A stretch of 64,000 bases of DNA from Planctomyces sp. SH-PL62. Its GTDB lineage: Bacteria; Planctomycetota; Planctomycetia; Isosphaerales; Isosphaeraceae. Position 1 is the stretch's first letter. Every line of letters starts with the position of its first letter. The notes beneath the pieces are model-generated. The model was not told where the DNA came from. It did not search any database and worked only from the letters and a program-made list of their open reading frames with translations. Made by a program: the position numbers and the translations under genes. Of this stretch, positions 1-64,000 are shown piece after piece. The stretch is from positions 2,170,001 to 2,234,000 of the forward strand of contig NZ_CP011273.1 of assembly GCF_001610895.1 (NCBI RefSeq), read 5' to 3'.

Positions 1-902
1 AGCAGGGCGAACGGCTCCGCTTTCAGCCGCGCGACCAGCTCGCGCTCATGGGGGACCATCGCCATGCAGGGGCCGCACCAGGTCCCCCAGAAGCAGACGA
101 CGACGACCTTGCCGCGATGGTCCGAGAGCTTCAGCGGACGGCCGTCGAGGTCCTCGCCGACGATCTCGGGCGCGATCTTGCCGACCTTCAAATTGGGGAG
201 GTTCGCGATCCTCGCCAGTTCGGCCTTCGCCTTGTCGGCCAACTTGAAGTCGCCGTCGGCCGAGTCGACGTCCGGGAACTCGGCGACGACCCGCTCGAAC
301 TCCGCATTCGCCCGATCGAGCCGCGCCTTCCTGGCGGCCTCGGTCTGCCCCTGGGCGCCGAAGGATTCATCGGCCGCGTAGCGATGGCAGATGGTCAGGG
401 CGTAGGTCGCTTGCCCCCGAACGGCCCGCTCCGGATGGTTCCCGGCCACCTCGCCGAGGAGGCCGGTCATGTCCTCGCGGGTGGCGAGGGCGGCGCAGAG
501 CTTCCCCATCCGGGGGTCGTTCCGGAAGTGCTCGCTCACGATCCGAACGAGATCCGGGTCGAGATAACTCCGCATCGTATCGGTCAGGACGATCAGCCCG
601 TCAAGCGTCGCGGGATCGGCCGGATGGGCGCGGATCAGGGCGCGAAGCTCGTCCATCATCGCGAACCAATCGCGCTGAAAGGCCTCGTTCTCGTCGGTGA
701 TCTTCTGCTGGCGGGCCTTCTCGTCCAGCGAGTTGGCGGCGCGCAGCTCGACCGTGAAAGCCTCCTCGCGCGTCTCGAACCGTTGCTTGAGAGCCCCGAT
801 GCGCTCGCCCAGGGGAGGCTCCTCGGGGCGAGGCTCGTCGAGGGGCGTCCCGAGGGTCGCCAGGAGGACGGCCAGGCGGAGCAGGGGGGCGAAGGTCGAC
901 AC
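1..902 (-). CDS. Thioredoxin/TlpA-like exported protein (3' end outside window)
   Basis: A leftward gene that runs off the left edge; about 300 residues are visible. It begins at a GTG followed by a hydrophobic stretch (LLRLAVLLATLG) that looks like a signal peptide. A charged, mostly helical region of about 190 residues follows, and then a redoxin domain with the motif CFWGTWCGPCMAMVP near residue 275. The WCGPC motif is the redox-active pair of TlpA/ResA-type thioredoxins, so a periplasmic thiol-disulfide role is likely. The helical N-terminal half is common in planctomycete TlpA-like proteins, but its role is not known to me. The GTG start is a choice: no ATG lies at a sensible place upstream. 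Confidence 0.75.
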   Translation of the reverse strand, partial: MSTFAPLLRLAVLLATLGTPLDEPRPEEPPLGERIGALKQRFETREEAFTVELRAANSLDEKARQQKITDENEAFQRDWFAMMDELRALIRAHPADPATLDGLIVLTDTMRSYLDPDLVRIVSEHFRNDPRMGKLCAALATREDMTGLLGEVAGNHPERAVRGQATYALTICHRYAADESFGAQGQTEAARKARLDRANAEFERVVAEFPDVDSADGDFKLADKAKAELARIANLPNLKVGKIAPEIVGEDLDGRPLKLSDHRGKVVVVCFWGTWCGPCMAMVPHERELVARLKAEPFAL

Positions 903-1018
903 GGCGTGGCTCCCGTACGAAGGACGAGGAGACGAAACACGGGTGGGGACGACCGAGGCGGATCGAATCGGATCGGGACGGGATCGAGTCGAGCTTTCGC
1001 GATGGCGATCGGCGGCAA

Positions 1019-1356
1019 TGCGGCCCGCAGGATTCGAACCTGCAACCAAGGGATTCAAGGGCCCCCGCGTTTCCACGGGGCTTGGACTATCTCATCCTCG
1101 CCTTGACCCCGGAGGGGCAGGGGAGGCCGGGCGCTCTCGGCGGGGGTTATCGTTGGGGCTCACCCCGCTAGTCTCTGAACCTTCCTGGCCACCGTTAGCC
1201 CGGCCAGGCTTGGCTGCGGATCGCCGTGCCCCCTCGCGGAGGTTTAGGGTTCCCGCAATTCACCCGGTTCGCGTTCAGGGGTCGCCCCCCGACGCCACCA
1301 TTCTTCGCTCGCGCTTGATTGATGAGTCCCCTGCTCTGCCGTTGAGCTAGGGCCGC
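1019..1356 (-). tRNA. tRNA(CAU), probably tRNA-Ile2, split by a group I intron
   Basis: On the minus strand the 5' exon (1356-1322) gives acceptor GCGGCCC, D arm GCTC/GAGC and anticodon stem GGGGA followed by loop bases CTCAT. The 3' exon (1055-1019) gives AA, stem TCCCT, variable loop TGGTT, T arm GCAGG-TTCGAAT-CCTGC, acceptor GGGCCGC and discriminator A. Joined, they make a 72-nt cloverleaf with anticodon CAU (1324-1322). CCA is not encoded. The 1:72 pair is G-C and the anticodon stem lacks the initiator GGG triplet, so this is not the initiator. The anticodon arm and variable loop closely resemble bacterial tRNA-Ile2 (lysidine-modified CAU). Elongator Met remains possible. Confidence 0.88.
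1056..1321 (-). other. Group I self-splicing intron in the tRNA anticodon loop
   Basis: A 266-nt intron lies directly after the anticodon CAU, and its last base is G (1056), the expected omega-G. All four conserved group I core elements can be read on the minus strand in order: P (AATTGCGGG, within 1241-1260), Q (ATCCGCAGCCAAG, 1221-1209), R (GTTCAGAGACTA, 1180-1169) and S (AGATAGTCC, 1092-1084). GACTA in R pairs with TAGTC in S to form P7. GCGG of P pairs with CCGC of Q. A P9-like hairpin with a GAAA tetraloop sits at 1080-1063. There is no homing endonuclease ORF. Position and size resemble the Azoarcus tRNA-Ile(CAU) intron. The P1 pairing is short and the weakest part of the model. Confidence 0.88.
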
Positions 1357-1457
1357 ATGATCCCCGACGCCGGATCGACGCCCGGGATCGACGACATCAT
1401 CGCCGCTGGCGGCCGGAATGACAAGGCCGGGGCCGCGCGGCCCTTCGAAACGACGAA

Positions 1458-1482
1458 CCGCCGCGAGGGTCGCTCGCGGCGG
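1458..1482 (-). terminator. Hairpin, likely terminator of the desaturase gene
   Basis: A perfect 10-bp stem (CCGCCGCGAG / CTCGCGGCGG) with a 5-nt loop lies about 50 nt past the desaturase stop. On the minus strand it is followed by a T-rich but interrupted stretch, so it is a probable rather than textbook intrinsic terminator. Confidence 0.45.
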
Positions 1483-1532
1483 TCGACGGCTTGTTCGTAC
1501 ATTCGTTCGTTCGCGGATCGACCCGTTCGTCG

Positions 1533-2498
1533 TCAGACGTGGGTTTCCTGGACCTCGGCGAGGACTTCCTGCGGGGTCGCGGCGGTGGTCGGCGGGACGG
1601 CCGGGCGGACGTCGGTCTCGATCAGCGAGCCGTCGGCGTTCTTGCGGATCTTGGGGAGCTTGACGTCGCTGGCGACGCCGACGAGTCGCATGGCCTGGAT
1701 CGCCATGTAGGTCGGGTCGACCTCCCACCAGTCCAGGCCGTGGCGGGCCGAGGTCTGGAAGGCGTGGTGGTTGTTGTGCCAGCCTTCGCCGTAGGTCAGC
1801 GCGGCGCACCACCAGAGGTTGGTGGACTGGTCGCGGGTGGCGTGGCTGCGGTAGCCCCAGATGTGGCTCGCCGAGTTCACCAGCCAGGTCGTGTGCAGCA
1901 CGAAGATGGTGCGGACGAACCCGCCCCAGATCATCCAGCTCATCCCCAGGCCGCCGTAATACTGGCCGGCGACGTAGAGCAGGGCGAAGAGGCCCAGCGG
2001 GAAGAGGATGAAGGTGTTGTCGAGCCAGCGGTGGATCGGGTCGCGGAAGAGGTCGGGCGCCCATCGCTTGTAGTAGGCGTCGGTATGGCGGGAATTCTCA
2101 TCCGTCACCATGAACCAGCCCATGTGCGCCCAGAAGAACCCCTGCAAGGGCGAATGCGTGTCCTGTTCCTCGTCGGAATGGGCGTGGTGGCGGCGATGGT
2201 CGGCCACCCAGCCGATCGCGCCTCCCTCCGAAGCCATCATGCCGATCATCGTCAGCGGGTATTCGAGCCACTTGGGGTGCAGTCGGAAGCTGCGGTGCGT
2301 GAGCAGCCGGTGATAGACCAGGCAGATGCCGATCCCGCCGGTCAGCCAGTGCAGGGCCAGGCAGAGGAACAGACCGGACCAGGAGAAGAAGGCCGGCGCC
2401 AGAGCCAAGAGCGCCAGGACGTGGAGCCCCCCCATGTACAGGATCGGGGCCCAGGCCAAGCGCTTCTGGACCGGCGGCGCGGTCGTCGTAGTGCTCAT
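1533..2498 (-). CDS. Acyl-CoA/acyl-lipid delta-9-type fatty acid desaturase
   Basis: A membrane di-iron desaturase that would put a cis double bond into saturated fatty acyl chains. The 321-residue protein has the three histidine boxes of the family: HRLLTH (63-68), HRRHH (101-105) and HNNHH (241-245), plus the fourth ligand region NSASHIWG (208-215). Hydrophobic segments lie around residues 20-60 and 160-205, as expected for four membrane passes. The chosen ATG starts MSTTTT; the frame stays open upstream, but the added residues are low-complexity and basic. The C-terminal 40 residues (after LPKIRKN) are an Ala/Pro/Thr-rich tail. The gene stands alone between the intron-bearing tRNA and a radical SAM gene. 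Confidence 0.9.
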   Translation of the reverse strand: MSTTTTAPPVQKRLAWAPILYMGGLHVLALLALAPAFFSWSGLFLCLALHWLTGGIGICLVYHRLLTHRSFRLHPKWLEYPLTMIGMMASEGGAIGWVADHRRHHAHSDEEQDTHSPLQGFFWAHMGWFMVTDENSRHTDAYYKRWAPDLFRDPIHRWLDNTFILFPLGLFALLYVAGQYYGGLGMSWMIWGGFVRTIFVLHTTWLVNSASHIWGYRSHATRDQSTNLWWCAALTYGEGWHNNHHAFQTSARHGLDWWEVDPTYMAIQAMRLVGVASDVKLPKIRKNADGSLIETDVRPAVPPTTAATPQEVLAEVQETHV

Positions 2499-2851
2499 AG
2501 TCAACCTTTTTGAGTAGCTTTCCAGGAGAGTTCCGCGACGAGCTTTCGGCCGCCGTCGGCGGGGATCGGCGGGCTGTTGAGGAGCCGGCGCGGAACGAAC
2601 CAAACCTGCGTCGACTCCTCAATCATCGAGAAGCCGCGCGTCGCCGGCCCAAGTCGTGATGCTGGGGTTTCGCTCGCAGGAGAACGGACACCGATTCGCT
2701 CGGCTCTCGCCCGGCTGTACCATTTTTCACGAAGTTCCGGGGGCTTGCCGAGCGAGGCCCTCGAAAACGCCCGATGCCGGGATTTGCGAGGGATGGGGGA
2801 GAGGAGAAGGGGGCGGAGACGAGGTCGTCCTTCCGCCCCCGAGGGCCGTCG
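2499..2851. other. Intergenic stretch without a recognised gene
   Basis: About 350 bases lie between the desaturase start and the radical SAM stop, both on the minus strand. It should hold the desaturase promoter. I see no convincing -35/-10 pair, strong hairpin or small gene in it. Confidence 0.5.
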
Positions 2852-4417
2852 TCAGAACGAGTTCACGAGCTGCTGGCTGCGGCTGGACATTGAGCGGGCC
2901 ATCTTCCAGGTGTGGTAGTGCATCGCCATGTGAAACACGTAGAACATCACCAGGCCGGGGCGGCGGTGGACCTTGATGAAGTTCATGAATCGCTTGCGAT
3001 ACTCCTTGCGGAGTTCCGGCTCGGGGACGTTCTTCATCAGCCGGGCGAACAGGCCCAGGCCCTCGACGGCGCTTTGCATCTCCGAGAGGAACCAGCGGCG
3101 CGAGATCTTCCACCACTTCTTCTTGAGGGTGATCCCGTAGTCGAAGTTCGGGTTCATGAAGAGGGCGTCGGTCCGGTCGAAGTACGCCTGGGGCTCGTAG
3201 AGCCGGTTGAGGACCTCGAAGTAGCCGTCGAGCAGTTCCTCGCGAGACATCTTCAGGGGGATGACGTTGGTGCCGAACTCGGAGCGGTCCGCGGGGTCGA
3301 GCCGGCCCTCGGCGGCCAGCCTCGCGTGCAACGGCGTCTTGGGGATGGCCGAGAGCATGCCGCTCATGGAGAACGAGATCCGGCTCTGCTGGATGAACTC
3401 GATCTGGCGTTCGAAGATCCCGACGTCGTCGCTGTCGAAGCCCATGATCATCCCGCACCAGACTTCCATGCCGGAGTTCTGGATGCGGTGGACCTTCTCC
3501 AGCAGCGTCCCGCCGTCGCGGACGTTCTGGAACTTCTTGGTCTCGCGGAGGGACTCCTCGCTGGGGCTCTCGATGCCGATGAACGTGGCGACGAAGTTCG
3601 CCTCGACCATCAGGTCCATCAGCTCCTGGTCGTCGGCCAGGTCGATCGAGGCCTCGGTGAAGAGGCTCAGCGGGTAGCCGTTCTTGCGCTGCCAGACGAC
3701 GACTTCCCGGAGGACCTCCTTGATCGCCTTCTTGTTGCCGATGAGGTTGTCGTCGACGACGAAGGCGATCCGCAGGCCGGTCTTCCAGATGGCTTCCAGC
3801 TCGGCGATCACCTGCTCGGTGGTCTTGATCCGGGGCCGGCGGCCGAAGGTCACGATGATGTCGCAGAACTCGCACTGGAACGGGCAGCCGCGCGAGAACT
3901 GAAGGCTGCCGAAGGCGTACCGCTTCATGTCGAGCATGTCGAAGCGGGGCGTCGGCACCTTCGTCATGTCGGTCTTCTCGACCTGTTCATAGCGATACTG
4001 GTTCAGGCCCTGCTTCCATTCCCTCAGGAACTGGGGCCAGGTCTCCTCGGCCTCGCCGATGAAGATCGCGTCGGCCGGTTCGTCGTCGAAATAGTCTTCC
4101 TGCACCGTGATCCAAGGGCCGCCGATCGCCACGAAGCAGCCCCGGGCCTTCAACTCGCCGAGGATCTCCTTCATGCGGAACCGCTGGACGCTCATGCCGG
4201 TCATCGCCACGATGTCGGCCCTGGCGCAGCGCTCGAAGTCGATCTCCTCGGCGTTCTCGTCGAGCAGGGTGACCGTGTGCTCCTCGGGAGTCAGCGCCGC
4301 GAGCAGGGGGAGGCAGGCGACCGGCAGGTTCGCGGCCTTCCCCATGAACGGCAAAAGATGATCCATGCCCCAGTACGACGGCTCGAACCGGGGGTTGATG
4401 ATGACGATGTCTGCCAT
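2852..4417 (-). CDS. B12-binding-domain radical SAM protein (DUF4070-like)
   Basis: A 521-residue protein. Residues 1-140 form a cobalamin-binding-type Rossmann domain (starts MADIVIINPRF; IGGPW near 98-102). The radical SAM core follows, with the cluster motif CPFQCEFC (Cys 178, 182, 185) binding [4Fe-4S]/SAM. The C-terminal part (FEVLNRLYEPQAYFDR onward) resembles DUF4070, the arrangement found in the hopanoid methylases HpnP/HpnR and in other B12-dependent radical SAM enzymes. Methylation or another radical modification of a lipid-like substrate is a reasonable inference, but the substrate cannot be told from sequence alone. No hopanoid gene is adjacent. Confidence 0.8.
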   Translation of the reverse strand: MADIVIINPRFEPSYWGMDHLLPFMGKAANLPVACLPLLAALTPEEHTVTLLDENAEEIDFERCARADIVAMTGMSVQRFRMKEILGELKARGCFVAIGGPWITVQEDYFDDEPADAIFIGEAEETWPQFLREWKQGLNQYRYEQVEKTDMTKVPTPRFDMLDMKRYAFGSLQFSRGCPFQCEFCDIIVTFGRRPRIKTTEQVIAELEAIWKTGLRIAFVVDDNLIGNKKAIKEVLREVVVWQRKNGYPLSLFTEASIDLADDQELMDLMVEANFVATFIGIESPSEESLRETKKFQNVRDGGTLLEKVHRIQNSGMEVWCGMIMGFDSDDVGIFERQIEFIQQSRISFSMSGMLSAIPKTPLHARLAAEGRLDPADRSEFGTNVIPLKMSREELLDGYFEVLNRLYEPQAYFDRTDALFMNPNFDYGITLKKKWWKISRRWFLSEMQSAVEGLGLFARLMKNVPEPELRKEYRKRFMNFIKVHRRPGLVMFYVFHMAMHYHTWKMARSMSSRSQQLVNSF

Positions 4418-4824
4418 ATACTGCCCATCCCTCTCGTCCTGGAGTCGGGTAAGTCAGGGAGGTGCGCAAGTTCCCGAGAATGAACATGTTATTCCAGCGG
4501 GAGCGCCTTGCCCAGATGCCAACCGCGATTTCGGGGGACGACGCCTGGCGGGGGTCGTCGTCGGCCGGATCGCTCCTACAATAAGAACGTCTCCCTGGGG
4601 CCGACCGCGAGGCGAGGACGACCGGCGTCCTTTCCCGCGAGTTTCCACCGCGTTTTCCGAGACTCCTCACTCGACTCCACCGAGTTCCGGCGGGATCCCT
4701 TCGGGCGCCACGCGTTCCGCGAACCCGTGGACCGGCCGGGGATCGGGACGACGGCCCGAGGCCGGCCCGACGCCTTTGACGTGGCGGAGCCAGGTGAGGA
4801 CTCTCCGTTTTCTTATCACATTTC
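4418..4824. other. Divergent intergenic region holding a dispersed repeat
   Basis: About 400 bases separate the radical SAM gene (leftward) from the hydrolase gene (rightward). The right half (about 4663-4785) is copy A of the repeat described separately. The left half should hold the radical SAM promoter, but no clear pair of hexamers stands out. Confidence 0.5.
4663..4785 (+). repeat. Dispersed repeat, copy A
   Basis: This stretch matches the reverse complement of about 59465-59590 over roughly 110-120 bases. Shared blocks include CTCCACCGAGTTCCG and GTGGACCGGCCGGGGAT, followed by GGGACGACGGC. The spacing between blocks is conserved, and the similarity extends into one translated frame (STEFRR...VDRPGIGTTAR). 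Copy A lacks the perfect 19-bp inverted ends seen in copy B. Confidence 0.8.
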
Positions 4825-5859
4825 ATGCCACGATTTCCGATTCTCCGTCCCGCCGTCCCCCGGCGCGGCCTCGCCGCCGAGATCCCGGCCTTCGCGCCCC
4901 ATCCCTGGATCCGGGGGGGGCACGCCCAGACGATCGTCGGCCGCTACCTGGGCCCGAACCGCTCGCCGCGGCCTTCGAAGGCGGCGACGATCGCGCTGCC
5001 GGACGGCGATCGGCTCCGGGTGAGGGAGTCGCTGCCTGAAGGGTGGGGCGAGCGCGCGCCGGCGGCCGTACTGCTGCACGGGCTGGCGAGCACGGCGGAA
5101 GCCTCGTACCTCGTGCGGTTCGCCCGCCGCCTGGACGACCTGGGGGTCCGGGTGGTCCGGGTCAACCTGCGCGGGGCGGGGGAGGGCTTCGGCCTGGCCC
5201 GGGGGTTCTATCACGCCGGCCGGACCGAGGACGTCCGGGCGGTCGTCGACTGGCTGGCGGAACGCGCACCGGGATCGCCGATCGCGGTCGCGGGCTTCTC
5301 GATGGGGGCGAACCAGGCGCTCAAGCTGGCCGCCGAGTCCTCCCGGCCCGATTACCCGGGCGCCCGGATCGACTGCGTCCTGGCCGCGAACCCGCCGATC
5401 GACCTGTCGCTCTGCTGCCGCGCCATGCGACGCCCCGAGAACCGCGTGTACGATCGGAGCTTCGTCCGCTGGCTGGGCGCCCAGGTGCGCAGGCTGCACG
5501 AGCGCTTCCCGGACCTCGGCCCCGCCGAGATCGAGGACGTCCGCTCGCTGTACGACTTCGACGACCGGTACACGGCGCCCCGCAACGGCTTCGCCGACGC
5601 CGAGGACTACTACCGTCGCAACAGCGCCGGGCCGCTCGTCCCCGAGATCGCGGTCCCCGGCCTGGTCGTTCACGCCGCCGACGACCCGTTCATCCCGGCC
5701 TCGGCCTTCGAGGCCGTCGCCTTCCCCCCGAACGTCCGGTTCGAGCTGCTCCCCCACGGCGGCCACCTCGGCTACGTCAGCCGACGCCCCTGGCTCGGCG
5801 ACCGCCGCTGGCTGGAGACCCGACTGGCCGCCTGGCTGGCCGGGCGCTGGGGCGGGTGA
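4825..5859 (+). CDS. YheT-type alpha/beta hydrolase
   Basis: A 344-residue alpha/beta hydrolase of the YheT/AB-hydrolase-4 family. The family hallmark WIRGGHAQTI is at residues 28-37. The oxyanion region LLHGL is at 83-87, the nucleophile elbow GFSMGAN puts Ser at 159, and the acid and base are likely Asp in HAADDPFIP (about 278) and His in PHGGHLGY (about 315). Family members are carboxylesterase-like enzymes with poorly defined substrates. There is no signal peptide, so it should be cytoplasmic. It precedes the molybdopterin oxidoreductase by about 130 bases on the same strand, but a functional link is not evident. Confidence 0.85.
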   Translation: MPRFPILRPAVPRRGLAAEIPAFAPHPWIRGGHAQTIVGRYLGPNRSPRPSKAATIALPDGDRLRVRESLPEGWGERAPAAVLLHGLASTAEASYLVRFARRLDDLGVRVVRVNLRGAGEGFGLARGFYHAGRTEDVRAVVDWLAERAPGSPIAVAGFSMGANQALKLAAESSRPDYPGARIDCVLAANPPIDLSLCCRAMRRPENRVYDRSFVRWLGAQVRRLHERFPDLGPAEIEDVRSLYDFDDRYTAPRNGFADAEDYYRRNSAGPLVPEIAVPGLVVHAADDPFIPASAFEAVAFPPNVRFELLPHGGHLGYVSRRPWLGDRRWLETRLAAWLAGRWGG

Positions 5860-5988
5860 CGGGCGGGTGGAGGCCCTCGTCTCCAGGGCCATGAAGATTC
5901 CTTCATCACGGCCCGCGGTTTGCCTCGGGACCTCTGGGATCGGCGCGACGATCCCACGAGCCGCGGCGCGATCCGAAAGGGGCCTTCG

Positions 5989-8847
5989 ATGGGCGAGACG
6001 CGCGACAGCATCGCCGACGTCTGGGGCGGGCGGACCCCGTTCGAGGGGGTTTGGCCGTCCCGCGTGGACGAGCGTACGACGGCGGAACCGGAGCGGTGGG
6101 TCGCGTCGGCCTGCGTGCTCTGCTCCAACGGCTGCGGGCTGGACGTCGGCGTCCGCGACGGCCGGATCGTGGGCGTCCGCGGGCGGGCCGACGACCGGGT
6201 GAACCGCGGCCGGCTCGGCCCCAAGGGGCTCCACGGCTGGGAGGCGAACAACAGCCCCGACCGCCTCGTCCGGCCCCTGATCCGCCGCGGCGGCCGGCTG
6301 GAGGAGGCGACCTGGGACGAGGCGATGGGCCTGGTCGTCGAGCGGTCCCGGGAGATCCGCGACCGGTTCACGTCGGGGGCCATCGGCTTCTACACGTCGG
6401 GGCAACTCTTCCTGGAGGAGTATTACACCCTCGGCGTGATCGGCAAGGCGGGCCTGGGGACGCCGCACATGGACGGCAACACCCGGCTCTGCACGGCGAC
6501 CGCGGCGGCGGCCCTGAAGGAGACCTTCGGCTCCGACGGCCAGCCCGGCTCCTACGCGGACCTCGACGCGACCGAGGCGATCCTCCACATCGGCCACAAC
6601 GTCGCCTCGCAGCAGACCGTCCTCTGGGCGCGGATCCTCGACCGCCGGCGCGGGCCGGACCCGCCCCGGCTCGTCGTGATCGACCCTCGGTCCACGGCGA
6701 CCGCGAAGGAGGCCGACGTCCACCTCGCCCCCCGGCTCGGCACGAACGTCCCGGTGCTCAACGGCCTGATCCGCCTGATCATCGAGGCGGGCCAGGTCGA
6801 CCGCGACTACATCGCGGCCCACACCGTCGGCTTCGAGCGCCTGGAGGAGGCCGTCCGGAGCTGGCCCCCCGAGCGGGTCGCCGAGGTCTCGGGCGTGCCG
6901 GCCGACTCCCTTCGCGCCGCGGCGGCGATCCTCGGCGGGGCGAAGTCGCTGGTCTCGACGGTCTTGCAGGGGGTGTATCAGTCGATGCAGGCGACGGCCG
7001 CGGCGTGCCAGGTCAACAACCTCCACCTGATCCGGGGGATGCTCGGCCGGCCCGGCTGCGGCCTCTATCAGATGAACGGCCAGCCCACGGCGCAGAACAC
7101 CCGCGAGTGCGGCGCCGACGGCGACCTGCCGGCCTTCCGAAACTGGGACAACCCCGCGCACGTCGACGAGCTCGCCCGGCTCTGGAACGTCGATCCCGAC
7201 GTCATCCCCCACTGGGCCCCCCCGACCCACGCGATGCAGATCTTCCGATACGCCGAGACCGGCTCGATCAAGCTTCTCTGGATCAGCGCCACCAACCCCG
7301 CGGTCTCGCTCCCCGAGCTGCACCGGATCCGCGAGATCCTCGCCGAGCCCGGCCTGTTCGTCGTGGCCCAGGACGCCTTCGCGACCGAGACCACCGAGCT
7401 GGCCGACGTCGTCCTGCCGGCCGCGCTCTGGGGCGAGAAGACGGGATGCTTCACGAACGTCGACCGGACGGTCCACCTCGCCCAGAAGGCGGTCGAGCCC
7501 CCCGGAGAGGCCCGATCCGACCTCGACATCTTCCTGGATTACGCCCGACGGATGGACTTCCGCGACAAGGACGGCGCGCCTCTCATCAAGTGGTCCGACC
7601 CCGAGGGGGCCTTCGAGGCCTGGAAGGAATGCACGCGGGGCCGCCCCTGCGACTACACCGGGATGACCTACGCCCGCCTGGCGCGCGGCCCGCTCCAGTG
7701 GCCCTGCAACGATCGCTATCCGGACGGCCGCGAGCGGCTCTACGAGGATGGGGTCTTCCCGACGTCGGCGGATTATTGCGAGACCTACGGCCACGACCTG
7801 ATCACCGGCGGCCTCGTCCGCCCCGAGCTCTACAGGGCGAGCGACCCCGGCGGCAAGGCGCTCATCAAGCCGGCCGACTACGAGCCGCCGCACGAGGAGC
7901 CGGACGCCGACTACCCCTTCCGGCTCACGACCGGGCGGGTGGTCTACCAGTTCCACACCCGGACCAAGACGGCGCGGTCGCGGGCCCTCGACGCCGCCGC
8001 GCCCGACGCCTACGTGCAGATCGCGGCCGAGGACGCCGAGACGCTCGGGATCGCCGAGGGGGACCTGGTGGAGGTGGCCTCGAGCCGGGGCCGGATCCGG
8101 GTCGCCGCCAGGATCGGCGACATCCTCCCGGGCCACGCCTTCGTCCCGTTCCACTACGGGTACTGGGACTACACCGACCGCCCCCGGGCCGCCAACGAGC
8201 TGACGCTCACGGAATGGGACCCCGTGAGCAAGCAGCCCCACTTCAAGTACGCCGCCGTGAGCCTGGCGAAGGTCTCGATCGCGACCCGGGCCGGGGACGT
8301 CGCCGGCGCGGTCGCGCGGGGGGTCGGCTCGGCGGTCGCGGCCGTCCGCTCGGCCGCCAAGCTCGTCGAGGCGTCCACCGCCGGCAAGCGGCACGTGGCG
8401 AACTACCTCGGCCTGGCGAGGCGGAGCGAGGCGCATCTCGCCGAGTCCCTCCGGCTCGTGGCCGATCGCCACGGCCACGAGCCGGACGTCCTCCAGACGA
8501 CCCGGATGCTGGCCTCCTGGTCCGACGAGAACGGCCGCCTCCTCGAACCCTTGGCCGAACGCCACGGCGAGACCAGCGACGAGGAGCCCGAGAACCTCCA
8601 CGCGGCCCTCTTCCGGGGCCCTCGCGGCGGCAGCCTCGGCCTGGTGCGCGACCTCCACGACCTCTGGCTGCTCACACAGGAGCTGAAGCTGGCCTACGAG
8701 GTCCTGTCCGCGTCCGCCCTCGCCCTCCGCGACCGGGAGATGGAATCAGACCTGGCGCAGGCCTCGTCCCGGAACCACCGCCAGTCCACCTGGCTTCGGA
8801 CCCGGATCGACCACGCCGCCCCCCAGGCGCTCAACGTCCCGTCGTGA
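5989..8847 (+). CDS. Molybdopterin oxidoreductase with helical C-terminal extension
   Basis: A 952-residue protein related to assimilatory nitrate reductase/formate dehydrogenase-type molybdenum enzymes. The N-terminal cluster motif has Cys 42, 45 and 49 (CVLCSNGC). The usual fourth Cys (in NRGxLCxKG) is Gly 77, in NRGRLGPKG. Molybdopterin-binding signatures follow (YTSGQLFLEEYYTLG, NTRLC, WISATNPAVSLPEL, LPAALWGEKTGCFTN, and the dinucleotide-binding domain from about 645). After about residue 775 comes an extra domain of roughly 175 residues, predicted to be mostly helical and rich in His/Glu (ARRSEAHLAESL, RHGHEPDV), which looks ferritin-like. The start has a GAAAGGGG ribosome site 5 bases upstream. 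The physiological substrate is unknown. Confidence 0.85.
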   Translation: MGETRDSIADVWGGRTPFEGVWPSRVDERTTAEPERWVASACVLCSNGCGLDVGVRDGRIVGVRGRADDRVNRGRLGPKGLHGWEANNSPDRLVRPLIRRGGRLEEATWDEAMGLVVERSREIRDRFTSGAIGFYTSGQLFLEEYYTLGVIGKAGLGTPHMDGNTRLCTATAAAALKETFGSDGQPGSYADLDATEAILHIGHNVASQQTVLWARILDRRRGPDPPRLVVIDPRSTATAKEADVHLAPRLGTNVPVLNGLIRLIIEAGQVDRDYIAAHTVGFERLEEAVRSWPPERVAEVSGVPADSLRAAAAILGGAKSLVSTVLQGVYQSMQATAAACQVNNLHLIRGMLGRPGCGLYQMNGQPTAQNTRECGADGDLPAFRNWDNPAHVDELARLWNVDPDVIPHWAPPTHAMQIFRYAETGSIKLLWISATNPAVSLPELHRIREILAEPGLFVVAQDAFATETTELADVVLPAALWGEKTGCFTNVDRTVHLAQKAVEPPGEARSDLDIFLDYARRMDFRDKDGAPLIKWSDPEGAFEAWKECTRGRPCDYTGMTYARLARGPLQWPCNDRYPDGRERLYEDGVFPTSADYCETYGHDLITGGLVRPELYRASDPGGKALIKPADYEPPHEEPDADYPFRLTTGRVVYQFHTRTKTARSRALDAAAPDAYVQIAAEDAETLGIAEGDLVEVASSRGRIRVAARIGDILPGHAFVPFHYGYWDYTDRPRAANELTLTEWDPVSKQPHFKYAAVSLAKVSIATRAGDVAGAVARGVGSAVAAVRSAAKLVEASTAGKRHVANYLGLARRSEAHLAESLRLVADRHGHEPDVLQTTRMLASWSDENGRLLEPLAERHGETSDEEPENLHAALFRGPRGGSLGLVRDLHDLWLLTQELKLAYEVLSASALALRDREMESDLAQASSRNHRQSTWLRTRIDHAAPQALNVPS

Positions 8848-8868
8848 GTCGTCCCGCGATCGGCGCGC

Positions 8869-9492
8869 TCACGCCCCTCGGGGGGCGGGGCCGGGCTTGG
8901 GGAACTCGCCGCGGAGGAAGGCGTCGCGGGCGCGGGGCTCGTCGAGGTCGAGCTCGAAGGGGATCCATTCGCCGGTGGATTCGTCCAGGAGGGCGGCGTC
9001 GGTGAGGCCCCGCAGGGTGGTCCGGGGGGTGGTCCAGACGAGGCGGTCGTCCTCGTTCGTGAAGCCCTGACCGTCCCACTGGCCGACGCCCCCGATCGTC
9101 TCCCGAAGGGCGGCGCGGACGGCGTAGATCGCCTCGATCGCCTCGGGGTGGTTGCGGATGGTCTCGGGATAGATCCGGATGGCGTAGATCGCCCGGACGC
9201 TCTCCAGGTAGTCGCCCAGCCAGCGGACGGCCGAGGGGGGGCCGCCCGATTCCAGGCTGTCGATGAAGTCGGCGACTTCCTCGGCCCCCAGGGTGTTGGG
9301 GCCGACGGGGTTGAGCTCGACGGTCGCCCAGACGTCGTGCAGGTCCTCGGCCTCGGGGCCGATCGCCAGGTAGTTCCCCAGCATGCCCGGATGGTCGACC
9401 GACCAGACCGCCCCGAAGGGGACGGCCCGCTGCAACACGGCGAGGGGGACGTCGCGTTCATCGACGGTCAACAGGCGGAGATAATCACCCAT
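8869..9492 (-). CDS. Conserved-looking protein of unknown function, coupled to MFS transporter
   Basis: A 207-residue acidic soluble protein that I cannot assign to a family. It begins MGDYLRLLTVDE and is rich in Trp, Glu and Asp, with no signal peptide or membrane segment. Its ATG lies inside the end of the upstream MFS transporter gene (8-base overlap, ATGGGTGA), which indicates translational coupling and one transcript. It ends head-on against the molybdopterin oxidoreductase gene, with 21 bases between the stops. Confidence 0.7.
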   Translation of the reverse strand: MGDYLRLLTVDERDVPLAVLQRAVPFGAVWSVDHPGMLGNYLAIGPEAEDLHDVWATVELNPVGPNTLGAEEVADFIDSLESGGPPSAVRWLGDYLESVRAIYAIRIYPETIRNHPEAIEAIYAVRAALRETIGGVGQWDGQGFTNEDDRLVWTTPRTTLRGLTDAALLDESTGEWIPFELDLDEPRARDAFLRGEFPKPGPAPRGA

Positions 9493-10798
9493 CGGCCGAC
9501 TCCGTCACCAAATTCCCGACGCACGCAACCACGCCTCGCCTGGCAGGGAGTCGTTGAAGGCGGTCGGCGTCGTCGTCGACTGCCGCGCCGGAACGACCCG
9601 CGATGGGAGTTTGCGATCGAAACCCCCTCACGAAATAAACTAGCAGCGCACCATCGAGGATGCAAGGGACGAGGAAGACCCAGACGTCGTCCCCCAGGGA
9701 GATCCGCCGCACCCATTCGCCCACCGCGAGGCTCCCCAGGAACGACGGCAGCCCCGTCGAGAGGATCAGGAAGATCGCCTGGACGCTCGCCCGGTGCGTC
9801 GTCGGCGCCCGCCCGTCCAGGAACACCTGGCCGCCGATCGAGAAGCAGGCGATCCCGACCCCCTGGAGCACCCCCACCCCCACCGCCAGCCAGAGCGGCG
9901 GGTGGGTCGCCAGGACCAGGTAGCGCAGGACCCACGCCGCCAGGCCCAGGGTCATCGTCCCCTTGTAGCCCCACCGCCCCAGCAGCCAGGGCATCACCGC
10001 CAGGGCGACGACCTCCGGGGCCTGGCCGAGCGACATGGCCGTCGAGATCCAGGGCCGCGGCAGCCCCCTCGCCGCCAGATACGCCGGCACCACCTGGTAG
10101 ACCAGGGGGATCGTCAGGAAGACGCCGAAGGCGGTGATCAAGAAGACCCGAACGTCCTTCTCGCGAAGCACTTCGACCCCCTTGCGGAGGTTCGCCCGGC
10201 CGGACGTCTCGCCGGCGAGCGGGGGCGTGTTCGGCAGGGTCGCGCAGTAGACGGCCATGACCAGCGAGAGCGCCGCCGCGGTCCAGAAGACCTCGGGGAT
10301 CCCCCCGGCGGTCGCGAGCCGGCCGCCGCCGAGCGTCAGCATCACGATCGAGGCCAGCCAGCCCACGGCCATCCAGCCGACCGTCCCCCAGAGCCGGACC
10401 GACGCGAACTCGCGCCTCGGGTCGTCCAGGTTCCGCATCGCCAGCGAGCTGCTCAGGCTGTGCGTCGGCATGATGATCGAGAAATAGAGCAGGAACGTCA
10501 GGAAGAGCGGGACCGCCCCGACGATCCACCCCGACGCCAGCGCCGCCAGCAGGAGCGTCCCCATCCCGTAGGCCAGCACGAGGAACGTCTGCGTCGGCAT
10601 CAGCCGGTCCACCAGCTGCCCGGCGCCCAGCGGCAGGAGGGTCGCCGCCAGCGCCTGCGAGGCGAAGATGAGCCCCCGCCAGCGGCCGTCGATCCCCAGC
10701 TCCCCCAGGTGCACCCCCAGCAGCGGCCAGAAGACGCCTTGCACCGCGTAGAGCAAGGCCATCATCACCGACAGCCGCCACCGCCCGCGCGTCTTCAT
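9485..10798 (-). CDS. MFS transporter, nucleoside-permease-like
   Basis: A 437-residue membrane protein with about 12 hydrophobic segments and the layout of the NupG/LacY-like branch of the major facilitator superfamily. Features include ALLYAVQGVFWPLLGVHL at the first helix, an acidic/basic loop (GQLVDRLMPT) after helix 2, and RLWGTVGWMAVGWL at the fifth. It should move a small solute, possibly a nucleoside or sugar, with protons. The substrate is inferred weakly. The ATG starting MKTRGRW is preferred over upstream starts that only add an Arg-rich stretch. The C-terminal 50 residues after the last helix are charged. It overlaps the downstream unknown gene by 8 bases. Confidence 0.8.
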   Translation of the reverse strand: MKTRGRWRLSVMMALLYAVQGVFWPLLGVHLGELGIDGRWRGLIFASQALAATLLPLGAGQLVDRLMPTQTFLVLAYGMGTLLLAALASGWIVGAVPLFLTFLLYFSIIMPTHSLSSSLAMRNLDDPRREFASVRLWGTVGWMAVGWLASIVMLTLGGGRLATAGGIPEVFWTAAALSLVMAVYCATLPNTPPLAGETSGRANLRKGVEVLREKDVRVFLITAFGVFLTIPLVYQVVPAYLAARGLPRPWISTAMSLGQAPEVVALAVMPWLLGRWGYKGTMTLGLAAWVLRYLVLATHPPLWLAVGVGVLQGVGIACFSIGGQVFLDGRAPTTHRASVQAIFLILSTGLPSFLGSLAVGEWVRRISLGDDVWVFLVPCILDGALLVYFVRGFRSQTPIAGRSGAAVDDDADRLQRLPARRGVVACVGNLVTESADG

Positions 10799-10906
10799 CG
10801 CCGCTCTGCTCCTGGTCCGTCGAGCCCTCCCCTGGGCGTATGCGACTTTACCAGAGACGCGCGACGGCACCCAAGGCCAGTTGCCGGGACGCCCCCGACC
10901 GTCCGC

Positions 10907-11917
10907 TTATTTGTTGACGGCCTGCATCGCCTGGGCGTGGTAGCGGTCGCCCGAGGCCGAGCCGGCGGGGAGCAGGGCGTCGATCTTCCCGAGGTCCTCG
11001 TCCGTCATCGTCACGTCGGCCGCCCCCAGGTTCTCGTCCAGGTACTCGATCCGCTTGGTCCCCGGGATCGGCACGACGTCGACCCCCTGGGCCAGCACCC
11101 AGGCCAGGGCGAGCCGGCTCGGCGAGCAGCCCTTGGCGGCGGCCATCTCCTCGATCACCTTCACCAGGTCGAGGTTCTTCCGGAAATTCTCCCCCTGAAA
11201 CCGCGGCGAGTTCCGCCGGTAGTCGTCGGCCGCGAAGTCCTCGGGCGACTTGTACCGGCCCGTCAGGAAGCCCCGGCCGAGCGGGCTGTAGGCCACGAAG
11301 CCGATCCCGAGCGCCCGGACGGTCGGCAGGATCGCCAGCTCCGGCTCCCGGCTCCAGAGCGAGTACTCGGTCTGCAAGGCCGCGATCGGGTGGACGGCCG
11401 CCGCCCGCTTGATCGTCTCGGTCGCCGCCTCCGAGAGTCCCAGATGCCGCACCTTCCCCTCCCGGACCAGCTCGGCCATCGCCCCCACCGTCTCCTCGAT
11501 GGGGACCTGGGGGTCGACCCGGTGCTGATAATAAAGGTCGATGTAATCGACCTTCAGGCGCCGGAGGCTGGCGTCGCAGGCCTCCTTGACGTACGCCGCA
11601 TCGCCCCGGACGCCCAGGAACTCCCCCTGCGGCCCCCGCACGTTGCCGAACTTGGTCGCCAGGATCACCCGATCGCGACGGCCCGCGATCGCCTTGCCGA
11701 CGAGCACCTCGTTCCGCCCCGAGCCGTACATGTCGGCCGTGTCCAGCAGGTCGCCCCCCTCGTCGAGGAAGCGGTGGATCACCCGGATCGACTCGGCCTC
11801 GTCCTGACTCGCGGGGTCGTAGAACTCGCTCATCCCCATGCAGCCCAATCCCGGCGCCCGCACGTCCAGGCCGCCCAGCTTGCGGAGCGGCAGTTCTCGG
11901 CGAAATCCATGCGACAT
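10907..11917 (-). CDS. Aldo/keto reductase
   Basis: A 336-residue NAD(P)H-dependent aldo/keto reductase of the YajO/YhdN-like group. The catalytic tetrad is present: Asp 59 and Tyr 64 (DTADMYG), Lys 89 (ATKFG) and His 132 (YYQHRVD). The C-terminal cofactor-binding part [16 protein letters not shown] is intact. It would reduce aldehydes or ketones; the substrate is not predictable. The ATG at MSHGFRREL is chosen because upstream residues are unlike the family. It is transcribed away from the small unknown gene at 12.1 kb. A TATAGAAT-like sequence (about 11996-12003) lies between the two starts. Confidence 0.9.
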
Positions 11918-12084
11918 CGATCGATGTTCCCGGAGGTGTGAGACGAGCCCATCGCCCGACGACCGATCGTCGTCATTGGTGGTTCGTCGATTCCAGTATA
12001 GAATCGAGGACAAGGGCTGGAGCGAGGATCTCGGAGCCCGGCCCAACCCATCGAAGCGAACGGCCCCGCGATCAGGGCCGCCTT

Positions 12085-12513
12085 ATGGATTCCATCATCG
12101 AACTCACGACCGGCTATCCGACCTTCGAAGAACTCGACGCCGAAATCGTCTCCGTGGTCGACGACTTCCGTGCGATGGGGGTCGAGACGATCCACGTGAC
12201 CTTCGGGTTCGGCTGCGCCCTCGACGCCCGCGTGCAGTCCCAGGACGTCCCCGTCCCCTTGGGCCGCCTGATCCGCTTCATCGAGGACGCCGAGGCCGAC
12301 GGGACGTTCCAACTCCGCGAGTCGGACCTGATTCTCCAGGGCGGTGGACTCGAATTCCTGTTCTGCCACGAGGGGGACGTCCATTGTTACGGCCGCGAGT
12401 CGCCACGGCTTCTGGCCGTCCGCCGGCGCTGGAGACGGGAGCACGAGCAATCCGCAGACCGCCGCTGCGGTGGGCGGTATCGCCGGCTGACGGGCCGCCC
12501 GAAGGCTCGATGA
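12085..12513 (+). CDS. Small hypothetical protein
   Basis: A 142-residue protein with no family I recognise. The first 110 residues look like a folded acidic domain (MDSIIELTTGYPTFEELD; a FGFGC segment; ILQGGGLEFLFCHEGDVHCYG), and the last 30 are Arg-rich and probably disordered. There is no signal peptide. It sits about 75 bases before the lipoate/octanoate transferase gene on the same strand and could share its transcript. Confidence 0.6.
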   Translation: MDSIIELTTGYPTFEELDAEIVSVVDDFRAMGVETIHVTFGFGCALDARVQSQDVPVPLGRLIRFIEDAEADGTFQLRESDLILQGGGLEFLFCHEGDVHCYGRESPRLLAVRRRWRREHEQSADRRCGGRYRRLTGRPKAR

Positions 12514-12589
12514 GGCGGCGACGATCAACGGCGGATTCAGGTCCGCTCCCGAATCCCGATCCTGGAGGACGCGACGCCGTCGCAGCGAC

Positions 12590-13354
12590 ATGATCTGCCG
12601 AATCCTCCCCTACCACGTCGCCGAGGGGCCGACGAACATGGCGATCGACGAGGCCCTGCTGGACCTCGTCGCGCGCGACCCGTCGTCGGCCTGGCTCCGC
12701 ACCTACGGCTGGGCGACGCCCACCCTCAGCCTCGGCTACTTCCAGCGCTGGGCGGAGACCGAGGCCGAGCCCCGATGGCGCGACGCCGCCAAGGTCCGGC
12801 GCTCGACCGGAGGCGGGGCGATCTGGCATGAGAACGAACTCACCTTCGCGATCGTGATCCCGTCGGACCACCCGCTCGCGAGGCCCAACACGGCCCTCTA
12901 CCGCGCGGTGCATCGCGCCACGGCCGACCTCCTCGCCTCCCGCGCCGTCGAAGCCCGCCGCCACGGCGAACTGGACCCGGCCGAGGCTGGGGCCGAGGCC
13001 GTCGCCGTCCCCGACCATCCGTTCCTCTGCTTCGCCGGCCGCGACGGCGAGGACCTCGTGCATCGCGGCGTCAAGCTGCTGGGGAGCGCCCAACGGAGGA
13101 GGGCGGGGGCCGTCCTCCAGCACAGCTCGCTCCTCCTCAGGGCCGCCGACGCCGTCCCCGAACTCCCCGGCGCGGCCGACCTGGCCGACGTCTCGGACGA
13201 CGCTCGCGACTGGGCCGACGCCCTCGCCGCCCCCCTCGCCCGCGCTCTCGGCATGGACCCCGCCGCCGCCCTCTGGCCCGACGGGCTCCTCGACCACGCC
13301 GGGCGCATCGAGCGTGAGGTGTACCGGAACCCCGACTGGAATCACAAGCGTTGA
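12590..13354 (+). CDS. Lipoate-protein ligase/octanoyltransferase family protein (LipM-like)
   Basis: A 254-residue protein of the BPL/LplA/LipB superfamily. It carries RRSTGGGAIWH at residues 70-80, the substrate-binding loop, and GVKLLGSAQRR with Lys 161. A cysteine at 146 (PFLCFAGR) sits where LipM-type octanoyltransferases have their catalytic Cys, and the ATP-binding part of LplA is not apparent, so transfer of octanoyl from ACP to lipoyl domains is the better guess. It starts at an ATG 76 bases after the preceding small gene and is followed by a nitrilase-family gene 26 bases on, suggesting an operon. Confidence 0.82.
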   Translation: MICRILPYHVAEGPTNMAIDEALLDLVARDPSSAWLRTYGWATPTLSLGYFQRWAETEAEPRWRDAAKVRRSTGGGAIWHENELTFAIVIPSDHPLARPNTALYRAVHRATADLLASRAVEARRHGELDPAEAGAEAVAVPDHPFLCFAGRDGEDLVHRGVKLLGSAQRRRAGAVLQHSSLLLRAADAVPELPGAADLADVSDDARDWADALAAPLARALGMDPAAALWPDGLLDHAGRIEREVYRNPDWNHKR

Positions 13355-13380
13355 AAGCCGAATCCGAGAAGGACGATCCG

Positions 13381-14193
13381 ATGTTCCTGGCCGCCGTGAT
13401 CCAGACCTCCTCGACGACCGACGTCGGCCGCAACCTGGCCGAGATCGAAGCCCTGGTCGCCCGCGCGGCGGGGTATGGGGCGAAGTTCATCGGCACGCCC
13501 GAGAACGCGAATTTCCTCGGCCCGGCCGACGAGAAGGTCCGCCGCGCCGAGCCGCTCGACGGCCCGACGTGCTCGTTCTTCGCCGACCTCGCGCGGCGGC
13601 ACGCGATCCACCTGCTGCTGGGCTCGTTCAACGAGCGCGGGGGGTCGCCCCAGCGGTGTCGGAACACGAGCGTCCTGTTCGGCCCGGACGGCTCCCGGCT
13701 GGCGATCTATCGCAAGATCCACCTGTTCGACGTGGACCATTCCGACGCCGTGCGGGCGATGGAGTCGCGGACGATCGAGCCGGGGACCGACCTCGTCGGC
13801 GCCGACACGGCGCTCGGCCGGTTCGGCCTGAGCGTCTGCTACGACCTGCGGTTCGCCGACCAGTACCGCGGCCTCGTGCGGCGAGGGGCCGAGATGCTCT
13901 GCGTCCCGGCCGCCTTCACCATGCGGACCGGCCGCGATCACTGGGCCGAACTCCTCCGCGCCCGCGCGATCGAGTGCCAGTCGTACGTCCTGGCCCCCGC
14001 GCAGTACGGCCGCCACGGCGGCGAGTCCGAGCTTCGCGAGAGCTTCGGCCGCGCGATGATCGTCGACCCCTGGGGCGTGGTCCTCGCCACCGCCCCCGAC
14101 GGCCCCTCCGGCCTGGCCCTCGCCGAGATCGACCCGGGCCGCGTCGCCGAGATCCGCCGCGCGATCCCGGTCTCCGCCTACGACCCGGCCTGA
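13381..14193 (+). CDS. Carbon-nitrogen hydrolase (nitrilase superfamily, Nit-like)
   Basis: A 270-residue member of the nitrilase superfamily with the Glu-Lys-Cys triad: Glu 41 (GTPENANF), Lys 112 (YRKIHLFDVD) and Cys 153 (LSVCYDLRF). The KIHLFDVD and CYDLRF sequences are typical of the Nit1/Nit2 group, which hydrolyses deaminated glutathione or omega-amidates; a metabolite-repair role is likely. A GAGAAGGA ribosome site lies 8 bases before the ATG, which is why I prefer this ATG to the in-frame TTG 30 bases upstream. It closely follows the LipM-like gene. Confidence 0.88.
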   Translation: MFLAAVIQTSSTTDVGRNLAEIEALVARAAGYGAKFIGTPENANFLGPADEKVRRAEPLDGPTCSFFADLARRHAIHLLLGSFNERGGSPQRCRNTSVLFGPDGSRLAIYRKIHLFDVDHSDAVRAMESRTIEPGTDLVGADTALGRFGLSVCYDLRFADQYRGLVRRGAEMLCVPAAFTMRTGRDHWAELLRARAIECQSYVLAPAQYGRHGGESELRESFGRAMIVDPWGVVLATAPDGPSGLALAEIDPGRVAEIRRAIPVSAYDPA

Positions 14194-14487
14194 CGACCGC
14201 CGTTCGCGATCCCGCGACATGCGCCATTGTCATGGTGGGGGCCGTTGCGCGCCGCGATCGTCGCAGCCACGACGGCCCCCCACCGAGAGGCCAGGGACGA
14301 CGAGCGAATCTCCACCATGAAAACCGCCGAACAAACCCAATTCTCGGGACCGACAACTCGGCTTAAACACCGATTTGGTCGGCCCTTGCGCCCGATGGGT
14401 TCGTTTCCAGGACCCGTCGAGCGAACCCAATCTCGGGCTCCGATTCCCGGCGGGAAGGAACGGACCCGATTTTGCAGTTGGGGGGCG
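14194..14487. other. Convergent intergenic stretch, nothing recognised
   Basis: About 290 bases between the nitrilase stop and the hairpin beyond the HEAT-repeat gene. Its GC content is lower than its surroundings around 14310-14370. I see no gene or clear regulatory site. Confidence 0.5.
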
Positions 14488-14518
14488 GCCCCCGCTCCCC
14501 GGAGTCGGGGAGGGGGGC
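14488..14518 (-). terminator. Strong GC hairpin after HEAT-repeat gene
   Basis: The arms GCCCCCGCTCCCC and GGGGAGGGGGGC pair almost fully around a short GGAGTC loop, 20 bases past the stop of the leftward HEAT-repeat gene. There is no T-run, so termination is inferred from position and stem strength. Confidence 0.5.
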
Positions 14519-14537
14519 GAGGGGATCGCGCCGAGGC

Positions 14538-15227
14538 TCAGGCCTTGCGGAGCTTCTCGGCGTGCTTGGCGGCGGATTCCTTCACGCAGTCCAGGGGGGC
14601 GGACTTGGCGAGGGCGTCGTAGACCTCGGCCGCGGCCTTGCACTGGCCGAGGGCGGCGAGGGATTCGGCCGATCGGAAGAGGCCTTCGACCACGGCGGCC
14701 TGGGGCGCGTCCTTGGTCTTGGCGAGGGCCTCTTCGAGGGCCTTGGCGGCGGCGAGCGTGCCGATCGCGCCCAGGGACTTGGCGGCGGCGACGACGACCT
14801 GCGCGTCGGCGTCGGCCAGCTTGGCGACCAGGGCGGGGACGGCCTTGACGTCGCGGCGCACGCCAAGGCTGGCGATCGCGCCGACGAGCGGGCGGCCCGA
14901 GGCCTCGGCGACGACGGCGCGGAGGGCCTCGTCGACGCCCGGGTCGGGGATCGGCTCGATGGCGTAGCGGGCCATGTCGGCCAGGTCCTCATCCTTCAGC
15001 AGGGGGGCGACGACCGGCAGGCAGCCTCGGTCGCCGACCTGGGCCAGGATGCGCAGGGCGTCGGCCTTATCCTTGCGGGTGGCGTCGGACTTCTGCAGGG
15101 TCTCGACCAGTTCGTCCTGGCTCTTCTTCTTGCGGTTGCCCGCGGACTGCGACGCCTTCTGGGCGAAGGCCGAGGACGAGGCGGCCAGCAGCGCGGCCCC
15201 GGCGAGAACGGCGGCTTTGGTCTTCAT
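14538..15227 (-). CDS. Exported HEAT-repeat protein
   Basis: A 229-residue protein with a clear signal peptide (KAAVLAGAALLAASSSAFAQ) and then a lysine-rich linker and HEAT-like helical repeats (for example VPALVAKLADADAQVVVAAAKSLGAI is matched by a second unit ending in AAAKALEEALAK). HEAT repeats normally serve as protein-binding scaffolds; a periplasmic location is expected. It starts 24 bases after the stop of the Gfo/Idh/MocA gene, so the two are almost surely co-transcribed and may act on the same substrate or complex. Confidence 0.8.
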   Translation of the reverse strand: MKTKAAVLAGAALLAASSSAFAQKASQSAGNRKKKSQDELVETLQKSDATRKDKADALRILAQVGDRGCLPVVAPLLKDEDLADMARYAIEPIPDPGVDEALRAVVAEASGRPLVGAIASLGVRRDVKAVPALVAKLADADAQVVVAAAKSLGAIGTLAAAKALEEALAKTKDAPQAAVVEGLFRSAESLAALGQCKAAAEVYDALAKSAPLDCVKESAAKHAEKLRKA

Positions 15228-15251
15228 CTTGGCATTCCTCGACGGGTGGGA

Positions 15252-16586
15252 TTAGATGATCCAGGGGGCGCGCTGGGCTCGGGTGAGGAAGCGGTCGGCC
15301 TCGGCGTCGCCGACGAACTCCTCTGGGACCGGGTCGAAGTGGACGTCGCGCCTGAGCCACATGCAGACGTTGGCCGCGTGGACGGTGGCCATCGAGTGGT
15401 GCATGACCCCGGGGTTGGCGACGGCCTGGCGCCGGGTCTTGACGCAGTCGAAGAAGTCGCGGACGTGGTTCATCGGCCGCTTGGTCTCTTCCATGTACTC
15501 GGCCAGGAGCTTCTCCCCCTCGGCGAGCAGGGCGGGCGAGGAGACGTCGGGCTTCTCATAGCCGTCGGCGCAGGAGGCGGAGCCCTCGTCGCCTTCGAAG
15601 GTCATGCCGCAGGAGCCGCGCCAGCCCTCGCGCTGGAGGATCATCTTCACGCCGGAGGCGAAGGTCGTGACCATGCCGTCGCCGCTGACGTTGTTGACGT
15701 AGGCGTACTCGATCGGCGAGGTGTCCAGGGCGTCGATCCCGGCCTGGCCCTGGGCGAAGGTGTGGGCGCCCCACTCGCCGATGCAGCTGGTGTGGAAGTC
15801 GTAGTGGCCGCGCCAGCCGCCCTTGATGTAGCCGGTGTTGAACGGCCGCCAGGGGCAGCCGCCGAGCCAGGCGTCCCAGTTGACGTCTTCCTTGGAGGGG
15901 AGGGGCTCCTCGGGGAGCCAGGCGTGGCTGAGGTCGGCCGAGTCCCAGGGGGCGATGTGGGCGCGGACGGTGTGGATCTTGCCGAGCTTGCCCTTGCGCG
16001 CCAGTTCGATGATCGTCCGGAACGGGCCTTCGCTGAGCCGCTGGGTGCCGGTCTGATAGATCCGGCCGTACCGCTCGGCGGCGTCGACGACCGCGCGGCC
16101 CTCGGCGACGGTCATGCTGGAGGGCTTCTCGGAGTAGACGTCCTTGCCGAGCCGCATGGCGCGGATGGCGGCCTGGGCGTGCCAGCGGTCGCCGGTGGCG
16201 ATGAGGACGGCGTCGATGTCGGGCCGGGTGGCCAGCATCTCCTCGAAGTCGGCGTACATCTTGCAGTCTTGGTCGCCGTTCTTCTTGTCGATCTTGGCCT
16301 TCACCTCCTCGCGACGGCTCTTCTGGACGTCGGCGATGGCGACGAACCGGACGTCGGGCTCGGGGCTCATCCAGTCGAGCACGAACTGGCCGCGAGGGCC
16401 CAGGCCCACGCCCGCCATGGTGATCCGCTCGCTGGGGGCGACGGCTCCGTCGCGGCCCAGGGCCGAGGCCGGCACGATCGTCGGGACGGCGAACGCCGCG
16501 CCGGCGAGGGCCGCCGTCTTCAAGCAGTCGCGCCGGGTCTGGCCCTTCGCGGCCGTGCCGTCGGCGGTCGAAACGGGATCCGTCAT
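15252..16586 (-). CDS. TAT-exported Gfo/Idh/MocA family oxidoreductase
   Basis: A 444-residue NAD(P)-dependent oxidoreductase. The N-terminus has a twin-arginine signal (QTRRDCLKTAALAGAAFA, Arg 18-19), so export in folded form with cofactor is likely. The Rossmann fold starts at ITMAGVGLGPRGQ, and the signature DVYSEKPSSMTVAEG (EKP lysine) marks the family. The second half is the alpha/beta substrate domain. Such proteins are highly expanded in planctomycetes and are thought to act on sugars or sugar acids from polysaccharides. The ATG has GGGAGACTCC upstream. It is followed 24 bases later by the HEAT-repeat gene. Confidence 0.88.
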   Translation of the reverse strand: MTDPVSTADGTAAKGQTRRDCLKTAALAGAAFAVPTIVPASALGRDGAVAPSERITMAGVGLGPRGQFVLDWMSPEPDVRFVAIADVQKSRREEVKAKIDKKNGDQDCKMYADFEEMLATRPDIDAVLIATGDRWHAQAAIRAMRLGKDVYSEKPSSMTVAEGRAVVDAAERYGRIYQTGTQRLSEGPFRTIIELARKGKLGKIHTVRAHIAPWDSADLSHAWLPEEPLPSKEDVNWDAWLGGCPWRPFNTGYIKGGWRGHYDFHTSCIGEWGAHTFAQGQAGIDALDTSPIEYAYVNNVSGDGMVTTFASGVKMILQREGWRGSCGMTFEGDEGSASCADGYEKPDVSSPALLAEGEKLLAEYMEETKRPMNHVRDFFDCVKTRRQAVANPGVMHHSMATVHAANVCMWLRRDVHFDPVPEEFVGDAEADRFLTRAQRAPWII

Positions 16587-16829
16587 CGTGGAGTCTCCCT
16601 CTGTCTGGGATGTCCGGGCGAGCCTCCCGTGGGTGCCGTCCGCCCCCCGGGGCGTCTCCGCCCGGGGCCGCCGGCGTCGCACTCGCCGGGCGTCGATCGG
16701 CCGGTTGCAGGGAGGGGGAAGCTCGCTCGCGAAGGTAGGAGGACGACCCGTCGGCCGACGGGCCTCCCGCCATCATCCCCGTCCCCGGCATGCGAAGCAA
16801 GGAGGCAGTCGACGACCATCGATGCGGGT

Positions 16830-19031
16830 TCAGAGGATCGGCCGACGGGGAGCGGGCGCGGGGTCGTCGATGCGCGAGACGGGGACGAGACGGATCGTGA
16901 CGGGCTCCGGATCGCGGCGAGCCCGGAGCGCCTGGCCGGGCTCGCTCATCAGGTCGCCGCACCGGACGGAGAGCGAGGCGGGCCCTTCGGCCAATCCGTC
17001 GAACCGGAAGCGGCCGGAGGCGTCGGTCCGCGCGACCTCGACCCGCGGGTTCTGCCTCGAATGGTTTTCGACCTGGGCCCCCTCCACCGGCCTGCCGTCT
17101 ACGTCCACGACCGTGCCGACGACAGAGCAACCCGGTGCCAGCAGGACATCCGGAAAAGTCGCGGGCTTGCCTCGCTCGACGTCGAGAGGCTCGGTGTCGA
17201 CGCCGACGAACCCCTCCTTGCTCACCAGCAGGCGGATCGCGGTCGGCGCGGCTCCCGCCACCGCGTCGGGCATGCAGTCGAGCCGATAGCGGCCCCGCTC
17301 ATCGGTGGTCGCCCGGCAGGATTCCGTCGCGATCATCGTGCTGCTCGTCGAGCCGTTCTCGTTTCTCCAAACGTAGGCGGCTTCGACCAGGGCTCCGGAG
17401 ACGGGGTCGCCCGAGCGGTCGACGACCGTCCCGCCGACCTCGGCGAGCACCGCCGGCTCGGACGAGGGCAGTGCGACGTGGATCGCCATCCGGCCGTCTT
17501 CGAGACGCGGTTGGATGTGGCCGCCTTCCTTGCATTCCAACTGGGCCGACCGGCCCTCCCCGTCCATCAGCCGGTAGCGATCCGATCCGTCAAGGCGTTC
17601 CACGCTCCGGACGGCCTCGGGTCGGAAACCGTCGTCCCACCGGAGCGAGAACCCGAGCGGCCGGGCGTCCCACCGCCGAGGCGCCTCGATGTTGCCCTCG
17701 ATCTCGCCGCCGGTGCGGGGGAGCCCCATCCGCGCCACGCCATCGGCACCCGCGACGGCCCGGACGGGCCCTGTAAAGATCCTACCGTGCGCAGCCGGGC
17801 GGCCGTCGCCGGCCCAGGCCAGCTGGAACTCCCAGGTCGCCCCCCGACGCATCGGATAGTCCCTGCGCGCGACCGGGGCGGCGTCCCCCACCGCGAACGG
17901 CGTGAAGCTCAGCCCGTCCCACAGGACATAGCAGCCTGGTGCGGGCTCGATCCTCGGCATGGAGCAGTGCCCTGGCGGCAGATCCACCGAGTAGACGCCA
18001 TCTGCGCCGGACTGGGCGGACTTAAGCACCAGTTCCTTCTTGCCCGGTTCCGAGGTGAAGACCTCGACCGTGGCGCCGGCGATCGGCTCTCCGGTGTCCG
18101 GGTCTGCGACCCGTCCAGTGAGTCGGTACTTCGTCGGCGAGCGGGCTCCGAAGGCTTCACGAGACGGAGCCGCCTTGTCATCGGCCGCCGAGGCGTTCCA
18201 GGTCCACGCGCCGGCCGCCAGGGCGAGCAAGGCGACCGACGCTCCGATGAGTTTCGAGATCCGCATGGTCCGCAAGGCTCCTTGGGTCAGGTTCAGGACG
18301 GGGATCGGGACGCCGGCGCCGAGGGCCGAGGCGGCGAGGGTCGCCAGCCTCGCCGTCGCGGTCGACAGGGCGACAGGGACGAAGGGAGGGGGGAGCGGGG
18401 CGAGGGCCCGGGCCGGGTCGGAGACGCCTCGGCGTTCGAGGCGGGCCCGCAGCCGCTCCTTGCCTCGCTTCAGGCGGACGCCGAGGGTGCCGAGCGGGCA
18501 CTGGAGCTGTCGCGAGGCGGCCTCGTAGGTCAGGCCCTGGAGGTGGCAGAGGACGATCGGGTCGCGATACCGGGCGGGGAGTCGGTCGAGTTCCTCGATC
18601 AGGATCGCCAGGTCGTCGGCCGTGTCGGGCGGGAGGGAGACGGTGGGCGCCATCGCTCCGGCCCGGTGTTCGTGGACGCGTCGTCGGGCCGAGTTCGCCC
18701 TCGCCCGGGCCGCGACCCGGCGGGCGACTCCGAACAGCCAGGGGGCCAGGGAGGCGCGGCGGCGGACGCTCGGCGCGCGGCAGGCCAGGATGAGGAACGT
18801 CGCCTGGAAGGCGTCCTCGGCGTCGGCGTCCGAGCCGGCGGCGGAGCGGCAGACCTGATGGACCATCGCCCCGTGCCGCGCCAGGATGGCCTCGAACGCG
18901 GCCTCCGCCCCGTCCGCGCGGTCGAGGAACCGCCCGAGCAGCTCCGCGTCGTCGAGCCCGGCGAGGGAGCCCGCCTCGTACAGCGTCTGGATCGAGCGGA
19001 CCAGCCCGCCCCCGCCCCGGCTTGCCGTCAT
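16830..19031 (-). CDS. ECF sigma factor fused to a membrane-anchored carboxypeptidase-regulatory-like region
   Basis: A 733-residue protein. Residues 1-190 are a sigma-70 family ECF sigma factor: region 2 (AEDAFQATFLILACRAPSVRR...WLFGVARRVA) and region 4 (LPARYRDPIVLCHLQGLTYEAASRQL...GTLGVRLKRGKERLRARL). A long linker follows, then one hydrophobic segment (LIGASVALLALAAGAW), then about 450 residues with at least three carboxypeptidase-regulatory/TonB-plug-like beta units (GRVADPDTGEPIAGATVEV; GGTVVDRSGDPVSGALVEA; GTVVDVDGRPVEGAQVEN). This suggests a sigma factor tethered to the inner membrane with a sensory region outside. An AGGAGGG ribosome site fixes the start. No separate anti-sigma gene is next to it. 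Confidence 0.88.
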   Translation of the reverse strand: MTASRGGGGLVRSIQTLYEAGSLAGLDDAELLGRFLDRADGAEAAFEAILARHGAMVHQVCRSAAGSDADAEDAFQATFLILACRAPSVRRRASLAPWLFGVARRVAARARANSARRRVHEHRAGAMAPTVSLPPDTADDLAILIEELDRLPARYRDPIVLCHLQGLTYEAASRQLQCPLGTLGVRLKRGKERLRARLERRGVSDPARALAPLPPPFVPVALSTATARLATLAASALGAGVPIPVLNLTQGALRTMRISKLIGASVALLALAAGAWTWNASAADDKAAPSREAFGARSPTKYRLTGRVADPDTGEPIAGATVEVFTSEPGKKELVLKSAQSGADGVYSVDLPPGHCSMPRIEPAPGCYVLWDGLSFTPFAVGDAAPVARRDYPMRRGATWEFQLAWAGDGRPAAHGRIFTGPVRAVAGADGVARMGLPRTGGEIEGNIEAPRRWDARPLGFSLRWDDGFRPEAVRSVERLDGSDRYRLMDGEGRSAQLECKEGGHIQPRLEDGRMAIHVALPSSEPAVLAEVGGTVVDRSGDPVSGALVEAAYVWRNENGSTSSTMIATESCRATTDERGRYRLDCMPDAVAGAAPTAIRLLVSKEGFVGVDTEPLDVERGKPATFPDVLLAPGCSVVGTVVDVDGRPVEGAQVENHSRQNPRVEVARTDASGRFRFDGLAEGPASLSVRCGDLMSEPGQALRARRDPEPVTIRLVPVSRIDDPAPAPRRPIL

Positions 19032-19214
19032 TTCGTCGCCCTCCTGGATGGTTCGTCGCCCCATAGTGCCCCGGGGACGCCCGGCGCTTTCAACAATTTC
19101 GCGAGGGGCCGGTGATTCGGGGCGGGACATGGCTCCTCGCTTCGGCCGGTCGCACGGGTTATCGTGGCAGGCAAACGTGCCCGAGGTCTTCCTCGCAGCC
19201 CCGAGACACCATCC

Positions 19215-20462
19215 ATGAGCACAGAGACGACGCCCGTCGAGCCCGAGGCCCCCGTCGCCGACTCGCCGACCATCCCCGACCCGGCGGTCGCGGCGATGGC
19301 CCGGCTGGATTCGATCGACGCCTATCGCGGCCTGGTCATGTTCCTGATGATGGCCGAGGTCCTCCGCTTCGGGCAGATGGCCCGGAACTTCCCGGAGAGC
19401 GAGTTCTGGCGGTTCCTCGCCACCCAGCAGGACCACGTCGAGTGGATCGGCTGCGTCGTCCACGACATGATCCAGCCGTCGTTCTCGTTCCTGGTCGGCG
19501 TCGCCCTGCCGTTCTCGATCGCCTCGCGGATGGCGAAGGGGCAGTCGCGGGGGGTCATGAGCGCGCACGCGCTCTGGCGGGCGCTGGTGCTGGTGCTGCT
19601 GGGGGTCTTCCTGCGGTCGGTCGGCCGTTCCCAGACGAACTGGACGTTCGAGGACACGCTCTCGCAGATCGGCCTGGGATATCCGTTCCTGTTCCTGCTG
19701 GGCTGGTATTCCCGCCGCGTGCAGGGTGCGGCGCTGGCGGTGATCCTGGCGGGCTACTGGCTGCTGTTCGCGGCCTATCCCGCGCCGGGGACGGGGTTCG
19801 ACTACCCCGCGCACGGCGTCCCGGCCGACTGGCCGCACCTGCTGGGGGGCTTCGAGGCCCACTGGAACAAGAACAGCAACCCGGCCTGGGCGTTCGACGC
19901 CTGGTTCCTCAACCTCTTCCCGCGCGAGAAGCCGTTCCTCTACAACGGCGGCGGCTACGCCACGCTCAGCTTCATCCCGACGCTGGGGACGATGATCATG
20001 GGGCTGCTCGCCGGCGGCCTGCTGAAGGAGCGGCGGACCCCCTGGTCGAAGCTCGGCCTGCTGGCCGCCGCCGGGGTCGCCGCGACGGCCGTCGGCTGGG
20101 GACTCGGGGCGGCGGGGCTGGTCCCGGTCGTCAAGCGGATCTGGACCCCCTCGTGGACCCTCTATTCGGGCGGGATCGCCTTCCTGACCCTCGCCGCATT
20201 CTACCTGGTGATGGACATGCTAGGCTGGAAGCGGTGGGCGTTCCCGCTCCGGGTCATCGGCATGAACTCGATCGCCGCCTACTGCCTGGCCCACCTCGTC
20301 GAGGATTTCATCGTTTCGGCGTTCCGCACCCACCTGGGCCCCGACGTCTTCAAGGGGTTCGGCCCGGAGTATGAGCCGTTCGTGCAGGGCGTCGCGACCT
20401 TGTCGATTTTATGGCTCGTCCTATTCTGGATGTACCGCCGTCGGCTCTTCCTGAAGGTCTAG
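19215..20462 (+). CDS. Multi-pass membrane acyltransferase (DUF5009/heparan N-acetyltransferase-like)
   Basis: A 415-residue membrane protein with about ten hydrophobic segments. The motif RLDSIDAYRGLVMFLMM near residue 32 and the conserved HDMIQPSFSFLVGVALPFSI are typical of the family related to heparan-alpha-glucosaminide N-acetyltransferase and DUF5009 proteins, which move acetyl groups across membranes to sugars. A role in modifying an envelope polysaccharide is an inference. The ATG starting MSTETTP is used; the first 30 residues are Pro/Glu-rich and cytosolic. It is transcribed away from the ECF sigma gene, with 183 bases between the starts. Confidence 0.82.
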   Translation: MSTETTPVEPEAPVADSPTIPDPAVAAMARLDSIDAYRGLVMFLMMAEVLRFGQMARNFPESEFWRFLATQQDHVEWIGCVVHDMIQPSFSFLVGVALPFSIASRMAKGQSRGVMSAHALWRALVLVLLGVFLRSVGRSQTNWTFEDTLSQIGLGYPFLFLLGWYSRRVQGAALAVILAGYWLLFAAYPAPGTGFDYPAHGVPADWPHLLGGFEAHWNKNSNPAWAFDAWFLNLFPREKPFLYNGGGYATLSFIPTLGTMIMGLLAGGLLKERRTPWSKLGLLAAAGVAATAVGWGLGAAGLVPVVKRIWTPSWTLYSGGIAFLTLAAFYLVMDMLGWKRWAFPLRVIGMNSIAAYCLAHLVEDFIVSAFRTHLGPDVFKGFGPEYEPFVQGVATLSILWLVLFWMYRRRLFLKV

Positions 20463-20549
20463 GAGCAATGATCAGGATCGGCCCAGGTTTTGCATCTGTG
20501 CAAACCCATGACGAATCGCCCATGACTCCTGATCGTTACAAATTTTCCA

Positions 20550-20578
20550 TGCTTCTCCAATTGCCCATGTTGTACAAT
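20550..20578 (+). promoter_or_regulatory. Possible promoter of the YTV-like gene
   Basis: A TACAAT -10-like hexamer (20573-20578) lies in an AT-rich patch about 85 bases before the YTV-like start. The -35 region (TGCTTC) is a poor match. Confidence 0.35.
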
Positions 20579-20663
20579 GGTGTCGAGCGTCTCAGCGGCC
20601 GACGACATGAGCGAGCGACCTGGGCAGAGACGATTGCTGATGGACAACCGGAGGACGAAGAAG

Positions 20664-21506
20664 ATGCGGATCCGAATGAGCTTGGCGATGGCGGCCTGCG
20701 TGCTGATGGCGGCCCAGACGGCTTCGGCCTGCGGCACCTGCCACAAGACCCCCTGCGTGGTCGCACAGCCGGCTTACCAGTGCGTGACCGAACTGGTCCC
20801 GTACACGGTCTACAAGAAGCAGTGGCGGACCGAGTACGAGACGGTCTCCAAGACGGTGATGGAGCGGATTCCGGTCACCAACTACGTCGAGCGGCAGCGG
20901 GTCGTCTGCAAGCCGGTCTATGACACGGTCGACGTCCCGGTCCAGCGGGTCGTCTGCAAGCCGATCCAGGAGACCGACTACGTCACGCAGAACTACACCG
21001 TCTGCCGTCCGGTCCAGACGACGCAGCAGGTGCAGTCCTGCGAGTACGTTCCGTCGACGCAGTACGTCACGGTGCCGGTGAAGAAGTGCTTCCTGCACCA
21101 CAAGTCGGCCTGCGGCGATTGCAAGGTGGTCGCCAAGACCACGTACACGGCCGTGCCGACGGTGAAGGACGTGGTGGTGACCCAGCTCGTCCGCGAGACC
21201 CAGACCCGCCAGGTGCCGGTGACCCGGACCCGGTACGTCCAGGAGGTCGTCAACGAGGTCCGCAAGGTGACCCAGAAGCGGATGGTTCAGGAAGTGGTGG
21301 TCGAGAAGGTCCCGGTCGTGACCTGGACGTGCCAGCCCCGCGTCGTGACCAAGCAGGTCCCCCGCAAGGTGTGCGAGCAGGTCGCCGTCACGGCCTACAA
21401 GAAGGTCAACCGGGTCGTCCCCGTGACCTACGCCGCGCCGGTCGAGTACGCCGCCCCGGCGGTCGCCCCCGCCCCCCAGGCCGTGGCCCCGTCGCAGCAG
21501 GGTTGA
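20664..21506 (+). CDS. Secreted Cys/Val/Tyr-rich repeat protein (YTV-like)
   Basis: A 280-residue secreted protein with a signal peptide (SLAMAACVLMAAQTASA) and a mature part built from short degenerate units rich in Val, Tyr, Thr, Gln and Cys, such as CVTELVPYTVYKKQW, VVCKPVYDTVDVPVQ, VVCKPIQETDYVTQN, YTVCRPVQTTQQVQ and VPVTRTRYVQEVVNE. This matches the planctomycete YTV repeat type described from Rhodopirellula, assigned here from memory of its composition. Fourteen or more cysteines suggest disulfide cross-linking in the envelope. The start is set by the signal peptide and a GGAGGA site. It ends in a Pro/Ala tail, and a strong hairpin follows. Confidence 0.7.
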   Translation: MRIRMSLAMAACVLMAAQTASACGTCHKTPCVVAQPAYQCVTELVPYTVYKKQWRTEYETVSKTVMERIPVTNYVERQRVVCKPVYDTVDVPVQRVVCKPIQETDYVTQNYTVCRPVQTTQQVQSCEYVPSTQYVTVPVKKCFLHHKSACGDCKVVAKTTYTAVPTVKDVVVTQLVRETQTRQVPVTRTRYVQEVVNEVRKVTQKRMVQEVVVEKVPVVTWTCQPRVVTKQVPRKVCEQVAVTAYKKVNRVVPVTYAAPVEYAAPAVAPAPQAVAPSQQG

Positions 21507-21553
21507 TCTGATCCGGCGAGCGACCGTCGCCGACGGAATCTCCCGAGAGATAT

Positions 21554-21596
21554 GACGGAGTCGTCCGGGCCCTTTGGGCGCCCGGGCGGCTCCGTC
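21554..21596 (+). terminator. Two-tier hairpin terminator after YTV-like gene
   Basis: The outer arms GACGGAG/CTCCGTC and the inner arms CCGGGC/GCCCGG form an extended hairpin 48 bases after the stop. It is followed by a short T-containing stretch only. Confidence 0.55.
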
Positions 21597-21642
21597 TCGC
21601 ATTTCGAACGTGAGGTCTCGGCGGGGCGGGGCGGGGCGGGGG

Positions 21643-22251
21643 TCAGCCGGCCGTCTCGGCCTTACGGTTGCGGTAGAGCGAGGGGTCGACGGCGGCGACC
21701 ATCGCCTCGACGTCCAGCCGGCCGCCGAAGAAGGCGTTGATCCGCTCGGCCTGCTCGCGAGGCTGGTTCACCAGGTCATGGTGGCGGACGAACAGGACCG
21801 GCATGTTGGGCTGCTTTTCCAGCCAGGCGTAGAGCCGTTCCAGGTGCTGGGCGAAGGCCCGCTTGATCTCGTCGCGGGGGGCCGAGGGGCGGCCCAGGCG
21901 GGCGAGCATCTTCTCCTGGGAGGTCAGCATCTCGTCGAAATCGCGCTGCATGAAGACGACGCGATAGGTCTCCGAGGGGGGGAGGTCGTAGAGGAGTTGA
22001 GAGACCATCTTGAAGACCTTGCCCCGGGTGTCGGGGATCCAGGAGGCGTCCTCCTTGATCTTCTTGACGATCTCGAACTCATAATAGCCGCGCGGGTTGT
22101 CGACGTCGGGGGTCCGCAGGCTGTCGGTGACGGCCTCGATCCCCCCCTTGTCCAGCATCTGCATCATCAGGGACGTGCCCGAGCGGGGCAGGCCCGAGAC
22201 GACCACGATTTCCTTCTCCGCGCCCGCTCCCGCTCCCGATTCCGCATTCAT
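21643..22251 (-). CDS. Small sulfotransferase family protein
   Basis: A 202-residue protein with the PAPS 5'-phosphosulfate-binding loop GLPRSGTSLMMQML near residue 20 and a second conserved region YRVVFMQRDFDEMLTSQEKML resembling the 3'-phosphate-binding part. Family members move sulfate from PAPS to carbohydrates, lipids or proteins. It is shorter than most sulfotransferases (usually 250-300 residues) but looks complete. It starts 83 bases after the fabF-type gene on the same strand and may be in its transcript. The acceptor is unknown. Confidence 0.8.
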   Translation of the reverse strand: MNAESGAGAGAEKEIVVVSGLPRSGTSLMMQMLDKGGIEAVTDSLRTPDVDNPRGYYEFEIVKKIKEDASWIPDTRGKVFKMVSQLLYDLPPSETYRVVFMQRDFDEMLTSQEKMLARLGRPSAPRDEIKRAFAQHLERLYAWLEKQPNMPVLFVRHHDLVNQPREQAERINAFFGGRLDVEAMVAAVDPSLYRNRKAETAG

Positions 22252-22334
22252 GATCCGACGGCCTCCCTGAGAAATCCAAAACTCGATGGATTCTAGCGAG
22301 TCGTCGGGGATCGAGACATCCCGATCCCTTGCGG

Positions 22335-23618
22335 TCAGCCGTCGAACCGCTTGAGGATCAGGGCCGTGTTCTGGCCGCCGAAGCCGAAGCTGTTGGAGAG
22401 GACGGCGTCGACCCGGCGCTCGCGGGCCTGGTGGGGGATGTAGTCCAGGTCGCAGGCGGGGTCGGGGTTTTCCAGGTTGATCGTCGGCGGGAGGACGCCG
22501 TCGCGGAGCGCGAGCAGGCAGGCGACGGCCTCGACGGCGCCGCCGGCGGAGACCAGATGGCCGGTCATGCTCTTGGTGCTGGAGATGGGCATGGTGTACG
22601 CGCCGTCGCCGAACACCCGCTTGATCGCCAGCGTCTCGATCGAGTCGTTCGAGGGGGTGCTGGTGCCGTGGGCGTTGATGTAGTCGATGTCGGACGGGTC
22701 GAGGCCGGCGTCTTCCAGGGCGGTCCGCATGGCGGCGACGGCGCCCCGGCCCTCGTCGTGGCTGTCGGTCAGCCGGAAGGCGTCGGCGGTCGAGCCGTGG
22801 CCGGCCACCTCGCCGTAGATCACGGCCCCGCGCGCCCGGGCGTGCTCCAGGTCCTCCAGAACCAGCACCCCGCCCCCTTCGCCCAGGACGAAGCCGTCGC
22901 GGTCGCGGTCGAACGGCCGGCTGGCGCGGGCGGGGTCGTCGTTGCGGGTGGACATGGCGGTCAAGAGGATGAACCCCGTCACCCCCAGGGGATGGATCAT
23001 GCTGTGCGCGCCGCCGGCCAGGACGACGTCGAGGTCGCCCCGACGGATGAACTCCGAGGCCTCGCCGATGGCCTGGGCGCTGGCGGCGCAGGCGGTCTGG
23101 CACGTCAGATTCGCCCCCCTCGCCCCGAAGACCGACGCCAGGTGGCCCGCCGGGTTGCCGGGCTCCTGGTCGGCCTCGCGGACCGCATGCAGGCCCCGCA
23201 CCCCCTGGCTGGTGAACCGGGCGGTGTCGACCTTCCCCTCGCGGCTGGAGCCGTGGACCAGGGCCACGAACCGGCCGAAGTCCTGCTGGCCCTCGCCCGA
23301 GCCCAGGTACACCCCGAACCGCGACGGGTCCAGCCGCGACTCGTTCAGGCCCGCATGGGCGACGGCCTGGGTCGCCGCCGCCAGCGCGAACTTCGAGGTC
23401 CGGCTGTGGTCGACCCATCGCTCCGCGTCGGGCCGGTACGCCGCCAGGTCGAAGTCCGGCACCTCGGCCGCGATCCGGGTCGCGAACGTCCCGGCGTCGA
23501 ACAACGTGATCGGGCCCACGCCCCCACGACCCGCGCACATCGCCGCCCATGAGGACTCGACGTCCCCCCCGACCGGCGTGATCATCCCCATCCCCGTGAC
23601 CACCACTCGTCGTCGCAT
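22335..23618 (-). CDS. fabF: Beta-ketoacyl-ACP synthase II (FabF family)
   Basis: A 427-residue condensing enzyme that extends acyl-ACP with malonyl-ACP in fatty acid or polyketide synthesis. The Cys-His-His triad is present: Cys 177 (CQTACAAS), His 317 (NAHGTST) and His 354 ([15 protein letters not shown]), with Lys 349. Length and the C-terminal [10 protein letters not shown] glycine loop are normal for FabF. Since it is not beside acpP or fabG, it could serve a specialised pathway rather than housekeeping synthesis. A good promoter lies about 45 bases upstream, and a sulfotransferase gene follows. Confidence 0.9.
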
Positions 23619-23661
23619 CGCGAGCCCTCTTCGCTACGGACTTCCCTCGGATCGCGCCGGA

Positions 23662-23690
23662 ATGGTAGGGGGGCCGTTTTCCCACGTCAA
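23662..23690 (-). promoter_or_regulatory. Promoter upstream of fabF
   Basis: On the minus strand TTGACG (23690-23685), a 17-base spacer and TACCAT (23667-23662) form a sigma-70-type promoter 44 bases before the start codon. Confidence 0.65.
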
Positions 23691-23732
23691 GATCGGCGAA
23701 TGCGGCGAGCCGGGAGAAAGCCGGGCCGGGGA

Positions 23733-25031
23733 TCAGGGTCGATCCCAGGATTGCTCGGCCCCGACGGCCCCGTCGGACTGGAAGCGGCGGATGCGGAGAT
23801 TCGCGGGGGAGGCGTCGACGCGGAGGACGGTGGCCTTGGCGAGCGGGTGGGCGTCGCCGACGAAGACCGGGTACTGGAAGCCTCGGGAGGCGTCGGGGCA
23901 GGGGGGGATCACCTCGGCGTGGTGGTTGTGCCCGGCGACGATCAGGTCGACCTTCCCGGAATCGTACAGCGGGCCGAAGAGCTTCTCGACGCGGATCGGC
24001 CCGTACCACTTGGACTTGTCCCGGGGAAGCGTCCGCCAGTCCGGTGGGATGTGCTGGACGACCACCCGCCAGGTCGCGGCCTTGTAGGCGTCGCCGGCGA
24101 TCTCGCGCGAGAGCCAGTCGCGTTCCTCTTCCATGTAGGCGTCGAAATCGACGAGGCCGCTGTACTCGACGCTCGCGTCGGGCTTGTCCTCGCCGGTGTC
24201 GAGGAGCAGGACGCGGACCGCGCCGAAGGTCATGGCGGCGTAGTAGCGGTCCTCGGGAAGGATCAGGTACTCCGGGAGTAGGCGGGCGAACGCGCCCCGG
24301 GTCTCGTGGTTGCCCCGGAGGAAGAAGCAGGGGATCCCCTTCGAGGCGAACCAGGCCATCGGCAGGAGGAGGCTCTCGACCACCTGTCGCTCGGTCATCG
24401 GATCGGTGAGGACGTCGCCGTTGAAGACCATGAAGTCGACGCCCCCGCCGGCGAGCGGAGTCAGAAGCGGGTAGAACTGGATCCGGTCGTGGACGTCGTT
24501 GAAGACCAGGAACGAGGCCGAGCCGTCGTCGCGACGGGTCGGCGGGAGGCTCACCTCCTTCGAGGTCGCCGGCTCGCCGTAGACGACCGAATAGGGGGCG
24601 AGCTTCGTGATCGGACGCGAGACGGCCCGGAAGCGGAGCGGCTTCGACGGGTCGTACCCCTTCAGCACGGCCTTCTGGATCGTGGAGTTGGCCTGCTTGA
24701 GCCCGTGCCGGGACGACCCGGAGCGCTTCCAGGCGCCTTCCTCGCCCCCTTCCGGCTCCTGCGTCCATTCGACGACCCCGTCGCCGGGAGCGGCCGTCAT
24801 CCAGCCGACGCCGATCTCATCCCCGCCGAGGAGCTGGACCCAGGGAGGAACGGCGAGGAACCCCTCGCCGCGCAGGGCGAGCACCTCGGCGCGGGCCTCG
24901 CTCTCGGCCGCCGCGACCTCGGGTCGCTGGGCGGAAGCCGGGCCGGCTCCCAGGATCAGGATCAGGGCGAGGGTGGAAGCCAGGGCGGGCCGGGCGGCCG
25001 GGGTCGGCCGAACTGGTGTTCGCATTCTCAT
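23733..25031 (-). CDS. Exported calcineurin-type metallophosphoesterase
   Basis: A 432-residue protein with a signal peptide (ALASTLALILILGAGPASAQ), an N-terminal beta domain like that of purple acid phosphatases (residues 60-160), and a metallophosphoesterase domain. Metal-binding motifs appear in order: FNDVHD, FNGDV, LRGNHET and AGHNHH. It should hydrolyse phosphomonoesters or diesters in the periplasm; the substrate is unknown. It starts 30 bases after the stop of the XylR-type regulator on the same strand, so the two probably form a transcript. Confidence 0.85.
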   Translation of the reverse strand: MRMRTPVRPTPAARPALASTLALILILGAGPASAQRPEVAAAESEARAEVLALRGEGFLAVPPWVQLLGGDEIGVGWMTAAPGDGVVEWTQEPEGGEEGAWKRSGSSRHGLKQANSTIQKAVLKGYDPSKPLRFRAVSRPITKLAPYSVVYGEPATSKEVSLPPTRRDDGSASFLVFNDVHDRIQFYPLLTPLAGGGVDFMVFNGDVLTDPMTERQVVESLLLPMAWFASKGIPCFFLRGNHETRGAFARLLPEYLILPEDRYYAAMTFGAVRVLLLDTGEDKPDASVEYSGLVDFDAYMEEERDWLSREIAGDAYKAATWRVVVQHIPPDWRTLPRDKSKWYGPIRVEKLFGPLYDSGKVDLIVAGHNHHAEVIPPCPDASRGFQYPVFVGDAHPLAKATVLRVDASPANLRIRRFQSDGAVGAEQSWDRP

Positions 25032-25061
25032 CTCCCTTTCGATCTCTGGGGGGGCGTCGGC

Positions 25062-26267
25062 TCAGGGGGCCGAATCGGGCGCGTGTTCGCGGGCGTGCTG
25101 CTGGCGGTAGGCGGCGGGGGTGAGGCCCGTCGAGCGTCGGAAGACGGTGCTCATGTAGCCGAGATAGGCGAAGCCGGACTTCTGGGCGATGTCCTCGTAA
25201 CCGAGGCTGGTCTCGGCCAGAAGCTGCTCGACGCGCCGGATGCGCTCGCGGGCGATGGTCTCGTGGATCGTCCGGCCGAGCTCCTCGCGGAACAGGCGCT
25301 GGAGCTTGCTCCGGGAGACGTCCACGTGCTCCAGCACGTCGTCGACCCGGATGCCTGAACAGGCGCGGTCGCGGATGAACCGGACGGCCTCGGCGACGCA
25401 GGGCTCCTCGATCGCCGTGATCTCGCTGGACTGCCGGACGGCGACGCCCAGCGGGGGGATCGCCAGGGTCGTCCTCGGGGCCCGGCCGCCGCTCATCATC
25501 CGGTCCAGGAGGGCGGCGGCCTGATAGCCGATCGTCTGGCAGTCGGGGATCACGCTCGACAGGGGGGGGTTCGCCAGCTCGCAGGCGAGCGTCTCGTCGT
25601 CGGCGCCGACCACCGCGACTTCCTCCGGGACCGAGACCCCCGCGCGACGGCAGGCCTCGAGCGCCTGGATGCCCCGGAAGTCGTTGCAGGCCATCAGGCC
25701 CAGCGGCTTGGGGAGCGAGGCGATCCAGCGCGAGACGGTCGCCATCTCCGTCTCCCACGCCGGGAGCTGATGCCCCCACGACGCCCGCTGGCCGCCGCGA
25801 TACGCCCGACACTCCCAGCCCTCGCGCCGGACCCGCTCCGCGAAGCCCTCGTAATTGGCGATCGACCACCGGAAGCCGGGGTAGCCGAAGAAGGCGAACC
25901 GCTTGAACCCCCGCTCCAGCAGGTGCTCGGCGGCCAGGGCGCCGATCGCCCGGTGATCGCTCTGGATGTGGGGACGCCCCCCCTGATCGTCCAGGTTCAC
26001 CATCGGCACGCGTCGCGGCGGCCGGAACTCGCTGGAGGACTTCGCCACCCCCAGGATGATCCCGTCGCCGTCCCACGACGCCAGCCACGGGGGCGGGGGG
26101 TCCAGCCGCGATCGGGGCTCGAAGTAGAACGTCCAGGGGCCGTTCTCCCGCGCGTACCGGGACACGCCCTGGAGGATCTTGCGACCGTAGGCCATCGACG
26201 TCTGCACGACCAGCGCGACGTGCGGCGGTCGGCTCCGCGAGGGAGGGGGCTTCGGGGTTGCTGTCAT
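25062..26267 (-). CDS. XylR-type transcriptional regulator (LacI-like sensor plus AraC DNA-binding domain)
   Basis: A 401-residue regulator. Residues 15-280 are a periplasmic-binding-protein-like sugar sensor (HVALVVQTSMAYGRKILQGV, VVGADDETLACELANPPLSSV), and residues 290-390 an AraC helix-turn-helix pair (VSRSKLQRLFREELGRTIHETIARERI; IAQKSGFAYLGYMSTVFRRSTGLTPAAYR). This is the domain order of the xylose-operon activator XylR, a family very common in planctomycetes. The ligand is probably a sugar but need not be xylose. It is co-directional with the phosphoesterase downstream and divergent from the DUF1559 gene, so either could be its target. Confidence 0.88.
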   Translation of the reverse strand: MTATPKPPPSRSRPPHVALVVQTSMAYGRKILQGVSRYARENGPWTFYFEPRSRLDPPPPWLASWDGDGIILGVAKSSSEFRPPRRVPMVNLDDQGGRPHIQSDHRAIGALAAEHLLERGFKRFAFFGYPGFRWSIANYEGFAERVRREGWECRAYRGGQRASWGHQLPAWETEMATVSRWIASLPKPLGLMACNDFRGIQALEACRRAGVSVPEEVAVVGADDETLACELANPPLSSVIPDCQTIGYQAAALLDRMMSGGRAPRTTLAIPPLGVAVRQSSEITAIEEPCVAEAVRFIRDRACSGIRVDDVLEHVDVSRSKLQRLFREELGRTIHETIARERIRRVEQLLAETSLGYEDIAQKSGFAYLGYMSTVFRRSTGLTPAAYRQQHAREHAPDSAP

Positions 26268-26572
26268 GCGTCGGGGGATCGCAGAGACGCCGCCTGGGCG
26301 GCTGGGAGAGGATCGATCGACGGAAGTTGTGGATCCGATCCATCGTATCTCAGAGCCATGCGAGGCGGCAACCGCGGGATCAGGCCGAAAGTTAGAAAAC
26401 GAATGCCGAATATTGCATTGCCGACCAACGGGCGAGCTTCTACTGTGATCTTCACTCTCCCCTTTCTCTCGTCTTCCGTCGTTCGCGGAACGAGGTCGTG
26501 CGTCTTCTTTGGGACGCCCGGCCCCTTGCGCTCATTCCTTGCCCATCCCGCTCGTCCGAGGAGTCCTTCCTG
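26268..26572. other. Divergent regulatory region between XylR-type gene and DUF1559 gene
   Basis: About 300 bases with an AT-rich patch at 26385-26420. It must contain both promoters and perhaps the regulator's operator, but I cannot assign hexamers or an operator repeat with confidence. Confidence 0.45.
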
Positions 26573-27601
26573 ATGACCGCCACCCAACGCGGCGAAACCC
26601 GTCGGGGCTTCACGCTGATCGAACTGCTGGTCGTCATCGCGATCATCGCGGTGCTGATCGCCCTGCTGCTGCCGGCCGTCCAGTCGGCTCGCGAGGCGGC
26701 CCGGCGGATCCAGTGCACGAACAACCTGAAGCAGATGGGCCTGGCCTTCCACAACTACATGAGCGCCGTCGGCGCGCTCCCCCCGGCCAAGATCTTCTCA
26801 GGAAGCTGCACCGCCCTCAACTCCGGCGGCCGGGTCCTGAACACGACCGCCTTCGCCATGATCCTCCCCTACTTCGAGCAGACCGCCCTGGCCAACGCCT
26901 ACAACTACGAGCAGGCCGGGAACAACACCGCGTTCGGCGGCGTCAACACCGTGGTCATCGGCTCGGAACTGGCCAACACGACCGTCACGGGGACGATGGT
27001 CAACGCCTTCTGGTGCCCCAGCGACAACGAGCCCGACGCCGTCACCGACCCGAACACCACCGCGGCCTGGCCGTATCGCCGGATCAACGCCCGCCGGTCC
27101 AACTACCAGCTCAACACCACGATCTACACGGACTACTTCTGCCCCGCCTCCGCCGGCGTCGACGCCGGCATGAAGGGCCCCTTCTTCAACGACGCGGCCA
27201 CCTCGATCGCCGCCATCACCGACGGCACCAGCAACACGTTCCTCGCCGGCGAGTCGGTCAACGGCGTCTCCAAGTACGACCAGGGCCCGCCGCCCCGGTT
27301 CGGCCCCTACTGGGGCTCGGGCACGCACACCGCCGTGCACGGCCGGATCGTGCCCCCGACCTCGACCGACTTCCTCGCCTACATGCCCAACGGCGTCTCG
27401 GGCTACCTCTACCCGACGGCCACCGCGTTCGGCAAGAAGGCCCCCTACGCCTGGGTCTTCTCCAGCAAGCACTCCGGCGGCGTCAACATGGTGATGGCCG
27501 ACGGCAGCGTCCGGTTCATCAAGAACTCGATCAGCCCCGTCACCTGGTGGGCCTCCGCCACCATGGCCGGCGGCGAGGTCGTCAGCGCCGACTCGCTCTG
27601 A
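26573..27601 (+). CDS. DUF1559 family pseudopilin-like protein
   Basis: A 342-residue protein of the planctomycete DUF1559 family. The N-terminus has a type IV prepilin-like signal: RRG followed by [20 protein letters not shown], with cleavage expected before the Phe, then [26 protein letters not shown]. The end carries the family's H-X9-DG-type motif ([24 protein letters not shown]). Such proteins are exported by the type II/IV pilin pathway and may form surface fibres or pseudopili. The ATG is set by the prepilin signal and a CGAGGAG site. Two lipoprotein genes follow on the same strand, after a 13-bp hairpin. Confidence 0.93.
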
Positions 27602-27645
27602 TCGAGCCGAACCGAACCGCGTCGAGCCGGATCCGAACGCCCGAA

Positions 27646-27678
27646 GCGCGGCGACGCCCACCCCCGGCGTCGCCGCGC
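27646..27678 (+). terminator. Perfect 13-bp hairpin inside the DUF1559 operon
   Basis: The arms GCGCGGCGACGCC (27646-27658) and GGCGTCGCCGCGC (27666-27678) enclose a 7-base loop between the DUF1559 stop and the lipoprotein start. It could be a partial terminator or an mRNA-stabilising stem that gives more pilin-like protein than lipoprotein. There is no T-run. Confidence 0.55.
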
Positions 27679-27702
27679 GTCTTCCGTGTGGGAGCCCTCA
27701 GC

Positions 27703-28227
27703 ATGAACCTCCGCCAGACGACCCGACGACTCGCGCCGGTCGCGATCCTCCTGCTCGCCGCCGCCGGCACCGGCTGCGGCGACGCCGACGACGCCATCAC
27801 CCTGGCGCCCGTGAAGGGGAAGATCACCCGCAACAGCGAGCCCATGGCCAACGCTTCGGTCGCGTTCACGCCCGACCCGAGCAACGCCGACCAGACCCCC
27901 GGCGGCGACACCAGCGGACCCGCCGGCACCTACCTCGCCCGCTTCAAGTCCCGCTCCGGGCTCGCCCCCGGCAAGTACACGGTGACGATCACCCCGGGGA
28001 CCGCCACCCCGGAGCTGGAAGTCGATTCCGCCGTCGAGGAAGCCTTCAAGGACGACCCGATCATGCTCGGCGAGATGAAGCGATCCGCCGCCGCCAACAA
28101 GGCCGGCCGCAAGGGCAAGAAGGCCGACCCCCCGGCCGAGTTCGACGCCGAGGTCAAGGCCGACGGCTCGCCTCTCGACTTCAAGTACGAGGACGGGGCG
28201 GTGCGGAAGCCGGGTGCCCCCAAGTGA
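27703..28227 (+). CDS. Lipoprotein with regulatory beta-domain
   Basis: A 174-residue lipoprotein. The signal peptide ends in the lipobox LAAAGTGC, so the mature protein begins at the Cys near residue 25. The body contains a transthyretin/carboxypeptidase-regulatory-like unit (LAPVKGKITRNSEPMANASVAFTPD, then APGKYTVTITPG) and a Lys-rich helical segment. This family of small lipoproteins often follows DUF1559 genes in planctomycetes; the role is unknown. Its spacing to the next lipoprotein is 28 bases. Confidence 0.8.
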   Translation: MNLRQTTRRLAPVAILLLAAAGTGCGDADDAITLAPVKGKITRNSEPMANASVAFTPDPSNADQTPGGDTSGPAGTYLARFKSRSGLAPGKYTVTITPGTATPELEVDSAVEEAFKDDPIMLGEMKRSAAANKAGRKGKKADPPAEFDAEVKADGSPLDFKYEDGAVRKPGAPK

Positions 28228-28255
28228 ACCGCCCCATCAATCCGAGGACCATCCG

Positions 28256-28795
28256 ATGAAAGCCCGAGCCCCCCTCTCCATCGGCCTCCTCGCCGTCTTG
28301 CTGGCCGCCGGCTGCGGCCAGCCCGAGGACTCCGTGGACGACCGCCTCGCCAAGCTGGAGGCGCTCGTCCCCGTCTCGGGCGTGGTGAAGATCGGCGGCA
28401 AGGCCGTTCCCGGCGTCGTCGTGACGTTCATCCCCGAGGAGTGGGCCCCGGCGCACGGCGAGACCGACGAGGAGGGGAAGTTCTCCCTCATCACCGCCGC
28501 CCGCCCCGGCGCCATCCCCGGCGACTATAAGGTCGTCCTGAGCTACCTCGTCGCCGCCGACGGCCGCGTCCTCGGCCTCGAAGACCGCGCCGGCTTCGTC
28601 CCCGACCCCGCCGTGGCCACCGCCACCGAGAAGCTCCCCCCCTCGATCACGTCCTTCGAAAACACCCCCCTCGCCGCCACCATCCCCGACGGCGGGACGA
28701 CCACCCTCGACTTCGAAGTCGACGCCCAGCTCGACGCCCCCGCGCCGACCCCGGGACCCTCGCCCGAGCCCCCGGCCGAACCCGCCAAGGACTGA
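28256..28795 (+). CDS. Second lipoprotein with regulatory beta-domain
   Basis: A 179-residue lipoprotein with lipobox LLAAGC (Cys near residue 19). The body has one carboxypeptidase-regulatory-like unit: VPVSGVVKIGGKAVPGVVVTF, then ETDEEGKFSLITA and PGDYKVVLSY. It ends in a Pro/Glu-rich tail. A GAGGA site lies 7 bases upstream of the ATG. It is the last gene of the DUF1559 operon and is probably a paralogue or partner of the preceding lipoprotein. Function unknown. Confidence 0.8.
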   Translation: MKARAPLSIGLLAVLLAAGCGQPEDSVDDRLAKLEALVPVSGVVKIGGKAVPGVVVTFIPEEWAPAHGETDEEGKFSLITAARPGAIPGDYKVVLSYLVAADGRVLGLEDRAGFVPDPAVATATEKLPPSITSFENTPLAATIPDGGTTTLDFEVDAQLDAPAPTPGPSPEPPAEPAKD

Positions 28796-28844
28796 GGGCC
28801 GGGATCAGTCCCCCCTCGCATACGAAGCGGAAAAGCCCGTCGCC

Positions 28845-29062
28845 AGGCATCCTTCTCCCCTCGAGGGAGGAGGTGCCGCGCAGCGGCGGAGGAGGGGGCG
28901 ACGAGCGCGAGGGCCGTCGGCTGTTCGACTCGTCCGCCTTGATGGTCCCCCTCATCCGGCCCTTCGGGCCACCTTCCCCCAGCAGGGGGAAGGCATGATT
29001 ACGCGAGTATCCCTGCTCCCCTCGTGGCGGATGAGAGGGCGACGAGCACGAAGGCCGTCCGC
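28845..29062. repeat. Palindromic intergenic repeat cluster
   Basis: Two imperfect copies of GGCGACGAGCRCGARGGCCGTC (as halves at about 28888-28910 and 29038-29059) flank a central palindrome (CCGGCCCTTCGGGCC, about 28958-28972). Nearby are CCTTCTCCCCTCGAGGGAGGAGG and CTTCCCCCAGCAGGGGGAAG palindromes. The pattern is typical of short REP-like elements scattered between planctomycete genes. It fills the gap between two convergent genes and may help termination. Confidence 0.6.
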
Positions 29063-29064
29063 GA

Positions 29065-30822
29065 TCACTCCGCCTTGTCGGCTTCGGGATCGGGGTAGAG
29101 CTTGCCTTCGATGGTCCATTCGGTGGGGGTCTTGCGGCGGACGAGGGCCTGGAGGTGTTCGATCTGCTCCAGCTCCTCGCGGCTGGTCCGGCCGTTGCGG
29201 GCCATGTCGGCGGCGGCGACGCCGGCGGCGGTGCCGCTGGACCATTCGATCGGGTGCAGGCGGGTCGCGGCGTTGGCGAGGAAGCTCTGCGCCATGGTCT
29301 TGCCCGCGACCAGCAGGTTGCCGTACTTCTCGTTCGTGAGCGAACGGAAGGGGATGTAGAACGGCAGGGTGTCGTGCGCCTGGACGATGTAGGCGGGCAT
29401 CGTGCAGGTCGACATCGGGTGGACGTCCGACGGATAGGCGCCCAGCGCGACGCGGTCGAAGAACCGGCGGCCGGTCTTCTTGGCGATCGAGCGGTTCAGG
29501 TCCTGGCCCTTGAGCAGGAAGCCGTCGAGGCCGACCGAGCGGCGGGTGTCGCGGATGTAAGGCAGCTTGGCGAGGCCGTGGCTGGTGCCGAGCACGCCGC
29601 CGTCCAGGAGGATCTGCCGCGGGTCGATCCCCTCGGGCGCCTGGGCCTTGAACCAGTGGTGCCAGCCCAGGGCCCGTCGCTCGGCCTCGGACAGCACGGC
29701 GAGGTCCACGCCCCCATTCCAGTCGCCTCGCTGCGCGTCGGCCTCGGCGCGGGAGAGGAACAGGTAGCCGAACGGGTAGTCGTTGCCGCCGGCCTTGAGC
29801 TTGGCGGAGTACCCCCAGTTCTGGAGGCAGAGGTCGCCGACGGCCGCCGGGCCGCCCCCCCTGGCGCTCTTGATGCGGCGGTAGGTCCAGATCTTGTTCC
29901 AGGCCTCGGCCTTGCCGTCGAACTCGTCGAAGCCGAAGCCCGAGACCCCTTCGGGGCCGGCGGGTTCGTCGGCCGGCTCGGCGGCGTACCGCTGGACGAA
30001 GTCGTAGACCGTCGACTGGCCGCAACGGTCGTCCCCCTCGCGGCCGCCGTCCTCGAACTCGACCCCCTGGAGGTACGGGGCGTCGGCCAGGACGAGGACC
30101 TCGCCCCATTCGGTCGCGTCGATGAAGACGACGTCGCGGCCCCTGGGAGCCTCGAACCGGAGCACGGACTTGTCGAACCGCGAGGAGGGCTCGGGGCTGT
30201 ACCAGTCGGCCAGGTCCTTCGACGGCAGGACGTCGTACCCGGCCGCCTCCACGCCCGGCCGGGGCTTGCGCCGGATCGCGGTGATCGCGGTGACGAGCCC
30301 CCTGGCCGCGTCGACCTCCACCGTCTTGATCACGGCCTCGCGGAAGACGACGAGCGTCCCCTCGGCGACGAGCTTCGCCTCCAGCGGGAGGAGGTGATCG
30401 TCCAGGAAATTCCGGGGCTCGAAGCAGTAGTTGCTGACCCAGCCCTTGCCGGGGTTGCCCGTGGCGTCGAGCATGGCGCGGAAGTTGGGCGTCATGTTCG
30501 CGCGGTCGCGGGCGATCGCGTGGACCTTGAACTCCTCGCCGGTCTTCTTGTCCTTGATCGTGTGCCAGGCCTCGTCGATCGCCGGCACGGCGCTCGCGGT
30601 GAGCTGGCCGCCGACCCAGTCGGTGGGCTCGATCAGGCAGGTCCTCGCGCCGCTCTCGGCCGAGGCGACCGCCGCCGCGAACGCCGCCGTCGTCCCGCCG
30701 GCGATGATCACGTCGAAGTCGCGATGGACTTCCTCGGTCCCCTCGGCGCGGCTCGGCGCCGGGACCGCCGAGAATCCGACCAGACCGATCCCGCACGCCC
30801 CCAGGAACTCTCGCCTTCGCAT
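29065..30822 (-). CDS. Exported FAD-dependent oxidoreductase
   Basis: A 585-residue flavoprotein of the FAD_oxidored (PF12831-like) family. The N-terminus has an arginine-rich export signal (MRRREFLGACGIGLVGFSA) resembling a TAT signal. The dinucleotide-binding site is FDVIIAGGTTAAFAAAVASAE, and a conserved segment EPTDWVGGQLTASAVPAIDE follows. The C-terminal FAD contact LLVAGKTMAQSFLANAATRLHP is present. Planctomycetes carry many such genes beside polysaccharide-degradation loci; the substrate is not known. It starts about 170 bases after the end of the second Gfo/Idh/MocA gene on the same strand. Confidence 0.83.
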   Translation of the reverse strand: MRRREFLGACGIGLVGFSAVPAPSRAEGTEEVHRDFDVIIAGGTTAAFAAAVASAESGARTCLIEPTDWVGGQLTASAVPAIDEAWHTIKDKKTGEEFKVHAIARDRANMTPNFRAMLDATGNPGKGWVSNYCFEPRNFLDDHLLPLEAKLVAEGTLVVFREAVIKTVEVDAARGLVTAITAIRRKPRPGVEAAGYDVLPSKDLADWYSPEPSSRFDKSVLRFEAPRGRDVVFIDATEWGEVLVLADAPYLQGVEFEDGGREGDDRCGQSTVYDFVQRYAAEPADEPAGPEGVSGFGFDEFDGKAEAWNKIWTYRRIKSARGGGPAAVGDLCLQNWGYSAKLKAGGNDYPFGYLFLSRAEADAQRGDWNGGVDLAVLSEAERRALGWHHWFKAQAPEGIDPRQILLDGGVLGTSHGLAKLPYIRDTRRSVGLDGFLLKGQDLNRSIAKKTGRRFFDRVALGAYPSDVHPMSTCTMPAYIVQAHDTLPFYIPFRSLTNEKYGNLLVAGKTMAQSFLANAATRLHPIEWSSGTAAGVAAADMARNGRTSREELEQIEHLQALVRRKTPTEWTIEGKLYPDPEADKAE

Positions 30823-30989
30823 TTCAGATCCCTTCCTCTGGCCGTCGCCAGCCGCGACGGCCGTGCACCGATCCGTCCCGCCGCATCGCGGGCGCATCTC
30901 CGAATTCTATCAGTTTCGGGCGCGCCGGGTCGATCCCCGCACCGCGGGGGGGCGGCGCGGGGCGGGGGTCGACGAGGATCGGCGGGCGT

Positions 30990-32327
30990 TCAGGCCCGAG
31001 AGGGGCCGTCGGTCCTGGTCTTGACGGAGGAGGATTCGGGGAGCCGCCAGGGGGCGCGGTAGGGGCGGGAGAGCATCGCGGCGGCCTCGTCGTCGCCGAC
31101 GATCGTCTCGGCCTTCGGGTCCCAGGCGATCTTCCGGCCGGCCCGGATCGCGATGTTCCCCAGGTGGCAGACGGTCGCCGAGCGATGGCCGATCGCCACG
31201 TCGCAGACCGGCTTCTCCCGCGTCTTGATGCAGTCCAGCCAGTTCCGGTGGTGGTTCGTGCTGACGTACAGGTGGACGTCGCCTTCCCCCGGCCGGTCTT
31301 CGAGGATCTCCTTCGGGTCGGCCGAGATGCTCCCGCGCGAGACGCCGATGGTCCCCTTCTCCCCCTCGAACTGGACCGAGTGGCCCTTGCCCTCGCCCTG
31401 GAGGCAGACGATCCGCACGCCGTCGTCGTAGGTGTAGACGATCCGGCTGGTCTCGGCGACCTCGAACCAGCCGTCCTTGTTGAACCGCGCGGTCGCCTCG
31501 ACGGCGACCGGGCCGGACTCGTCGCGACCCAGGCCCCACTGCGCGATGTCCAGGTGGTGCGCGCCGAAGTTGGTCATCTGGCCGCCGGAGTAGTCCCAGA
31601 AGAAGCGGAACAGATAGTGGACGCGCTTGGCGTTGTAGGGCCGATGGGGGGCGGGGCCGAGCCAGAAGTCGTAATCCAGCTCGGGGGGAGGCGTCGAATC
31701 GGCCACGGCCGGGCCGTCGAAGTTGACCCTGGGGAGCAGGACGCGGACCTCCTTGACCTTGCCGATCCGCCCATTGCGGACCAGCTCGCAGGCCCGCCGG
31801 AAGCCTTCCTCCGAGCGCTGCTGGCTGCCGGTCTGGACGACCCGGCCGGCGGCGCGGGCGACGTCCACCATGCGTCGGCCCTCGGCCACGGTCAGGCTCA
31901 GCGGCTTCTCGCAGTACACGTCCTTGCCCGCGACGCAGGCGTCGGCCGTGGCCAGGGCGTGCCAGTGGTCGGGGGTCGAGACGACGACGCCGTCGATCGA
32001 CCGATCCTCCAGCAGCTTGCGGTAGTCGCCGAACGTCGCCGGCTTGCCGCCGGCCTTCTCGACGACCCTGGCGGCGTCGGCCAGGTGCCCGGAATCGACG
32101 TCGGCCAGCGCGACGACCTCGACCCCTTCCTGCTTCAGGAAGTCCCTCAGGTTGCTGGTCCCCTGGCGACCGACGCCGATGAACCCCAGCCGGATCCGCT
32201 CGCCGGCGGCGACGCCCCCCGCGCGGCCCTTGCCGGTCAGGATGGTCGGGAACGCCCAGCCCGCCGCCACCCCGGCGCCGGCGCCTTTGAGAAAGCCCCG
32301 TCGATCCGTCCTCGCGTCGCCATTCAT
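30990..32327 (-). CDS. TAT-exported Gfo/Idh/MocA family oxidoreductase
   Basis: A 445-residue paralogue of the family seen at 15-16.6 kb. The twin-arginine signal is DRRGFLKGAGAGVAAGWAFP, the Rossmann glycine motif is GFIGVGRQG, and the family lysine sits in DVYCEKPLSLTVAEG. The substrate domain follows (VRVLLPRVNFDG; FFWDYSGGQMTNFGAHHLDIAQWG), with the probable catalytic His in GAHHLDI. The C-terminus has an extra sequence (YRAPWRLPESS) found in other planctomycete members. It probably oxidises or isomerises a sugar derivative in the periplasm. The FAD oxidoreductase gene downstream may be a partner. Confidence 0.88.
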   Translation of the reverse strand: MNGDARTDRRGFLKGAGAGVAAGWAFPTILTGKGRAGGVAAGERIRLGFIGVGRQGTSNLRDFLKQEGVEVVALADVDSGHLADAARVVEKAGGKPATFGDYRKLLEDRSIDGVVVSTPDHWHALATADACVAGKDVYCEKPLSLTVAEGRRMVDVARAAGRVVQTGSQQRSEEGFRRACELVRNGRIGKVKEVRVLLPRVNFDGPAVADSTPPPELDYDFWLGPAPHRPYNAKRVHYLFRFFWDYSGGQMTNFGAHHLDIAQWGLGRDESGPVAVEATARFNKDGWFEVAETSRIVYTYDDGVRIVCLQGEGKGHSVQFEGEKGTIGVSRGSISADPKEILEDRPGEGDVHLYVSTNHHRNWLDCIKTREKPVCDVAIGHRSATVCHLGNIAIRAGRKIAWDPKAETIVGDDEAAAMLSRPYRAPWRLPESSSVKTRTDGPSRA

Positions 32328-32499
32328 GACGTCCAGCCTCCGAATCGCCTGCTCCGAACCGCCGGCGCGCGCCGACCGCGTCCCAATTGTGCGACGCCCG
32401 CGCCCGCCACGCAACCGACCGTCGGGCCTCCCTTCCGAACGGCCGACGAGCCCCCGCGATCAAATTCCCGCGAAATCCGAACGTGTCGCCCGAATTGAT

Positions 32500-32528
32500 T
32501 TGAACTCGACGAGCCCACCTCATACTTA
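32500..32528 (+). promoter_or_regulatory. Promoter of the catalase-related gene
   Basis: TTGAAC (32500-32505), a 17-base spacer and TACTTA (32523-32528) lie in an AT-rich patch about 85 bases before the ATG. A GAAGGA ribosome site (32599-32604) lies 7 bases from the start codon. Confidence 0.6.
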
Positions 32529-32611
32529 AAAGCACAAAGAAAAGCGACTCCCAACGCCGCGGAGGCAAGCTCCGCCGAGGTCATCCCCCCCCCACACCGA
32601 AGGACCGATCC

Positions 32612-33691
32612 ATGTACCACTCAGGCGAGAACGCCCCCCCCGGCGAGAACGCGGCCATCGAGAAGGTGGTCGAGTTGAGTCTCAAGCTCGTCGACAAGGC
32701 CAAGGATCCGGTCCCTCGCGGGCAGCACCCGAAGACGAACGGCGTGGTCCGCGCGGATTTCGTGGTCGATCCTTCGGGCCTCCCTCCGGAGTGTCGGGTG
32801 GGGCTGTTCCGGGAGGCCAGGACGTTCCCGGCCCTCGTCCGCTTCTCGAACGGCGCCCAGGCGGACGACCGCAAGGCCGACGTCCACGGCATGGCGATCA
32901 AGCTCCTGGACGTCGACGGCGAGAAGCTGATCCCCGAAGAGAAGGACGCGCGGACGCACGACTTCATCCTGGTCGACCACCCCATCTTCTTCATCCCCGA
33001 CGCGGCGACCTACGTCCCGTTCTCGGAGGCGCTGGCGAAGGCCAAGGGGGTGGAGCCTTCCGCCGTGCGGAGCCTGCTGTTCCTGCTGCCGAAAGGCCCG
33101 CGAGCGGGGATGACGCTGGCCGCCTCGCTCATCGCCTCGTTGGGCGTCAAGCGGGGGACGGCCTTGTTGAAGCTCGTGAAAGAGGCGCTGGGCAAGACCC
33201 CGGACAGCCCGCTGACCACGCGCTACTGGAGCACCACGCCGTATTGCCTGGGCCCCAAGGCCGTGAAATACACGGCCATCCCCGACGCGACCCAGGCACC
33301 CCCGCGGGCCGACTCGCCGGACCTGCTGCGGCTGGCGATGAAGTCCACCCTCGACCACGGCGGCGCGGCCTTCACGTTCGCCGTCCAGATCCAGGCGGAC
33401 CCCACCTCGACTCCGATCGAGGACCCGACGGTCGAGTGGAAGGAATCCGCGTCCCCGCCGATCTCGGTCGCCCGGATCGTCATCCCACGCCAGGATTTCA
33501 ACGTCGAGGCCCGGCAGACGTTCGGCGAACACCTCTCCTTCACCCCCTGGCACGCCCTGGCCGAACACGCCCCCATCGGCGGCGTCAACCGCGCCCGCCT
33601 GCCGACCTACCGGGCGGTTTCCGCCGAGCGCCATCGCATCAACAGGAAACCCCAGGTCGAACCGACCCTCGCGGAAGTCGAGCGGGTGTGA
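32612..33691 (+). CDS. Catalase-related heme protein (SrpA-like)
   Basis: A 359-residue protein of the catalase-like superfamily, shorter than true catalases (about 480 or more). It has the distal His region (VPRGQHPKTNGVVRADF), the RFSN/HGMAIKL segment (FPALVRFSNGAQADD...VHGMAIKLLD) and a proximal Tyr region (RLPTYRAVSAERH). Such mini-catalases bind heme and often act as organic peroxide-dependent peroxidases rather than efficient catalases. There is no signal peptide. It has its own promoter and is followed 146 bases later by a CurA-like reductase gene, possibly as a stress-response pair. Confidence 0.82.
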   Translation: MYHSGENAPPGENAAIEKVVELSLKLVDKAKDPVPRGQHPKTNGVVRADFVVDPSGLPPECRVGLFREARTFPALVRFSNGAQADDRKADVHGMAIKLLDVDGEKLIPEEKDARTHDFILVDHPIFFIPDAATYVPFSEALAKAKGVEPSAVRSLLFLLPKGPRAGMTLAASLIASLGVKRGTALLKLVKEALGKTPDSPLTTRYWSTTPYCLGPKAVKYTAIPDATQAPPRADSPDLLRLAMKSTLDHGGAAFTFAVQIQADPTSTPIEDPTVEWKESASPPISVARIVIPRQDFNVEARQTFGEHLSFTPWHALAEHAPIGGVNRARLPTYRAVSAERHRINRKPQVEPTLAEVERV

Positions 33692-33837
33692 CGCCCGTCC
33701 GCATCCCGCGTTACTGGCCGTCGGCGGCGAGACGGGCCGGGATTTGCACGCCGGAAAGCCGTGGTTCGCCGCCGTCGCGCCTCGACGGCGACGAGAGCGG
33801 CCGCTTCACTTTCCTCAAGCCCGGAGGCCACCCCCCC

Positions 33838-34866
33838 ATGTCGCAGCAAGCCGCCCGCATCGTCCTGGCCTCGCGCCCCAAGGGCGAGCCGAAGCCCGAG
33901 AATTTCCGCCTGGAGCGGTTCGACGTCCCCGAGCCCGGAGCGGGCCAGATCCTGCTGAAAACCCTCTATCTCTCGCTCGACCCTTACATGCGCGGGCGGA
34001 TGAACGACCGCGAGTCGTACGCGCCTCCGGTGCCGATCGGCGGCGTCATGGACGGGGAGGTGGTGGCCGAGGTCGTCGCGTCGAACCTGCCCGATTATCG
34101 CGCCGGCGACGTGGTGCTGGCCCGGCTCGGCTGGCGGACGCACGGGGTCTCCGACGGCGAGGGGCTCCGCAAGATCGACCCGTCGCTGGGCCCCGTCACC
34201 ACGGCGCTCGGCGTGCTGGGGATGCCGGGGTTCACCGCGTACTCGGGCCTGCGGATGATCGGGCAGCCGAAGGAAGGGGAGACGCTGGTGGTGGCCGCGG
34301 CCAGCGGTCCCGTGGGCTCGATGGTCGGACAGCTCGCGAAGCAGTCCGGGCTGCGGGCGGTCGGCATCGCCGGCGGTCCCGAGAAGTGCGCCTTCGTCCG
34401 CGACGAACTGCGGTTCGACGCGGTCGTCGATCATCGCCGGCCCGACTTCCGCGAACGGCTCGCCGAGGCCTGCCCGGAGGGGATCGACATCGATTTCGAG
34501 CTGGTCGGCGGCGAGGTCTGGCAGGCCGTACTGCCCCTGCTGAACAAGTTCGCCCGCGTCCCGGTCTGCGGCCTTGTCGCCCACTACAACGACGGTGGGG
34601 CGGGCGCGGTCGACCAGTTGCCGGCCACCCTCGGCCGCATCCTCGCGCGGAGTCTCACCCTCCGCGGATTCATCGTCTATGAGTTCGACGAACTCTTCCC
34701 CGAGTTCCTCGACGACGTCGCCCCGCTGGTCCGGAACGGCGAGATCCGCTACCGCGAAGACGTGGTCGACGGCTTCGAACGGGCGCCCGAGGCGTTCATG
34801 GGCATGCTCGGCGGCGGCAACTTCGGCAAGCTCCTCGTCCGGGTCGCCCACGAACCCCCGGCCTGA
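33838..34866 (+). CDS. curA: NADP-dependent oxidoreductase, CurA-like
   Basis: A 342-residue zinc-free medium-chain reductase/dehydrogenase that aligns almost end to end with E. coli CurA from memory: [70 protein letters not shown] (NADPH-binding loop) and the C-terminal [11 protein letters not shown]. CurA reduces double bonds of alpha,beta-unsaturated carbonyls such as curcumin. Here the native substrate is likely a reactive enone. The ATG at [10 protein letters not shown] is chosen by comparison with the family. The upstream in-frame extension overlaps the preceding gene and is not real. Confidence 0.9.
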
Positions 34867-35009
34867 ACCGCGAGGCGGTCCGGCGCGGCCGGGGGAGCGT
34901 CCTCGGGAACCTCGACGCGTCCGTCCGCTCCGGCACGGTGGTTGCGGATCATCCTGGAAGCCCACCCGTTTCCGAGGCGTGTCGGCCGGCGCGGCCGAGG
35001 AGGTTTCCT

Positions 35010-36047
35010 ATGAGCGTGCGACAGCGGGATGCGACGGACCTGAAGCGGGCCCACTTCGAGCCGGACGCCTGGCCCCGGCCGATCGCCGAGGACCTGGCCT
35101 ACCTGCGGACGGGCATCGTCAACGTCTTCTTCGCGGGGGAGGCGGGGGACCGGAACTGGGTCCTGATCGACGCCGGGCTCGCCGGCTGGGCGGACTCGAT
35201 CGCCGACGCCGCGGCCGACCGATTCGGCGAGGGGGCCCGGCCCTCCGCCATCATCCTGACGCATGGCCATTTCGACCACGTCGGGGCCCTTCGGACGCTG
35301 GCCGAACGCTGGGACGCGCCGGTCTACGCGCACCCCCTCGAACTCCCCTATTTGACCGGCCGTTCCTCCTATCCGCCCCCCGACCCGACCGTCGGCGGCG
35401 GCGCCATGGCGACCCTCTCCTGGCTCTATCCTCGCGGGCCGATCGACCTTGGAGGCCGGGTCCGGCCGCTCCCTGCGGACGGCTCGGTCCCCGGGCTGCC
35501 GCGTTGGCGATGGGTCCATACGCCGGGCCACACCCCCGGCCACGTTTCGTGCTTCCGCGACGAGGACCGGACGCTCGTGGCCGGCGACGCGTTCGTCACG
35601 ACCAGGCAGGAATCGGCCCTCGCCGTCCTGACCCAACGCCGCGAGATCCACGGCCCGCCGATGTACTACACGAGCGACTGGGCCGCCGCCCGGCGCTCGG
35701 TCAAGCTCCTCGCCGACCTGGAACCGGAGACGGCCGGGACGGGCCACGGCGAACCCCTCGCCGGCGAACCCCTCCGCGCCGGGCTCCGCGCCCTCGATCG
35801 CGAGTTCAGGCGGCTGGCGGTCCCCGCCCACGGGCGGTACGTCTCCAGTCCGGCGATTTCCGACGCCCACGGCGTCGTCGACGTGCCGCCGGACGTCCCG
35901 CACCCGCTGCTCCGGGCGGTCGTCGGTTTCGGGGTCGGCCTGGTCGCCGGGGCGGCCCTCCACCGCCTGGCGACGCGACCTCGAACGCACACCGGAGGGC
36001 CAGCCGACCCGGCGCGGGGGCCGAAAGGCCGCGACCGACACGCCTGA
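35010..36047 (+). CDS. MBL-fold metallo-hydrolase with C-terminal membrane segment
   Basis: A 345-residue metallo-beta-lactamase-fold protein. The metal site THGHFDH gives the HxHxDH motif, followed by the later ligands [11 protein letters not shown] and GDAFV. Sequence around the site is of the glyoxalase II/quinone-like hydrolase type, but the substrate is unclear. Unusually, the C-terminal 60 residues include a hydrophobic stretch ([19 protein letters not shown]), predicting a membrane anchor at the end. A GAGGAGG site precedes the ATG. It lies between the CurA-like gene and purC on the same strand, with a separate promoter in front of purC. Confidence 0.83.
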
Positions 36048-36118
36048 CGACTGAGAAGAAGGACCGCCTCGGCGAGCCCTCCGCCCGGATGGGCTCCCGT
36101 CCCCGACGTCCCGGGGGC

Positions 36119-36147
36119 TTGTCTCCGACGTCGCTTTCGAGTAAATT
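36119..36147 (+). promoter_or_regulatory. Promoter of purC-aroC
   Basis: TTGTCT (36119-36124), a 17-base spacer and TAAATT (36142-36147). The expected transcription start near 36154 leaves a short leader before the GTG start at 36191. Confidence 0.6.
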
Positions 36148-36190
36148 CGTCGGCGGTGGGTTGATGAACGGATGTCGGGTGGAGGCGGGC

Positions 36191-37078
36191 GTGGCGATCT
36201 CGGAAACGGGTCTGGGCGGGCTTCCCCGGAAGCAGGGGAAGGTGCGCGACGTGTACGACCTGGGCGACCGGCTCTTGCTGGTCGCCACGGATCGCATCAG
36301 CGCGTTCGATTGGGTCTTGCCGACCCCGATCCCCGACAAGGGGCGGGTGCTCTCCTGCCTCAGCGAATTCTGGTTCGAACGCCTGGGCGTCGCCAACCAC
36401 CTGATTTCCAGCCACGTCGACGACTTCCCGATCGCCCTCGACGACCAGACCCGCAAGGACCTGCGAGGCCGGGCGATGCTCGTCCGCAAGGCCAGGGTCG
36501 CCCCCTTCGAGTGCGTCGTCCGGGGCTATCTTTCCGGCAGCGGCTGGAAGGAATACCGGAAGTCGGGCGAGGTCTGCGGCGTGAAGCTGCCGCCGGGGCT
36601 CGTCGAGAGCGACCGCATCGACCCGATCTTCACCCCCGCCACCAAGGCCGAGACCGGCCACGACGAGAACGTCTCGTTCGACGTCATGGCCGCCGCCCTT
36701 GGTGCCGAGGTCGCCGCCACGCTCCGGGACAAAAGCCTGCATGTGTACGGCCAGGCGGCCGAGACGGCGCGCGAGAAGGGCCTGATCCTCGCCGACACCA
36801 AGTTCGAGTGGGGGTTCGACGAGCAGACCGGCGAACTCTTGCTGATCGACGAGGTGCTCACGCCCGACAGCTCCCGGTACTGGTCGATCGAGACCTACAA
36901 GCCGGGCGGGCCGCAGCCGTCGTTCGACAAGCAATACGTCCGCGACTGGCTGGAGGCGACCGGCTGGGACAAGTCCAGCCCCCCCCCGGCGCTCCCCGAC
37001 GACGTGACGGCCCGCACCCGATCGAAGTACATCGAAGCCTATGTGCTGCTGACCGGACGCCCGTTCCCCTGGCGCTGA
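36191..37078 (+). CDS. purC: Phosphoribosylaminoimidazole-succinocarboxamide synthase
   Basis: SAICAR synthetase, the step of purine synthesis that joins CAIR and aspartate using ATP. The 295-residue protein has [28 protein letters not shown] (here in two parts, residues 14-41), [13 protein letters not shown], and DTKFEWGFD with the nearby [15 protein letters not shown]. All are family signatures. The GTG at 36191 is preferred because GGAGG lies 5 bases upstream and the promoter is close. An ATG at 36164, nine codons earlier, is the alternative. It is followed 33 bases later by aroC. Confidence 0.95.
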
Positions 37079-37111
37079 CGCGACCCGACGAAGGCCCGAA
37101 AGACCCCGCCC

Positions 37112-38266
37112 ATGCTCCGCTATCTGACCGCCGGTGAATCGCACGGAACCGCCCTGACCGCGATCGTCGAGGGCTTCCCCGCCGGGGTGACGCTCGACAA
37201 GTCGTTCATCGACCGCGAGCTGGAGCGTCGCCAGGGGGGCTACGGCCGGGGCAAGCGGCAGAAGCTGGAGACCGACCGGGTCTTCATCGAGTCCGGCACG
37301 TTCCGAGGGGTCAGCACCGGGGCCCCGATCACGCTTCGGCTGATCAACAACGACGCCAAGCTCGAACGCCTGTCCGAGCCCGCCGCCCCGCGCGGGGGGC
37401 ACGTCGACCTGGCCGGCTCGATCAGCTACCAGACCGGCATCCGCCAGGTCCTCGAACGGGCCAGCGCCCGCGAGACGGCCGTCCGGGTGGCGGCCGGCGC
37501 GCTGGCGAGGCTCGTGCTGCGGGAGGTCGGGATCACCGTCTTCGGCTACGTCGCCGAGCTGGGGGGCGTCCCGGCGCCGCCGCTGGGCTTCGACCTCGCC
37601 GTCCGCGACGCCAGCCCGGTCTACACGCTGAACCCCGAGGCCGACGCGGCCATCGTCGCGGCGATCGACGCCGCCCGCGAGGCCGGCGACACGCTCGGCG
37701 GACTCGTCGAGACGATCGTCACCGGCTGCCCCATCGGCCTGGGGAGCCACGTCCAGCCCGACCGCCGGCTCGACGCGCGGCTGGCCTGCGCCGTCATGGG
37801 CATCCAGGCGATCAAGGCCGTCGAGATCGGCCTGGGGATCGAGGCCGCCAAACGCCCCGGATCGAAGGTCATGGACCCGATCCGGTACGACCCGGACCAC
37901 GACGAGGCCGACCGCCGCTACGGATTCCGACGGCCCTCCAACAACGCGGGAGGGATCGAGGGGGGGACCTCCAACGGCGAGCCGATCGTCGTCCGCGCGT
38001 CCAAGAAGCCGATCAGCACCCTGGCCAAGCGGGGACCATCGGTCAACATGGCGACCAAGGGGGAATCTCCCGCGTCGTACGAACGTTCCGACGTCTGCGC
38101 CGTCCCCGCCGCGAGCGTCATCGTCGAGAACGTCGTCGGCTTCGAGATCGCCGCCGCCCTCCTCGAACGCTACGACGGCTCCAGCCTGGATTCGCTCAAG
38201 GCGACGATGGCCGCCGTCCACGCCCTCAACCGCGAGAAGCTGGACCACTGGTCTGAGCGCCCCTAA
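37112..38266 (+). CDS. aroC: Chorismate synthase
   Basis: The last step of the shikimate pathway: reduced-FMN-dependent conversion of EPSP to chorismate. The 384-residue protein starts at MLRYLTAGESHG, the canonical N-terminal signature. It contains GYGRGKRQKLETD, HVDLAGSISYQTGIRQVLERASARETA, and the C-terminal RRPSNNAGGIEGGTSNGEP motif. Length is normal. It probably shares the purC promoter; the stop of purC and start of aroC are 33 bases apart. Confidence 0.96.
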   Translation: MLRYLTAGESHGTALTAIVEGFPAGVTLDKSFIDRELERRQGGYGRGKRQKLETDRVFIESGTFRGVSTGAPITLRLINNDAKLERLSEPAAPRGGHVDLAGSISYQTGIRQVLERASARETAVRVAAGALARLVLREVGITVFGYVAELGGVPAPPLGFDLAVRDASPVYTLNPEADAAIVAAIDAAREAGDTLGGLVETIVTGCPIGLGSHVQPDRRLDARLACAVMGIQAIKAVEIGLGIEAAKRPGSKVMDPIRYDPDHDEADRRYGFRRPSNNAGGIEGGTSNGEPIVVRASKKPISTLAKRGPSVNMATKGESPASYERSDVCAVPAASVIVENVVGFEIAAALLERYDGSSLDSLKATMAAVHALNREKLDHWSERP

Positions 38267-38428
38267 AACCCGAACGCTCGGGAAGCGCCCGTTCCAGCCG
38301 GGCTGGATTCTCGCGCGCGGTCCTGGCGATACAACGTAGGTAACGCGCCTGGCCGTCGGCCGCCCGGAGGATCCGGGGCGTCGACGGCGTTCCTTCGGGC
38401 GCATTCGTTCGACTCGAGGGAGGCACGG

Positions 38429-39760
38429 ATGTTCCCCCTTTCGCGACCGGCCCGCCAGGGGCTGGCGACGACGGCCCTGGCGCTCTTGACGGTCCTCCCC
38501 ACGGGATTCACGGCGTTCCACGCCTGGCGGATCAACCGGCCGGGCCACGTCCGCGACGTGGAGATCACGCTGGGGAGGCGGCTGGGCCTCCAGGTCACGC
38601 TCGACGCCGTCGCCTATCCTCGCCCCGGCGAGATCCTGTTCCACGGCATCGTCCTCCGCCAGGAGGAGCCGAGGGGGAAGGGCCTGGCCGAGATCGCCCG
38701 CGCGGCCTCGCTCCGCCTGGTCCAATCGGGCCGCGACCTGATCGTCCACGCCGACGAACTGGCGCTCCGGGGCGAGAGCCCGGACCTCGCCATGACCCAG
38801 GTCGGCTCGCTGCTGCAACGATCCGGCGAGGTGCCGTACGACCGCGTGGAGCTGACCGCGCCTTCGTGCCGTCTGGACCTCGGCGCGGGGCTCGGCTTTT
38901 CGTTGCAGGACGTCGCCGCGACGCTCGCCTCGGAGCCGTCGGGACCGACCGTCCGCGTGGCCTATCGCCTCGTCGAGCCCGGATCGAAGACGCGATGCGA
39001 GCTGACCCTGAGCCGGGACCGCCGCGTCGATCCGGTCAGGACCACCCTGGCGCTGAAGACGCTGGAAGGGCTGCCGCTGCCGGCCCGCGTGCTCGACGTG
39101 TTCTTCGACGCCACCGACTGGATCGGCGAGGACGCCCGCGTCGACGGCCGGCTCACGCTCCGACGCTCAGGCGGCGGCGCCTGGGAGGGAGACTTCGCCG
39201 GCGACCTGCACGACGTCGACCTCGCCGCGCTCGTCGGCCGACGATTCCCCAGCCATCGCCTCGCCGGCTCGGCGCGGGTCTCGATCGAGAACGCCCGGTG
39301 GGGCGACCGGCCTGGGCAGGGGCCGGGCTGGATCGAGGCCAAGGGGAAGCTCACTTCCGGCCCCGGATCCGTGGGTGTCGATCTGCTGACCGCCCTCGCC
39401 CGCGAGATGGCCTTCCGGCCCCCCTCGCGACACGCCCGGGGCGTCGACGCTCGCAGGTCCGAGGTCGATTTCGGCGCGCTCGGGATGGCCTTCGACATGC
39501 GGCCCGACGGCGAGATCCACCTCGCCGGCGCGCTGGGGAACGAGCACCCGCCGGACGCCGTCCTGGCCGCCGGCGTCTCGCCTTTGATCCACGCCCCCGA
39601 AGGCGCTTCGAGCGTCCACGGGCTCATCAAGACGCTAGTCCCGGTGGCCGCCGCCCGCCCGGGAACCCTCGTCCCGCTGACGTCGGAGTCGCGGGTCCTG
39701 CTCTGCCTCCCCGTCGCCCCCGAAGTCGCCCGGCCGACCCGGACGATGGGAGCGAACTGA
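38429..39760 (+). CDS. Envelope protein, possibly AsmA-like
   Basis: A 443-residue protein with one N-terminal hydrophobic segment (LATTALALLTVLPTGFTAFHAW) and a long extracytoplasmic part made mostly of predicted beta-strands. The pattern resembles AsmA/YdbH-type proteins: an N-terminal region assigning a layer (GRRLGLQVTLDAVAYPRPGEILFHGIVL) and repeated strand pairs. I cannot assign a specific family. Envelope lipid transport or assembly is a loose inference. It ends against recA in convergent orientation, with a bidirectional terminator between. Confidence 0.6.
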   Translation: MFPLSRPARQGLATTALALLTVLPTGFTAFHAWRINRPGHVRDVEITLGRRLGLQVTLDAVAYPRPGEILFHGIVLRQEEPRGKGLAEIARAASLRLVQSGRDLIVHADELALRGESPDLAMTQVGSLLQRSGEVPYDRVELTAPSCRLDLGAGLGFSLQDVAATLASEPSGPTVRVAYRLVEPGSKTRCELTLSRDRRVDPVRTTLALKTLEGLPLPARVLDVFFDATDWIGEDARVDGRLTLRRSGGGAWEGDFAGDLHDVDLAALVGRRFPSHRLAGSARVSIENARWGDRPGQGPGWIEAKGKLTSGPGSVGVDLLTALAREMAFRPPSRHARGVDARRSEVDFGALGMAFDMRPDGEIHLAGALGNEHPPDAVLAAGVSPLIHAPEGASSVHGLIKTLVPVAAARPGTLVPLTSESRVLLCLPVAPEVARPTRTMGAN

Positions 39761-39777
39761 GCGGGAAGCGAAACGAA

Positions 39778-39809
39778 GGCGCCTTCCCCGATCGATCGGG
39801 GAAGGTGCC
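39778..39809. terminator. Bidirectional palindromic terminator
   Basis: A 24-base perfect palindrome (arms CCTTCCCCGATC, 39782-39805), extended by GGCG/TGCC, lies exactly between the convergent stop codons of the AsmA-like gene and recA. The stem reaches 16 bp with a minimal loop. Confidence 0.7.
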
Positions 39810-39815
39810 TCGGCG

Positions 39816-40904
<1,089 letters not shown>

Positions 40905-40951
40905 GACGTCGGCTCCTTCATGCTCGCCTGAGTTCTGTACGCCCGATCACT

Positions 40952-40980
40952 AGTTTAGCACGTCGGTCGATTCCGGTCAA
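40952..40980 (-). promoter_or_regulatory. recA promoter
   Basis: On the minus strand TTGACC (40980-40975), a 17-base spacer and TAAACT (40957-40952). The -35 hexamer overlaps the TGA stop of the upstream thpR gene. It lies 48 bases before the recA start codon. Confidence 0.7.
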
Positions 40981-41600
40981 GTCTCGGGGCGGGGTTTCGC
41001 CGAGGCCAGGCCGCCGCGGACGAGCGGGGCGTGGGTGGGGCCTTCCGGGGTGAGCGTGGAGGAGTAGGCGACGACCTCGCCGACGGTGAATTCGCCGGCC
41101 GTCCATTCGCGGAATTGCTCCAGGATCTCCGTCAGATCGGCGGCGGGGATGGTGGTCGAGGTCGGTCGCTTGTCGCGGCCGGTCCGGAGCCTTCCCAGGG
41201 TGACGTGAGGGCTGAATCGCACGTCCTCGGGCTGGCGGCCCACCTTGCGGAGGTTGGAGACGACGGCCTTGTGCAAGGCGGCGAGGGGTTCGAGGCCGGG
41301 ACCGTCGAAGCCCGCCCAGATGACGCGGGGCCGCTCGGGCTTGGGGAAGGCACCCAGGCCGGCGATCCTCACTTCGAAGCGTTTGCACGCCCGCGCGGCC
41401 TTGACCGCGGCGTCGCAGACGTCCTTCAGCTCGGTGAACGGGACGTCGCCCAGGAAGGCGAGCGTCATGTGGAACGGCGCCGCGTCGTTCCAGCGAAACT
41501 CGGGCAGGAGCGGGGAGAGCCTCGTCTGGAGCTTGGCCAGCCGCTCGGCGACCGGGGAGGGCACGTCGATCGCGAGGAACGTCCGGGTCGTCTGGGCCAT
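40977..41600 (-). CDS. thpR: RNA 2',3'-cyclic phosphodiesterase
   Basis: A 207-residue 2H phosphoesterase of the ThpR/LigT family, opening 2',3'-cyclic phosphates at RNA ends. Both catalytic HxTx motifs are present: HMTLAFLGD near residue 44 and HVTLGRL near 131. The N-terminus TRTFLAIDVPSPV is typical. The ATG at MAQTTRTF is preferred over upstream starts. It precedes recA on the same strand, but recA has its own promoter, whose -35 covers the thpR stop. Confidence 0.92.
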   Translation of the reverse strand: MAQTTRTFLAIDVPSPVAERLAKLQTRLSPLLPEFRWNDAAPFHMTLAFLGDVPFTELKDVCDAAVKAARACKRFEVRIAGLGAFPKPERPRVIWAGFDGPGLEPLAALHKAVVSNLRKVGRQPEDVRFSPHVTLGRLRTGRDKRPTSTTIPAADLTEILEQFREWTAGEFTVGEVVAYSSTLTPEGPTHAPLVRGGLASAKPRPET

Positions 41601-41712
41601 CGCGTCGTCGGATCCTTTCCCATCGGCATCGTCGTTCGGGGTCCCGCGCATCATACCCCGACGCCCTCGTCGGTGCGAGGCGTCCCACCTCCTTCGGGGT
41701 CGGGGCCGCCGC

Positions 41713-42165
41713 CTAGAATTCGGGACGGATGCGGGCCACGACGCGGCGGACCAGGCGGAGCAGGGGGGAGGGCTCGTCGCTCGAGGCGTCCTCCTCCAGG
41801 TAGCGGGAGATCTCGTTGGGCTTGAGCACCAGGACCATCCGGAGGCCGTCGCGTCGGGCCTGATGGAGTTCCTCGCCGCCGATGAGGACGCCGGTGGCGG
41901 CGTTCCCCTCCTGCGTGAACGCCAGGGTCACGGCGTCCTCGGGCCGGTTGTCCAGCCGGATCTCGGTCGAGCCGCCCGCGGGCAGGTCGCCGATGTAGGT
42001 CTCGACCCCCGCGTACGAGGCGATGAGGTTCCGCACCGGGGCGCCGCCGTTGACCACCCGGACCGCGTTCACCGGCCGCCGAAGCCACCAGACGCCCAGC
42101 TCGATCGCCAGAGCCGAAATCACGATCAGCCCGACCGTCAGCCCAAACTTTCGACGCCCCGTCAT
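41713..42165 (-). CDS. Hypothetical single-pass membrane protein
   Basis: A 150-residue protein with an N-terminal membrane anchor (FGLTVGLIVISALAIELGVWWL) followed by an extracytoplasmic beta-rich region (VRVVNGGAPVRNLIASYAG...STEIRLDN) and a charged C-terminus. I recognise no family. It lies upstream of thpR on the same strand with a 112-base gap and is likely an independent or loosely linked gene. Confidence 0.6.
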   Translation of the reverse strand: MTGRRKFGLTVGLIVISALAIELGVWWLRRPVNAVRVVNGGAPVRNLIASYAGVETYIGDLPAGGSTEIRLDNRPEDAVTLAFTQEGNAATGVLIGGEELHQARRDGLRMVLVLKPNEISRYLEEDASSDEPSPLLRLVRRVVARIRPEF

Positions 42166-42590
42166 GGCTCGACCTCGGGAGTGCTCCTTCGACTCCTGTC
42201 AGAGTCCGCACGGACCAGGATCGCACGGAAGGACCGCCTGGAACAAGGGAGAAGGCGCCGCGCGAAGTCGTTCGCGGCCGGCTTTCGGCCGGGACGGCCC
42301 CGAAACCCATCGGAATCGGCTGATCGATCGGCGATTCGCGGCAAGACGCGCCGAGTAATCCGGCGGTAGGCGTTGTCCGTTTTCCAACGGCGGGCGGACG
42401 GCCCGTGGGGCTTCGAAAACGTCAATCGCCCCTGCGGCGGGGCCGATCAACGGTAGGGGGGAGAGGCGCGTCGCAAGACGGGCCCGGCCCCCCGCGACGA
42501 CGGATCGGGACGAGCAAACCCTGCCGACTTCTCGGCCCGCGACGCCTGGGTGATCCTGGGCGTCCGTGCGGCCGGCGTCGGCCTCGCGAC
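42166..42590. other. Divergent intergenic stretch, no gene recognised
   Basis: About 425 bases between the small membrane protein (leftward) and the acidic repeat protein (rightward). Open frames here have the composition of non-coding GC-rich sequence. No clear promoter pair or repeat seen. Confidence 0.45.
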
Positions 42591-44072
42591 ATGCAGGATG
42601 GTCCCGCCTTGAACGAGACTTCGACCCAGCGCCAAGCCAAGCCCTGGTCACGAGTCGATCGGGCTCCCGACGGCCGCTCAGCCTCCGTGAAGTCCTCCGA
42701 CCAGGCCGGAATCCTCCGGCCGACGTCGGGGAGGTTCTGGGGGATGGTGGGCCTCGTGATCCTGACCGGCGTGACGAGCCTGGTGGTGGCCACGATCTCG
42801 ATCTGGCTGACGCCGGTCTACATGGCCGCGATGGTCCTGATCTTCGCCGCGCCCCGGTCGAACCGGCCGGTCGCCCCGGCTTCGCCGCCCCCGAGCGAAT
42901 CCCTCCCCGAGCCCGCGGAGACGACTGAGGCCTCACCCGAGGCCGCCGGCGTCGAGGCGGCGACGGAAGGGACGCCCGAAGGGACGGCCGAGGCGGTCGC
43001 GACGGCCGAGGACGCCGACCCCGCCGCGTCCCCCAAGCCCCGCAAGCGTCGGAGTAAGGGGAAACGCGCGGCCAGGGCGGCGGCGCTCGCCGAGGCGTCG
43101 TCGTCGCAGCCCACCTGGATCCGCGTCGGCCCCGGAAAATTCGTCCGGGCCGACCTCCAGGCTCCCCCGAGCGAAGCGGAAGCGCCGGCCGAGCCGACCC
43201 CCGCGGCCGATCCCGAGATCCCCGAGGAGACCGAGAGCCCGACCGAAGTCGCGACCGAATCCTGGACCGATGCCGAAGCCGCGCCGACCTCCGCGCCCGA
43301 TGGGCTCGTGGTCGCGGACGAGGCCGTCGCCATGGAGACCTTCGCGGAAGAGACGCCCGCGACGGCGATCGACGAGGGACCGAGCGAGCTCGACTCGACG
43401 GCCCCCCCCGACGCCGACGAAGCGGCCCCCACGACCCCTGACGAGGAGTACGGCATCGCGCCCTCTGCACTCGTCGAGAACGACGACGAGGAGTACGGCA
43501 TCGCGCCCTCTGCACTCGTCGAAGCCTCCGGCGAGGAGTACGGCAACGCGCCCTCTGCACTCGTCGAGACGTGGGAGCCCGTGGCCCTTCCCGACGCCGT
43601 CCCCGACGACGAGCCTGCGTCCGCCCCCGAGCCGTCGACCGTGACGGAGCCGGCCGCCCAGGTGGAAGTTCATGAGGAGGTCGCGACCGAGATCGAGTTC
43701 CCGGTCGAGACGGAAGTCCGGGAAGACGTCGCGGAGGTCGCGAACGCCGAGATCCCGATGGAGACCGAGAGCCCGACGACGATCGCGCCGCCGCTCCTCG
43801 CGCGCCCAGCGCCCGAGGGGTCGGCGACCGCCTCGCCGTCGATCGATCGGCCCGCCGGCCTCGGCCTGCTCCGCCGGCTTTCGCGAGTTCGGGAGCGTTG
43901 CGACCGCGCCCGCGTCCGGTCCCCCCGCCCTCGCGGCGAGGCGCCTCGCACGGCCCAATCGGGCCGGTCGGCGCGCATCACCGCGTCGGGAAGGTCCGGC
44001 CGCGACCGCCGTCGCGTGGACAAGCCCCGCCGTCGTCCTTATCCCCGTTCGCCGCCGCCGAGACGCCCCTGA
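42591..44072 (+). CDS. Acidic Ala/Glu/Pro-rich membrane-anchored protein with 15-residue repeats
   Basis: A 493-residue protein of unknown function. Near residue 50-80 it has two adjacent hydrophobic stretches (MVGLVILTGVTSLVVATISI, then WLTPVYMAAMVLIFAA), so it is membrane-embedded. A long disordered region rich in Ala, Glu, Pro and Thr follows, with three tandem 15-residue units (EEYGIAPSALVE..., from 43443) and then a very basic Arg-rich tail. A short segment PTWIRVGPGKFVRADL near residue 180 resembles a small folded motif. The start is uncertain; MQDGPALNE is used. The sharp acidic-to-basic switch suggests a spacer or a nucleic-acid/polymer-binding end. A strong terminator follows. Confidence 0.65.
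   Translation: MQDGPALNETSTQRQAKPWSRVDRAPDGRSASVKSSDQAGILRPTSGRFWGMVGLVILTGVTSLVVATISIWLTPVYMAAMVLIFAAPRSNRPVAPASPPPSESLPEPAETTEASPEAAGVEAATEGTPEGTAEAVATAEDADPAASPKPRKRRSKGKRAARAAALAEASSSQPTWIRVGPGKFVRADLQAPPSEAEAPAEPTPAADPEIPEETESPTEVATESWTDAEAAPTSAPDGLVVADEAVAMETFAEETPATAIDEGPSELDSTAPPDADEAAPTTPDEEYGIAPSALVENDDEEYGIAPSALVEASGEEYGNAPSALVETWEPVALPDAVPDDEPASAPEPSTVTEPAAQVEVHEEVATEIEFPVETEVREDVAEVANAEIPMETESPTTIAPPLLARPAPEGSATASPSIDRPAGLGLLRRLSRVRERCDRARVRSPRPRGEAPRTAQSGRSARITASGRSGRDRRRVDKPRRRPYPRSPPPRRP
43443..43574 (+). repeat. 45-bp tandem repeat, nearly three units
   Basis: Units start at 43443, 43488 and 43533 and share the core GAGGAGTACGGCATCGCGCC with few changes, followed by CTCTGCACTCGTCGA. 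They encode EEYG(I/N)APSALVE plus three variable residues. The period is a multiple of three, so unit number can change without breaking the frame. Confidence 0.9.
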
Positions 44073-44118
44073 CCCGACGAGATGAAAACAGGCGACGCAT
44101 CCCATGCGGCGCGCGAAG

Positions 44119-44151
44119 ACGCCCCGGCCGAACTCGGCACGGGGCGTTTTT
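44119..44151 (+). terminator. Intrinsic terminator
   Basis: The stem ACGCCCCG / CGGGGCGT extends inward by GCCGA/TCGGC with one bulged A, and is followed directly by TTTTT (44147-44151). It is the clearest rho-independent terminator in the window, 46 bases after the acidic repeat gene. Confidence 0.85.
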
Positions 44152-44167
44152 GCATTCCGGGTCCGCC

Positions 44168-44932
44168 TCAAGGATTCGCTGACGGCTCCATCGAGGTCTC
44201 CGTCGGCGGCGGCTCGACCGCGTCGGCCCACTCGCCCCCATCCTCGTCGTCCGAGTCCGGCAGCCATATGTTGACGGTGAGGCACAGGGCCACCAGGGTG
44301 AACCGCAGCGCCCAGAGGCCCCAGGCGGGGAATTCGGGCCAGCCCGCCACGTAGCCCTTGTGAAAGAAGTCGTGGAGGTCGTGGGCCATCATGTCGGCGG
44401 CCGTCCAGGCCAGCAGCGCCGCCCCCGCGTACACGATCCAGCGGTAGCGGTTCATGATCTCGGTGATCACCGCGCTCAGGAAGAGAAGCATCATGATCGA
44501 CAGGACGAGGCCCATCACGATCTGCGCCGACGACTGCGCGGCGCTGGCGATCGCCAGGACGTTGTCCAGGCTCATGATGAAGTCGGCCAGGGCGATCCGC
44601 TGGATGGCCTTGAAGAGCGAGGCCGGGGCCATGTGGGGATGATCGGAGGCCGCGTCCACCTCCTCCTGCATCAGCTTTGCGGCGATCCAGACGAGGAAGA
44701 TCGCCCCGATGAAGCGAATGCCGGGGATCACCAGCAGCGTGGAGACGACCAGGGTGAGCCCGATCCGCATGAAGATCGCGAGGCCGCAGCCCCAGATCAT
44801 CGCCTGACGACGTTGGGCCGGCGGCAGGCGATGCGCCGCCATGCCGATGACGACCGCGTTGTCGCCGGAGAGGAGCAAGTCGAAGAGGATGATTTTGAGG
44901 ATCGCGATCACTTGCGAGAAGTCGTCGACCAT
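44168..44932 (-). CDS. TerC family membrane protein (YjbE-like)
   Basis: A 254-residue membrane protein of the TerC family with about seven hydrophobic segments. The two hallmark motifs are LLLSGDNAVVIGMAAHRLP (residues 19-37) and ADFIMSLDNVLAIASAAQ. Their acidic residues are thought to bind a metal in the membrane. YjbE/YkoY/MeeF-type members export manganese or load metal onto exported proteins. The C-terminal 35 residues are acidic and cytosolic. The start ATG is just downstream of a structured leader. It converges with the acidic repeat gene across the terminator at 44.1 kb. Confidence 0.88.
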   Translation of the reverse strand: MVDDFSQVIAILKIILFDLLLSGDNAVVIGMAAHRLPPAQRRQAMIWGCGLAIFMRIGLTLVVSTLLVIPGIRFIGAIFLVWIAAKLMQEEVDAASDHPHMAPASLFKAIQRIALADFIMSLDNVLAIASAAQSSAQIVMGLVLSIMMLLFLSAVITEIMNRYRWIVYAGAALLAWTAADMMAHDLHDFFHKGYVAGWPEFPAWGLWALRFTLVALCLTVNIWLPDSDDEDGGEWADAVEPPPTETSMEPSANP

Positions 44933-44956
44933 GCGTGCGAGATCCGGAGGTTGGGG

Positions 44957-45060
44957 CCTGGGGAGGTGCCGACGCGGGAGGTTCGGGCGACGACCGGACC
45001 GCCGCTCGCCACAAGGTGTTTCATCATAGCCCCCCGCCGCCGGGTGGGAACCTCCCCAGG
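44957..45060 (-). promoter_or_regulatory. Candidate structured leader of terC
   Basis: On the minus strand a 104-nt element is closed by a perfect 10-bp stem: CCTGGGGAGG (45060-45051) with CCTCCCCAGG (44966-44957). Inside are further hairpins, for example GGCGA...TCGCC around 45010-44985. The element ends 24 bases before the terC ATG. TerC-family genes are often controlled by the manganese yybP-ykoY riboswitch, but the conserved GGGGAGUA and its partner loop are not recognisable here. This is therefore a candidate cis-acting RNA of unknown type. Confidence 0.4.
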
Positions 45061-45212
45061 ATCGGACCGGCGCGTGCCTCGTCTCGGATTTCGCGAACCT
45101 TTTCGAATTTGGCCGGTCGCCCCCGTGACGCCCGCCCCGTATGTTTCTAGAAACTCTGCGGCGGACGGCGCGAACGCGGACCGCCGACATGATCGAGAAA
45201 GGCGATTCGCCC

Positions 45213-46241
45213 ATGTCGAGATCCACCAGACTCCTGATCCTCTTGGCCTTCCTCGGAATCGGCTTCGGGTTCGCGAACGCCCGGGTCTTCGCGGAAGAGC
45301 CGCCGGCCTCGCCGGCCGGGGAGGCCGACCGGGCCGCGATCCACGCCCTGCTGGCTGAGTTCGTGAAGGCGTACGACGCCGGAGACGCCCACGCGATCGC
45401 CGCCCTGTTCACGTCGGCCGCCCGGATCGAGGCCGAGGACGCGGACCCGATCGTGGGCCGAGCCGCGATCGAGAAGCGGTTCGCCGAGCGGTTCGAGGCC
45501 GAGCCGGGCCGGACGATCGTCGTCGAGCCCACCTCCCTCCGCATGCTCGGCGCGGACGCAGCGATCGAGGAAGGCCTCGCCGTGGTGGCCTCGCCGCCCG
45601 ACGGCGACCACCACGCCGGATCCGTGCGCTTTCGCTACACGGCCGCCTATGTCCGGGAGGACGGCCGGTGGCTCCAGGATTCCATCCACGACTTCCCCAT
45701 GCCCGACCTCGACGCCGAGAAGTCCCCTCGCGAACGCCTGGCCGACCTCGAATGGCTGATCGGCGAGTGGATCGACCAGGACGACGACGCCGAGGTCGAG
45801 ACCACCTGCGAGTGGGCCGACGACGGGGCCTTCCTGATCCGCAAATTCCGCGTCAAGGCCGCGGGCTCGATCGGGCTGTCGGGCGTCCAGCGGGTCGGCT
45901 GGGACCCCCGGCTCAAGCAGTTCCGCTCGTGGACGTTCGACTCCGAAGGGGGCTTCTCCGAGGGGCTCTGGTCGCACGAGGACGGCGACGACCGCTGGAT
46001 CATCAAGACCACCGGCGTCTTGAAGGACGGCCGAACCGCGTCGGCGACGAACATCGTCTCCCGCCGAGGCCGCGACGTCGTCCGCTGGTCGTCCGTCGAG
46101 CGGACGCTCGGCTCGTCCGCCCTGCCGGGCGTCGAGGAGGTCACGCTCGTCCGCAGACCGCCGCCGCCCCGCGCGGCGGCTTCCCCTTCCACCCCCGCTC
46201 CCACCTCTACCCCGGGCGATCCCGCCAGGAGCCGACGATGA
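45213..46241 (+). CDS. Exported SgcJ/EcaC-type (DUF4440/NTF2-like) protein
   Basis: A 342-residue secreted protein with a signal peptide (LLILLAFLGIGFGFANARVFA). Residues 35-150 are an NTF2-like SgcJ/EcaC domain (RAAIHALLAEFVKAYDAGDAHAI and VGRAAIEKRFAERF), a small-molecule-binding cone. Residues 170-310 are a second beta-rich domain (DLEWLIGEWIDQDDDAEVETT...) resembling a lipocalin-like or DUF1579-like fold. Enzymatic activity is not predictable. The ATG at MSRSTR is set by the signal peptide; an ATG eight codons earlier is possible. Its stop overlaps the ATG of the next gene as ATGA. Confidence 0.8.
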   Translation: MSRSTRLLILLAFLGIGFGFANARVFAEEPPASPAGEADRAAIHALLAEFVKAYDAGDAHAIAALFTSAARIEAEDADPIVGRAAIEKRFAERFEAEPGRTIVVEPTSLRMLGADAAIEEGLAVVASPPDGDHHAGSVRFRYTAAYVREDGRWLQDSIHDFPMPDLDAEKSPRERLADLEWLIGEWIDQDDDAEVETTCEWADDGAFLIRKFRVKAAGSIGLSGVQRVGWDPRLKQFRSWTFDSEGGFSEGLWSHEDGDDRWIIKTTGVLKDGRTASATNIVSRRGRDVVRWSSVERTLGSSALPGVEEVTLVRRPPPPRAAASPSTPAPTSTPGDPARSRR

Positions 46242-47898
46242 ACAGGACCCTTCAAGCAGCTCTGGCCGGCCTGGTCGCCTCGTGCCTCTGCCTGCAGACG
46301 ACCTCGACCTTCGCCCAGCGCGGCGGCGGTCGCGGCGGCGGCGGGATGCGCGGCGGCGGCGGCGGGATGCGCGGCGGCGCCCCCGGCGGCATGCGGGGGG
46401 GAGGCGGCGTCCCCGGCGGCATGCGCGGGGGTGGAGGCGTCCCCGGCGGCGGGGCGATGCGCCAGGCGCCGACGTTCAACCGCACCCCGTCGTTCACGCA
46501 GCCCGGCAACATCCAGCGGGGGAACCCCGGCGGATGGCAAGGCCAGATGAGGCCGCCGACGGCCGGTCCGGGCCCGGGTCAGATCAACCGGCCGAATTTC
46601 GGACCGGGCGCCGGTCGCCCCGGCGTCGGCGGGCCGATCGCCGGCCCCGGCGGCCGTCCCCCGATCGCCGGCCCCGGCGCGCCTGGCCCCGCCCGCCGAT
46701 CGCCGGCCCGGGAGGCCGTCCTCCAGGGGTGGGAACGATGCCCGGCGGTCGACCTCCGGGATGGGGCGGGAGGCCGCCGGCCTGGGCCGGGAGGCCGGGA
46801 TGGAACAACCATCAGGCCTGGGTCAACGGCTACTGGCATGGGCGGAACAACAACGGCTTCTGGAACAACAGCGGCGGCTTCTGGACCGGGATGGCGGTCG
46901 GCGGCATCGCCGGCTGGGGGCTCGGCTCGTCCATCTACAACTGGGGGTATCGCCCGTACGTGAACCCGTACGCCGTCGTCGCGACCCAGCCGATCGTCGT
47001 CCAGCAGCCGGTGGTCGAGGCCGCGCCGGTCTATGACTACTCGCAGCCCCTGGCGGCCTCCACGGCGACCGAGCCGGCCGCCGCCGACGACCCGGCCTTG
47101 CAGACGTTCGCGGACGCTCGGGCCGCGTTCCTGGCCGGCGACTATCCCGGCGCCCTGCAAAGGACCGACGAGGCTCTCAAGGCCCTCCCCAACGACGCGG
47201 CCCTCCACGAGTTCCGCGCCCTCTGCCTGTTCGCGCTGAAGCGCTACGACCAGGCCGCCGAGGTGCTCTACGCCGTCCTCGCCGTCGGCCCCGGCTGGGA
47301 CTGGACGACCCTGATCGGCCTCTATCCGAATATCGAGGTCTACACGGCGCAGCTCCGCGCCCTGGAGGACTATCGCACGGCCCACCCGGACTCGGCCGCC
47401 GCACGGTTCGTCCTGGCCTATCACTACCTGACCGAAGGCTTCACCGATGAGGCCGTCCGGGAGTTCAACGCGGTCTCGCGGCTGCAACCCGGCGACACGC
47501 TCTCCAAGCAGATCGCCGCCAGCCTGAAATCGGACGCCCAGGCGGCCCAGCCCCCGGAGGCCGAGACCGCCCCGGCTCAGCCGGAACCCGGCGAGGCGGC
47601 CGCCCCGGCGAACGAGCCGAGCCTCGTCGGCGTGTGGAAAGCCTCCCCCGACCCGTCGGTCTCGATCGAGTTGACGATCAAGGACGACGGCGGATTCACC
47701 TGGAACGTGACCCAGCAGGGCCGGACCCAGCCGATCAACGGCGCCTACAGCTACGCCGGAGGCATCCTCACCCTGGCCCGCGCCGAGGATCAGAACGACG
47801 CCATGGTCGGCCGGGTGACCTGGAAGGACGACTCGCATTTCGTCTTCCAGGCCCTCGGCGGGGGCGACAACGACCCAGGTCTGTCCTTCGCGAAGTGA
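46238..47898 (+). pseudogene. Secreted Gly-rich TPR protein, interrupted by one frameshift
   Basis: The gene begins at ATG 46238 (ATGA overlap with the previous stop) with a signal peptide (LQAALAGLVASCLCLQTTSTFAQ), then RGGG/MRGGG-type Gly-rich and PNFGPGAGRPG-type Pro/Gly repeats. This frame continues only to about 46690 before nonsense-like sequence. The natural continuation (PPIAGPGGRPPGVGTMPGG..., then a Trp/Asn-rich segment, two TPR-like units and a lipocalin-like C-terminus) lies in a frame that needs one extra base. A single missing C in the CCCCGCCCG run at 46687-46695 explains it: adding one C restores the repeat phase. This may be a true mutation, phase variation or a sequencing error. 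The restored protein would be about 553 residues and envelope-located. Confidence 0.75.
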
Positions 47899-47982
47899 TC
47901 TGAGCGACTCGTGCAAGAACCGAGGGGGGATCGGCCCGCGGCTTCAGCGCCTCGGGCTTCGATCCCCCCCTTCGTCTGGGCC

Positions 47983-48948
47983 TCAGCACCGGGACGCGAC
48001 TTCGCGGCCCCGGTCGAAGGCCGCCGCGACGCGACCGGGGCCGAGTTCGCAGGCTTCGGCCAGGGCCGCATCGGCCGCATCGAACAATTCGCCGAGCGTC
48101 GAGGCGCTCGTGGGGAAGGTGGCCGCGCCGATCGAGAGCGAGGCTTTCAGCGGGATTCCCATCAGGTCATGGGCGGCGGCGATCCCCTGGCAAAGCTTCT
48201 CGCCCACGCGTCGGGCGTCGTTCAGCTCCGAACGGGGGAGCACCACCATGAGCCGGTCGCCGTCGAGCCGTGCGACCAGGTCGCTGGAGCGGAGCAGCCC
48301 CACGATCCCGATCCCGATCCGGCTCACCACCCGGTCGGCCTCGGAGTCGCCCAGCAGGTCGCGCACCCCTCGCAGGCGGCCGATCGCCACGACGAGGATG
48401 GAGAGCGGCTCCTTGTGGCGCCTCGCCTGGCTCAAGGCGAAGGGCAAGACCGTCCCCAGCAGTCCCACGTCGTGAAGGGCGGACGGGGCGACGTTCGGGC
48501 CGGAGCGAGCCGACGGACTCGCGAGGCGACCGGCGCGATGCCGCTCGATCGCGAACGCCGCGAGCGTCGCCAGCGATTCGAGCCGCCGGCCCATGATCTC
48601 GGACGGGGGCTCCGGATCGGCCCCCGGCCCGTCGAGGACGAGCCAACCCCAGGTTTTCCCGGACTCCCCGACCCGCAACGGAAGCGCAGTCGCCCCCGAT
48701 GCGGGCTCGACCGCCTCGCCCGCCAGGTGCACGGCGATCGGCGCCCCGCCCGCCACGCGTCGGGCGGCCGTCGCCAGTGCGTCGCAGAGGGCGACCAGAT
48801 CGGTCGAGGACGAGGCCGCCGTCGCGAAATCATGGACGGCGGCCTCGACCTCGGCCCTTTCCCGGCGTCCCGCGTCCATCTCCTCACCCTCACGCGTGGC
48901 GAGCGTCGACGTCGGGGCGTCCCTCCTCCAGCCTTTTTCCGATTGCAT
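47983..48948 (-). CDS. GGDEF-like protein with degenerate active site and N-terminal sensor region
   Basis: A 321-residue protein. The N-terminal 150 residues look like a GAF-type sensor (VALCDALATAARRVAGGAPIAVHL; GATALPLRVGESGKTWGWLVLDG). The C-terminal part is a diguanylate-cyclase fold (LPFALSQARRHKEPLSILVVAIG... to LKASLSIGAATFP), but the catalytic GGDEF site reads LDGDRLM, so cyclic-di-GMP synthesis is unlikely. A GTP- or c-di-GMP-sensing role is possible. The ATG at 48948 has AGGAG 4 bases upstream and is preferred to an ATG four codons earlier. There is no membrane segment. Confidence 0.78.
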   Translation of the reverse strand: MQSEKGWRRDAPTSTLATREGEEMDAGRRERAEVEAAVHDFATAASSSTDLVALCDALATAARRVAGGAPIAVHLAGEAVEPASGATALPLRVGESGKTWGWLVLDGPGADPEPPSEIMGRRLESLATLAAFAIERHRAGRLASPSARSGPNVAPSALHDVGLLGTVLPFALSQARRHKEPLSILVVAIGRLRGVRDLLGDSEADRVVSRIGIGIVGLLRSSDLVARLDGDRLMVVLPRSELNDARRVGEKLCQGIAAAHDLMGIPLKASLSIGAATFPTSASTLGELFDAADAALAEACELGPGRVAAAFDRGREVASRC

Positions 48949-49257
48949 GGCGCTCCTCATCCATTTTCTGTCCCTGGAAGTCTCTGAACCTCAATGAGAA
49001 ACCTAGGTCAGCTTCGCGAGGGTGGCGCGGAAAGATCGGCCTTGCGGGGGATCGAGGAATCGGACAGGATGCGACGTCCCCTCGGACTGGCCGTGATTCG
49101 CACGAGCCAGGACCGACCCGCCCGCTTTCATGTCCGGGACCGGGTCGAGACGCCGATAAGAGAGAGTAGATCACCGCGACCGGGAAGGTTCGCGGAAAGT
49201 CCCGGCCGGGGGGCGCCCGTGCGGGCGCGTCACGGCGAGCCGGGCAGGCCAGGCAGG
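48949..49257. other. Divergent intergenic region
   Basis: About 310 bases between the GGDEF-like gene and the lipoprotein gene. It should hold both promoters, but I see none convincing and no repeat. Confidence 0.4.
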
Positions 49258-49884
49258 ATGAGGCCCAGAATCATGCGAAAGTCGCGGATCATCGCGAGCG
49301 GGGCGGGAGTGCTCGGGGCCGTCGTCCTGACGCTCGCGCAGGCGGGATGCGCCTCGGGATGGATCCCGACGTCGCGGGTGACGCGGGTCTTCGCGCCCGA
49401 ACCGGTGGCCGAGAACCCCTTGCTGGTCCCGGTCGACGACTTCGAGGCGGTCTGGAACAAGACCGTGGCCGAACTCGGCGGCTACTTCGACGTGGCCTCG
49501 GAGAATCGGCTGTCGCGGACGATCGTCACCGAGCCCAAGATGAGCGCCACGGTGCTGGAACCCTGGCTCGCCGACACCACCACCATCCAGGACCGGGTCG
49601 AAGCCACCCTGCAGACGATTCGACGGTTCGCGATCGTCAAGGTCGATCCGGCCCCGAACGGGGGCTTCCTCGTGAAGGTGGAAGTCCACAAGGAACTGGA
49701 AGACATGGTGAAGCCCGACCGTCAGATGATGGGCCGGGCCGTGTTCAACAACGAGTTCCCCGTGAACCGGATCCGCGAGACCGTTGGTCCGGTGCCGGTG
49801 GCCGTGGGATGGATCGCTCGGGGCCGGGACGCCAACCTGGAGCAGGCGATTCTCTCGGGAATCCGCAGTGCGTTCTTCCTCTGA
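49258..49884 (+). CDS. Lipoprotein of unknown function
   Basis: A 208-residue lipoprotein with signal sequence IIASGAGVLGAVVLTLAQAGC, whose lipobox LAQAGC predicts lipidation and outer- or inner-membrane anchoring. The mature domain (residues 45-205) is mixed alpha/beta: PLLVPVDDFEAVWNKTVAEL, then a region IQDRVEATLQTIRRFAIVKVDP and GFLVKVEVHKELEDMVKPD. I recognise no named family. The start could also be ATG 49273, five codons downstream. Confidence 0.72.
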   Translation: MRPRIMRKSRIIASGAGVLGAVVLTLAQAGCASGWIPTSRVTRVFAPEPVAENPLLVPVDDFEAVWNKTVAELGGYFDVASENRLSRTIVTEPKMSATVLEPWLADTTTIQDRVEATLQTIRRFAIVKVDPAPNGGFLVKVEVHKELEDMVKPDRQMMGRAVFNNEFPVNRIRETVGPVPVAVGWIARGRDANLEQAILSGIRSAFFL

Positions 49885-50079
49885 GCCGGGCCCTGGCCCG
49901 GTCGCGCGGCCGGCCTCCCCACGCGGTCCTTCCACGCGTCGGGATGCGAATCCGCGGTCGCTCGCACCTGCTTCAGGCTGATCGGGCCTCGACCTCGAGG
50001 CTGCTGAATCGGCGGGTCGCCTGGAGCGGCCGATCATGGCCGGCTCCGACTCGAAATCCGAGAGGGCGAAACGCGACGC

Positions 50080-50667
50080 TCAGTTGGCGTTGAAGGTCCA
50101 CCAGGCGCCGGCACCGGCGATCCCGACCCAGGTGATCGTCGGATCCAGCAGCGCCGCGCGGTGGGCCGGAGAGGCCATCCACATCGCCTCGATGCCCGGG
50201 AAGCCGCCCATCGCCGAGTTCTGGCGTCGAGCCGGACCCATGACGTGGTGCCCCAGGCCCTGGGCCGCCTGCTGATTGTTGTTCATCGCCGCCCAGCTCG
50301 ACAGGTTCGGGTCGTGGCCGACCGCGCCGAGGCCGTAGGAGGCCCGCACGCCGTTCAGCCAGTTCACGAATCCGTACGGATCGCCGTAGGACGCGGCCGG
50401 GGCCGCCTCCGCCTGGACGGGCTGCGCCGCGACTTCCGTGGCGACGTACCCACCCTGGTAAACCTGGGCGGCCTCGGGCTGCTGGACGTACTGGACCGCC
50501 GGGGCGGTCTGGTAAATATAAGTGGGGGCGGGCTGGGTAGGAGCCGCCGTACCATCCGTGGTGTAGTAGTACTGTTGGGCCTCGGCCTGGCAGGCGACCG
50601 CGATGACGGCGACGAGAGATAGGACCACCCGACTCAAGACGCGAGGCTCAATGGTGGGACTGGACAA
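50080..50667 (-). CDS. Secreted CAP-domain (SCP/PR1-like) protein
   Basis: A 195-residue secreted protein. After a signal peptide (VVLSLVAVIAVACQAEAQ) comes a Gln/Tyr/Pro/Ala-rich linker of about 65 residues and then a compact CAP domain: FVNWLNGVRASYGLGAVGHDP, LSSWAAMNNNQQAAQGLGHH, and MWMASPAHRAALLDP, with conserved His residues in GHH and SPAHR. Bacterial CAP proteins are extracellular and of uncertain activity. The best start is TTG at 50667, because AAGGGAG lies 9 bases upstream. No ATG is available before the signal peptide. Confidence 0.78.
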   Translation of the reverse strand: MSSPTIEPRVLSRVVLSLVAVIAVACQAEAQQYYYTTDGTAAPTQPAPTYIYQTAPAVQYVQQPEAAQVYQGGYVATEVAAQPVQAEAAPAASYGDPYGFVNWLNGVRASYGLGAVGHDPNLSSWAAMNNNQQAAQGLGHHVMGPARRQNSAMGGFPGIEAMWMASPAHRAALLDPTITWVGIAGAGAWWTFNAN

Positions 50668-51612
50668 CGGTGGAAACTCCCTTGGGTTGCGCGAGCGATG
50701 CGGCACCACGCCGCGCCCGTAATCGCCGGGGCCGAGCCCGAATCCGGGAGGGATCCGTCCTCGTCACCCCGACGCGACTCGCACAGGGTGCCAAAATGGG
50801 ACGATATTCCAGAAAACGCAAACGGTTTTTCGGCCGAACCCCAATTTTCAACACTCGTTTTACAAACCTTGCATTCTCATGTATCAGCATCCAGACTCGT
50901 TCTCATGACCGCCTCAAGAAGGTCTGGGGGTGACAGGGCCGTGACGACGCAAACCCAATACAGGCCATGAAAAGCCCGCCTGAAAGGGCCCTGGGGCCGA
51001 CGTTCCAAGGGCCGATCCTCGGGGCGATCCGATCCCCGTCCGACGATCGTTGCCACTGACGAATCGAACATCCATTCATGTCACGCGACATCTTGATGGG
51101 ACAACTGTGAGACGACGGAAACGGGAGAGTCCATCCGACCGCCGCGAAGGCCTCGCGACCGACAAACAGGCCGCACAGCCGGCGCAACCGCCCCATTCCT
51201 CGCCGTCGACGGCCTAAGTCCGAGCCAGGCTCGCGAAGGGGGGTCGTGGAGACTTCGGGCCCGCCGATCATACGTCGCATGGGGGATCGTTAGACGCTCT
51301 TCATCCTGTTTCGGTCGGACCCGGGGCCGGGCGGACGAACCGACGATGGGCCGCCCCCGCGCGACGCTTCGCGCGTCGGAGTCGGAACTTTTCGACCCCC
51401 TGGTTGGAACGTCTGCGGCGGCCTCGGCGGGCGCGACCGGAGATCGGAATTCGGGGCGGGAGAGGGGGGGGCGTCCGGCGAGGCGACCGGAGGGATGAGG
51501 CGGCCGGGCAACGGCTGATCGACGCCGAGACGCCGGGAGGAGACCTCCAGGAAGCGCCGGGCGGGCGCGGAAAAGGGATCTTTCGTCCACCCTCTAGGCT
51601 GCATTCGGCGGC
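50668..51612. other. About 950 bases without a recognised gene
   Basis: This gap between the CAP-protein gene (leftward) and hisF (rightward) has an AT-rich patch at 50800-50890, probably promoter sequence for the CAP gene. Open frames in it lack a ribosome site and look non-coding. No repeat or RNA gene was recognised. Confidence 0.45.
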
Positions 51613-51621
51613 TGTTATAGA
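51613..51621 (+). promoter_or_regulatory. Extended -10 promoter element of hisF
   Basis: TGTTATAGA fits an extended -10 (TGN-TATAGA). It lies about 107 bases before the hisF start, with no good -35 match. Confidence 0.45.
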
Positions 51622-51727
51622 ATACAGCGTCGCTCTTCCTGATAGTGGACGTAACTGCACACGTCGGAATCGGTTCGGGCTCGCGGCGGGGCGGTCGCCC
51701 CGAGCGGGCGCCGCGATGGGGTCGCGC

Positions 51728-52540
51728 ATGCTGGCCAAGCGGATCATTCCTTGCCTGGACGTCAACCAAGGCCGCGTGGTCAAGGGGACGAATTTCCTGA
51801 ACCTCCGGGACGCCGGCGACCCGGTCGAGGTGGCCCGCCGTTACGATGAAGAGGGGGCCGACGAGTTGGTCTTCCTCGACATCACGGCCAGCCACGAGGG
51901 GCGGGACATCCTCTGGGACGTGGTCCGCCGCACCTCGGAGGTCTGCTTCATGCCCCTTACCGTCGGCGGCGGGATCCGCACGCTCGACGACGTCCGGGGG
52001 CTCCTGAAGGCCGGGGCCGACAAGGTCTCGATCAACTCGGCGGCGGTGCGCGACCCGGACCTGATCCGCAAGGCGGCCCGCAAGTTCGGCAGCCAGTGCA
52101 TCGTGGTCAACATCGACCCCAAGCGGGTCGTGAAAGAGGGCCGCGAGGTCTGGGAGGTCCACATCAACGGGGGCCGGATCCCGACCGGGCTGGAGGCCGT
52201 GGCCTGGGCGATCGAGGTCCAGCGGCTGGGCGCCGGCGAGATCGTCCTGACCAGCATGGACGCCGACGGCACCAAGAACGGCTACGATCTGGAGATGACC
52301 CGCGCGGTGGTCGACGCCGTGGAGGTCCCGGTGGTGGCGTCGGGAGGGGCCGGGAGCCCGGAACACCTGCGGGCCGTGCTGGCCGAGGCGGGCGCGAGCG
52401 CCGCGCTGGCCGCGAGCATCTTCCACTATAAGGAGTACTCGATCCGGGAGACGAAGGATTACCTGGCCGAGCGGGGGGTCCCGGTCCGCCGGCCGCCGTC
52501 CCCGTCCGAGTCCTCGGCGGCGTCGGTCCGGTCTTCCTGA
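51728..52540 (+). CDS. hisF: Imidazole glycerol phosphate synthase cyclase subunit
   Basis: The cyclase half of IGP synthase; with HisH it makes IGP and AICAR in histidine synthesis. The 270-residue (beta/alpha)8 barrel has both catalytic aspartates: in [15 protein letters not shown] (Asp near residue 11) and in [10 protein letters not shown]. Other signatures are [14 protein letters not shown] and the phosphate loop [13 protein letters not shown]. The second ATG (MLAKRIIPC) is used, since it is the canonical start; MGSR adds four residues. The C-terminus has 15 extra Ser/Pro residues. No other his gene is adjacent. Confidence 0.95.
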
Positions 52541-52605
52541 CCGCACCCCGCGCCTCCCCCGTCCGATCGCCCACGATCCCCCGCATCTCGACCCGAGGAG
52601 AGCCC

Positions 52606-53757
52606 ATGTCCACCGCCGTCGAAACCAAGATCGACTCGCCGGCCAACGAGCCCGAGGCGAACAAGCTGTTCCGCATGTGCATCAAGTACCAGGCGTCCGA
52701 CCTCCACCTGAAGGTCGGCATGCCCCCCTCGATGCGGCTCTCCGGCGTGCTCAGGCAGATGCAGCTCCCCCCGCTGACCACGTCGGACATGGAGCGGCTG
52801 ATGTTCCCGCTCCTGACCCCCCGCCAGCGCGGGATCCTCGACGAGGAAGGGGGCGTGGACTTCGCCCACCTCATCTACGACGGCGACAACGAGACCCGGT
52901 TCCGGGTGAACCTGTTCAAGCAGCGGGGGCGGCTGAGCCTGGTCGCCCGCCGCGTGAACAACAAGATCCCGTCGTTCGAGGCCCTCCACCTCCCCGCGGT
53001 CCTGGCCGACATCACCCAGTACGACCAGGGGATCGTCATCTTGGCCGGCGTGACCGGGTCCGGCAAGTCGACGACCATCGCCTCGATGCTCCAGTACGTC
53101 AACGAGCGCGAGCGGATGCACATCGTCACGATCGAGGACCCGGTCGAATACACGTTCAAGGACGACAAGTCGATCATCAACCAGCGCGAGGTCGGGATCG
53201 ACGTCATCGACTGGGACACGGCGCTGAAGCACGCCGTCCGCCAGGACCCGGACATCATCCTCGTGGGCGAGATGCGCGACCGCGACACGTTCAGCGCGGC
53301 CATGCACGCCGCCGAGACGGGGCACCTCGTGTTCGGGACGATCCACGCCGGGTCGGCGCCGTCGACGATCAGCCGCCTTCTCGACCTCTTCCCGCGGGAC
53401 ATGCACTCGTCGCTGCGGCAGTCGCTGGCGTTCAACCTCAAGGCGATCGTCGCCCAGAAGCTGCTGCCGACGACCAAGGAATGGTCCGACAAGGGGGTCG
53501 GCCGCGTCCCCACCAACGAGATCATGCGGATCAACCCCACGGTCAAGAAGCTGATCCTCAACGAGGACGACAACAAGCTCGGCGACGCGATCCGGATCGG
53601 CAAGGAGGAAGGGATGATGGACTTCACCGAGAGCCTCCGCCAGCTCGTCGTCAACGAGAAGATCGAGCGCGCTGTGGCCTTCGAGGTCGCGCCCCAGCCC
53701 GAAGCTTTGAAAATGGCCCTCAAGGGGATTACCATCAACCAGCCTGGTATCCTATAA
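52606..53757 (+). CDS. pilT: PilT-type twitching motility/retraction ATPase
   Basis: A 383-residue hexameric secretion ATPase of the PilT class. The PAS-like N-terminal domain has ASDLHLKVGMPPSMRL. The ATPase core has Walker A GVTGSGKSTT, the Asp box VTIEDPVEYTF, the Walker B region DPDIILVGEMRD and the His box FGTIHAGSAPSTI. The C-terminal tail GITINQPGIL is of PilT type. PilT normally drives pilus retraction. It lies one gene before a GspE/PilB-like extension ATPase, and the pair may serve the pilin-like DUF1559 proteins. The gap to hisF is 65 bases. Confidence 0.92.
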   Translation: MSTAVETKIDSPANEPEANKLFRMCIKYQASDLHLKVGMPPSMRLSGVLRQMQLPPLTTSDMERLMFPLLTPRQRGILDEEGGVDFAHLIYDGDNETRFRVNLFKQRGRLSLVARRVNNKIPSFEALHLPAVLADITQYDQGIVILAGVTGSGKSTTIASMLQYVNERERMHIVTIEDPVEYTFKDDKSIINQREVGIDVIDWDTALKHAVRQDPDIILVGEMRDRDTFSAAMHAAETGHLVFGTIHAGSAPSTISRLLDLFPRDMHSSLRQSLAFNLKAIVAQKLLPTTKEWSDKGVGRVPTNEIMRINPTVKKLILNEDDNKLGDAIRIGKEEGMMDFTESLRQLVVNEKIERAVAFEVAPQPEALKMALKGITINQPGIL

Positions 53758-53768
53758 CGAGTCGAGAC

Positions 53769-53790
53769 GCCCCGGCGGGCCCGCCGGGGC
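53769..53790 (+). terminator. 22-base perfect palindrome after pilT
   Basis: GCCCCGGCGGG paired with its exact complement lies 12 bases after the pilT stop and before the GspE/PilB gene. It may reduce read-through or protect the pilT mRNA. Confidence 0.55.
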
Positions 53791-53940
53791 CGTCCGAGGG
53801 GAGAGGGCGCCGCGAGGCGAGCGGCGCCCGGACGTCGGATCCGAGCGGGGGCGGCCGACGCGGCGAGACTCGTCGCGATCGCCCCGACGGCCTCCGGCCC
53901 GCTCGCCTTCCCGGGATCACGCACGCAAGAAAGGTCAGCA

Positions 53941-55698
53941 ATGATTCGTCCGTCTCTGGTGCTCGCGACGTTTCTGATGGGGACGCTCGGCGTCGCTTCG
54001 GGGGCCGACGCCGCCGACCTGCTCTCTCCGCTGCTGGCCCAGGCCGAGTCGGTGAGCATCCCGCGCGGGCCCGGCTTCTACCTGAACCTCTTCAAGTTCA
54101 TCCCGGTCATCCTCGTCTACCTGCTCTGGGTCCGGACGACCGACTGGGTGGAGCACGACGGCCGCGAGCTGAACAACCCCAAGTTCGAGACCTGGAACAG
54201 CGTCATCTTCTTCTCGGGCGTGCTCGGGCTGGCGATGGTCTTCTCCATCCCCATCTATCCGATCGGCCTGACGCTGTTGCTGCTGGCCTACTTCATCCCG
54301 ATCCTCACCTACGTCTTCATACGCAATCAGACCGTCGCCGACGACCAGAAGGTGCTGACCCCCTACCACCTGGGCGAGGTCGTCAACGACCTGCTGGCGA
54401 GGCTGGGCATGCGCCCCCTGTTCAACAAGAACCTGGGGTCGGTCGACCGCGCCGGGCCGCCGATCACGTTCATCGGCAAGACCTCGGGGTCAACCAACAA
54501 GGAAGACCCCAGCCGGGTCCGCCAGGCCGAGGAGTCGCGGTCGTTCATGGCGGCCAAGGAACTGGTCTACGACGCGGTCCTCCGCCGCGCGACCGACATC
54601 CACCTGGAGCCGACCACCGACCAGCTCTCGGTCCGCTACCGGATCGACGGCATCCTCCACGCCGCCGAGCCGTTCGACAGGGCCACCGGCGACGCCGTCA
54701 TCAACGTGTTCAAGGTCCTCTCGGCCATGGACATCTCCGAGAAGCGCAAGCCCCAGGACGGCTCGTTCGGGGCCAAGCTCCAGGGCCGCGACCTCGACTT
54801 CCGCGTCGCCACCTCGGGCTCCAAGGCCGGCGAGAAGCTGGTCATGCGAATCCTCGACAACTCGTCGGGGGTGAGCAAGCTCGAGGACCTGGGGATGCGC
54901 CCCAAGCTGGCCGAGCAGGTCAAGAGCCTGGTCACCCAGCCCCACGGCATGTTCCTCTCGTGCGGCCCCACCGGCTCGGGCAAGTCGACCACGCTCTACG
55001 CGGCCCTCCGCGAGATCGACCGCTACCAGCGGAACATCATCACCGTCGAGGACCCGATCGAGTACCACCTCGACAACGTCACCCAGATGGAGGTGAACAC
55101 CAAGGCCGGGCAGACCTTCGCCGCCGCCCTGCGGTCGATCCTCCGGCAAGACCCCGACGTCATCATGATCGGCGAGGTCCGCGACCAGGAGACCGCCAAC
55201 ATCGCCTGCCAGGCGGCCAACACCGGCCACATGGTCTTCTCCACGGTCCACTCCAACGACGCCGTCACGGCGCTCTTCCGGCTGCTCGACCTGGGGGTCG
55301 AGCCGTTCATGATCGCCTCGGCCCTGTCGGCCGTCCTGGGCCAGCGGCTCGTCCGGCTGCTCTGCGACGCCTGCAAGGAGCCCTACAAGCCCAAGCCCGA
55401 GTTCCTCAAGAAGGCCAACCTCCCGGCCGACAAGGTCGACGTCTTCTACCGACGCCCCGAGAACCCCGAGCAGGTCTGCCCCCAGTGCGGCGGCACCGGC
55501 TACTTCGGCCGCGCCGGCATCTTCGAACTCCTGGTCCTGACCGAGCCGATCCGCGAGATGCTCCGCGAGAACCCCTCGCTGACCAAGATCAAGGCCGAGG
55601 CCCGCCGCGGCGGCATGATCTACCTCCAGGAAGACGGCCTCCGCCAGGTGATCCAGGGGCGGACCTCGATCGAGGAACTGCTCCGCGTCGTCAAGTGA
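53941..55698 (+). CDS. GspE/PilB-type secretion ATPase with N-terminal membrane segments
   Basis: A 585-residue assembly ATPase. In place of the usual soluble N1/N2 domains it starts with a signal-like hydrophobic segment (LATFLMGTLGVASGADA) and two or three membrane segments (KFIPVILVYLLWV; VIFFSGVLGLAMVFSIPIY; LTLLLLAYFIPILTYVF, residues about 55-125). The ATPase then follows: RRATDIHLEPTTDQLSVRYRIDG, Walker A SCGPTGSGKSTT, Asp box TVEDPIEYHL, Walker B DPDVIMIGEVRD and His box FSTVHSNDA. A zinc-binding C-x2-C...C-x2-C pair (CDACKEP; CPQCGGTGY) is intact. It probably powers type II/IV pilin assembly from a fixed place in the membrane. Confidence 0.9.
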   Translation: MIRPSLVLATFLMGTLGVASGADAADLLSPLLAQAESVSIPRGPGFYLNLFKFIPVILVYLLWVRTTDWVEHDGRELNNPKFETWNSVIFFSGVLGLAMVFSIPIYPIGLTLLLLAYFIPILTYVFIRNQTVADDQKVLTPYHLGEVVNDLLARLGMRPLFNKNLGSVDRAGPPITFIGKTSGSTNKEDPSRVRQAEESRSFMAAKELVYDAVLRRATDIHLEPTTDQLSVRYRIDGILHAAEPFDRATGDAVINVFKVLSAMDISEKRKPQDGSFGAKLQGRDLDFRVATSGSKAGEKLVMRILDNSSGVSKLEDLGMRPKLAEQVKSLVTQPHGMFLSCGPTGSGKSTTLYAALREIDRYQRNIITVEDPIEYHLDNVTQMEVNTKAGQTFAAALRSILRQDPDVIMIGEVRDQETANIACQAANTGHMVFSTVHSNDAVTALFRLLDLGVEPFMIASALSAVLGQRLVRLLCDACKEPYKPKPEFLKKANLPADKVDVFYRRPENPEQVCPQCGGTGYFGRAGIFELLVLTEPIREMLRENPSLTKIKAEARRGGMIYLQEDGLRQVIQGRTSIEELLRVVK

Positions 55699-55750
55699 CC
55701 CGGCCCGGCCTGCGGCCGCCGATCCCCCAAACGCCTACGGGACCTCGCCC

Positions 55751-56527
55751 ATGTCCGTGCCTCCAGCCCTGATCGACACGCTCCTCGTGGCCCTGATGCT
55801 CTTCATGACTTACGTCGTGTCGAGCGAGGGCGCCTGGGGCGCGGCCTTGATGTTCTTCAACGTCCTCTTCGGCGGCTTGATCGCCTTCAACTTCTTCGAG
55901 CCGCTCGCGAACCTCATCGACTCCACGGGGATCGGCTGGAGCTTCTCCGAGACCCTGGCGATGATGCTCATCTTCTGCGTCTCGGTGCTGCTCTTGCGGC
56001 TCGCGACCGAGACCCTCGCCCCGGTCATGGTGCGGTTCCCGAACCCGGTCTACCAGCTCACCCGGCTGGCGTTCTCGTTCGCGACCACGGTCGTCACCTT
56101 CGCGATCATCCTGGTCGCCTTCCACGCCGCCCCGGTCCACAAGAAGGTCTTCGGCTACATCGAATACAACACGAAGCCCCCCTTCGGCATGGGGATCGAC
56201 CACGCCTGGCTCGGTTTCTTCCAGTACACCACCGGCGACATCTTCGCCACCTACGGATCGGGCGTGCGGGACCCGTACTCCACCTACGGCAAGACCGGCA
56301 ACCAGGTCGTGCCGGTCCACCTGTTCGACCCCCGCGGCAAGTGGCTGCTCGACAAGCAGAAGGCCCGCCCCTACGGCGAAGGGGAGATCCTGGACGAAGG
56401 GGGCGGCGGCGAGGCCGCGGGGGGCCCCGAAGGGCCGGCGGGGGCGGGAGGAGGGCCCGGAGCCCCTCCGGGAGGCATGACCTCGCGACCGATCGGCGGC
56501 CCCGTGGCCCCGGCGCCGCCGAACTGA
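55751..56527 (+). CDS. CvpA-like integral membrane protein
   Basis: A 258-residue protein with four hydrophobic segments in the first 125 residues (IDTLLVALMLFMTYVV; LMFFNVLFGGLIAFNFF; TLAMMLIFCVSVLLLRLA; FSFATTVVTFAIILVAF), the pattern of CvpA-type proteins. An extracytoplasmic or cytosolic C-terminal part of about 130 residues ends in a Gly/Pro-rich tail. Its position 52 bases after the secretion ATPase suggests a shared transcript and perhaps a role in the same envelope machine. Assignment to CvpA rests on topology. Confidence 0.6.
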   Translation: MSVPPALIDTLLVALMLFMTYVVSSEGAWGAALMFFNVLFGGLIAFNFFEPLANLIDSTGIGWSFSETLAMMLIFCVSVLLLRLATETLAPVMVRFPNPVYQLTRLAFSFATTVVTFAIILVAFHAAPVHKKVFGYIEYNTKPPFGMGIDHAWLGFFQYTTGDIFATYGSGVRDPYSTYGKTGNQVVPVHLFDPRGKWLLDKQKARPYGEGEILDEGGGGEAAGGPEGPAGAGGGPGAPPGGMTSRPIGGPVAPAPPN

Positions 56528-56549
56528 TCCCGGAACGGCCCGGCGGATC

Positions 56550-57110
56550 TCAACCGCGGCCGGGTGCGAGGGGGGCGACCGCCGCGCCCCCGGCCTGGCC
56601 CGTCGAACGGACTTCCAGCAAGTCGATCCGGACCTGACTCCTCACCCCCGGCAGTTGCTGCACGCGATAGACGGCGGCCTTGCTGGTGGTGGTCTCGATC
56701 ACGAACAACGGCGCCCAGCCGGCGCCCAGCGTCCCGAGCTGGCCGGTCGTCATCAGGAAGTGGGGCTTCGGCCCGTTGTCGACGTCGAGCGCGAAGTCGG
56801 CGACCAGATCGCGCTCGGCGAACGCCTCCATATGGCGGGTCCCCCCCGCCGTCTGGCGGTAGCTGGGGATCGTCGCCTTCAGCTTCCCGGCCGTGTAGTC
56901 GAGGTAATAGAGGGCGTCCTCGGGGACCTGGATCTTGTTCCCCTCGTCGTAGCGGATGGCGATGGGGCCGGTCGCGATGATCGACTCGCCCGAACGATCG
57001 CCGCCCCCCGCCCGGAGCGGTTGCGGGCGCCCCCCCGCGAGCAGGACGCCGAGGGCCAGGCCGACGACCAGCCCAAGCGCGGTTCCGATCCGAGGTCGCG
57101 TCGCGTTCAT
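56550..57110 (-). CDS. Exported protein of unknown function
   Basis: A 186-residue protein with an N-terminal signal/anchor (IGTALGLVVGLALGVLLAGG) and a beta-rich mature domain (IAIRYDEGNKIQVPEDALYYLDYTAG...HFLMTTGQLG; PLFVIETTTSKAAVYRVQQL). I recognise no family. A GGAGGAGACGGAC stretch precedes the ATG. It is convergent with the CvpA-like gene (22 bases between the stops) and divergent from the zincin gene. Confidence 0.65.
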   Translation of the reverse strand: MNATRPRIGTALGLVVGLALGVLLAGGRPQPLRAGGGDRSGESIIATGPIAIRYDEGNKIQVPEDALYYLDYTAGKLKATIPSYRQTAGGTRHMEAFAERDLVADFALDVDNGPKPHFLMTTGQLGTLGAGWAPLFVIETTTSKAAVYRVQQLPGVRSQVRIDLLEVRSTGQAGGAAVAPLAPGRG

Positions 57111-57348
57111 GTCCGTCTCCTCCGTGTGGTAACGCCGAGAACGGCGGCGGGAATCCTCCCACCCCCCGCCAAGGCCCGCATTGTGCGAGCCTTCGCCCAG
57201 GCCGTCCAGCCCAACCCCCCGCCGGGCGTCTCGCGGGATTCGGGGCGAGTCCGGCTGCTCCCGGCCCGAATCATTCCCAGGTGGCCGCCCGCCCCGATCC
57301 AAACGCCCTTTCCGAGGGCCCGGCCCGCCAAAGGAGACCCGCGCCGCC

Positions 57349-58881
57349 ATGTTCCCAACGCTCCTCGCCGCGCTGGCCTTGACGCTCCAGGTCCCTCCGC
57401 CGACGACCGGCGTCGAGCGGGCGCAGGAGCTGGAAGCGGACGCGCGCGCGATCCTCGCTCGCGAGTCGGAAGCCCTCCAATCGCTCGCCGATCGCCTGAC
57501 GAAGCAGGGCGAGACGAAAGGCGCCGCCGAGGTCCGCAAGCTGTCGCCCCCGACGCCCGAGGGGCCGGCGACGCGGCTCGTCCCGCTCCCCGACGTGGTC
57601 GAGCCCCGGAGCGGCCTGGCGAGCGTCGCGGCGTCCGGGACCGACTGGGGCCAGGATCTGGAAGCGATCCGCAAGACCGCCGGGGAGTCTTTCTTCGAGC
57701 TGGCGACGAAGGCCGCGTCCGCGGAGCCCTCTCACATGGCCCGCGCCGGGATCGCCCTCCGCGAGACCCTGGCCCGGCTCCCCGACCACGCCGAGGCCCG
57801 CCGGCTGCTCGGCTACGTCCCCCACGACGGAGGCTGGGCGAAACCGTTCGCCGTCCGCCAGCTCAAGGACGGCAACGTGGCGCACCCCACCTACGGCTGG
57901 GTCCCCGAGGACTGGGTCGTCCACCTGGAACTGGGCGAACTCCCCGCGCCGGCCGTCCGTGGGAAGCCCACGACCTGGCTCCCCGCCGCCGAGGCCGACC
58001 GCCTGCGCTCGACCTGGCGGACCCCCTGGCAGATCAACACCGAGCATTTCGAGATCCGGGCCGACGTGCCGCTCGCCGAGGCGATCCAGTTCGGCCGTCG
58101 TCTGGAAGCGTTCCACGACCTGTTCTTCGCCCTGATGGCCGACGTCGTCGGCGACGAATTGCCGCTGGCCCGGCGGTTCAAGTCGCCGTCGCTGGCGCCA
58201 GACGCGAGCTACCGCCCCCATCAGGTCGTCTATTATGCCGACCGCGACGAGTATCACGAACGGATGCGGCCCGTCGCCGGCGAGCAGGTCGCATCCGAGA
58301 GCCTCGGCTACTACGATCCTCGCGGGCCGGGACGAGGCAGCCGCCGACCGGCCTACTTCTTCCGGGACGTGGACGGCCAGCTCCCCGTCGAGGCGACCCT
58401 CTACCACGAGGTCTCGCACCAGCTCCTGTTCGAGTCGGCCGGGCCGAACGCCTACCTGAACAACTCGGGGGACTACTGGGTCTTCGAGGGCCTGGGGACC
58501 TACTTCGAGACCGTCACGCCCACCAAGGACGGCGCGCTGGAGGTCGGCGGGCTGGTCGGCCCGAGGCTGGAAGCGGCCCTGCATTCGCTGGGCGCGCGGA
58601 AGTTCCAGCGGCTCGGCGACTTCCTCCGCCAGGACCAGGCGGCGTTCAATCGCGACGAGCGCATCTACGTCAACTATCAGCAGGCGATGGCGCTGACGCT
58701 CTTCCTGATGCAGGCCGAGCGGGGCGCGTACCGCGAGCCGTTCCTGGACTATGTCCGGGATGCGTATCGCGGGCGCATCAAGCGGGGTTCGGGGCGATCG
58801 CTGGAGGACCGCCTCGGCACACCCGTCGACGAGATCGAACGCCGGTTCAGGGCGTTCTACGCCCCAGCCGCCGGGGGCTGA
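57349..58881 (+). CDS. Exported DUF1570-like zinc metallopeptidase
   Basis: A 510-residue protein with a short signal-like N-terminus (LLAALALTL), a helical region (VERAQELEADARAILARESEAL...) and a C-terminal gluzincin domain. The metal motif LYHEVSHQLLFES supplies HExxH, and GDYWVFEGLGTYFE downstream gives the third Glu ligand in WVFEGLG. This matches the planctomycete DUF1570 family of MA-clan-like peptidases, described in planctomycete genomes but not biochemically. The ATG has AAAGGAGA 11 bases upstream. Secretion is likely; the substrate is unknown. Confidence 0.78.
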   Translation: MFPTLLAALALTLQVPPPTTGVERAQELEADARAILARESEALQSLADRLTKQGETKGAAEVRKLSPPTPEGPATRLVPLPDVVEPRSGLASVAASGTDWGQDLEAIRKTAGESFFELATKAASAEPSHMARAGIALRETLARLPDHAEARRLLGYVPHDGGWAKPFAVRQLKDGNVAHPTYGWVPEDWVVHLELGELPAPAVRGKPTTWLPAAEADRLRSTWRTPWQINTEHFEIRADVPLAEAIQFGRRLEAFHDLFFALMADVVGDELPLARRFKSPSLAPDASYRPHQVVYYADRDEYHERMRPVAGEQVASESLGYYDPRGPGRGSRRPAYFFRDVDGQLPVEATLYHEVSHQLLFESAGPNAYLNNSGDYWVFEGLGTYFETVTPTKDGALEVGGLVGPRLEAALHSLGARKFQRLGDFLRQDQAAFNRDERIYVNYQQAMALTLFLMQAERGAYREPFLDYVRDAYRGRIKRGSGRSLEDRLGTPVDEIERRFRAFYAPAAGG

Positions 58882-58953
58882 GGCAGGGGCCGAACGCGGC
58901 GGGCGGGCCGGCTTCCCCGGTCCCCGCCCCGGCTCGGCTGGGTTGGGCCAGGC

Positions 58954-59196
58954 TCACTCGCCGACGTACGGCAGGAGGGCCATGAAGCGGGCCCGCTTGA
59001 CGGCGGCGCTGGACGCCCGCTGGAAGGCGGCGCAATTGCCGCTCCGCTTGCGGGAGAACATCTTGCTCTGGTTGGTGCACAGCTTCTTCAGGAGGCCGAT
59101 GTCCTTGTAGTCGACATAGGCCGGGCGGGGGCAGCCCTCGCGGGTGCAGAACCGGCAGCGATTCTTGCGGTTGCGTCCGAACTTCTTACGGGGCAT
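58954..59196 (-). CDS. rpsR: 30S ribosomal protein S18
   Basis: Ribosomal protein S18 of the small-subunit platform, where it pairs with S6. The 80-residue protein has the conserved core PAYVDYKDIGLLKKL and the C-terminal RARFMALLPYVGE. It carries a CRFCTREGC cysteine cluster plus a further Cys (KKLCTNQ), so it is the zinc-ribbon-containing version. Unlike in most bacteria it is not next to rpsF, ssb or rplI, standing alone with its own promoter and leader. AGAAGG lies 3 bases before the ATG. Confidence 0.95.
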   Translation of the reverse strand: MPRKKFGRNRKNRCRFCTREGCPRPAYVDYKDIGLLKKLCTNQSKMFSRKRSGNCAAFQRASSAAVKRARFMALLPYVGE

Positions 59197-59239
59197 AAAC
59201 CTTCTGTCCTCAGCCGCTTACGTAAAAAAGGTTGCACGA

Positions 59240-59256
59240 GCCGCGCCGGGCGCGGC
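59240..59256 (-). promoter_or_regulatory. Leader hairpin of rpsR with downstream T-run
   Basis: GCCGCGC-CGG-GCGCGGC forms a 7-bp stem in the rpsR leader. On the minus strand it is followed 10 bases later by TTTTTT and then by the rpsR ribosome site. It may be an attenuator or an S18/S6-type autoregulatory site; the function is not shown by sequence. Confidence 0.35.
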
Positions 59257-59296
59257 CCCGCCGGGTGGTACTTCGCCGACCTTGTGGCAAGCTGAC

Positions 59297-59325
59297 AGCT
59301 TAAGGCCCCTCGCCGGCGGCGTCAA
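59297..59325 (-). promoter_or_regulatory. rpsR promoter
   Basis: On the minus strand TTGACG (59325-59320), a 17-base spacer and TAAGCT (59302-59297). The leader to the rpsR ATG would be about 95 bases. Confidence 0.6.
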
Positions 59326-59446
59326 GCCGGCAGGGCTTCCCTGGCCGCGAAGATCGTCCGGCGCGGCGCGGCGCGCGATGTGGTTCTCAGAGACTCCATC
59401 ACATAACACCACCACCGCCTCAAGGGGATCGGGAGACGGCGATCGG

Positions 59447-59590
59447 GGTGCCACGGGTTCTCCGACCCCGTGGATCGGCGTCGAGCCGGTCCCGAGCCGT
59501 CGTCCCAATCCCCGGCCGGTCCACTGATTCGGAGAACCCGTGGCACCCGGAGATCTTCCGTCGGAACTCGGTGGAGTTGAGTGAGGAGTT
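59447..59590 (-). repeat. Dispersed repeat, copy B, with 19-bp inverted ends
   Basis: This copy is in the opposite orientation to copy A at 4663-4785. Its core (59447-59547) is bounded by a perfect 19-bp inverted repeat: GGTGCCACGGGTTCTCCGA at 59447-59465 and its complement at 59529-59547. It therefore has the shape of a 101-base MITE- or REP-like element. Shared sequence with copy A continues outward to about 59590 (GGAACTCGGTGGAGT). It lies between rpsR and the leuA promoter. Confidence 0.82.
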
Positions 59591-59611
59591 CCGGTTCTCA
59601 TCGATGAGAGG

Positions 59612-59640
59612 TTGACGATCGGTGGGCCGGGCGCTAGGAT
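59612..59640 (+). promoter_or_regulatory. Promoter of the leuA leader
   Basis: TTGACG (59612-59617), a 17-base spacer and TAGGAT (59635-59640). Transcription would start near 59647, about 50 bases before the leader peptide and about 370 bases before leuA. Confidence 0.7.
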
Positions 59641-59694
59641 TGGCGTCGGATTCAGCGCAATGCCGTGAAGGCACCCGATCCCGGAGCCGCCCGA

Positions 59695-59766
59695 ATGATC
59701 CCGTCGCTTGCCAGCCTCGACCTCCTCCTCCTGGGCCTTATCGGCCGTCAGGGTGGATCGTCTTAG
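59695..59766 (+). CDS. Leucine-rich leader peptide of leuA
   Basis: A 23-codon open frame (ATG 59695, TAG 59764-59766) with a GGAG ribosome site 8 bases upstream. It encodes seven leucines (residues 5, 8, 10-13 and 15), including four in a row, and one isoleucine right after. A terminator hairpin and then leuA follow. Leader peptides rich in the pathway's product amino acid are the sensing part of ribosome-mediated attenuation: slow translation at Leu codons would change folding of the downstream RNA. The frame is too short to judge by coding statistics, so the call rests on composition and position. Confidence 0.72.
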   Translation: MIPSLASLDLLLLGLIGRQGGSS

Positions 59767-59775
59767 GGCTGGCGA

Positions 59776-59804
59776 GCTTCTTCGATAAAGTCGAACAGCG
59801 AAGC
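59776..59804 (+). promoter_or_regulatory. Alternative (anti-terminator-type) hairpin in the leuA leader
   Basis: GCTTC (59776-59780) can pair with GAAGC (59800-59804) around an inner TTCGA/TCGAA stem (59781-59785 with 59791-59795). Because GAAGC is the first part of the terminator's left arm, this hairpin and the terminator exclude each other. Separately, GTCAGGGTG in the leader peptide (59747-59755) is a 9-base exact complement of CACCCTGAC in the terminator loop (59814-59822). Confidence 0.5.
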
Positions 59805-59841
59805 CCCGAGACTCACCCTGACCGGTGGATCTCGGGGCTTC
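59800..59841 (+). terminator. Attenuator terminator upstream of leuA
   Basis: The arms GAAGCCCCGAGA (59800-59811) and TCTCGGGGCTTC (59830-59841) form a perfect 12-bp stem with an 18-base loop. A T-rich stretch TTCGTTTCG follows. It lies 33 bases after the leader-peptide stop and 178 bases before leuA. Confidence 0.75.
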
Positions 59842-59903
59842 TTCGTTTCGTCGACCACGGCCCCGACGACCCCCGGCTGGGCGTCTCGCCTCCGCTTTCG
59901 CCT

Positions 59904-59933
59904 TTGCGGGCGGACCCGAACGCGGCGTACACT
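59904..59933 (+). promoter_or_regulatory. Possible second leuA promoter
   Basis: TTGCGG (59904-59909), an 18-base spacer and TACACT (59928-59933). If active, it would bypass the attenuator and give basal leuA expression. Confidence 0.3.
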
Positions 59934-59957
59934 AAACGAGATGGCAGCGAAACGCAC

Positions 59958-59995
59958 GGCGCGGTGGTCGCCCCCAGAGCGGCGACCACCGCGCC
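59958..59995 (+). promoter_or_regulatory. 15-bp perfect hairpin just before leuA
   Basis: The arms GGCGCGGTGGTCGCC (59958-59972) and GGCGACCACCGCGCC (59981-59995) enclose an 8-base loop. The stem ends 23 bases before the leuA ATG and leaves the AAGGAA site free. No T-run follows. It could block 5' decay, act as a second regulatory stem or bind a factor. Confidence 0.6.
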
Positions 59996-60018
59996 CGGAA
60001 CAAGGAACGAGCCCAGCC

Positions 60019-61635
60019 ATGACCTCCCCGCAATCGTCGGCCCCGTCCTCGTCATCGAGCCCCGCCCCCGGGGATGACCGCATCCGGATCTTCGACACGA
60101 CGCTCCGCGACGGCGAGCAGTCGCCGGGCGCGAGCATGAACCTGGCCGAGAAGCTGGAGATCGCCCGGGCCCTCGCCGGGATGGGGGTCGACGTGATCGA
60201 GGCCGGGTTCCCGATCGCCTCGATCGGCGACTTCGAGGCCGTCCGCGCCATCGCCGCCGAGGTCGCCGGCTCGACCGTCTGCGGCCTGGCCCGCTGCAAC
60301 GACCGCGACATCGACCGCGCCTGGGAGGCCGTCCAGTTCGCGCAGCAGCCCCGGATCCACGTCTTCCTGGCGACCTCGCCGATCCACCGCGAGCACAAGC
60401 TGCGGATGAGCCGCGAGCAGGTCGTCGAGCGGGCCGTCGCCGGCGTACGCCGGGCCGTCGCGCTCTCGCACGACGTCGAGTTCAGCCCCGAGGACGCCGG
60501 GCGGACCGAGCCCGAATTCCTCCGCGAAGTGATCGAGGCCGTGATCGAGGCCGGGGCGACGACCGTGAACATCCCGGACACCGTCGGCTACCTGATGCCC
60601 GCCCAGTACGCGGCCATGATCCGCGACCTGATCGCCAACGTCCCCAACATCGGCCGGGCCGTCGTCAGCACCCATTGCCACGACGACCTGGGCATGGCCG
60701 TCGCCAACAGCCTGGCCGGCGTCGAGGCCGGGGCCCGGCAGGTCGAATGCACCATCAACGGCATCGGCGAACGTGCCGGGAACGCCGCCCTGGAAGAGAT
60801 CGTCATGGCGATCAAGACCCGCCACGACTACTTCGGCGTCGACACCAGCATCAAGACCGAGCGGCTCTACCCGGTCAGCCGGATGCTCTCGACGATCACC
60901 GGCCTGGCAGTCCAGCGCAACAAGGCGATCGTCGGCCGCAACGCCTTCGCCCACGAGTCGGGCATCCACCAGGACGGGATGCTCAAGGAACGCTCGACCT
61001 ACGAGATCATGCGCCCGCAGGACGTGGGGGTCCCCCGCACCGACCTGGTCCTGGGCAAGCACTCGGGCCGCCACGCCCTCCGCGACCGGATCGTCGAGAT
61101 GGGCTACACCCTGAGCGACGAGCAGGTCCAGACCGTTTTCGACGACTTCAAGGCCCTGGCCGACAAGAAGAAGGAAATCTACGACGAGGACCTGGCCGTG
61201 CTGGTCGAGAAGCACCTGGGCGACGTCCCCGCCTCGTGGCAGCTCGTGAGCCTGCACACCACGGCCGGGACCAGCGTCCTGCCCACGGCCACCGTCTCGA
61301 TCAGGCGGCCCGACGGCGAGATCGTCCAGGACGCGGCCATCGGCGACGGGCCCGTCGACGCCATCTTCAAGGCCTTCGAACGCGTCACCGGCGTCCACGC
61401 CAACCTCCACGAGTTCGTCGTCCGGAGCGTCAGCCAGGGCAAGGACGCCCAGGGCGAGGTGACCCTGGAGCTGGAAGTCGAGAGCGACGCCACCAGCTTC
61501 CGAGGCCGCGCCGCCTCCACCGACATCATCGAGGCCTCCGCCCTGGCCTACCTCAACGCCGTCAACGCCATCACCGCCCGCAAGGACCGCGGCCAGGTCC
61601 GCGAAGTCGTCGGCCGTCCCGGCGCGGGGCTGTAA
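60019..61635 (+). CDS. leuA: 2-isopropylmalate synthase
   Basis: First committed step of leucine synthesis: acetyl-CoA plus 2-oxoisovalerate to 2-isopropylmalate. The 538-residue protein has the catalytic barrel with RIFDTTLRDGEQSPGASMN, the metal ligands in VVSTHCHDDLGMAVANS and the NGIGERAGNAALEE motif. The C-terminal third (from about 400) is the LeuA allosteric domain that binds leucine for feedback inhibition. ATG 60019 is chosen because the frame upstream (to 59941) translates through the 15-bp hairpin and looks non-coding. An AAGGAA site lies 11 bases before. Regulation by leader-peptide attenuation is proposed. Confidence 0.95.
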   Translation: MTSPQSSAPSSSSSPAPGDDRIRIFDTTLRDGEQSPGASMNLAEKLEIARALAGMGVDVIEAGFPIASIGDFEAVRAIAAEVAGSTVCGLARCNDRDIDRAWEAVQFAQQPRIHVFLATSPIHREHKLRMSREQVVERAVAGVRRAVALSHDVEFSPEDAGRTEPEFLREVIEAVIEAGATTVNIPDTVGYLMPAQYAAMIRDLIANVPNIGRAVVSTHCHDDLGMAVANSLAGVEAGARQVECTINGIGERAGNAALEEIVMAIKTRHDYFGVDTSIKTERLYPVSRMLSTITGLAVQRNKAIVGRNAFAHESGIHQDGMLKERSTYEIMRPQDVGVPRTDLVLGKHSGRHALRDRIVEMGYTLSDEQVQTVFDDFKALADKKKEIYDEDLAVLVEKHLGDVPASWQLVSLHTTAGTSVLPTATVSIRRPDGEIVQDAAIGDGPVDAIFKAFERVTGVHANLHEFVVRSVSQGKDAQGEVTLELEVESDATSFRGRAASTDIIEASALAYLNAVNAITARKDRGQVREVVGRPGAGL

Positions 61636-61890
61636 CGCCTCATCGCCGCCCCGGCCGTTCCCAGCGGCCGGGGCGATCCGTCTCACATCGACCGTACGCG
61701 GGGCGGCCTGGGCTATTGTCGCGACCTTCTGAAGTCGAACGCTGGGAGTTCGCCCATCCCGAGGTGCGAGTTACGTACCGGAGCCCCAGTCGACCGCTCG
61801 ATGAAGCCAGGACCGTCGGAAACGACGCTGACTTCGTTGTCCGCTCCAAGCCAAGGTCTGGTTAGGGCGGCTGGTCCAGGAGGCAGGGCG

Positions 61891-63030
61891 ATGGCGACGC
61901 AGCTCCGAAGCAGTGGAAGGCGAAGGTTGCAGCTTGGGTCGACCTCGGCGCTTACTGCATCCATATGTGCGTCAGTGTTGCTGGTCGCCATCTCTGGGAG
62001 AGCCGGCGATGGGCCGACCAGCTCCACGGCCCATCCGAACGACCCGATGTTCTCCGAGCAGTGGTATCTGTATCCACCGGGCGATGAGCATGGCGCTCCG
62101 GGCAGCCTGAACGCCGTCGAAGCCTGGGGTCACATTAGGCCGGCCAAGCCGGTCGCCGTCGCGTTGCTCGACGGCGGCGTCAATTACAAGCACCCGGATC
62201 TCGCGGCGAACATCTGGAAAAATGAGCGCGAGAAGCCCAACGGCGAGGACGACGACGGCAACGGATACGTCGACGACCTCTGGGGCTGGGACTTCGCGTA
62301 CGAGAAGAACGACCCGACGAGCCATCCGGTGCCGTCGATCCCCGATCAGCACGACCACGGCACCGCGCTTGCCGGCCTGATGGCCGCGGTGCCGGATAAT
62401 GGGATCGGTATCGTCGGAGTCGGCCGGCACGTTCGGGTCATGAATCTGCGAGTCGCCGGCTCGCCCGAGTTCGAAGTTCGAGAACCTGTCGACCTGCAGA
62501 CGGCGTTCGCACGGGCCGTTCGGTATGCCGTACGCAACGGGGCCAGGGTCATCGCCTGCGCCTTCGGCCAATTCGAACGCCCCACACCAGATGTCGAAGC
62601 GGCGCTCAAAGAGGCCGAGAGGGCTGGCGTGCTGTTCCTGAAGTCGGCCGGGAACGCCGGCCGGAACATCGACGATATTCCCGACTATTCGTGGTTGGCG
62701 AGCTACTCCAACGTGTTATTCGTCGGAGGAACCACACGCGACGGTTCCCTCGCACCCATCCTCAATTTTGGCCGACGAGTAGGGGTCGTGGTGCCGAGTT
62801 CCGAGTTGGTCTATCCGTCGTTCGACGGTTACGCCAAGTTCGAAGGGCCGCGATCGAGCTTTTCCGTGGCCATAGTCGCCGGGGTAGCTGCCACATTGCT
62901 GTCCCAGGAACCTGGCCTGACCCCACCGCAAGTCATTGCGCGACTGAAAGAAGCCTCGGTGGTCGAGCCGGGTATGGAAGCCAAGATCGGCGGAGGCCGC
63001 TTAGATATGGCCAAGCTCTTCAGGCCGTAA
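61891..63030 (+). CDS. Secreted subtilisin-like serine protease (S8 family)
   Basis: A 379-residue protease with a signal peptide (ALTASICASVLLVAISG). The triad is Asp in VAVALLDGGVNYKHPDL, His in HDHGTALAGLMAA and Ser in RSSFSVAIVAG, with the oxyanion Asn in LKSAGNAGRN. The serine region is altered from the usual GTSMAAPHVAG: Thr, Met and Pro are replaced, so activity is likely but not certain. A calcium-binding-like loop NGEDDDGNGYVDDLWGWDF is typical of S8 enzymes. AGGAGG lies 8 bases before the ATG. Its base composition is less GC-rich than that of its neighbours, which may reflect transfer. Confidence 0.85.
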   Translation: MATQLRSSGRRRLQLGSTSALTASICASVLLVAISGRAGDGPTSSTAHPNDPMFSEQWYLYPPGDEHGAPGSLNAVEAWGHIRPAKPVAVALLDGGVNYKHPDLAANIWKNEREKPNGEDDDGNGYVDDLWGWDFAYEKNDPTSHPVPSIPDQHDHGTALAGLMAAVPDNGIGIVGVGRHVRVMNLRVAGSPEFEVREPVDLQTAFARAVRYAVRNGARVIACAFGQFERPTPDVEAALKEAERAGVLFLKSAGNAGRNIDDIPDYSWLASYSNVLFVGGTTRDGSLAPILNFGRRVGVVVPSSELVYPSFDGYAKFEGPRSSFSVAIVAGVAATLLSQEPGLTPPQVIARLKEASVVEPGMEAKIGGGRLDMAKLFRP

Positions 63031-63093
63031 CCTCATGTCGGACGGTTTTGTCGGAGCTTGTTATCAAAAAAACGACTCGCCGCGCATTGAGTA

Positions 63094-63260
63094 TCATATC
63101 AAGATCAGCAGATGGGTCCTCTCGATCCACAAGCGGCATTCGATGGCGGTGAAGCCGAGGAAATCGGCGAGTGAAGCCTCGGGATCACCTTCTGCTTCAT
63201 GCCAACGATCGACATCGCCTGCGAGACCTTCCCCAATGAATCTCGATTGAGCGTCGGACG
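63094..63260 (-). pseudogene. C-terminal remnant of a small unknown protein
   Basis: On the minus strand about 50 codons before a TGA at 63094 read GEGLAGDVDRWHEAEGDPEAS and then LADFLGFTAIECRLWIERTH. From memory this resembles the C-terminus of small bacterial proteins with a pattern DxWHE...LxxFLGxTxxEYxxWVE. No start codon lies at a plausible place upstream in this frame, so it is probably the tail of a truncated gene. It sits in a degraded-looking stretch between the protease and the peptidase. Confidence 0.4.
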
Positions 63261-63650
63261 TGGATCCTCCCCCCGCGCGCGGCCAACGACCCCGATCATG
63301 CGGGCGGCGAGAGAATCCGTTGGATGAAGTATCTCGCACGGTACGGTCGGCCCCCCAACGTCCGCCCGCATCACCTTCAGCGGACGAAGTGCTCTGCCGA
63401 AAACAGCCAGGAATGGCCTCGGCGAGTCGAGCTGTCGACGGGGAAAGCCTCCTCGTGGACCGGCCGGGCCACGGGTCGGGGGAGCGGAGCGACGCCAGGC
63501 GTTTTCGACAGGGTACGAATGAGGCGGAATGTGGATGCGTCAAGCGTCCGATTTGAGGGTCGGCCACGCGAGTGAGTTGCGTCCCCGGCTCCAGCCGGCT
63601 GGGGCGTCGGCTGGAGTTCAAGGCAGCCACAGCGCAGGTCTCGAAGCGCC
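63261..63650. other. Non-coding or decayed stretch
   Basis: About 390 bases with several short frames that overlap in all directions and no ribosome site or recognisable motif. Together with the remnant at 63.1-63.3 kb it looks like decayed sequence between two real genes. Confidence 0.4.
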
Positions 63651-64000
63651 TCATTGGCCTCCGACGGCCGCGGCGCGGGCTTCGGCGCGGGCGAGGGTCG
63701 GGGCGGGCTTGCGGGGGAGCTTCTCGTCGAGCATGGCAGTGTTGTACACGAACGCGGCCATGATGATCGAAGCCTGCTTGAGGTCGTCGGCCTGGGCGCG
63801 GTCGTAAAGGTCCATGTTCGAGTGGTGGGTCCGGGTGTCGTACTCGATCTCGTCCTGGATGAACTGGAAGCCGGGCAGGCCGACGGCGTCGAACGGCAGG
63901 TGGTCGGTGCCGCCGGTGTTGGCGATCGAGAGCGTCTGGGCCCCCATATCCCGGAACGGCTGGAGCCACTTGCGGAAGATCGGCCGGACGGCCTCGTTCC
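63651..64000 (-). CDS. M28-type aminopeptidase, C-terminal part (gene runs off the right edge)
   Basis: The visible 116 codons, read from 64000 leftward, give [20 protein letters not shown], then [20 protein letters not shown] and [20 protein letters not shown], and end in a Lys/Ala-rich tail. GGTDHLPF and THHSNMD are the metal-binding and late-domain signatures of M28 zinc aminopeptidases; in full-length members a His ligand lies in GTDH. The N-terminal part with the remaining ligands lies outside the window. Such planctomycete proteins are usually secreted. Confidence 0.8.

Follow-up and report, generated by a model that had tools for sequence, protein, structure and literature searches.

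Two sites of the window, the 64,000-nucleotide stretch of DNA analysed here (C1:2170001-2234000 of the Paludisphaera genome G000, 6.78 Mb in 5 contigs, hereafter the source genome), share a sequence in inverted orientation, which raised the question of what kind of repeat this is and how it was spread. Positions 4662-4774 (+) and 59589-59477 (-) gave a 113-bp alignment with 84% identity (BLAST E ~1e-30) and a local score of 138 compared to a maximum of 29 among 200 order-1 resamplings of those regions, which excludes chance GC-rich similarity. The preliminary description of this DNA had proposed a dispersed repeat with many genomic copies; both proposals were confirmed, and the two-layer structure reported below had been missed. 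The elements at the two sites, copies A and B, reach past the match originally noted. BLAST against the source genome returned at least 41 matching pieces for A (best 40 of 167 candidates scored) and at least 60 for B (best 40 of 158 candidates scored), several pieces per copy in each case. A count that used the palindrome and the ends as markers gave 32 copies, made up of 26 palindrome-bearing units, an interrupted copy (L129) kept apart from these units because its palindrome is broken, and five short derivatives (L123-L127) that resemble ragged deletions; a fragment at C1:580152 was left out. At L129:1506-1944 (G000:C1:1466505-1466943) an insertion of ~250 bp, bordered on each side by the 6-bp repeat TCAGAG (by eye), breaks the second palindrome and adds a third mobile layer. 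Elsewhere in the window a 29-bp stretch at 18296-18324, possibly a fragment, resembles a portion of copy A's core region at ~90% identity (E 2e-4 within the window).

Coding potential and anatomy of the repeat

The gene context of the copies was examined for 30 of the 32, L014 and L051 being left out. Of these, 29 were intergenic and one overlapped a predicted 3' end, as judged by a simple codon-model gene caller, which is crude. The preliminary description had noted a weakly conserved translated frame, and this was not borne out. Stop-free frames were counted in 13 of the 16 long copies; the six frames were free of stops in 7, 3, 2, 4, 2 and 0 of the 13, compared to an expected fraction of 0.37 per frame. 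Copy length also varies (198, 199 and 200, for example), which reveals indels that interrupt any frame. These results led us to reject a protein-coding explanation, and the element has no coding capacity of its own, as is usual for MITEs.

A full copy of ~199 bp consists of a 23-bp terminal repeat, an arm, GGGTG, a palindrome, a 47-bp core, a second palindrome, CACCC, a second arm and the other terminal repeat, and the 23-bp palindrome of the source-genome family reads CCACGGGTTC-NNN-GAACCCGTGG. Among 27 classified units of the source genome, 11 were long with one core orientation, 5 were long with the core inverted (L011, L015, L016, L018 and L023; 5/16 long) and 11 were short or truncated with a single palindrome. 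A clean MITE lacking the inner palindrome unit was not found among the copies of the source genome. Palindromes were paired at near-fixed spacing, as inverted doublets that fold as hairpins, in 16 copies of the source genome and 31 of P. soli JC670 (G031), where three apparently inverted cores (L072, L088, L118) were left unused because their arms were ambiguous. The three loop bases of the paired palindromes were reverse complementary in 7 of the 16 source-genome pairs (shuffled mean 2.1) and in 14 of the 31 P. soli pairs (mean 5.0), counts that were reached in none of 5000 shuffles, a comparison that overstates significance because family members are related by descent. Loop identity was not clearly enriched (0/16 versus 0.4 expected by shuffle in the source genome, 4/31 versus 3.8 in P. 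soli). Paired palindromes therefore tend to have the same sequence when read from the foot.

Copy B (59390..59592, minus strand, 203 bp) is a full-length MITE and contains the inner palindrome pair in complete form. Palindrome 1, numbered along the element, lies at 59521..59543 (-), the 47-bp core at 59474..59520 (-, orientation F) and palindrome 2 at 59451..59473 (-); the inner pair forms one long hairpin of -43.1 kcal/mol as single-stranded DNA (z -6.25). The corresponding z reached -11.3 in L009. Identical target duplications GGTTCTCA (8/8) flank the copy at 59382..59389 and 59593..59600. Copy A (4659..4805, plus strand, 147 bp) is an internally deleted MITE from which the second palindrome and the greater part of the right arm are gone; the two terminal repeats remain, as do the first palindrome and the bulk of the core. 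Its left terminal inverted repeat (4659..4681, -) has one mismatch to the terminal repeat pattern, its right one (4783..4805, +) is degenerate with 5 mismatches, and its REP-type palindrome (4708..4730, +) has one mismatch to the consensus. The flanking octamers, CGTTTTCC at 4651..4658 and CGTTTTCT at 4806..4813, match at 7/8 positions. Copy A ends 20 bp upstream of the predicted start of a 344-aa frame at 4825.

An ISL3-like MITE as the outer layer

Insertions of the repeat are marked by target-site duplications. The 8 bases on either side matched at 7 or more positions in 16 of 26 source-genome copies (permuted mean 0.94, maximum 8 in 10,000 permutations), in 5 of 15 copies of P. soli alone (permuted mean 0.33, maximum 4) and in 24 of 49 copies from four genomes together (permuted mean 0.77, maximum 5). 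The source-genome test covered 25 rule-found copies and copy B; L002, L007, L014, L021, L051 and L052, each with one end degenerate or missing, were omitted, and by eye the flanks of L014 match at 7/8 and those of L002 do not. The duplication has a fixed length of 8 bp, mean flank identity in the 25 rule-found copies being 0.78 at this length versus 0.23-0.46 when 4-7 or 9-12 bases were taken. A+T made up 52% of the target octamers and 35% of the flanks. The short repeat AATTGGSTTCGTTCGGCGC or its complement often adjoins MITE ends (flanks of L004, L008, L009, L015, L060, L081 and L147), and its A+T-rich surroundings may serve as a target site.

A candidate parent element with the same terminal inverted repeats is present in the congener G032. 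Contig C20 (1-1460) carries a 440-aa open frame (L131:9-1331) between MITE-type ends. The outer end lies 129 bp from the start of the transposase frame; the second end runs 4 bases past the edge of the contig, and a complete version of it opens contig C83. The protein matched Pfam DDE_Tnp_ISL3 (PF01610) at 49.5 bits (cutoff 23). Since it scored far under the cutoff of the NCBIfam ISL3 model (58 bits versus 180; IS66 model, 51.9 versus 180), we call it ISL3-like only. Protein matches to this transposase, many of them partial, were obtained in 18 of 45 family genomes. The ends of seven related complete elements (from G001, G028, G037, G038 and G040) lie 1530-1538 bp apart, or 1844 bp in G028, and six of the seven are flanked by identical 8-bp duplications (L177, 6/8). 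The ISL3 family makes target duplications of 8 bp.

The parent insertion sequence thus survives in relatives, and a protein search of the source genome found no intact ISL3-like transposase gene, only broken pieces. One of these, L130 on a small contig (G000:C3:46759-46980), is a dead remnant with a terminal repeat (C3:46958-46980), the leader and the first 31 transposase residues (C3:46759-46851, 77% identity), so the shared ends are seen in the source genome as well as on the two G032 contigs; the second is a 41-residue piece at C1:1457113-1457232. Because only broken parent pieces were found there, the MITE family is probably immobile in the source genome at present. These data establish well that the outer layer is an ISL3-like MITE of ~199 bp or shorter. 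A DDE transposase acting on the terminal repeats would have moved it in the past, leaving 8-bp duplications at A+T-richer intergenic sites.

Elements with related ends are widespread in the family. Of the 45 family genomes, 31 contained the end pattern, which matched 69 times in G010, 38 times in G016 and 39 times in G020. When one locus was taken from each of 24 genomes, a paired end lay no more than 500 bp away in 13 of these loci, one of which (L206) is a G030 copy counted elsewhere as well. Duplications of at least 7/8 flanked 9 of these 13 loci. We also compared the flanks of the 32 source-genome loci with fetched P. soli loci, considering the 25 longest matches. Among these, L009 matched P. 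soli L147 on both flanks, the P. soli copy being shortened, and this insertion looks ancestral from the shared flanks; L015, L125 and L127 gave long one-sided flank matches, and the remaining matches were shorter, at 68-71% identity, and included some repeats.

Inner palindromes and RAYT genes

We next consider the palindrome pair. With copy B as query, many strong matches in the 45 family genomes were found only in the source genome and P. soli, with one weak match each in G015 and G030. In an exact scan for the 19 specified bases of the palindrome, P. soli accounted for 31 of 32 stretches and a Woeseiaceae MAG for the remaining one, in a contig collection that may omit records of or near the window's genome.

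In P. soli, palindromes of the source-genome type flank a gene for a REP-associated tyrosine transposase (RAYT), an HUH/Y1 single-strand transposase. The 194-aa protein (L218:1171-1755) contains HVH and later tyrosine motifs (by eye), scored 97.6 bits with NCBIfam REP_Tyr_transpos (cutoff 80) and matched the TnpA_REP chain 4er8 over 40 residues (E 1.5e-5); the palindromes lie 60 bp before its start and 57 bp past its stop. Downstream, a stretch between two palindromes resembles an eroded MITE arm (by eye). A third congener, G030, has a RAYT homologue (L186:891-1418; 54.5% identity over 176 aa to that of P. soli) flanked at 655-678 and 1500-1583 of L186 by a palindrome of its own, CATGGCCACGC-NN-GCGTGGCCATG, which occurs in 103 copies in G030 (up to one mismatch) and in none of 44 other family genomes. 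The neighbour gene in P. soli had no match in the fetched G030 loci, and synteny of the two RAYT genes was thus not established. G030 has a second RAYT-like gene (80.5 bits, cutoff 80) on contig C45, and directly upstream of it L213 ~1180-1460 holds tandem-like copies of a unit with GAAATTCGGTGTCAGTTCTATTTCCTTGCGTCGTG; the PF01797 protein on C45 had no palindrome of the pattern used for P. soli and G030 within 1.5 kb.

In the source genome we found no palindrome-flanked RAYT, and RAYT protein matches were absent from the fetched source-genome loci and the window. A PF01797 search of six genomes of the genus gave matches in five, the P. soli RAYT being one of them, and none in G000. The P. soli protein passes this model by a narrow margin (24 bits, cutoff 23), and a RAYT with no palindromes nearby may therefore still be present in the source genome.

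These associations support well the assignment of the inner layer as a REPIN, in which two 23-bp palindromes in inverted orientation enclose a core of ~47 bp. From the proximity of palindromes and RAYT genes, the RAYT would be the expected mobiliser of this unit. The inverted cores in 5 of 16 long copies and the short forms with one palindrome could have arisen by strand switching or recombination at palindromes.

Units with and without MITE arms

Two congeners that keep a palindrome-flanked RAYT also have palindrome units without recognisable MITE arms. We scored unit flanks against the arms of the same species, with a threshold set at the 99% null from other sequence of the same loci. Arms were present on both sides, one side and neither side in 24, 2 and 0 of 26 source-genome units, 13, 10 and 14 of 37 P. 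soli units, and 9, 6 and 27 of 42 G030 units. The P. soli and G030 units were collected mostly by palindrome, which favours intact palindromes, and those with flanks off the fetched stretch were skipped; the 42 G030 units are part of its 103 palindromes. In contrast to the MITEs, the 27 long units among the 41 armless ones (11 in P. soli, 16 in G030) were not bordered by direct duplications of any length from 2 to 10. Four armless G030 units (L183, L227, L234 and L247) have a common left flank ending AGAGCCAGCCGCC, so some G030 units may ride in a second carrier. The same four sit in an apparent second long inverted repeat.

The alternative that fares best is a plain ISL3-like MITE whose palindromes are native, the armless units being old MITEs whose ends have eroded and the link to RAYTs secondary or coincidental. 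It would explain why each of the 26 source-genome units has at least one arm, why some units have a single arm, as erosion would leave them (10/37 in P. soli, 6/42 in G030), and why MITEs with related ends in other family genomes also carry strong inner hairpins, mostly of different sequence (z below -4 in 9 of the 13 paired-end loci; absent in L190, L191, L203 and L207). Armless units may indeed include MITEs with decayed arms, because the arm threshold is strict and the stretch that follows the P. soli RAYT gene looks, by eye, like such a decayed arm; diverged arms may be missed, and L184 lies exactly at the threshold and looks arm-like by eye. Against a plain MITE, however, the RAYT homologue is flanked in two species by that species' own palindrome type, 27 of 42 G030 units and 14 of 37 P. 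soli units are armless though most palindromes are intact, and the 27 long armless units lack a target duplication. We therefore regard this alternative as unlikely.

A functional intergenic structure under host selection (a terminator, attenuator or regulatory RNA) would account for the strong hairpins and the intergenic position. The copies, however, follow no single gene arrangement (neighbouring genes were codirectional at 19, divergent at 5 and convergent at 5), their presence varies among congeners, copy A has lost the structure (z -0.55), and an Rfam search of the window gave no family at the gathering threshold, which makes this explanation very improbable. That the repeat is a REPIN family only, with the outer terminal repeats as incidental flank, fits the palindromes being its most conspicuous and most structured part, but the 8-bp duplications directly outside the terminal repeats, the transposase gene bounded by the same ends and terminal-repeat elements without an intact palindrome leave this reading a negligible chance.

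We thus conclude, with high though not full confidence, that the repeat combines two non-autonomous mobile elements, one nested in the other, namely a REPIN within an ISL3-like MITE. Since no RAYT was found in the source genome and all 26 units there have a MITE arm, the REPIN would have outlasted its RAYT as a passenger of the MITE. A broader proposal, which we advance tentatively and hold to be plausible rather than probable, is that ISL3-like MITEs of the Isosphaeraceae are serial carriers: the MITE of each lineage may take up, and may exchange, the hairpin of a resident RAYT, the repeat would alternate between DDE double-stranded and HUH single-stranded transposition, and the hairpin could outlive the RAYT as a passenger. 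It is suggested by MITEs with related ends across the family that carry inner hairpins of differing sequence, the difference between genera being seen by eye. Stepwise co-variation of the source-genome and G030 stems was tried and rejected, as the stems do not align (score 5.0 versus shuffled mean 5.1). Homology of arms and cores between these genomes received weak support: in three of eight comparisons 74, 8 and 8 of 2000 shuffles attained the observed score, and the other five were not significant (341, 596, 603, 1049 and 1412 of 2000). Stem swapping inside one conserved MITE is for this reason put forward as conjecture.

Relation to known elements

Both kinds of element are known, and our verdict is that the new feature is a REPIN carried inside an ISL3-like MITE. 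The repeat resembles bacterial insertion-sequence MITEs in its terminal inverted repeats, target duplication of fixed length, lack of coding capacity, shorter deletion forms and parent transposase in relatives, but differs in that its interior is a hairpin pair of another mobile class with no obvious remnant of a transposase gene. REPINs are described as repeats spread by RAYTs (PMC3116915), whose frames are flanked by two inverted REPs (PMC2817692). The repeat agrees with these accounts in its two inverted palindromes around a spacer, its intergenic position, a RAYT flanked by the same palindromes and a palindrome type that varies by species. It departs from them in the MITE arm on each of the 26 source-genome units and in the hairpin foot, which by eye is GTGC (within GGGTGCC) in the source genome, P. 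soli and G030 rather than the canonical GT(A/G)G; GTGG feet were seen by eye in hairpins of L133, L188 and L193 from other genomes. Atypical feet have been described, together with a class of Y1 proteins drawn in part from planctomycetes (PMC6006769), and so have species-specific REPs with orthologous RAYTs as well as RAYT loss (PMC3686654).

Another close precedent is provided by REP dimers lodged within a different palindrome (GTAG-15 of A. variabilis and CGTC-1 of H. neapolitanus; PMC3733652), where a REP pair regularly lies in a larger inverted repeat. The part of that report available to us states that no REP-free target palindrome was encountered, and it names neither a transposase for the outer repeat nor a duplication, both of which were found here (a same-ended transposase and 8 bp). 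Titles and abstract openings retrieved for REPIN or REP with MITE, for ISL3 with MITE, and for MITEs, insertion sequences and RAYTs of planctomycetes, Paludisphaera or Isosphaeraceae contained no REPIN carried by an insertion-sequence MITE, and an earlier description is possible.

If true, carriage of a REPIN in a DDE-type MITE would give it a second route to spread and a means to persist after loss of its RAYT. Three states are represented among the congeners, with a RAYT and mostly armless units in G030, a RAYT and mixed units in P. soli, and no RAYT found and 26 of 26 armed units in the source genome, which makes this idea directly testable.
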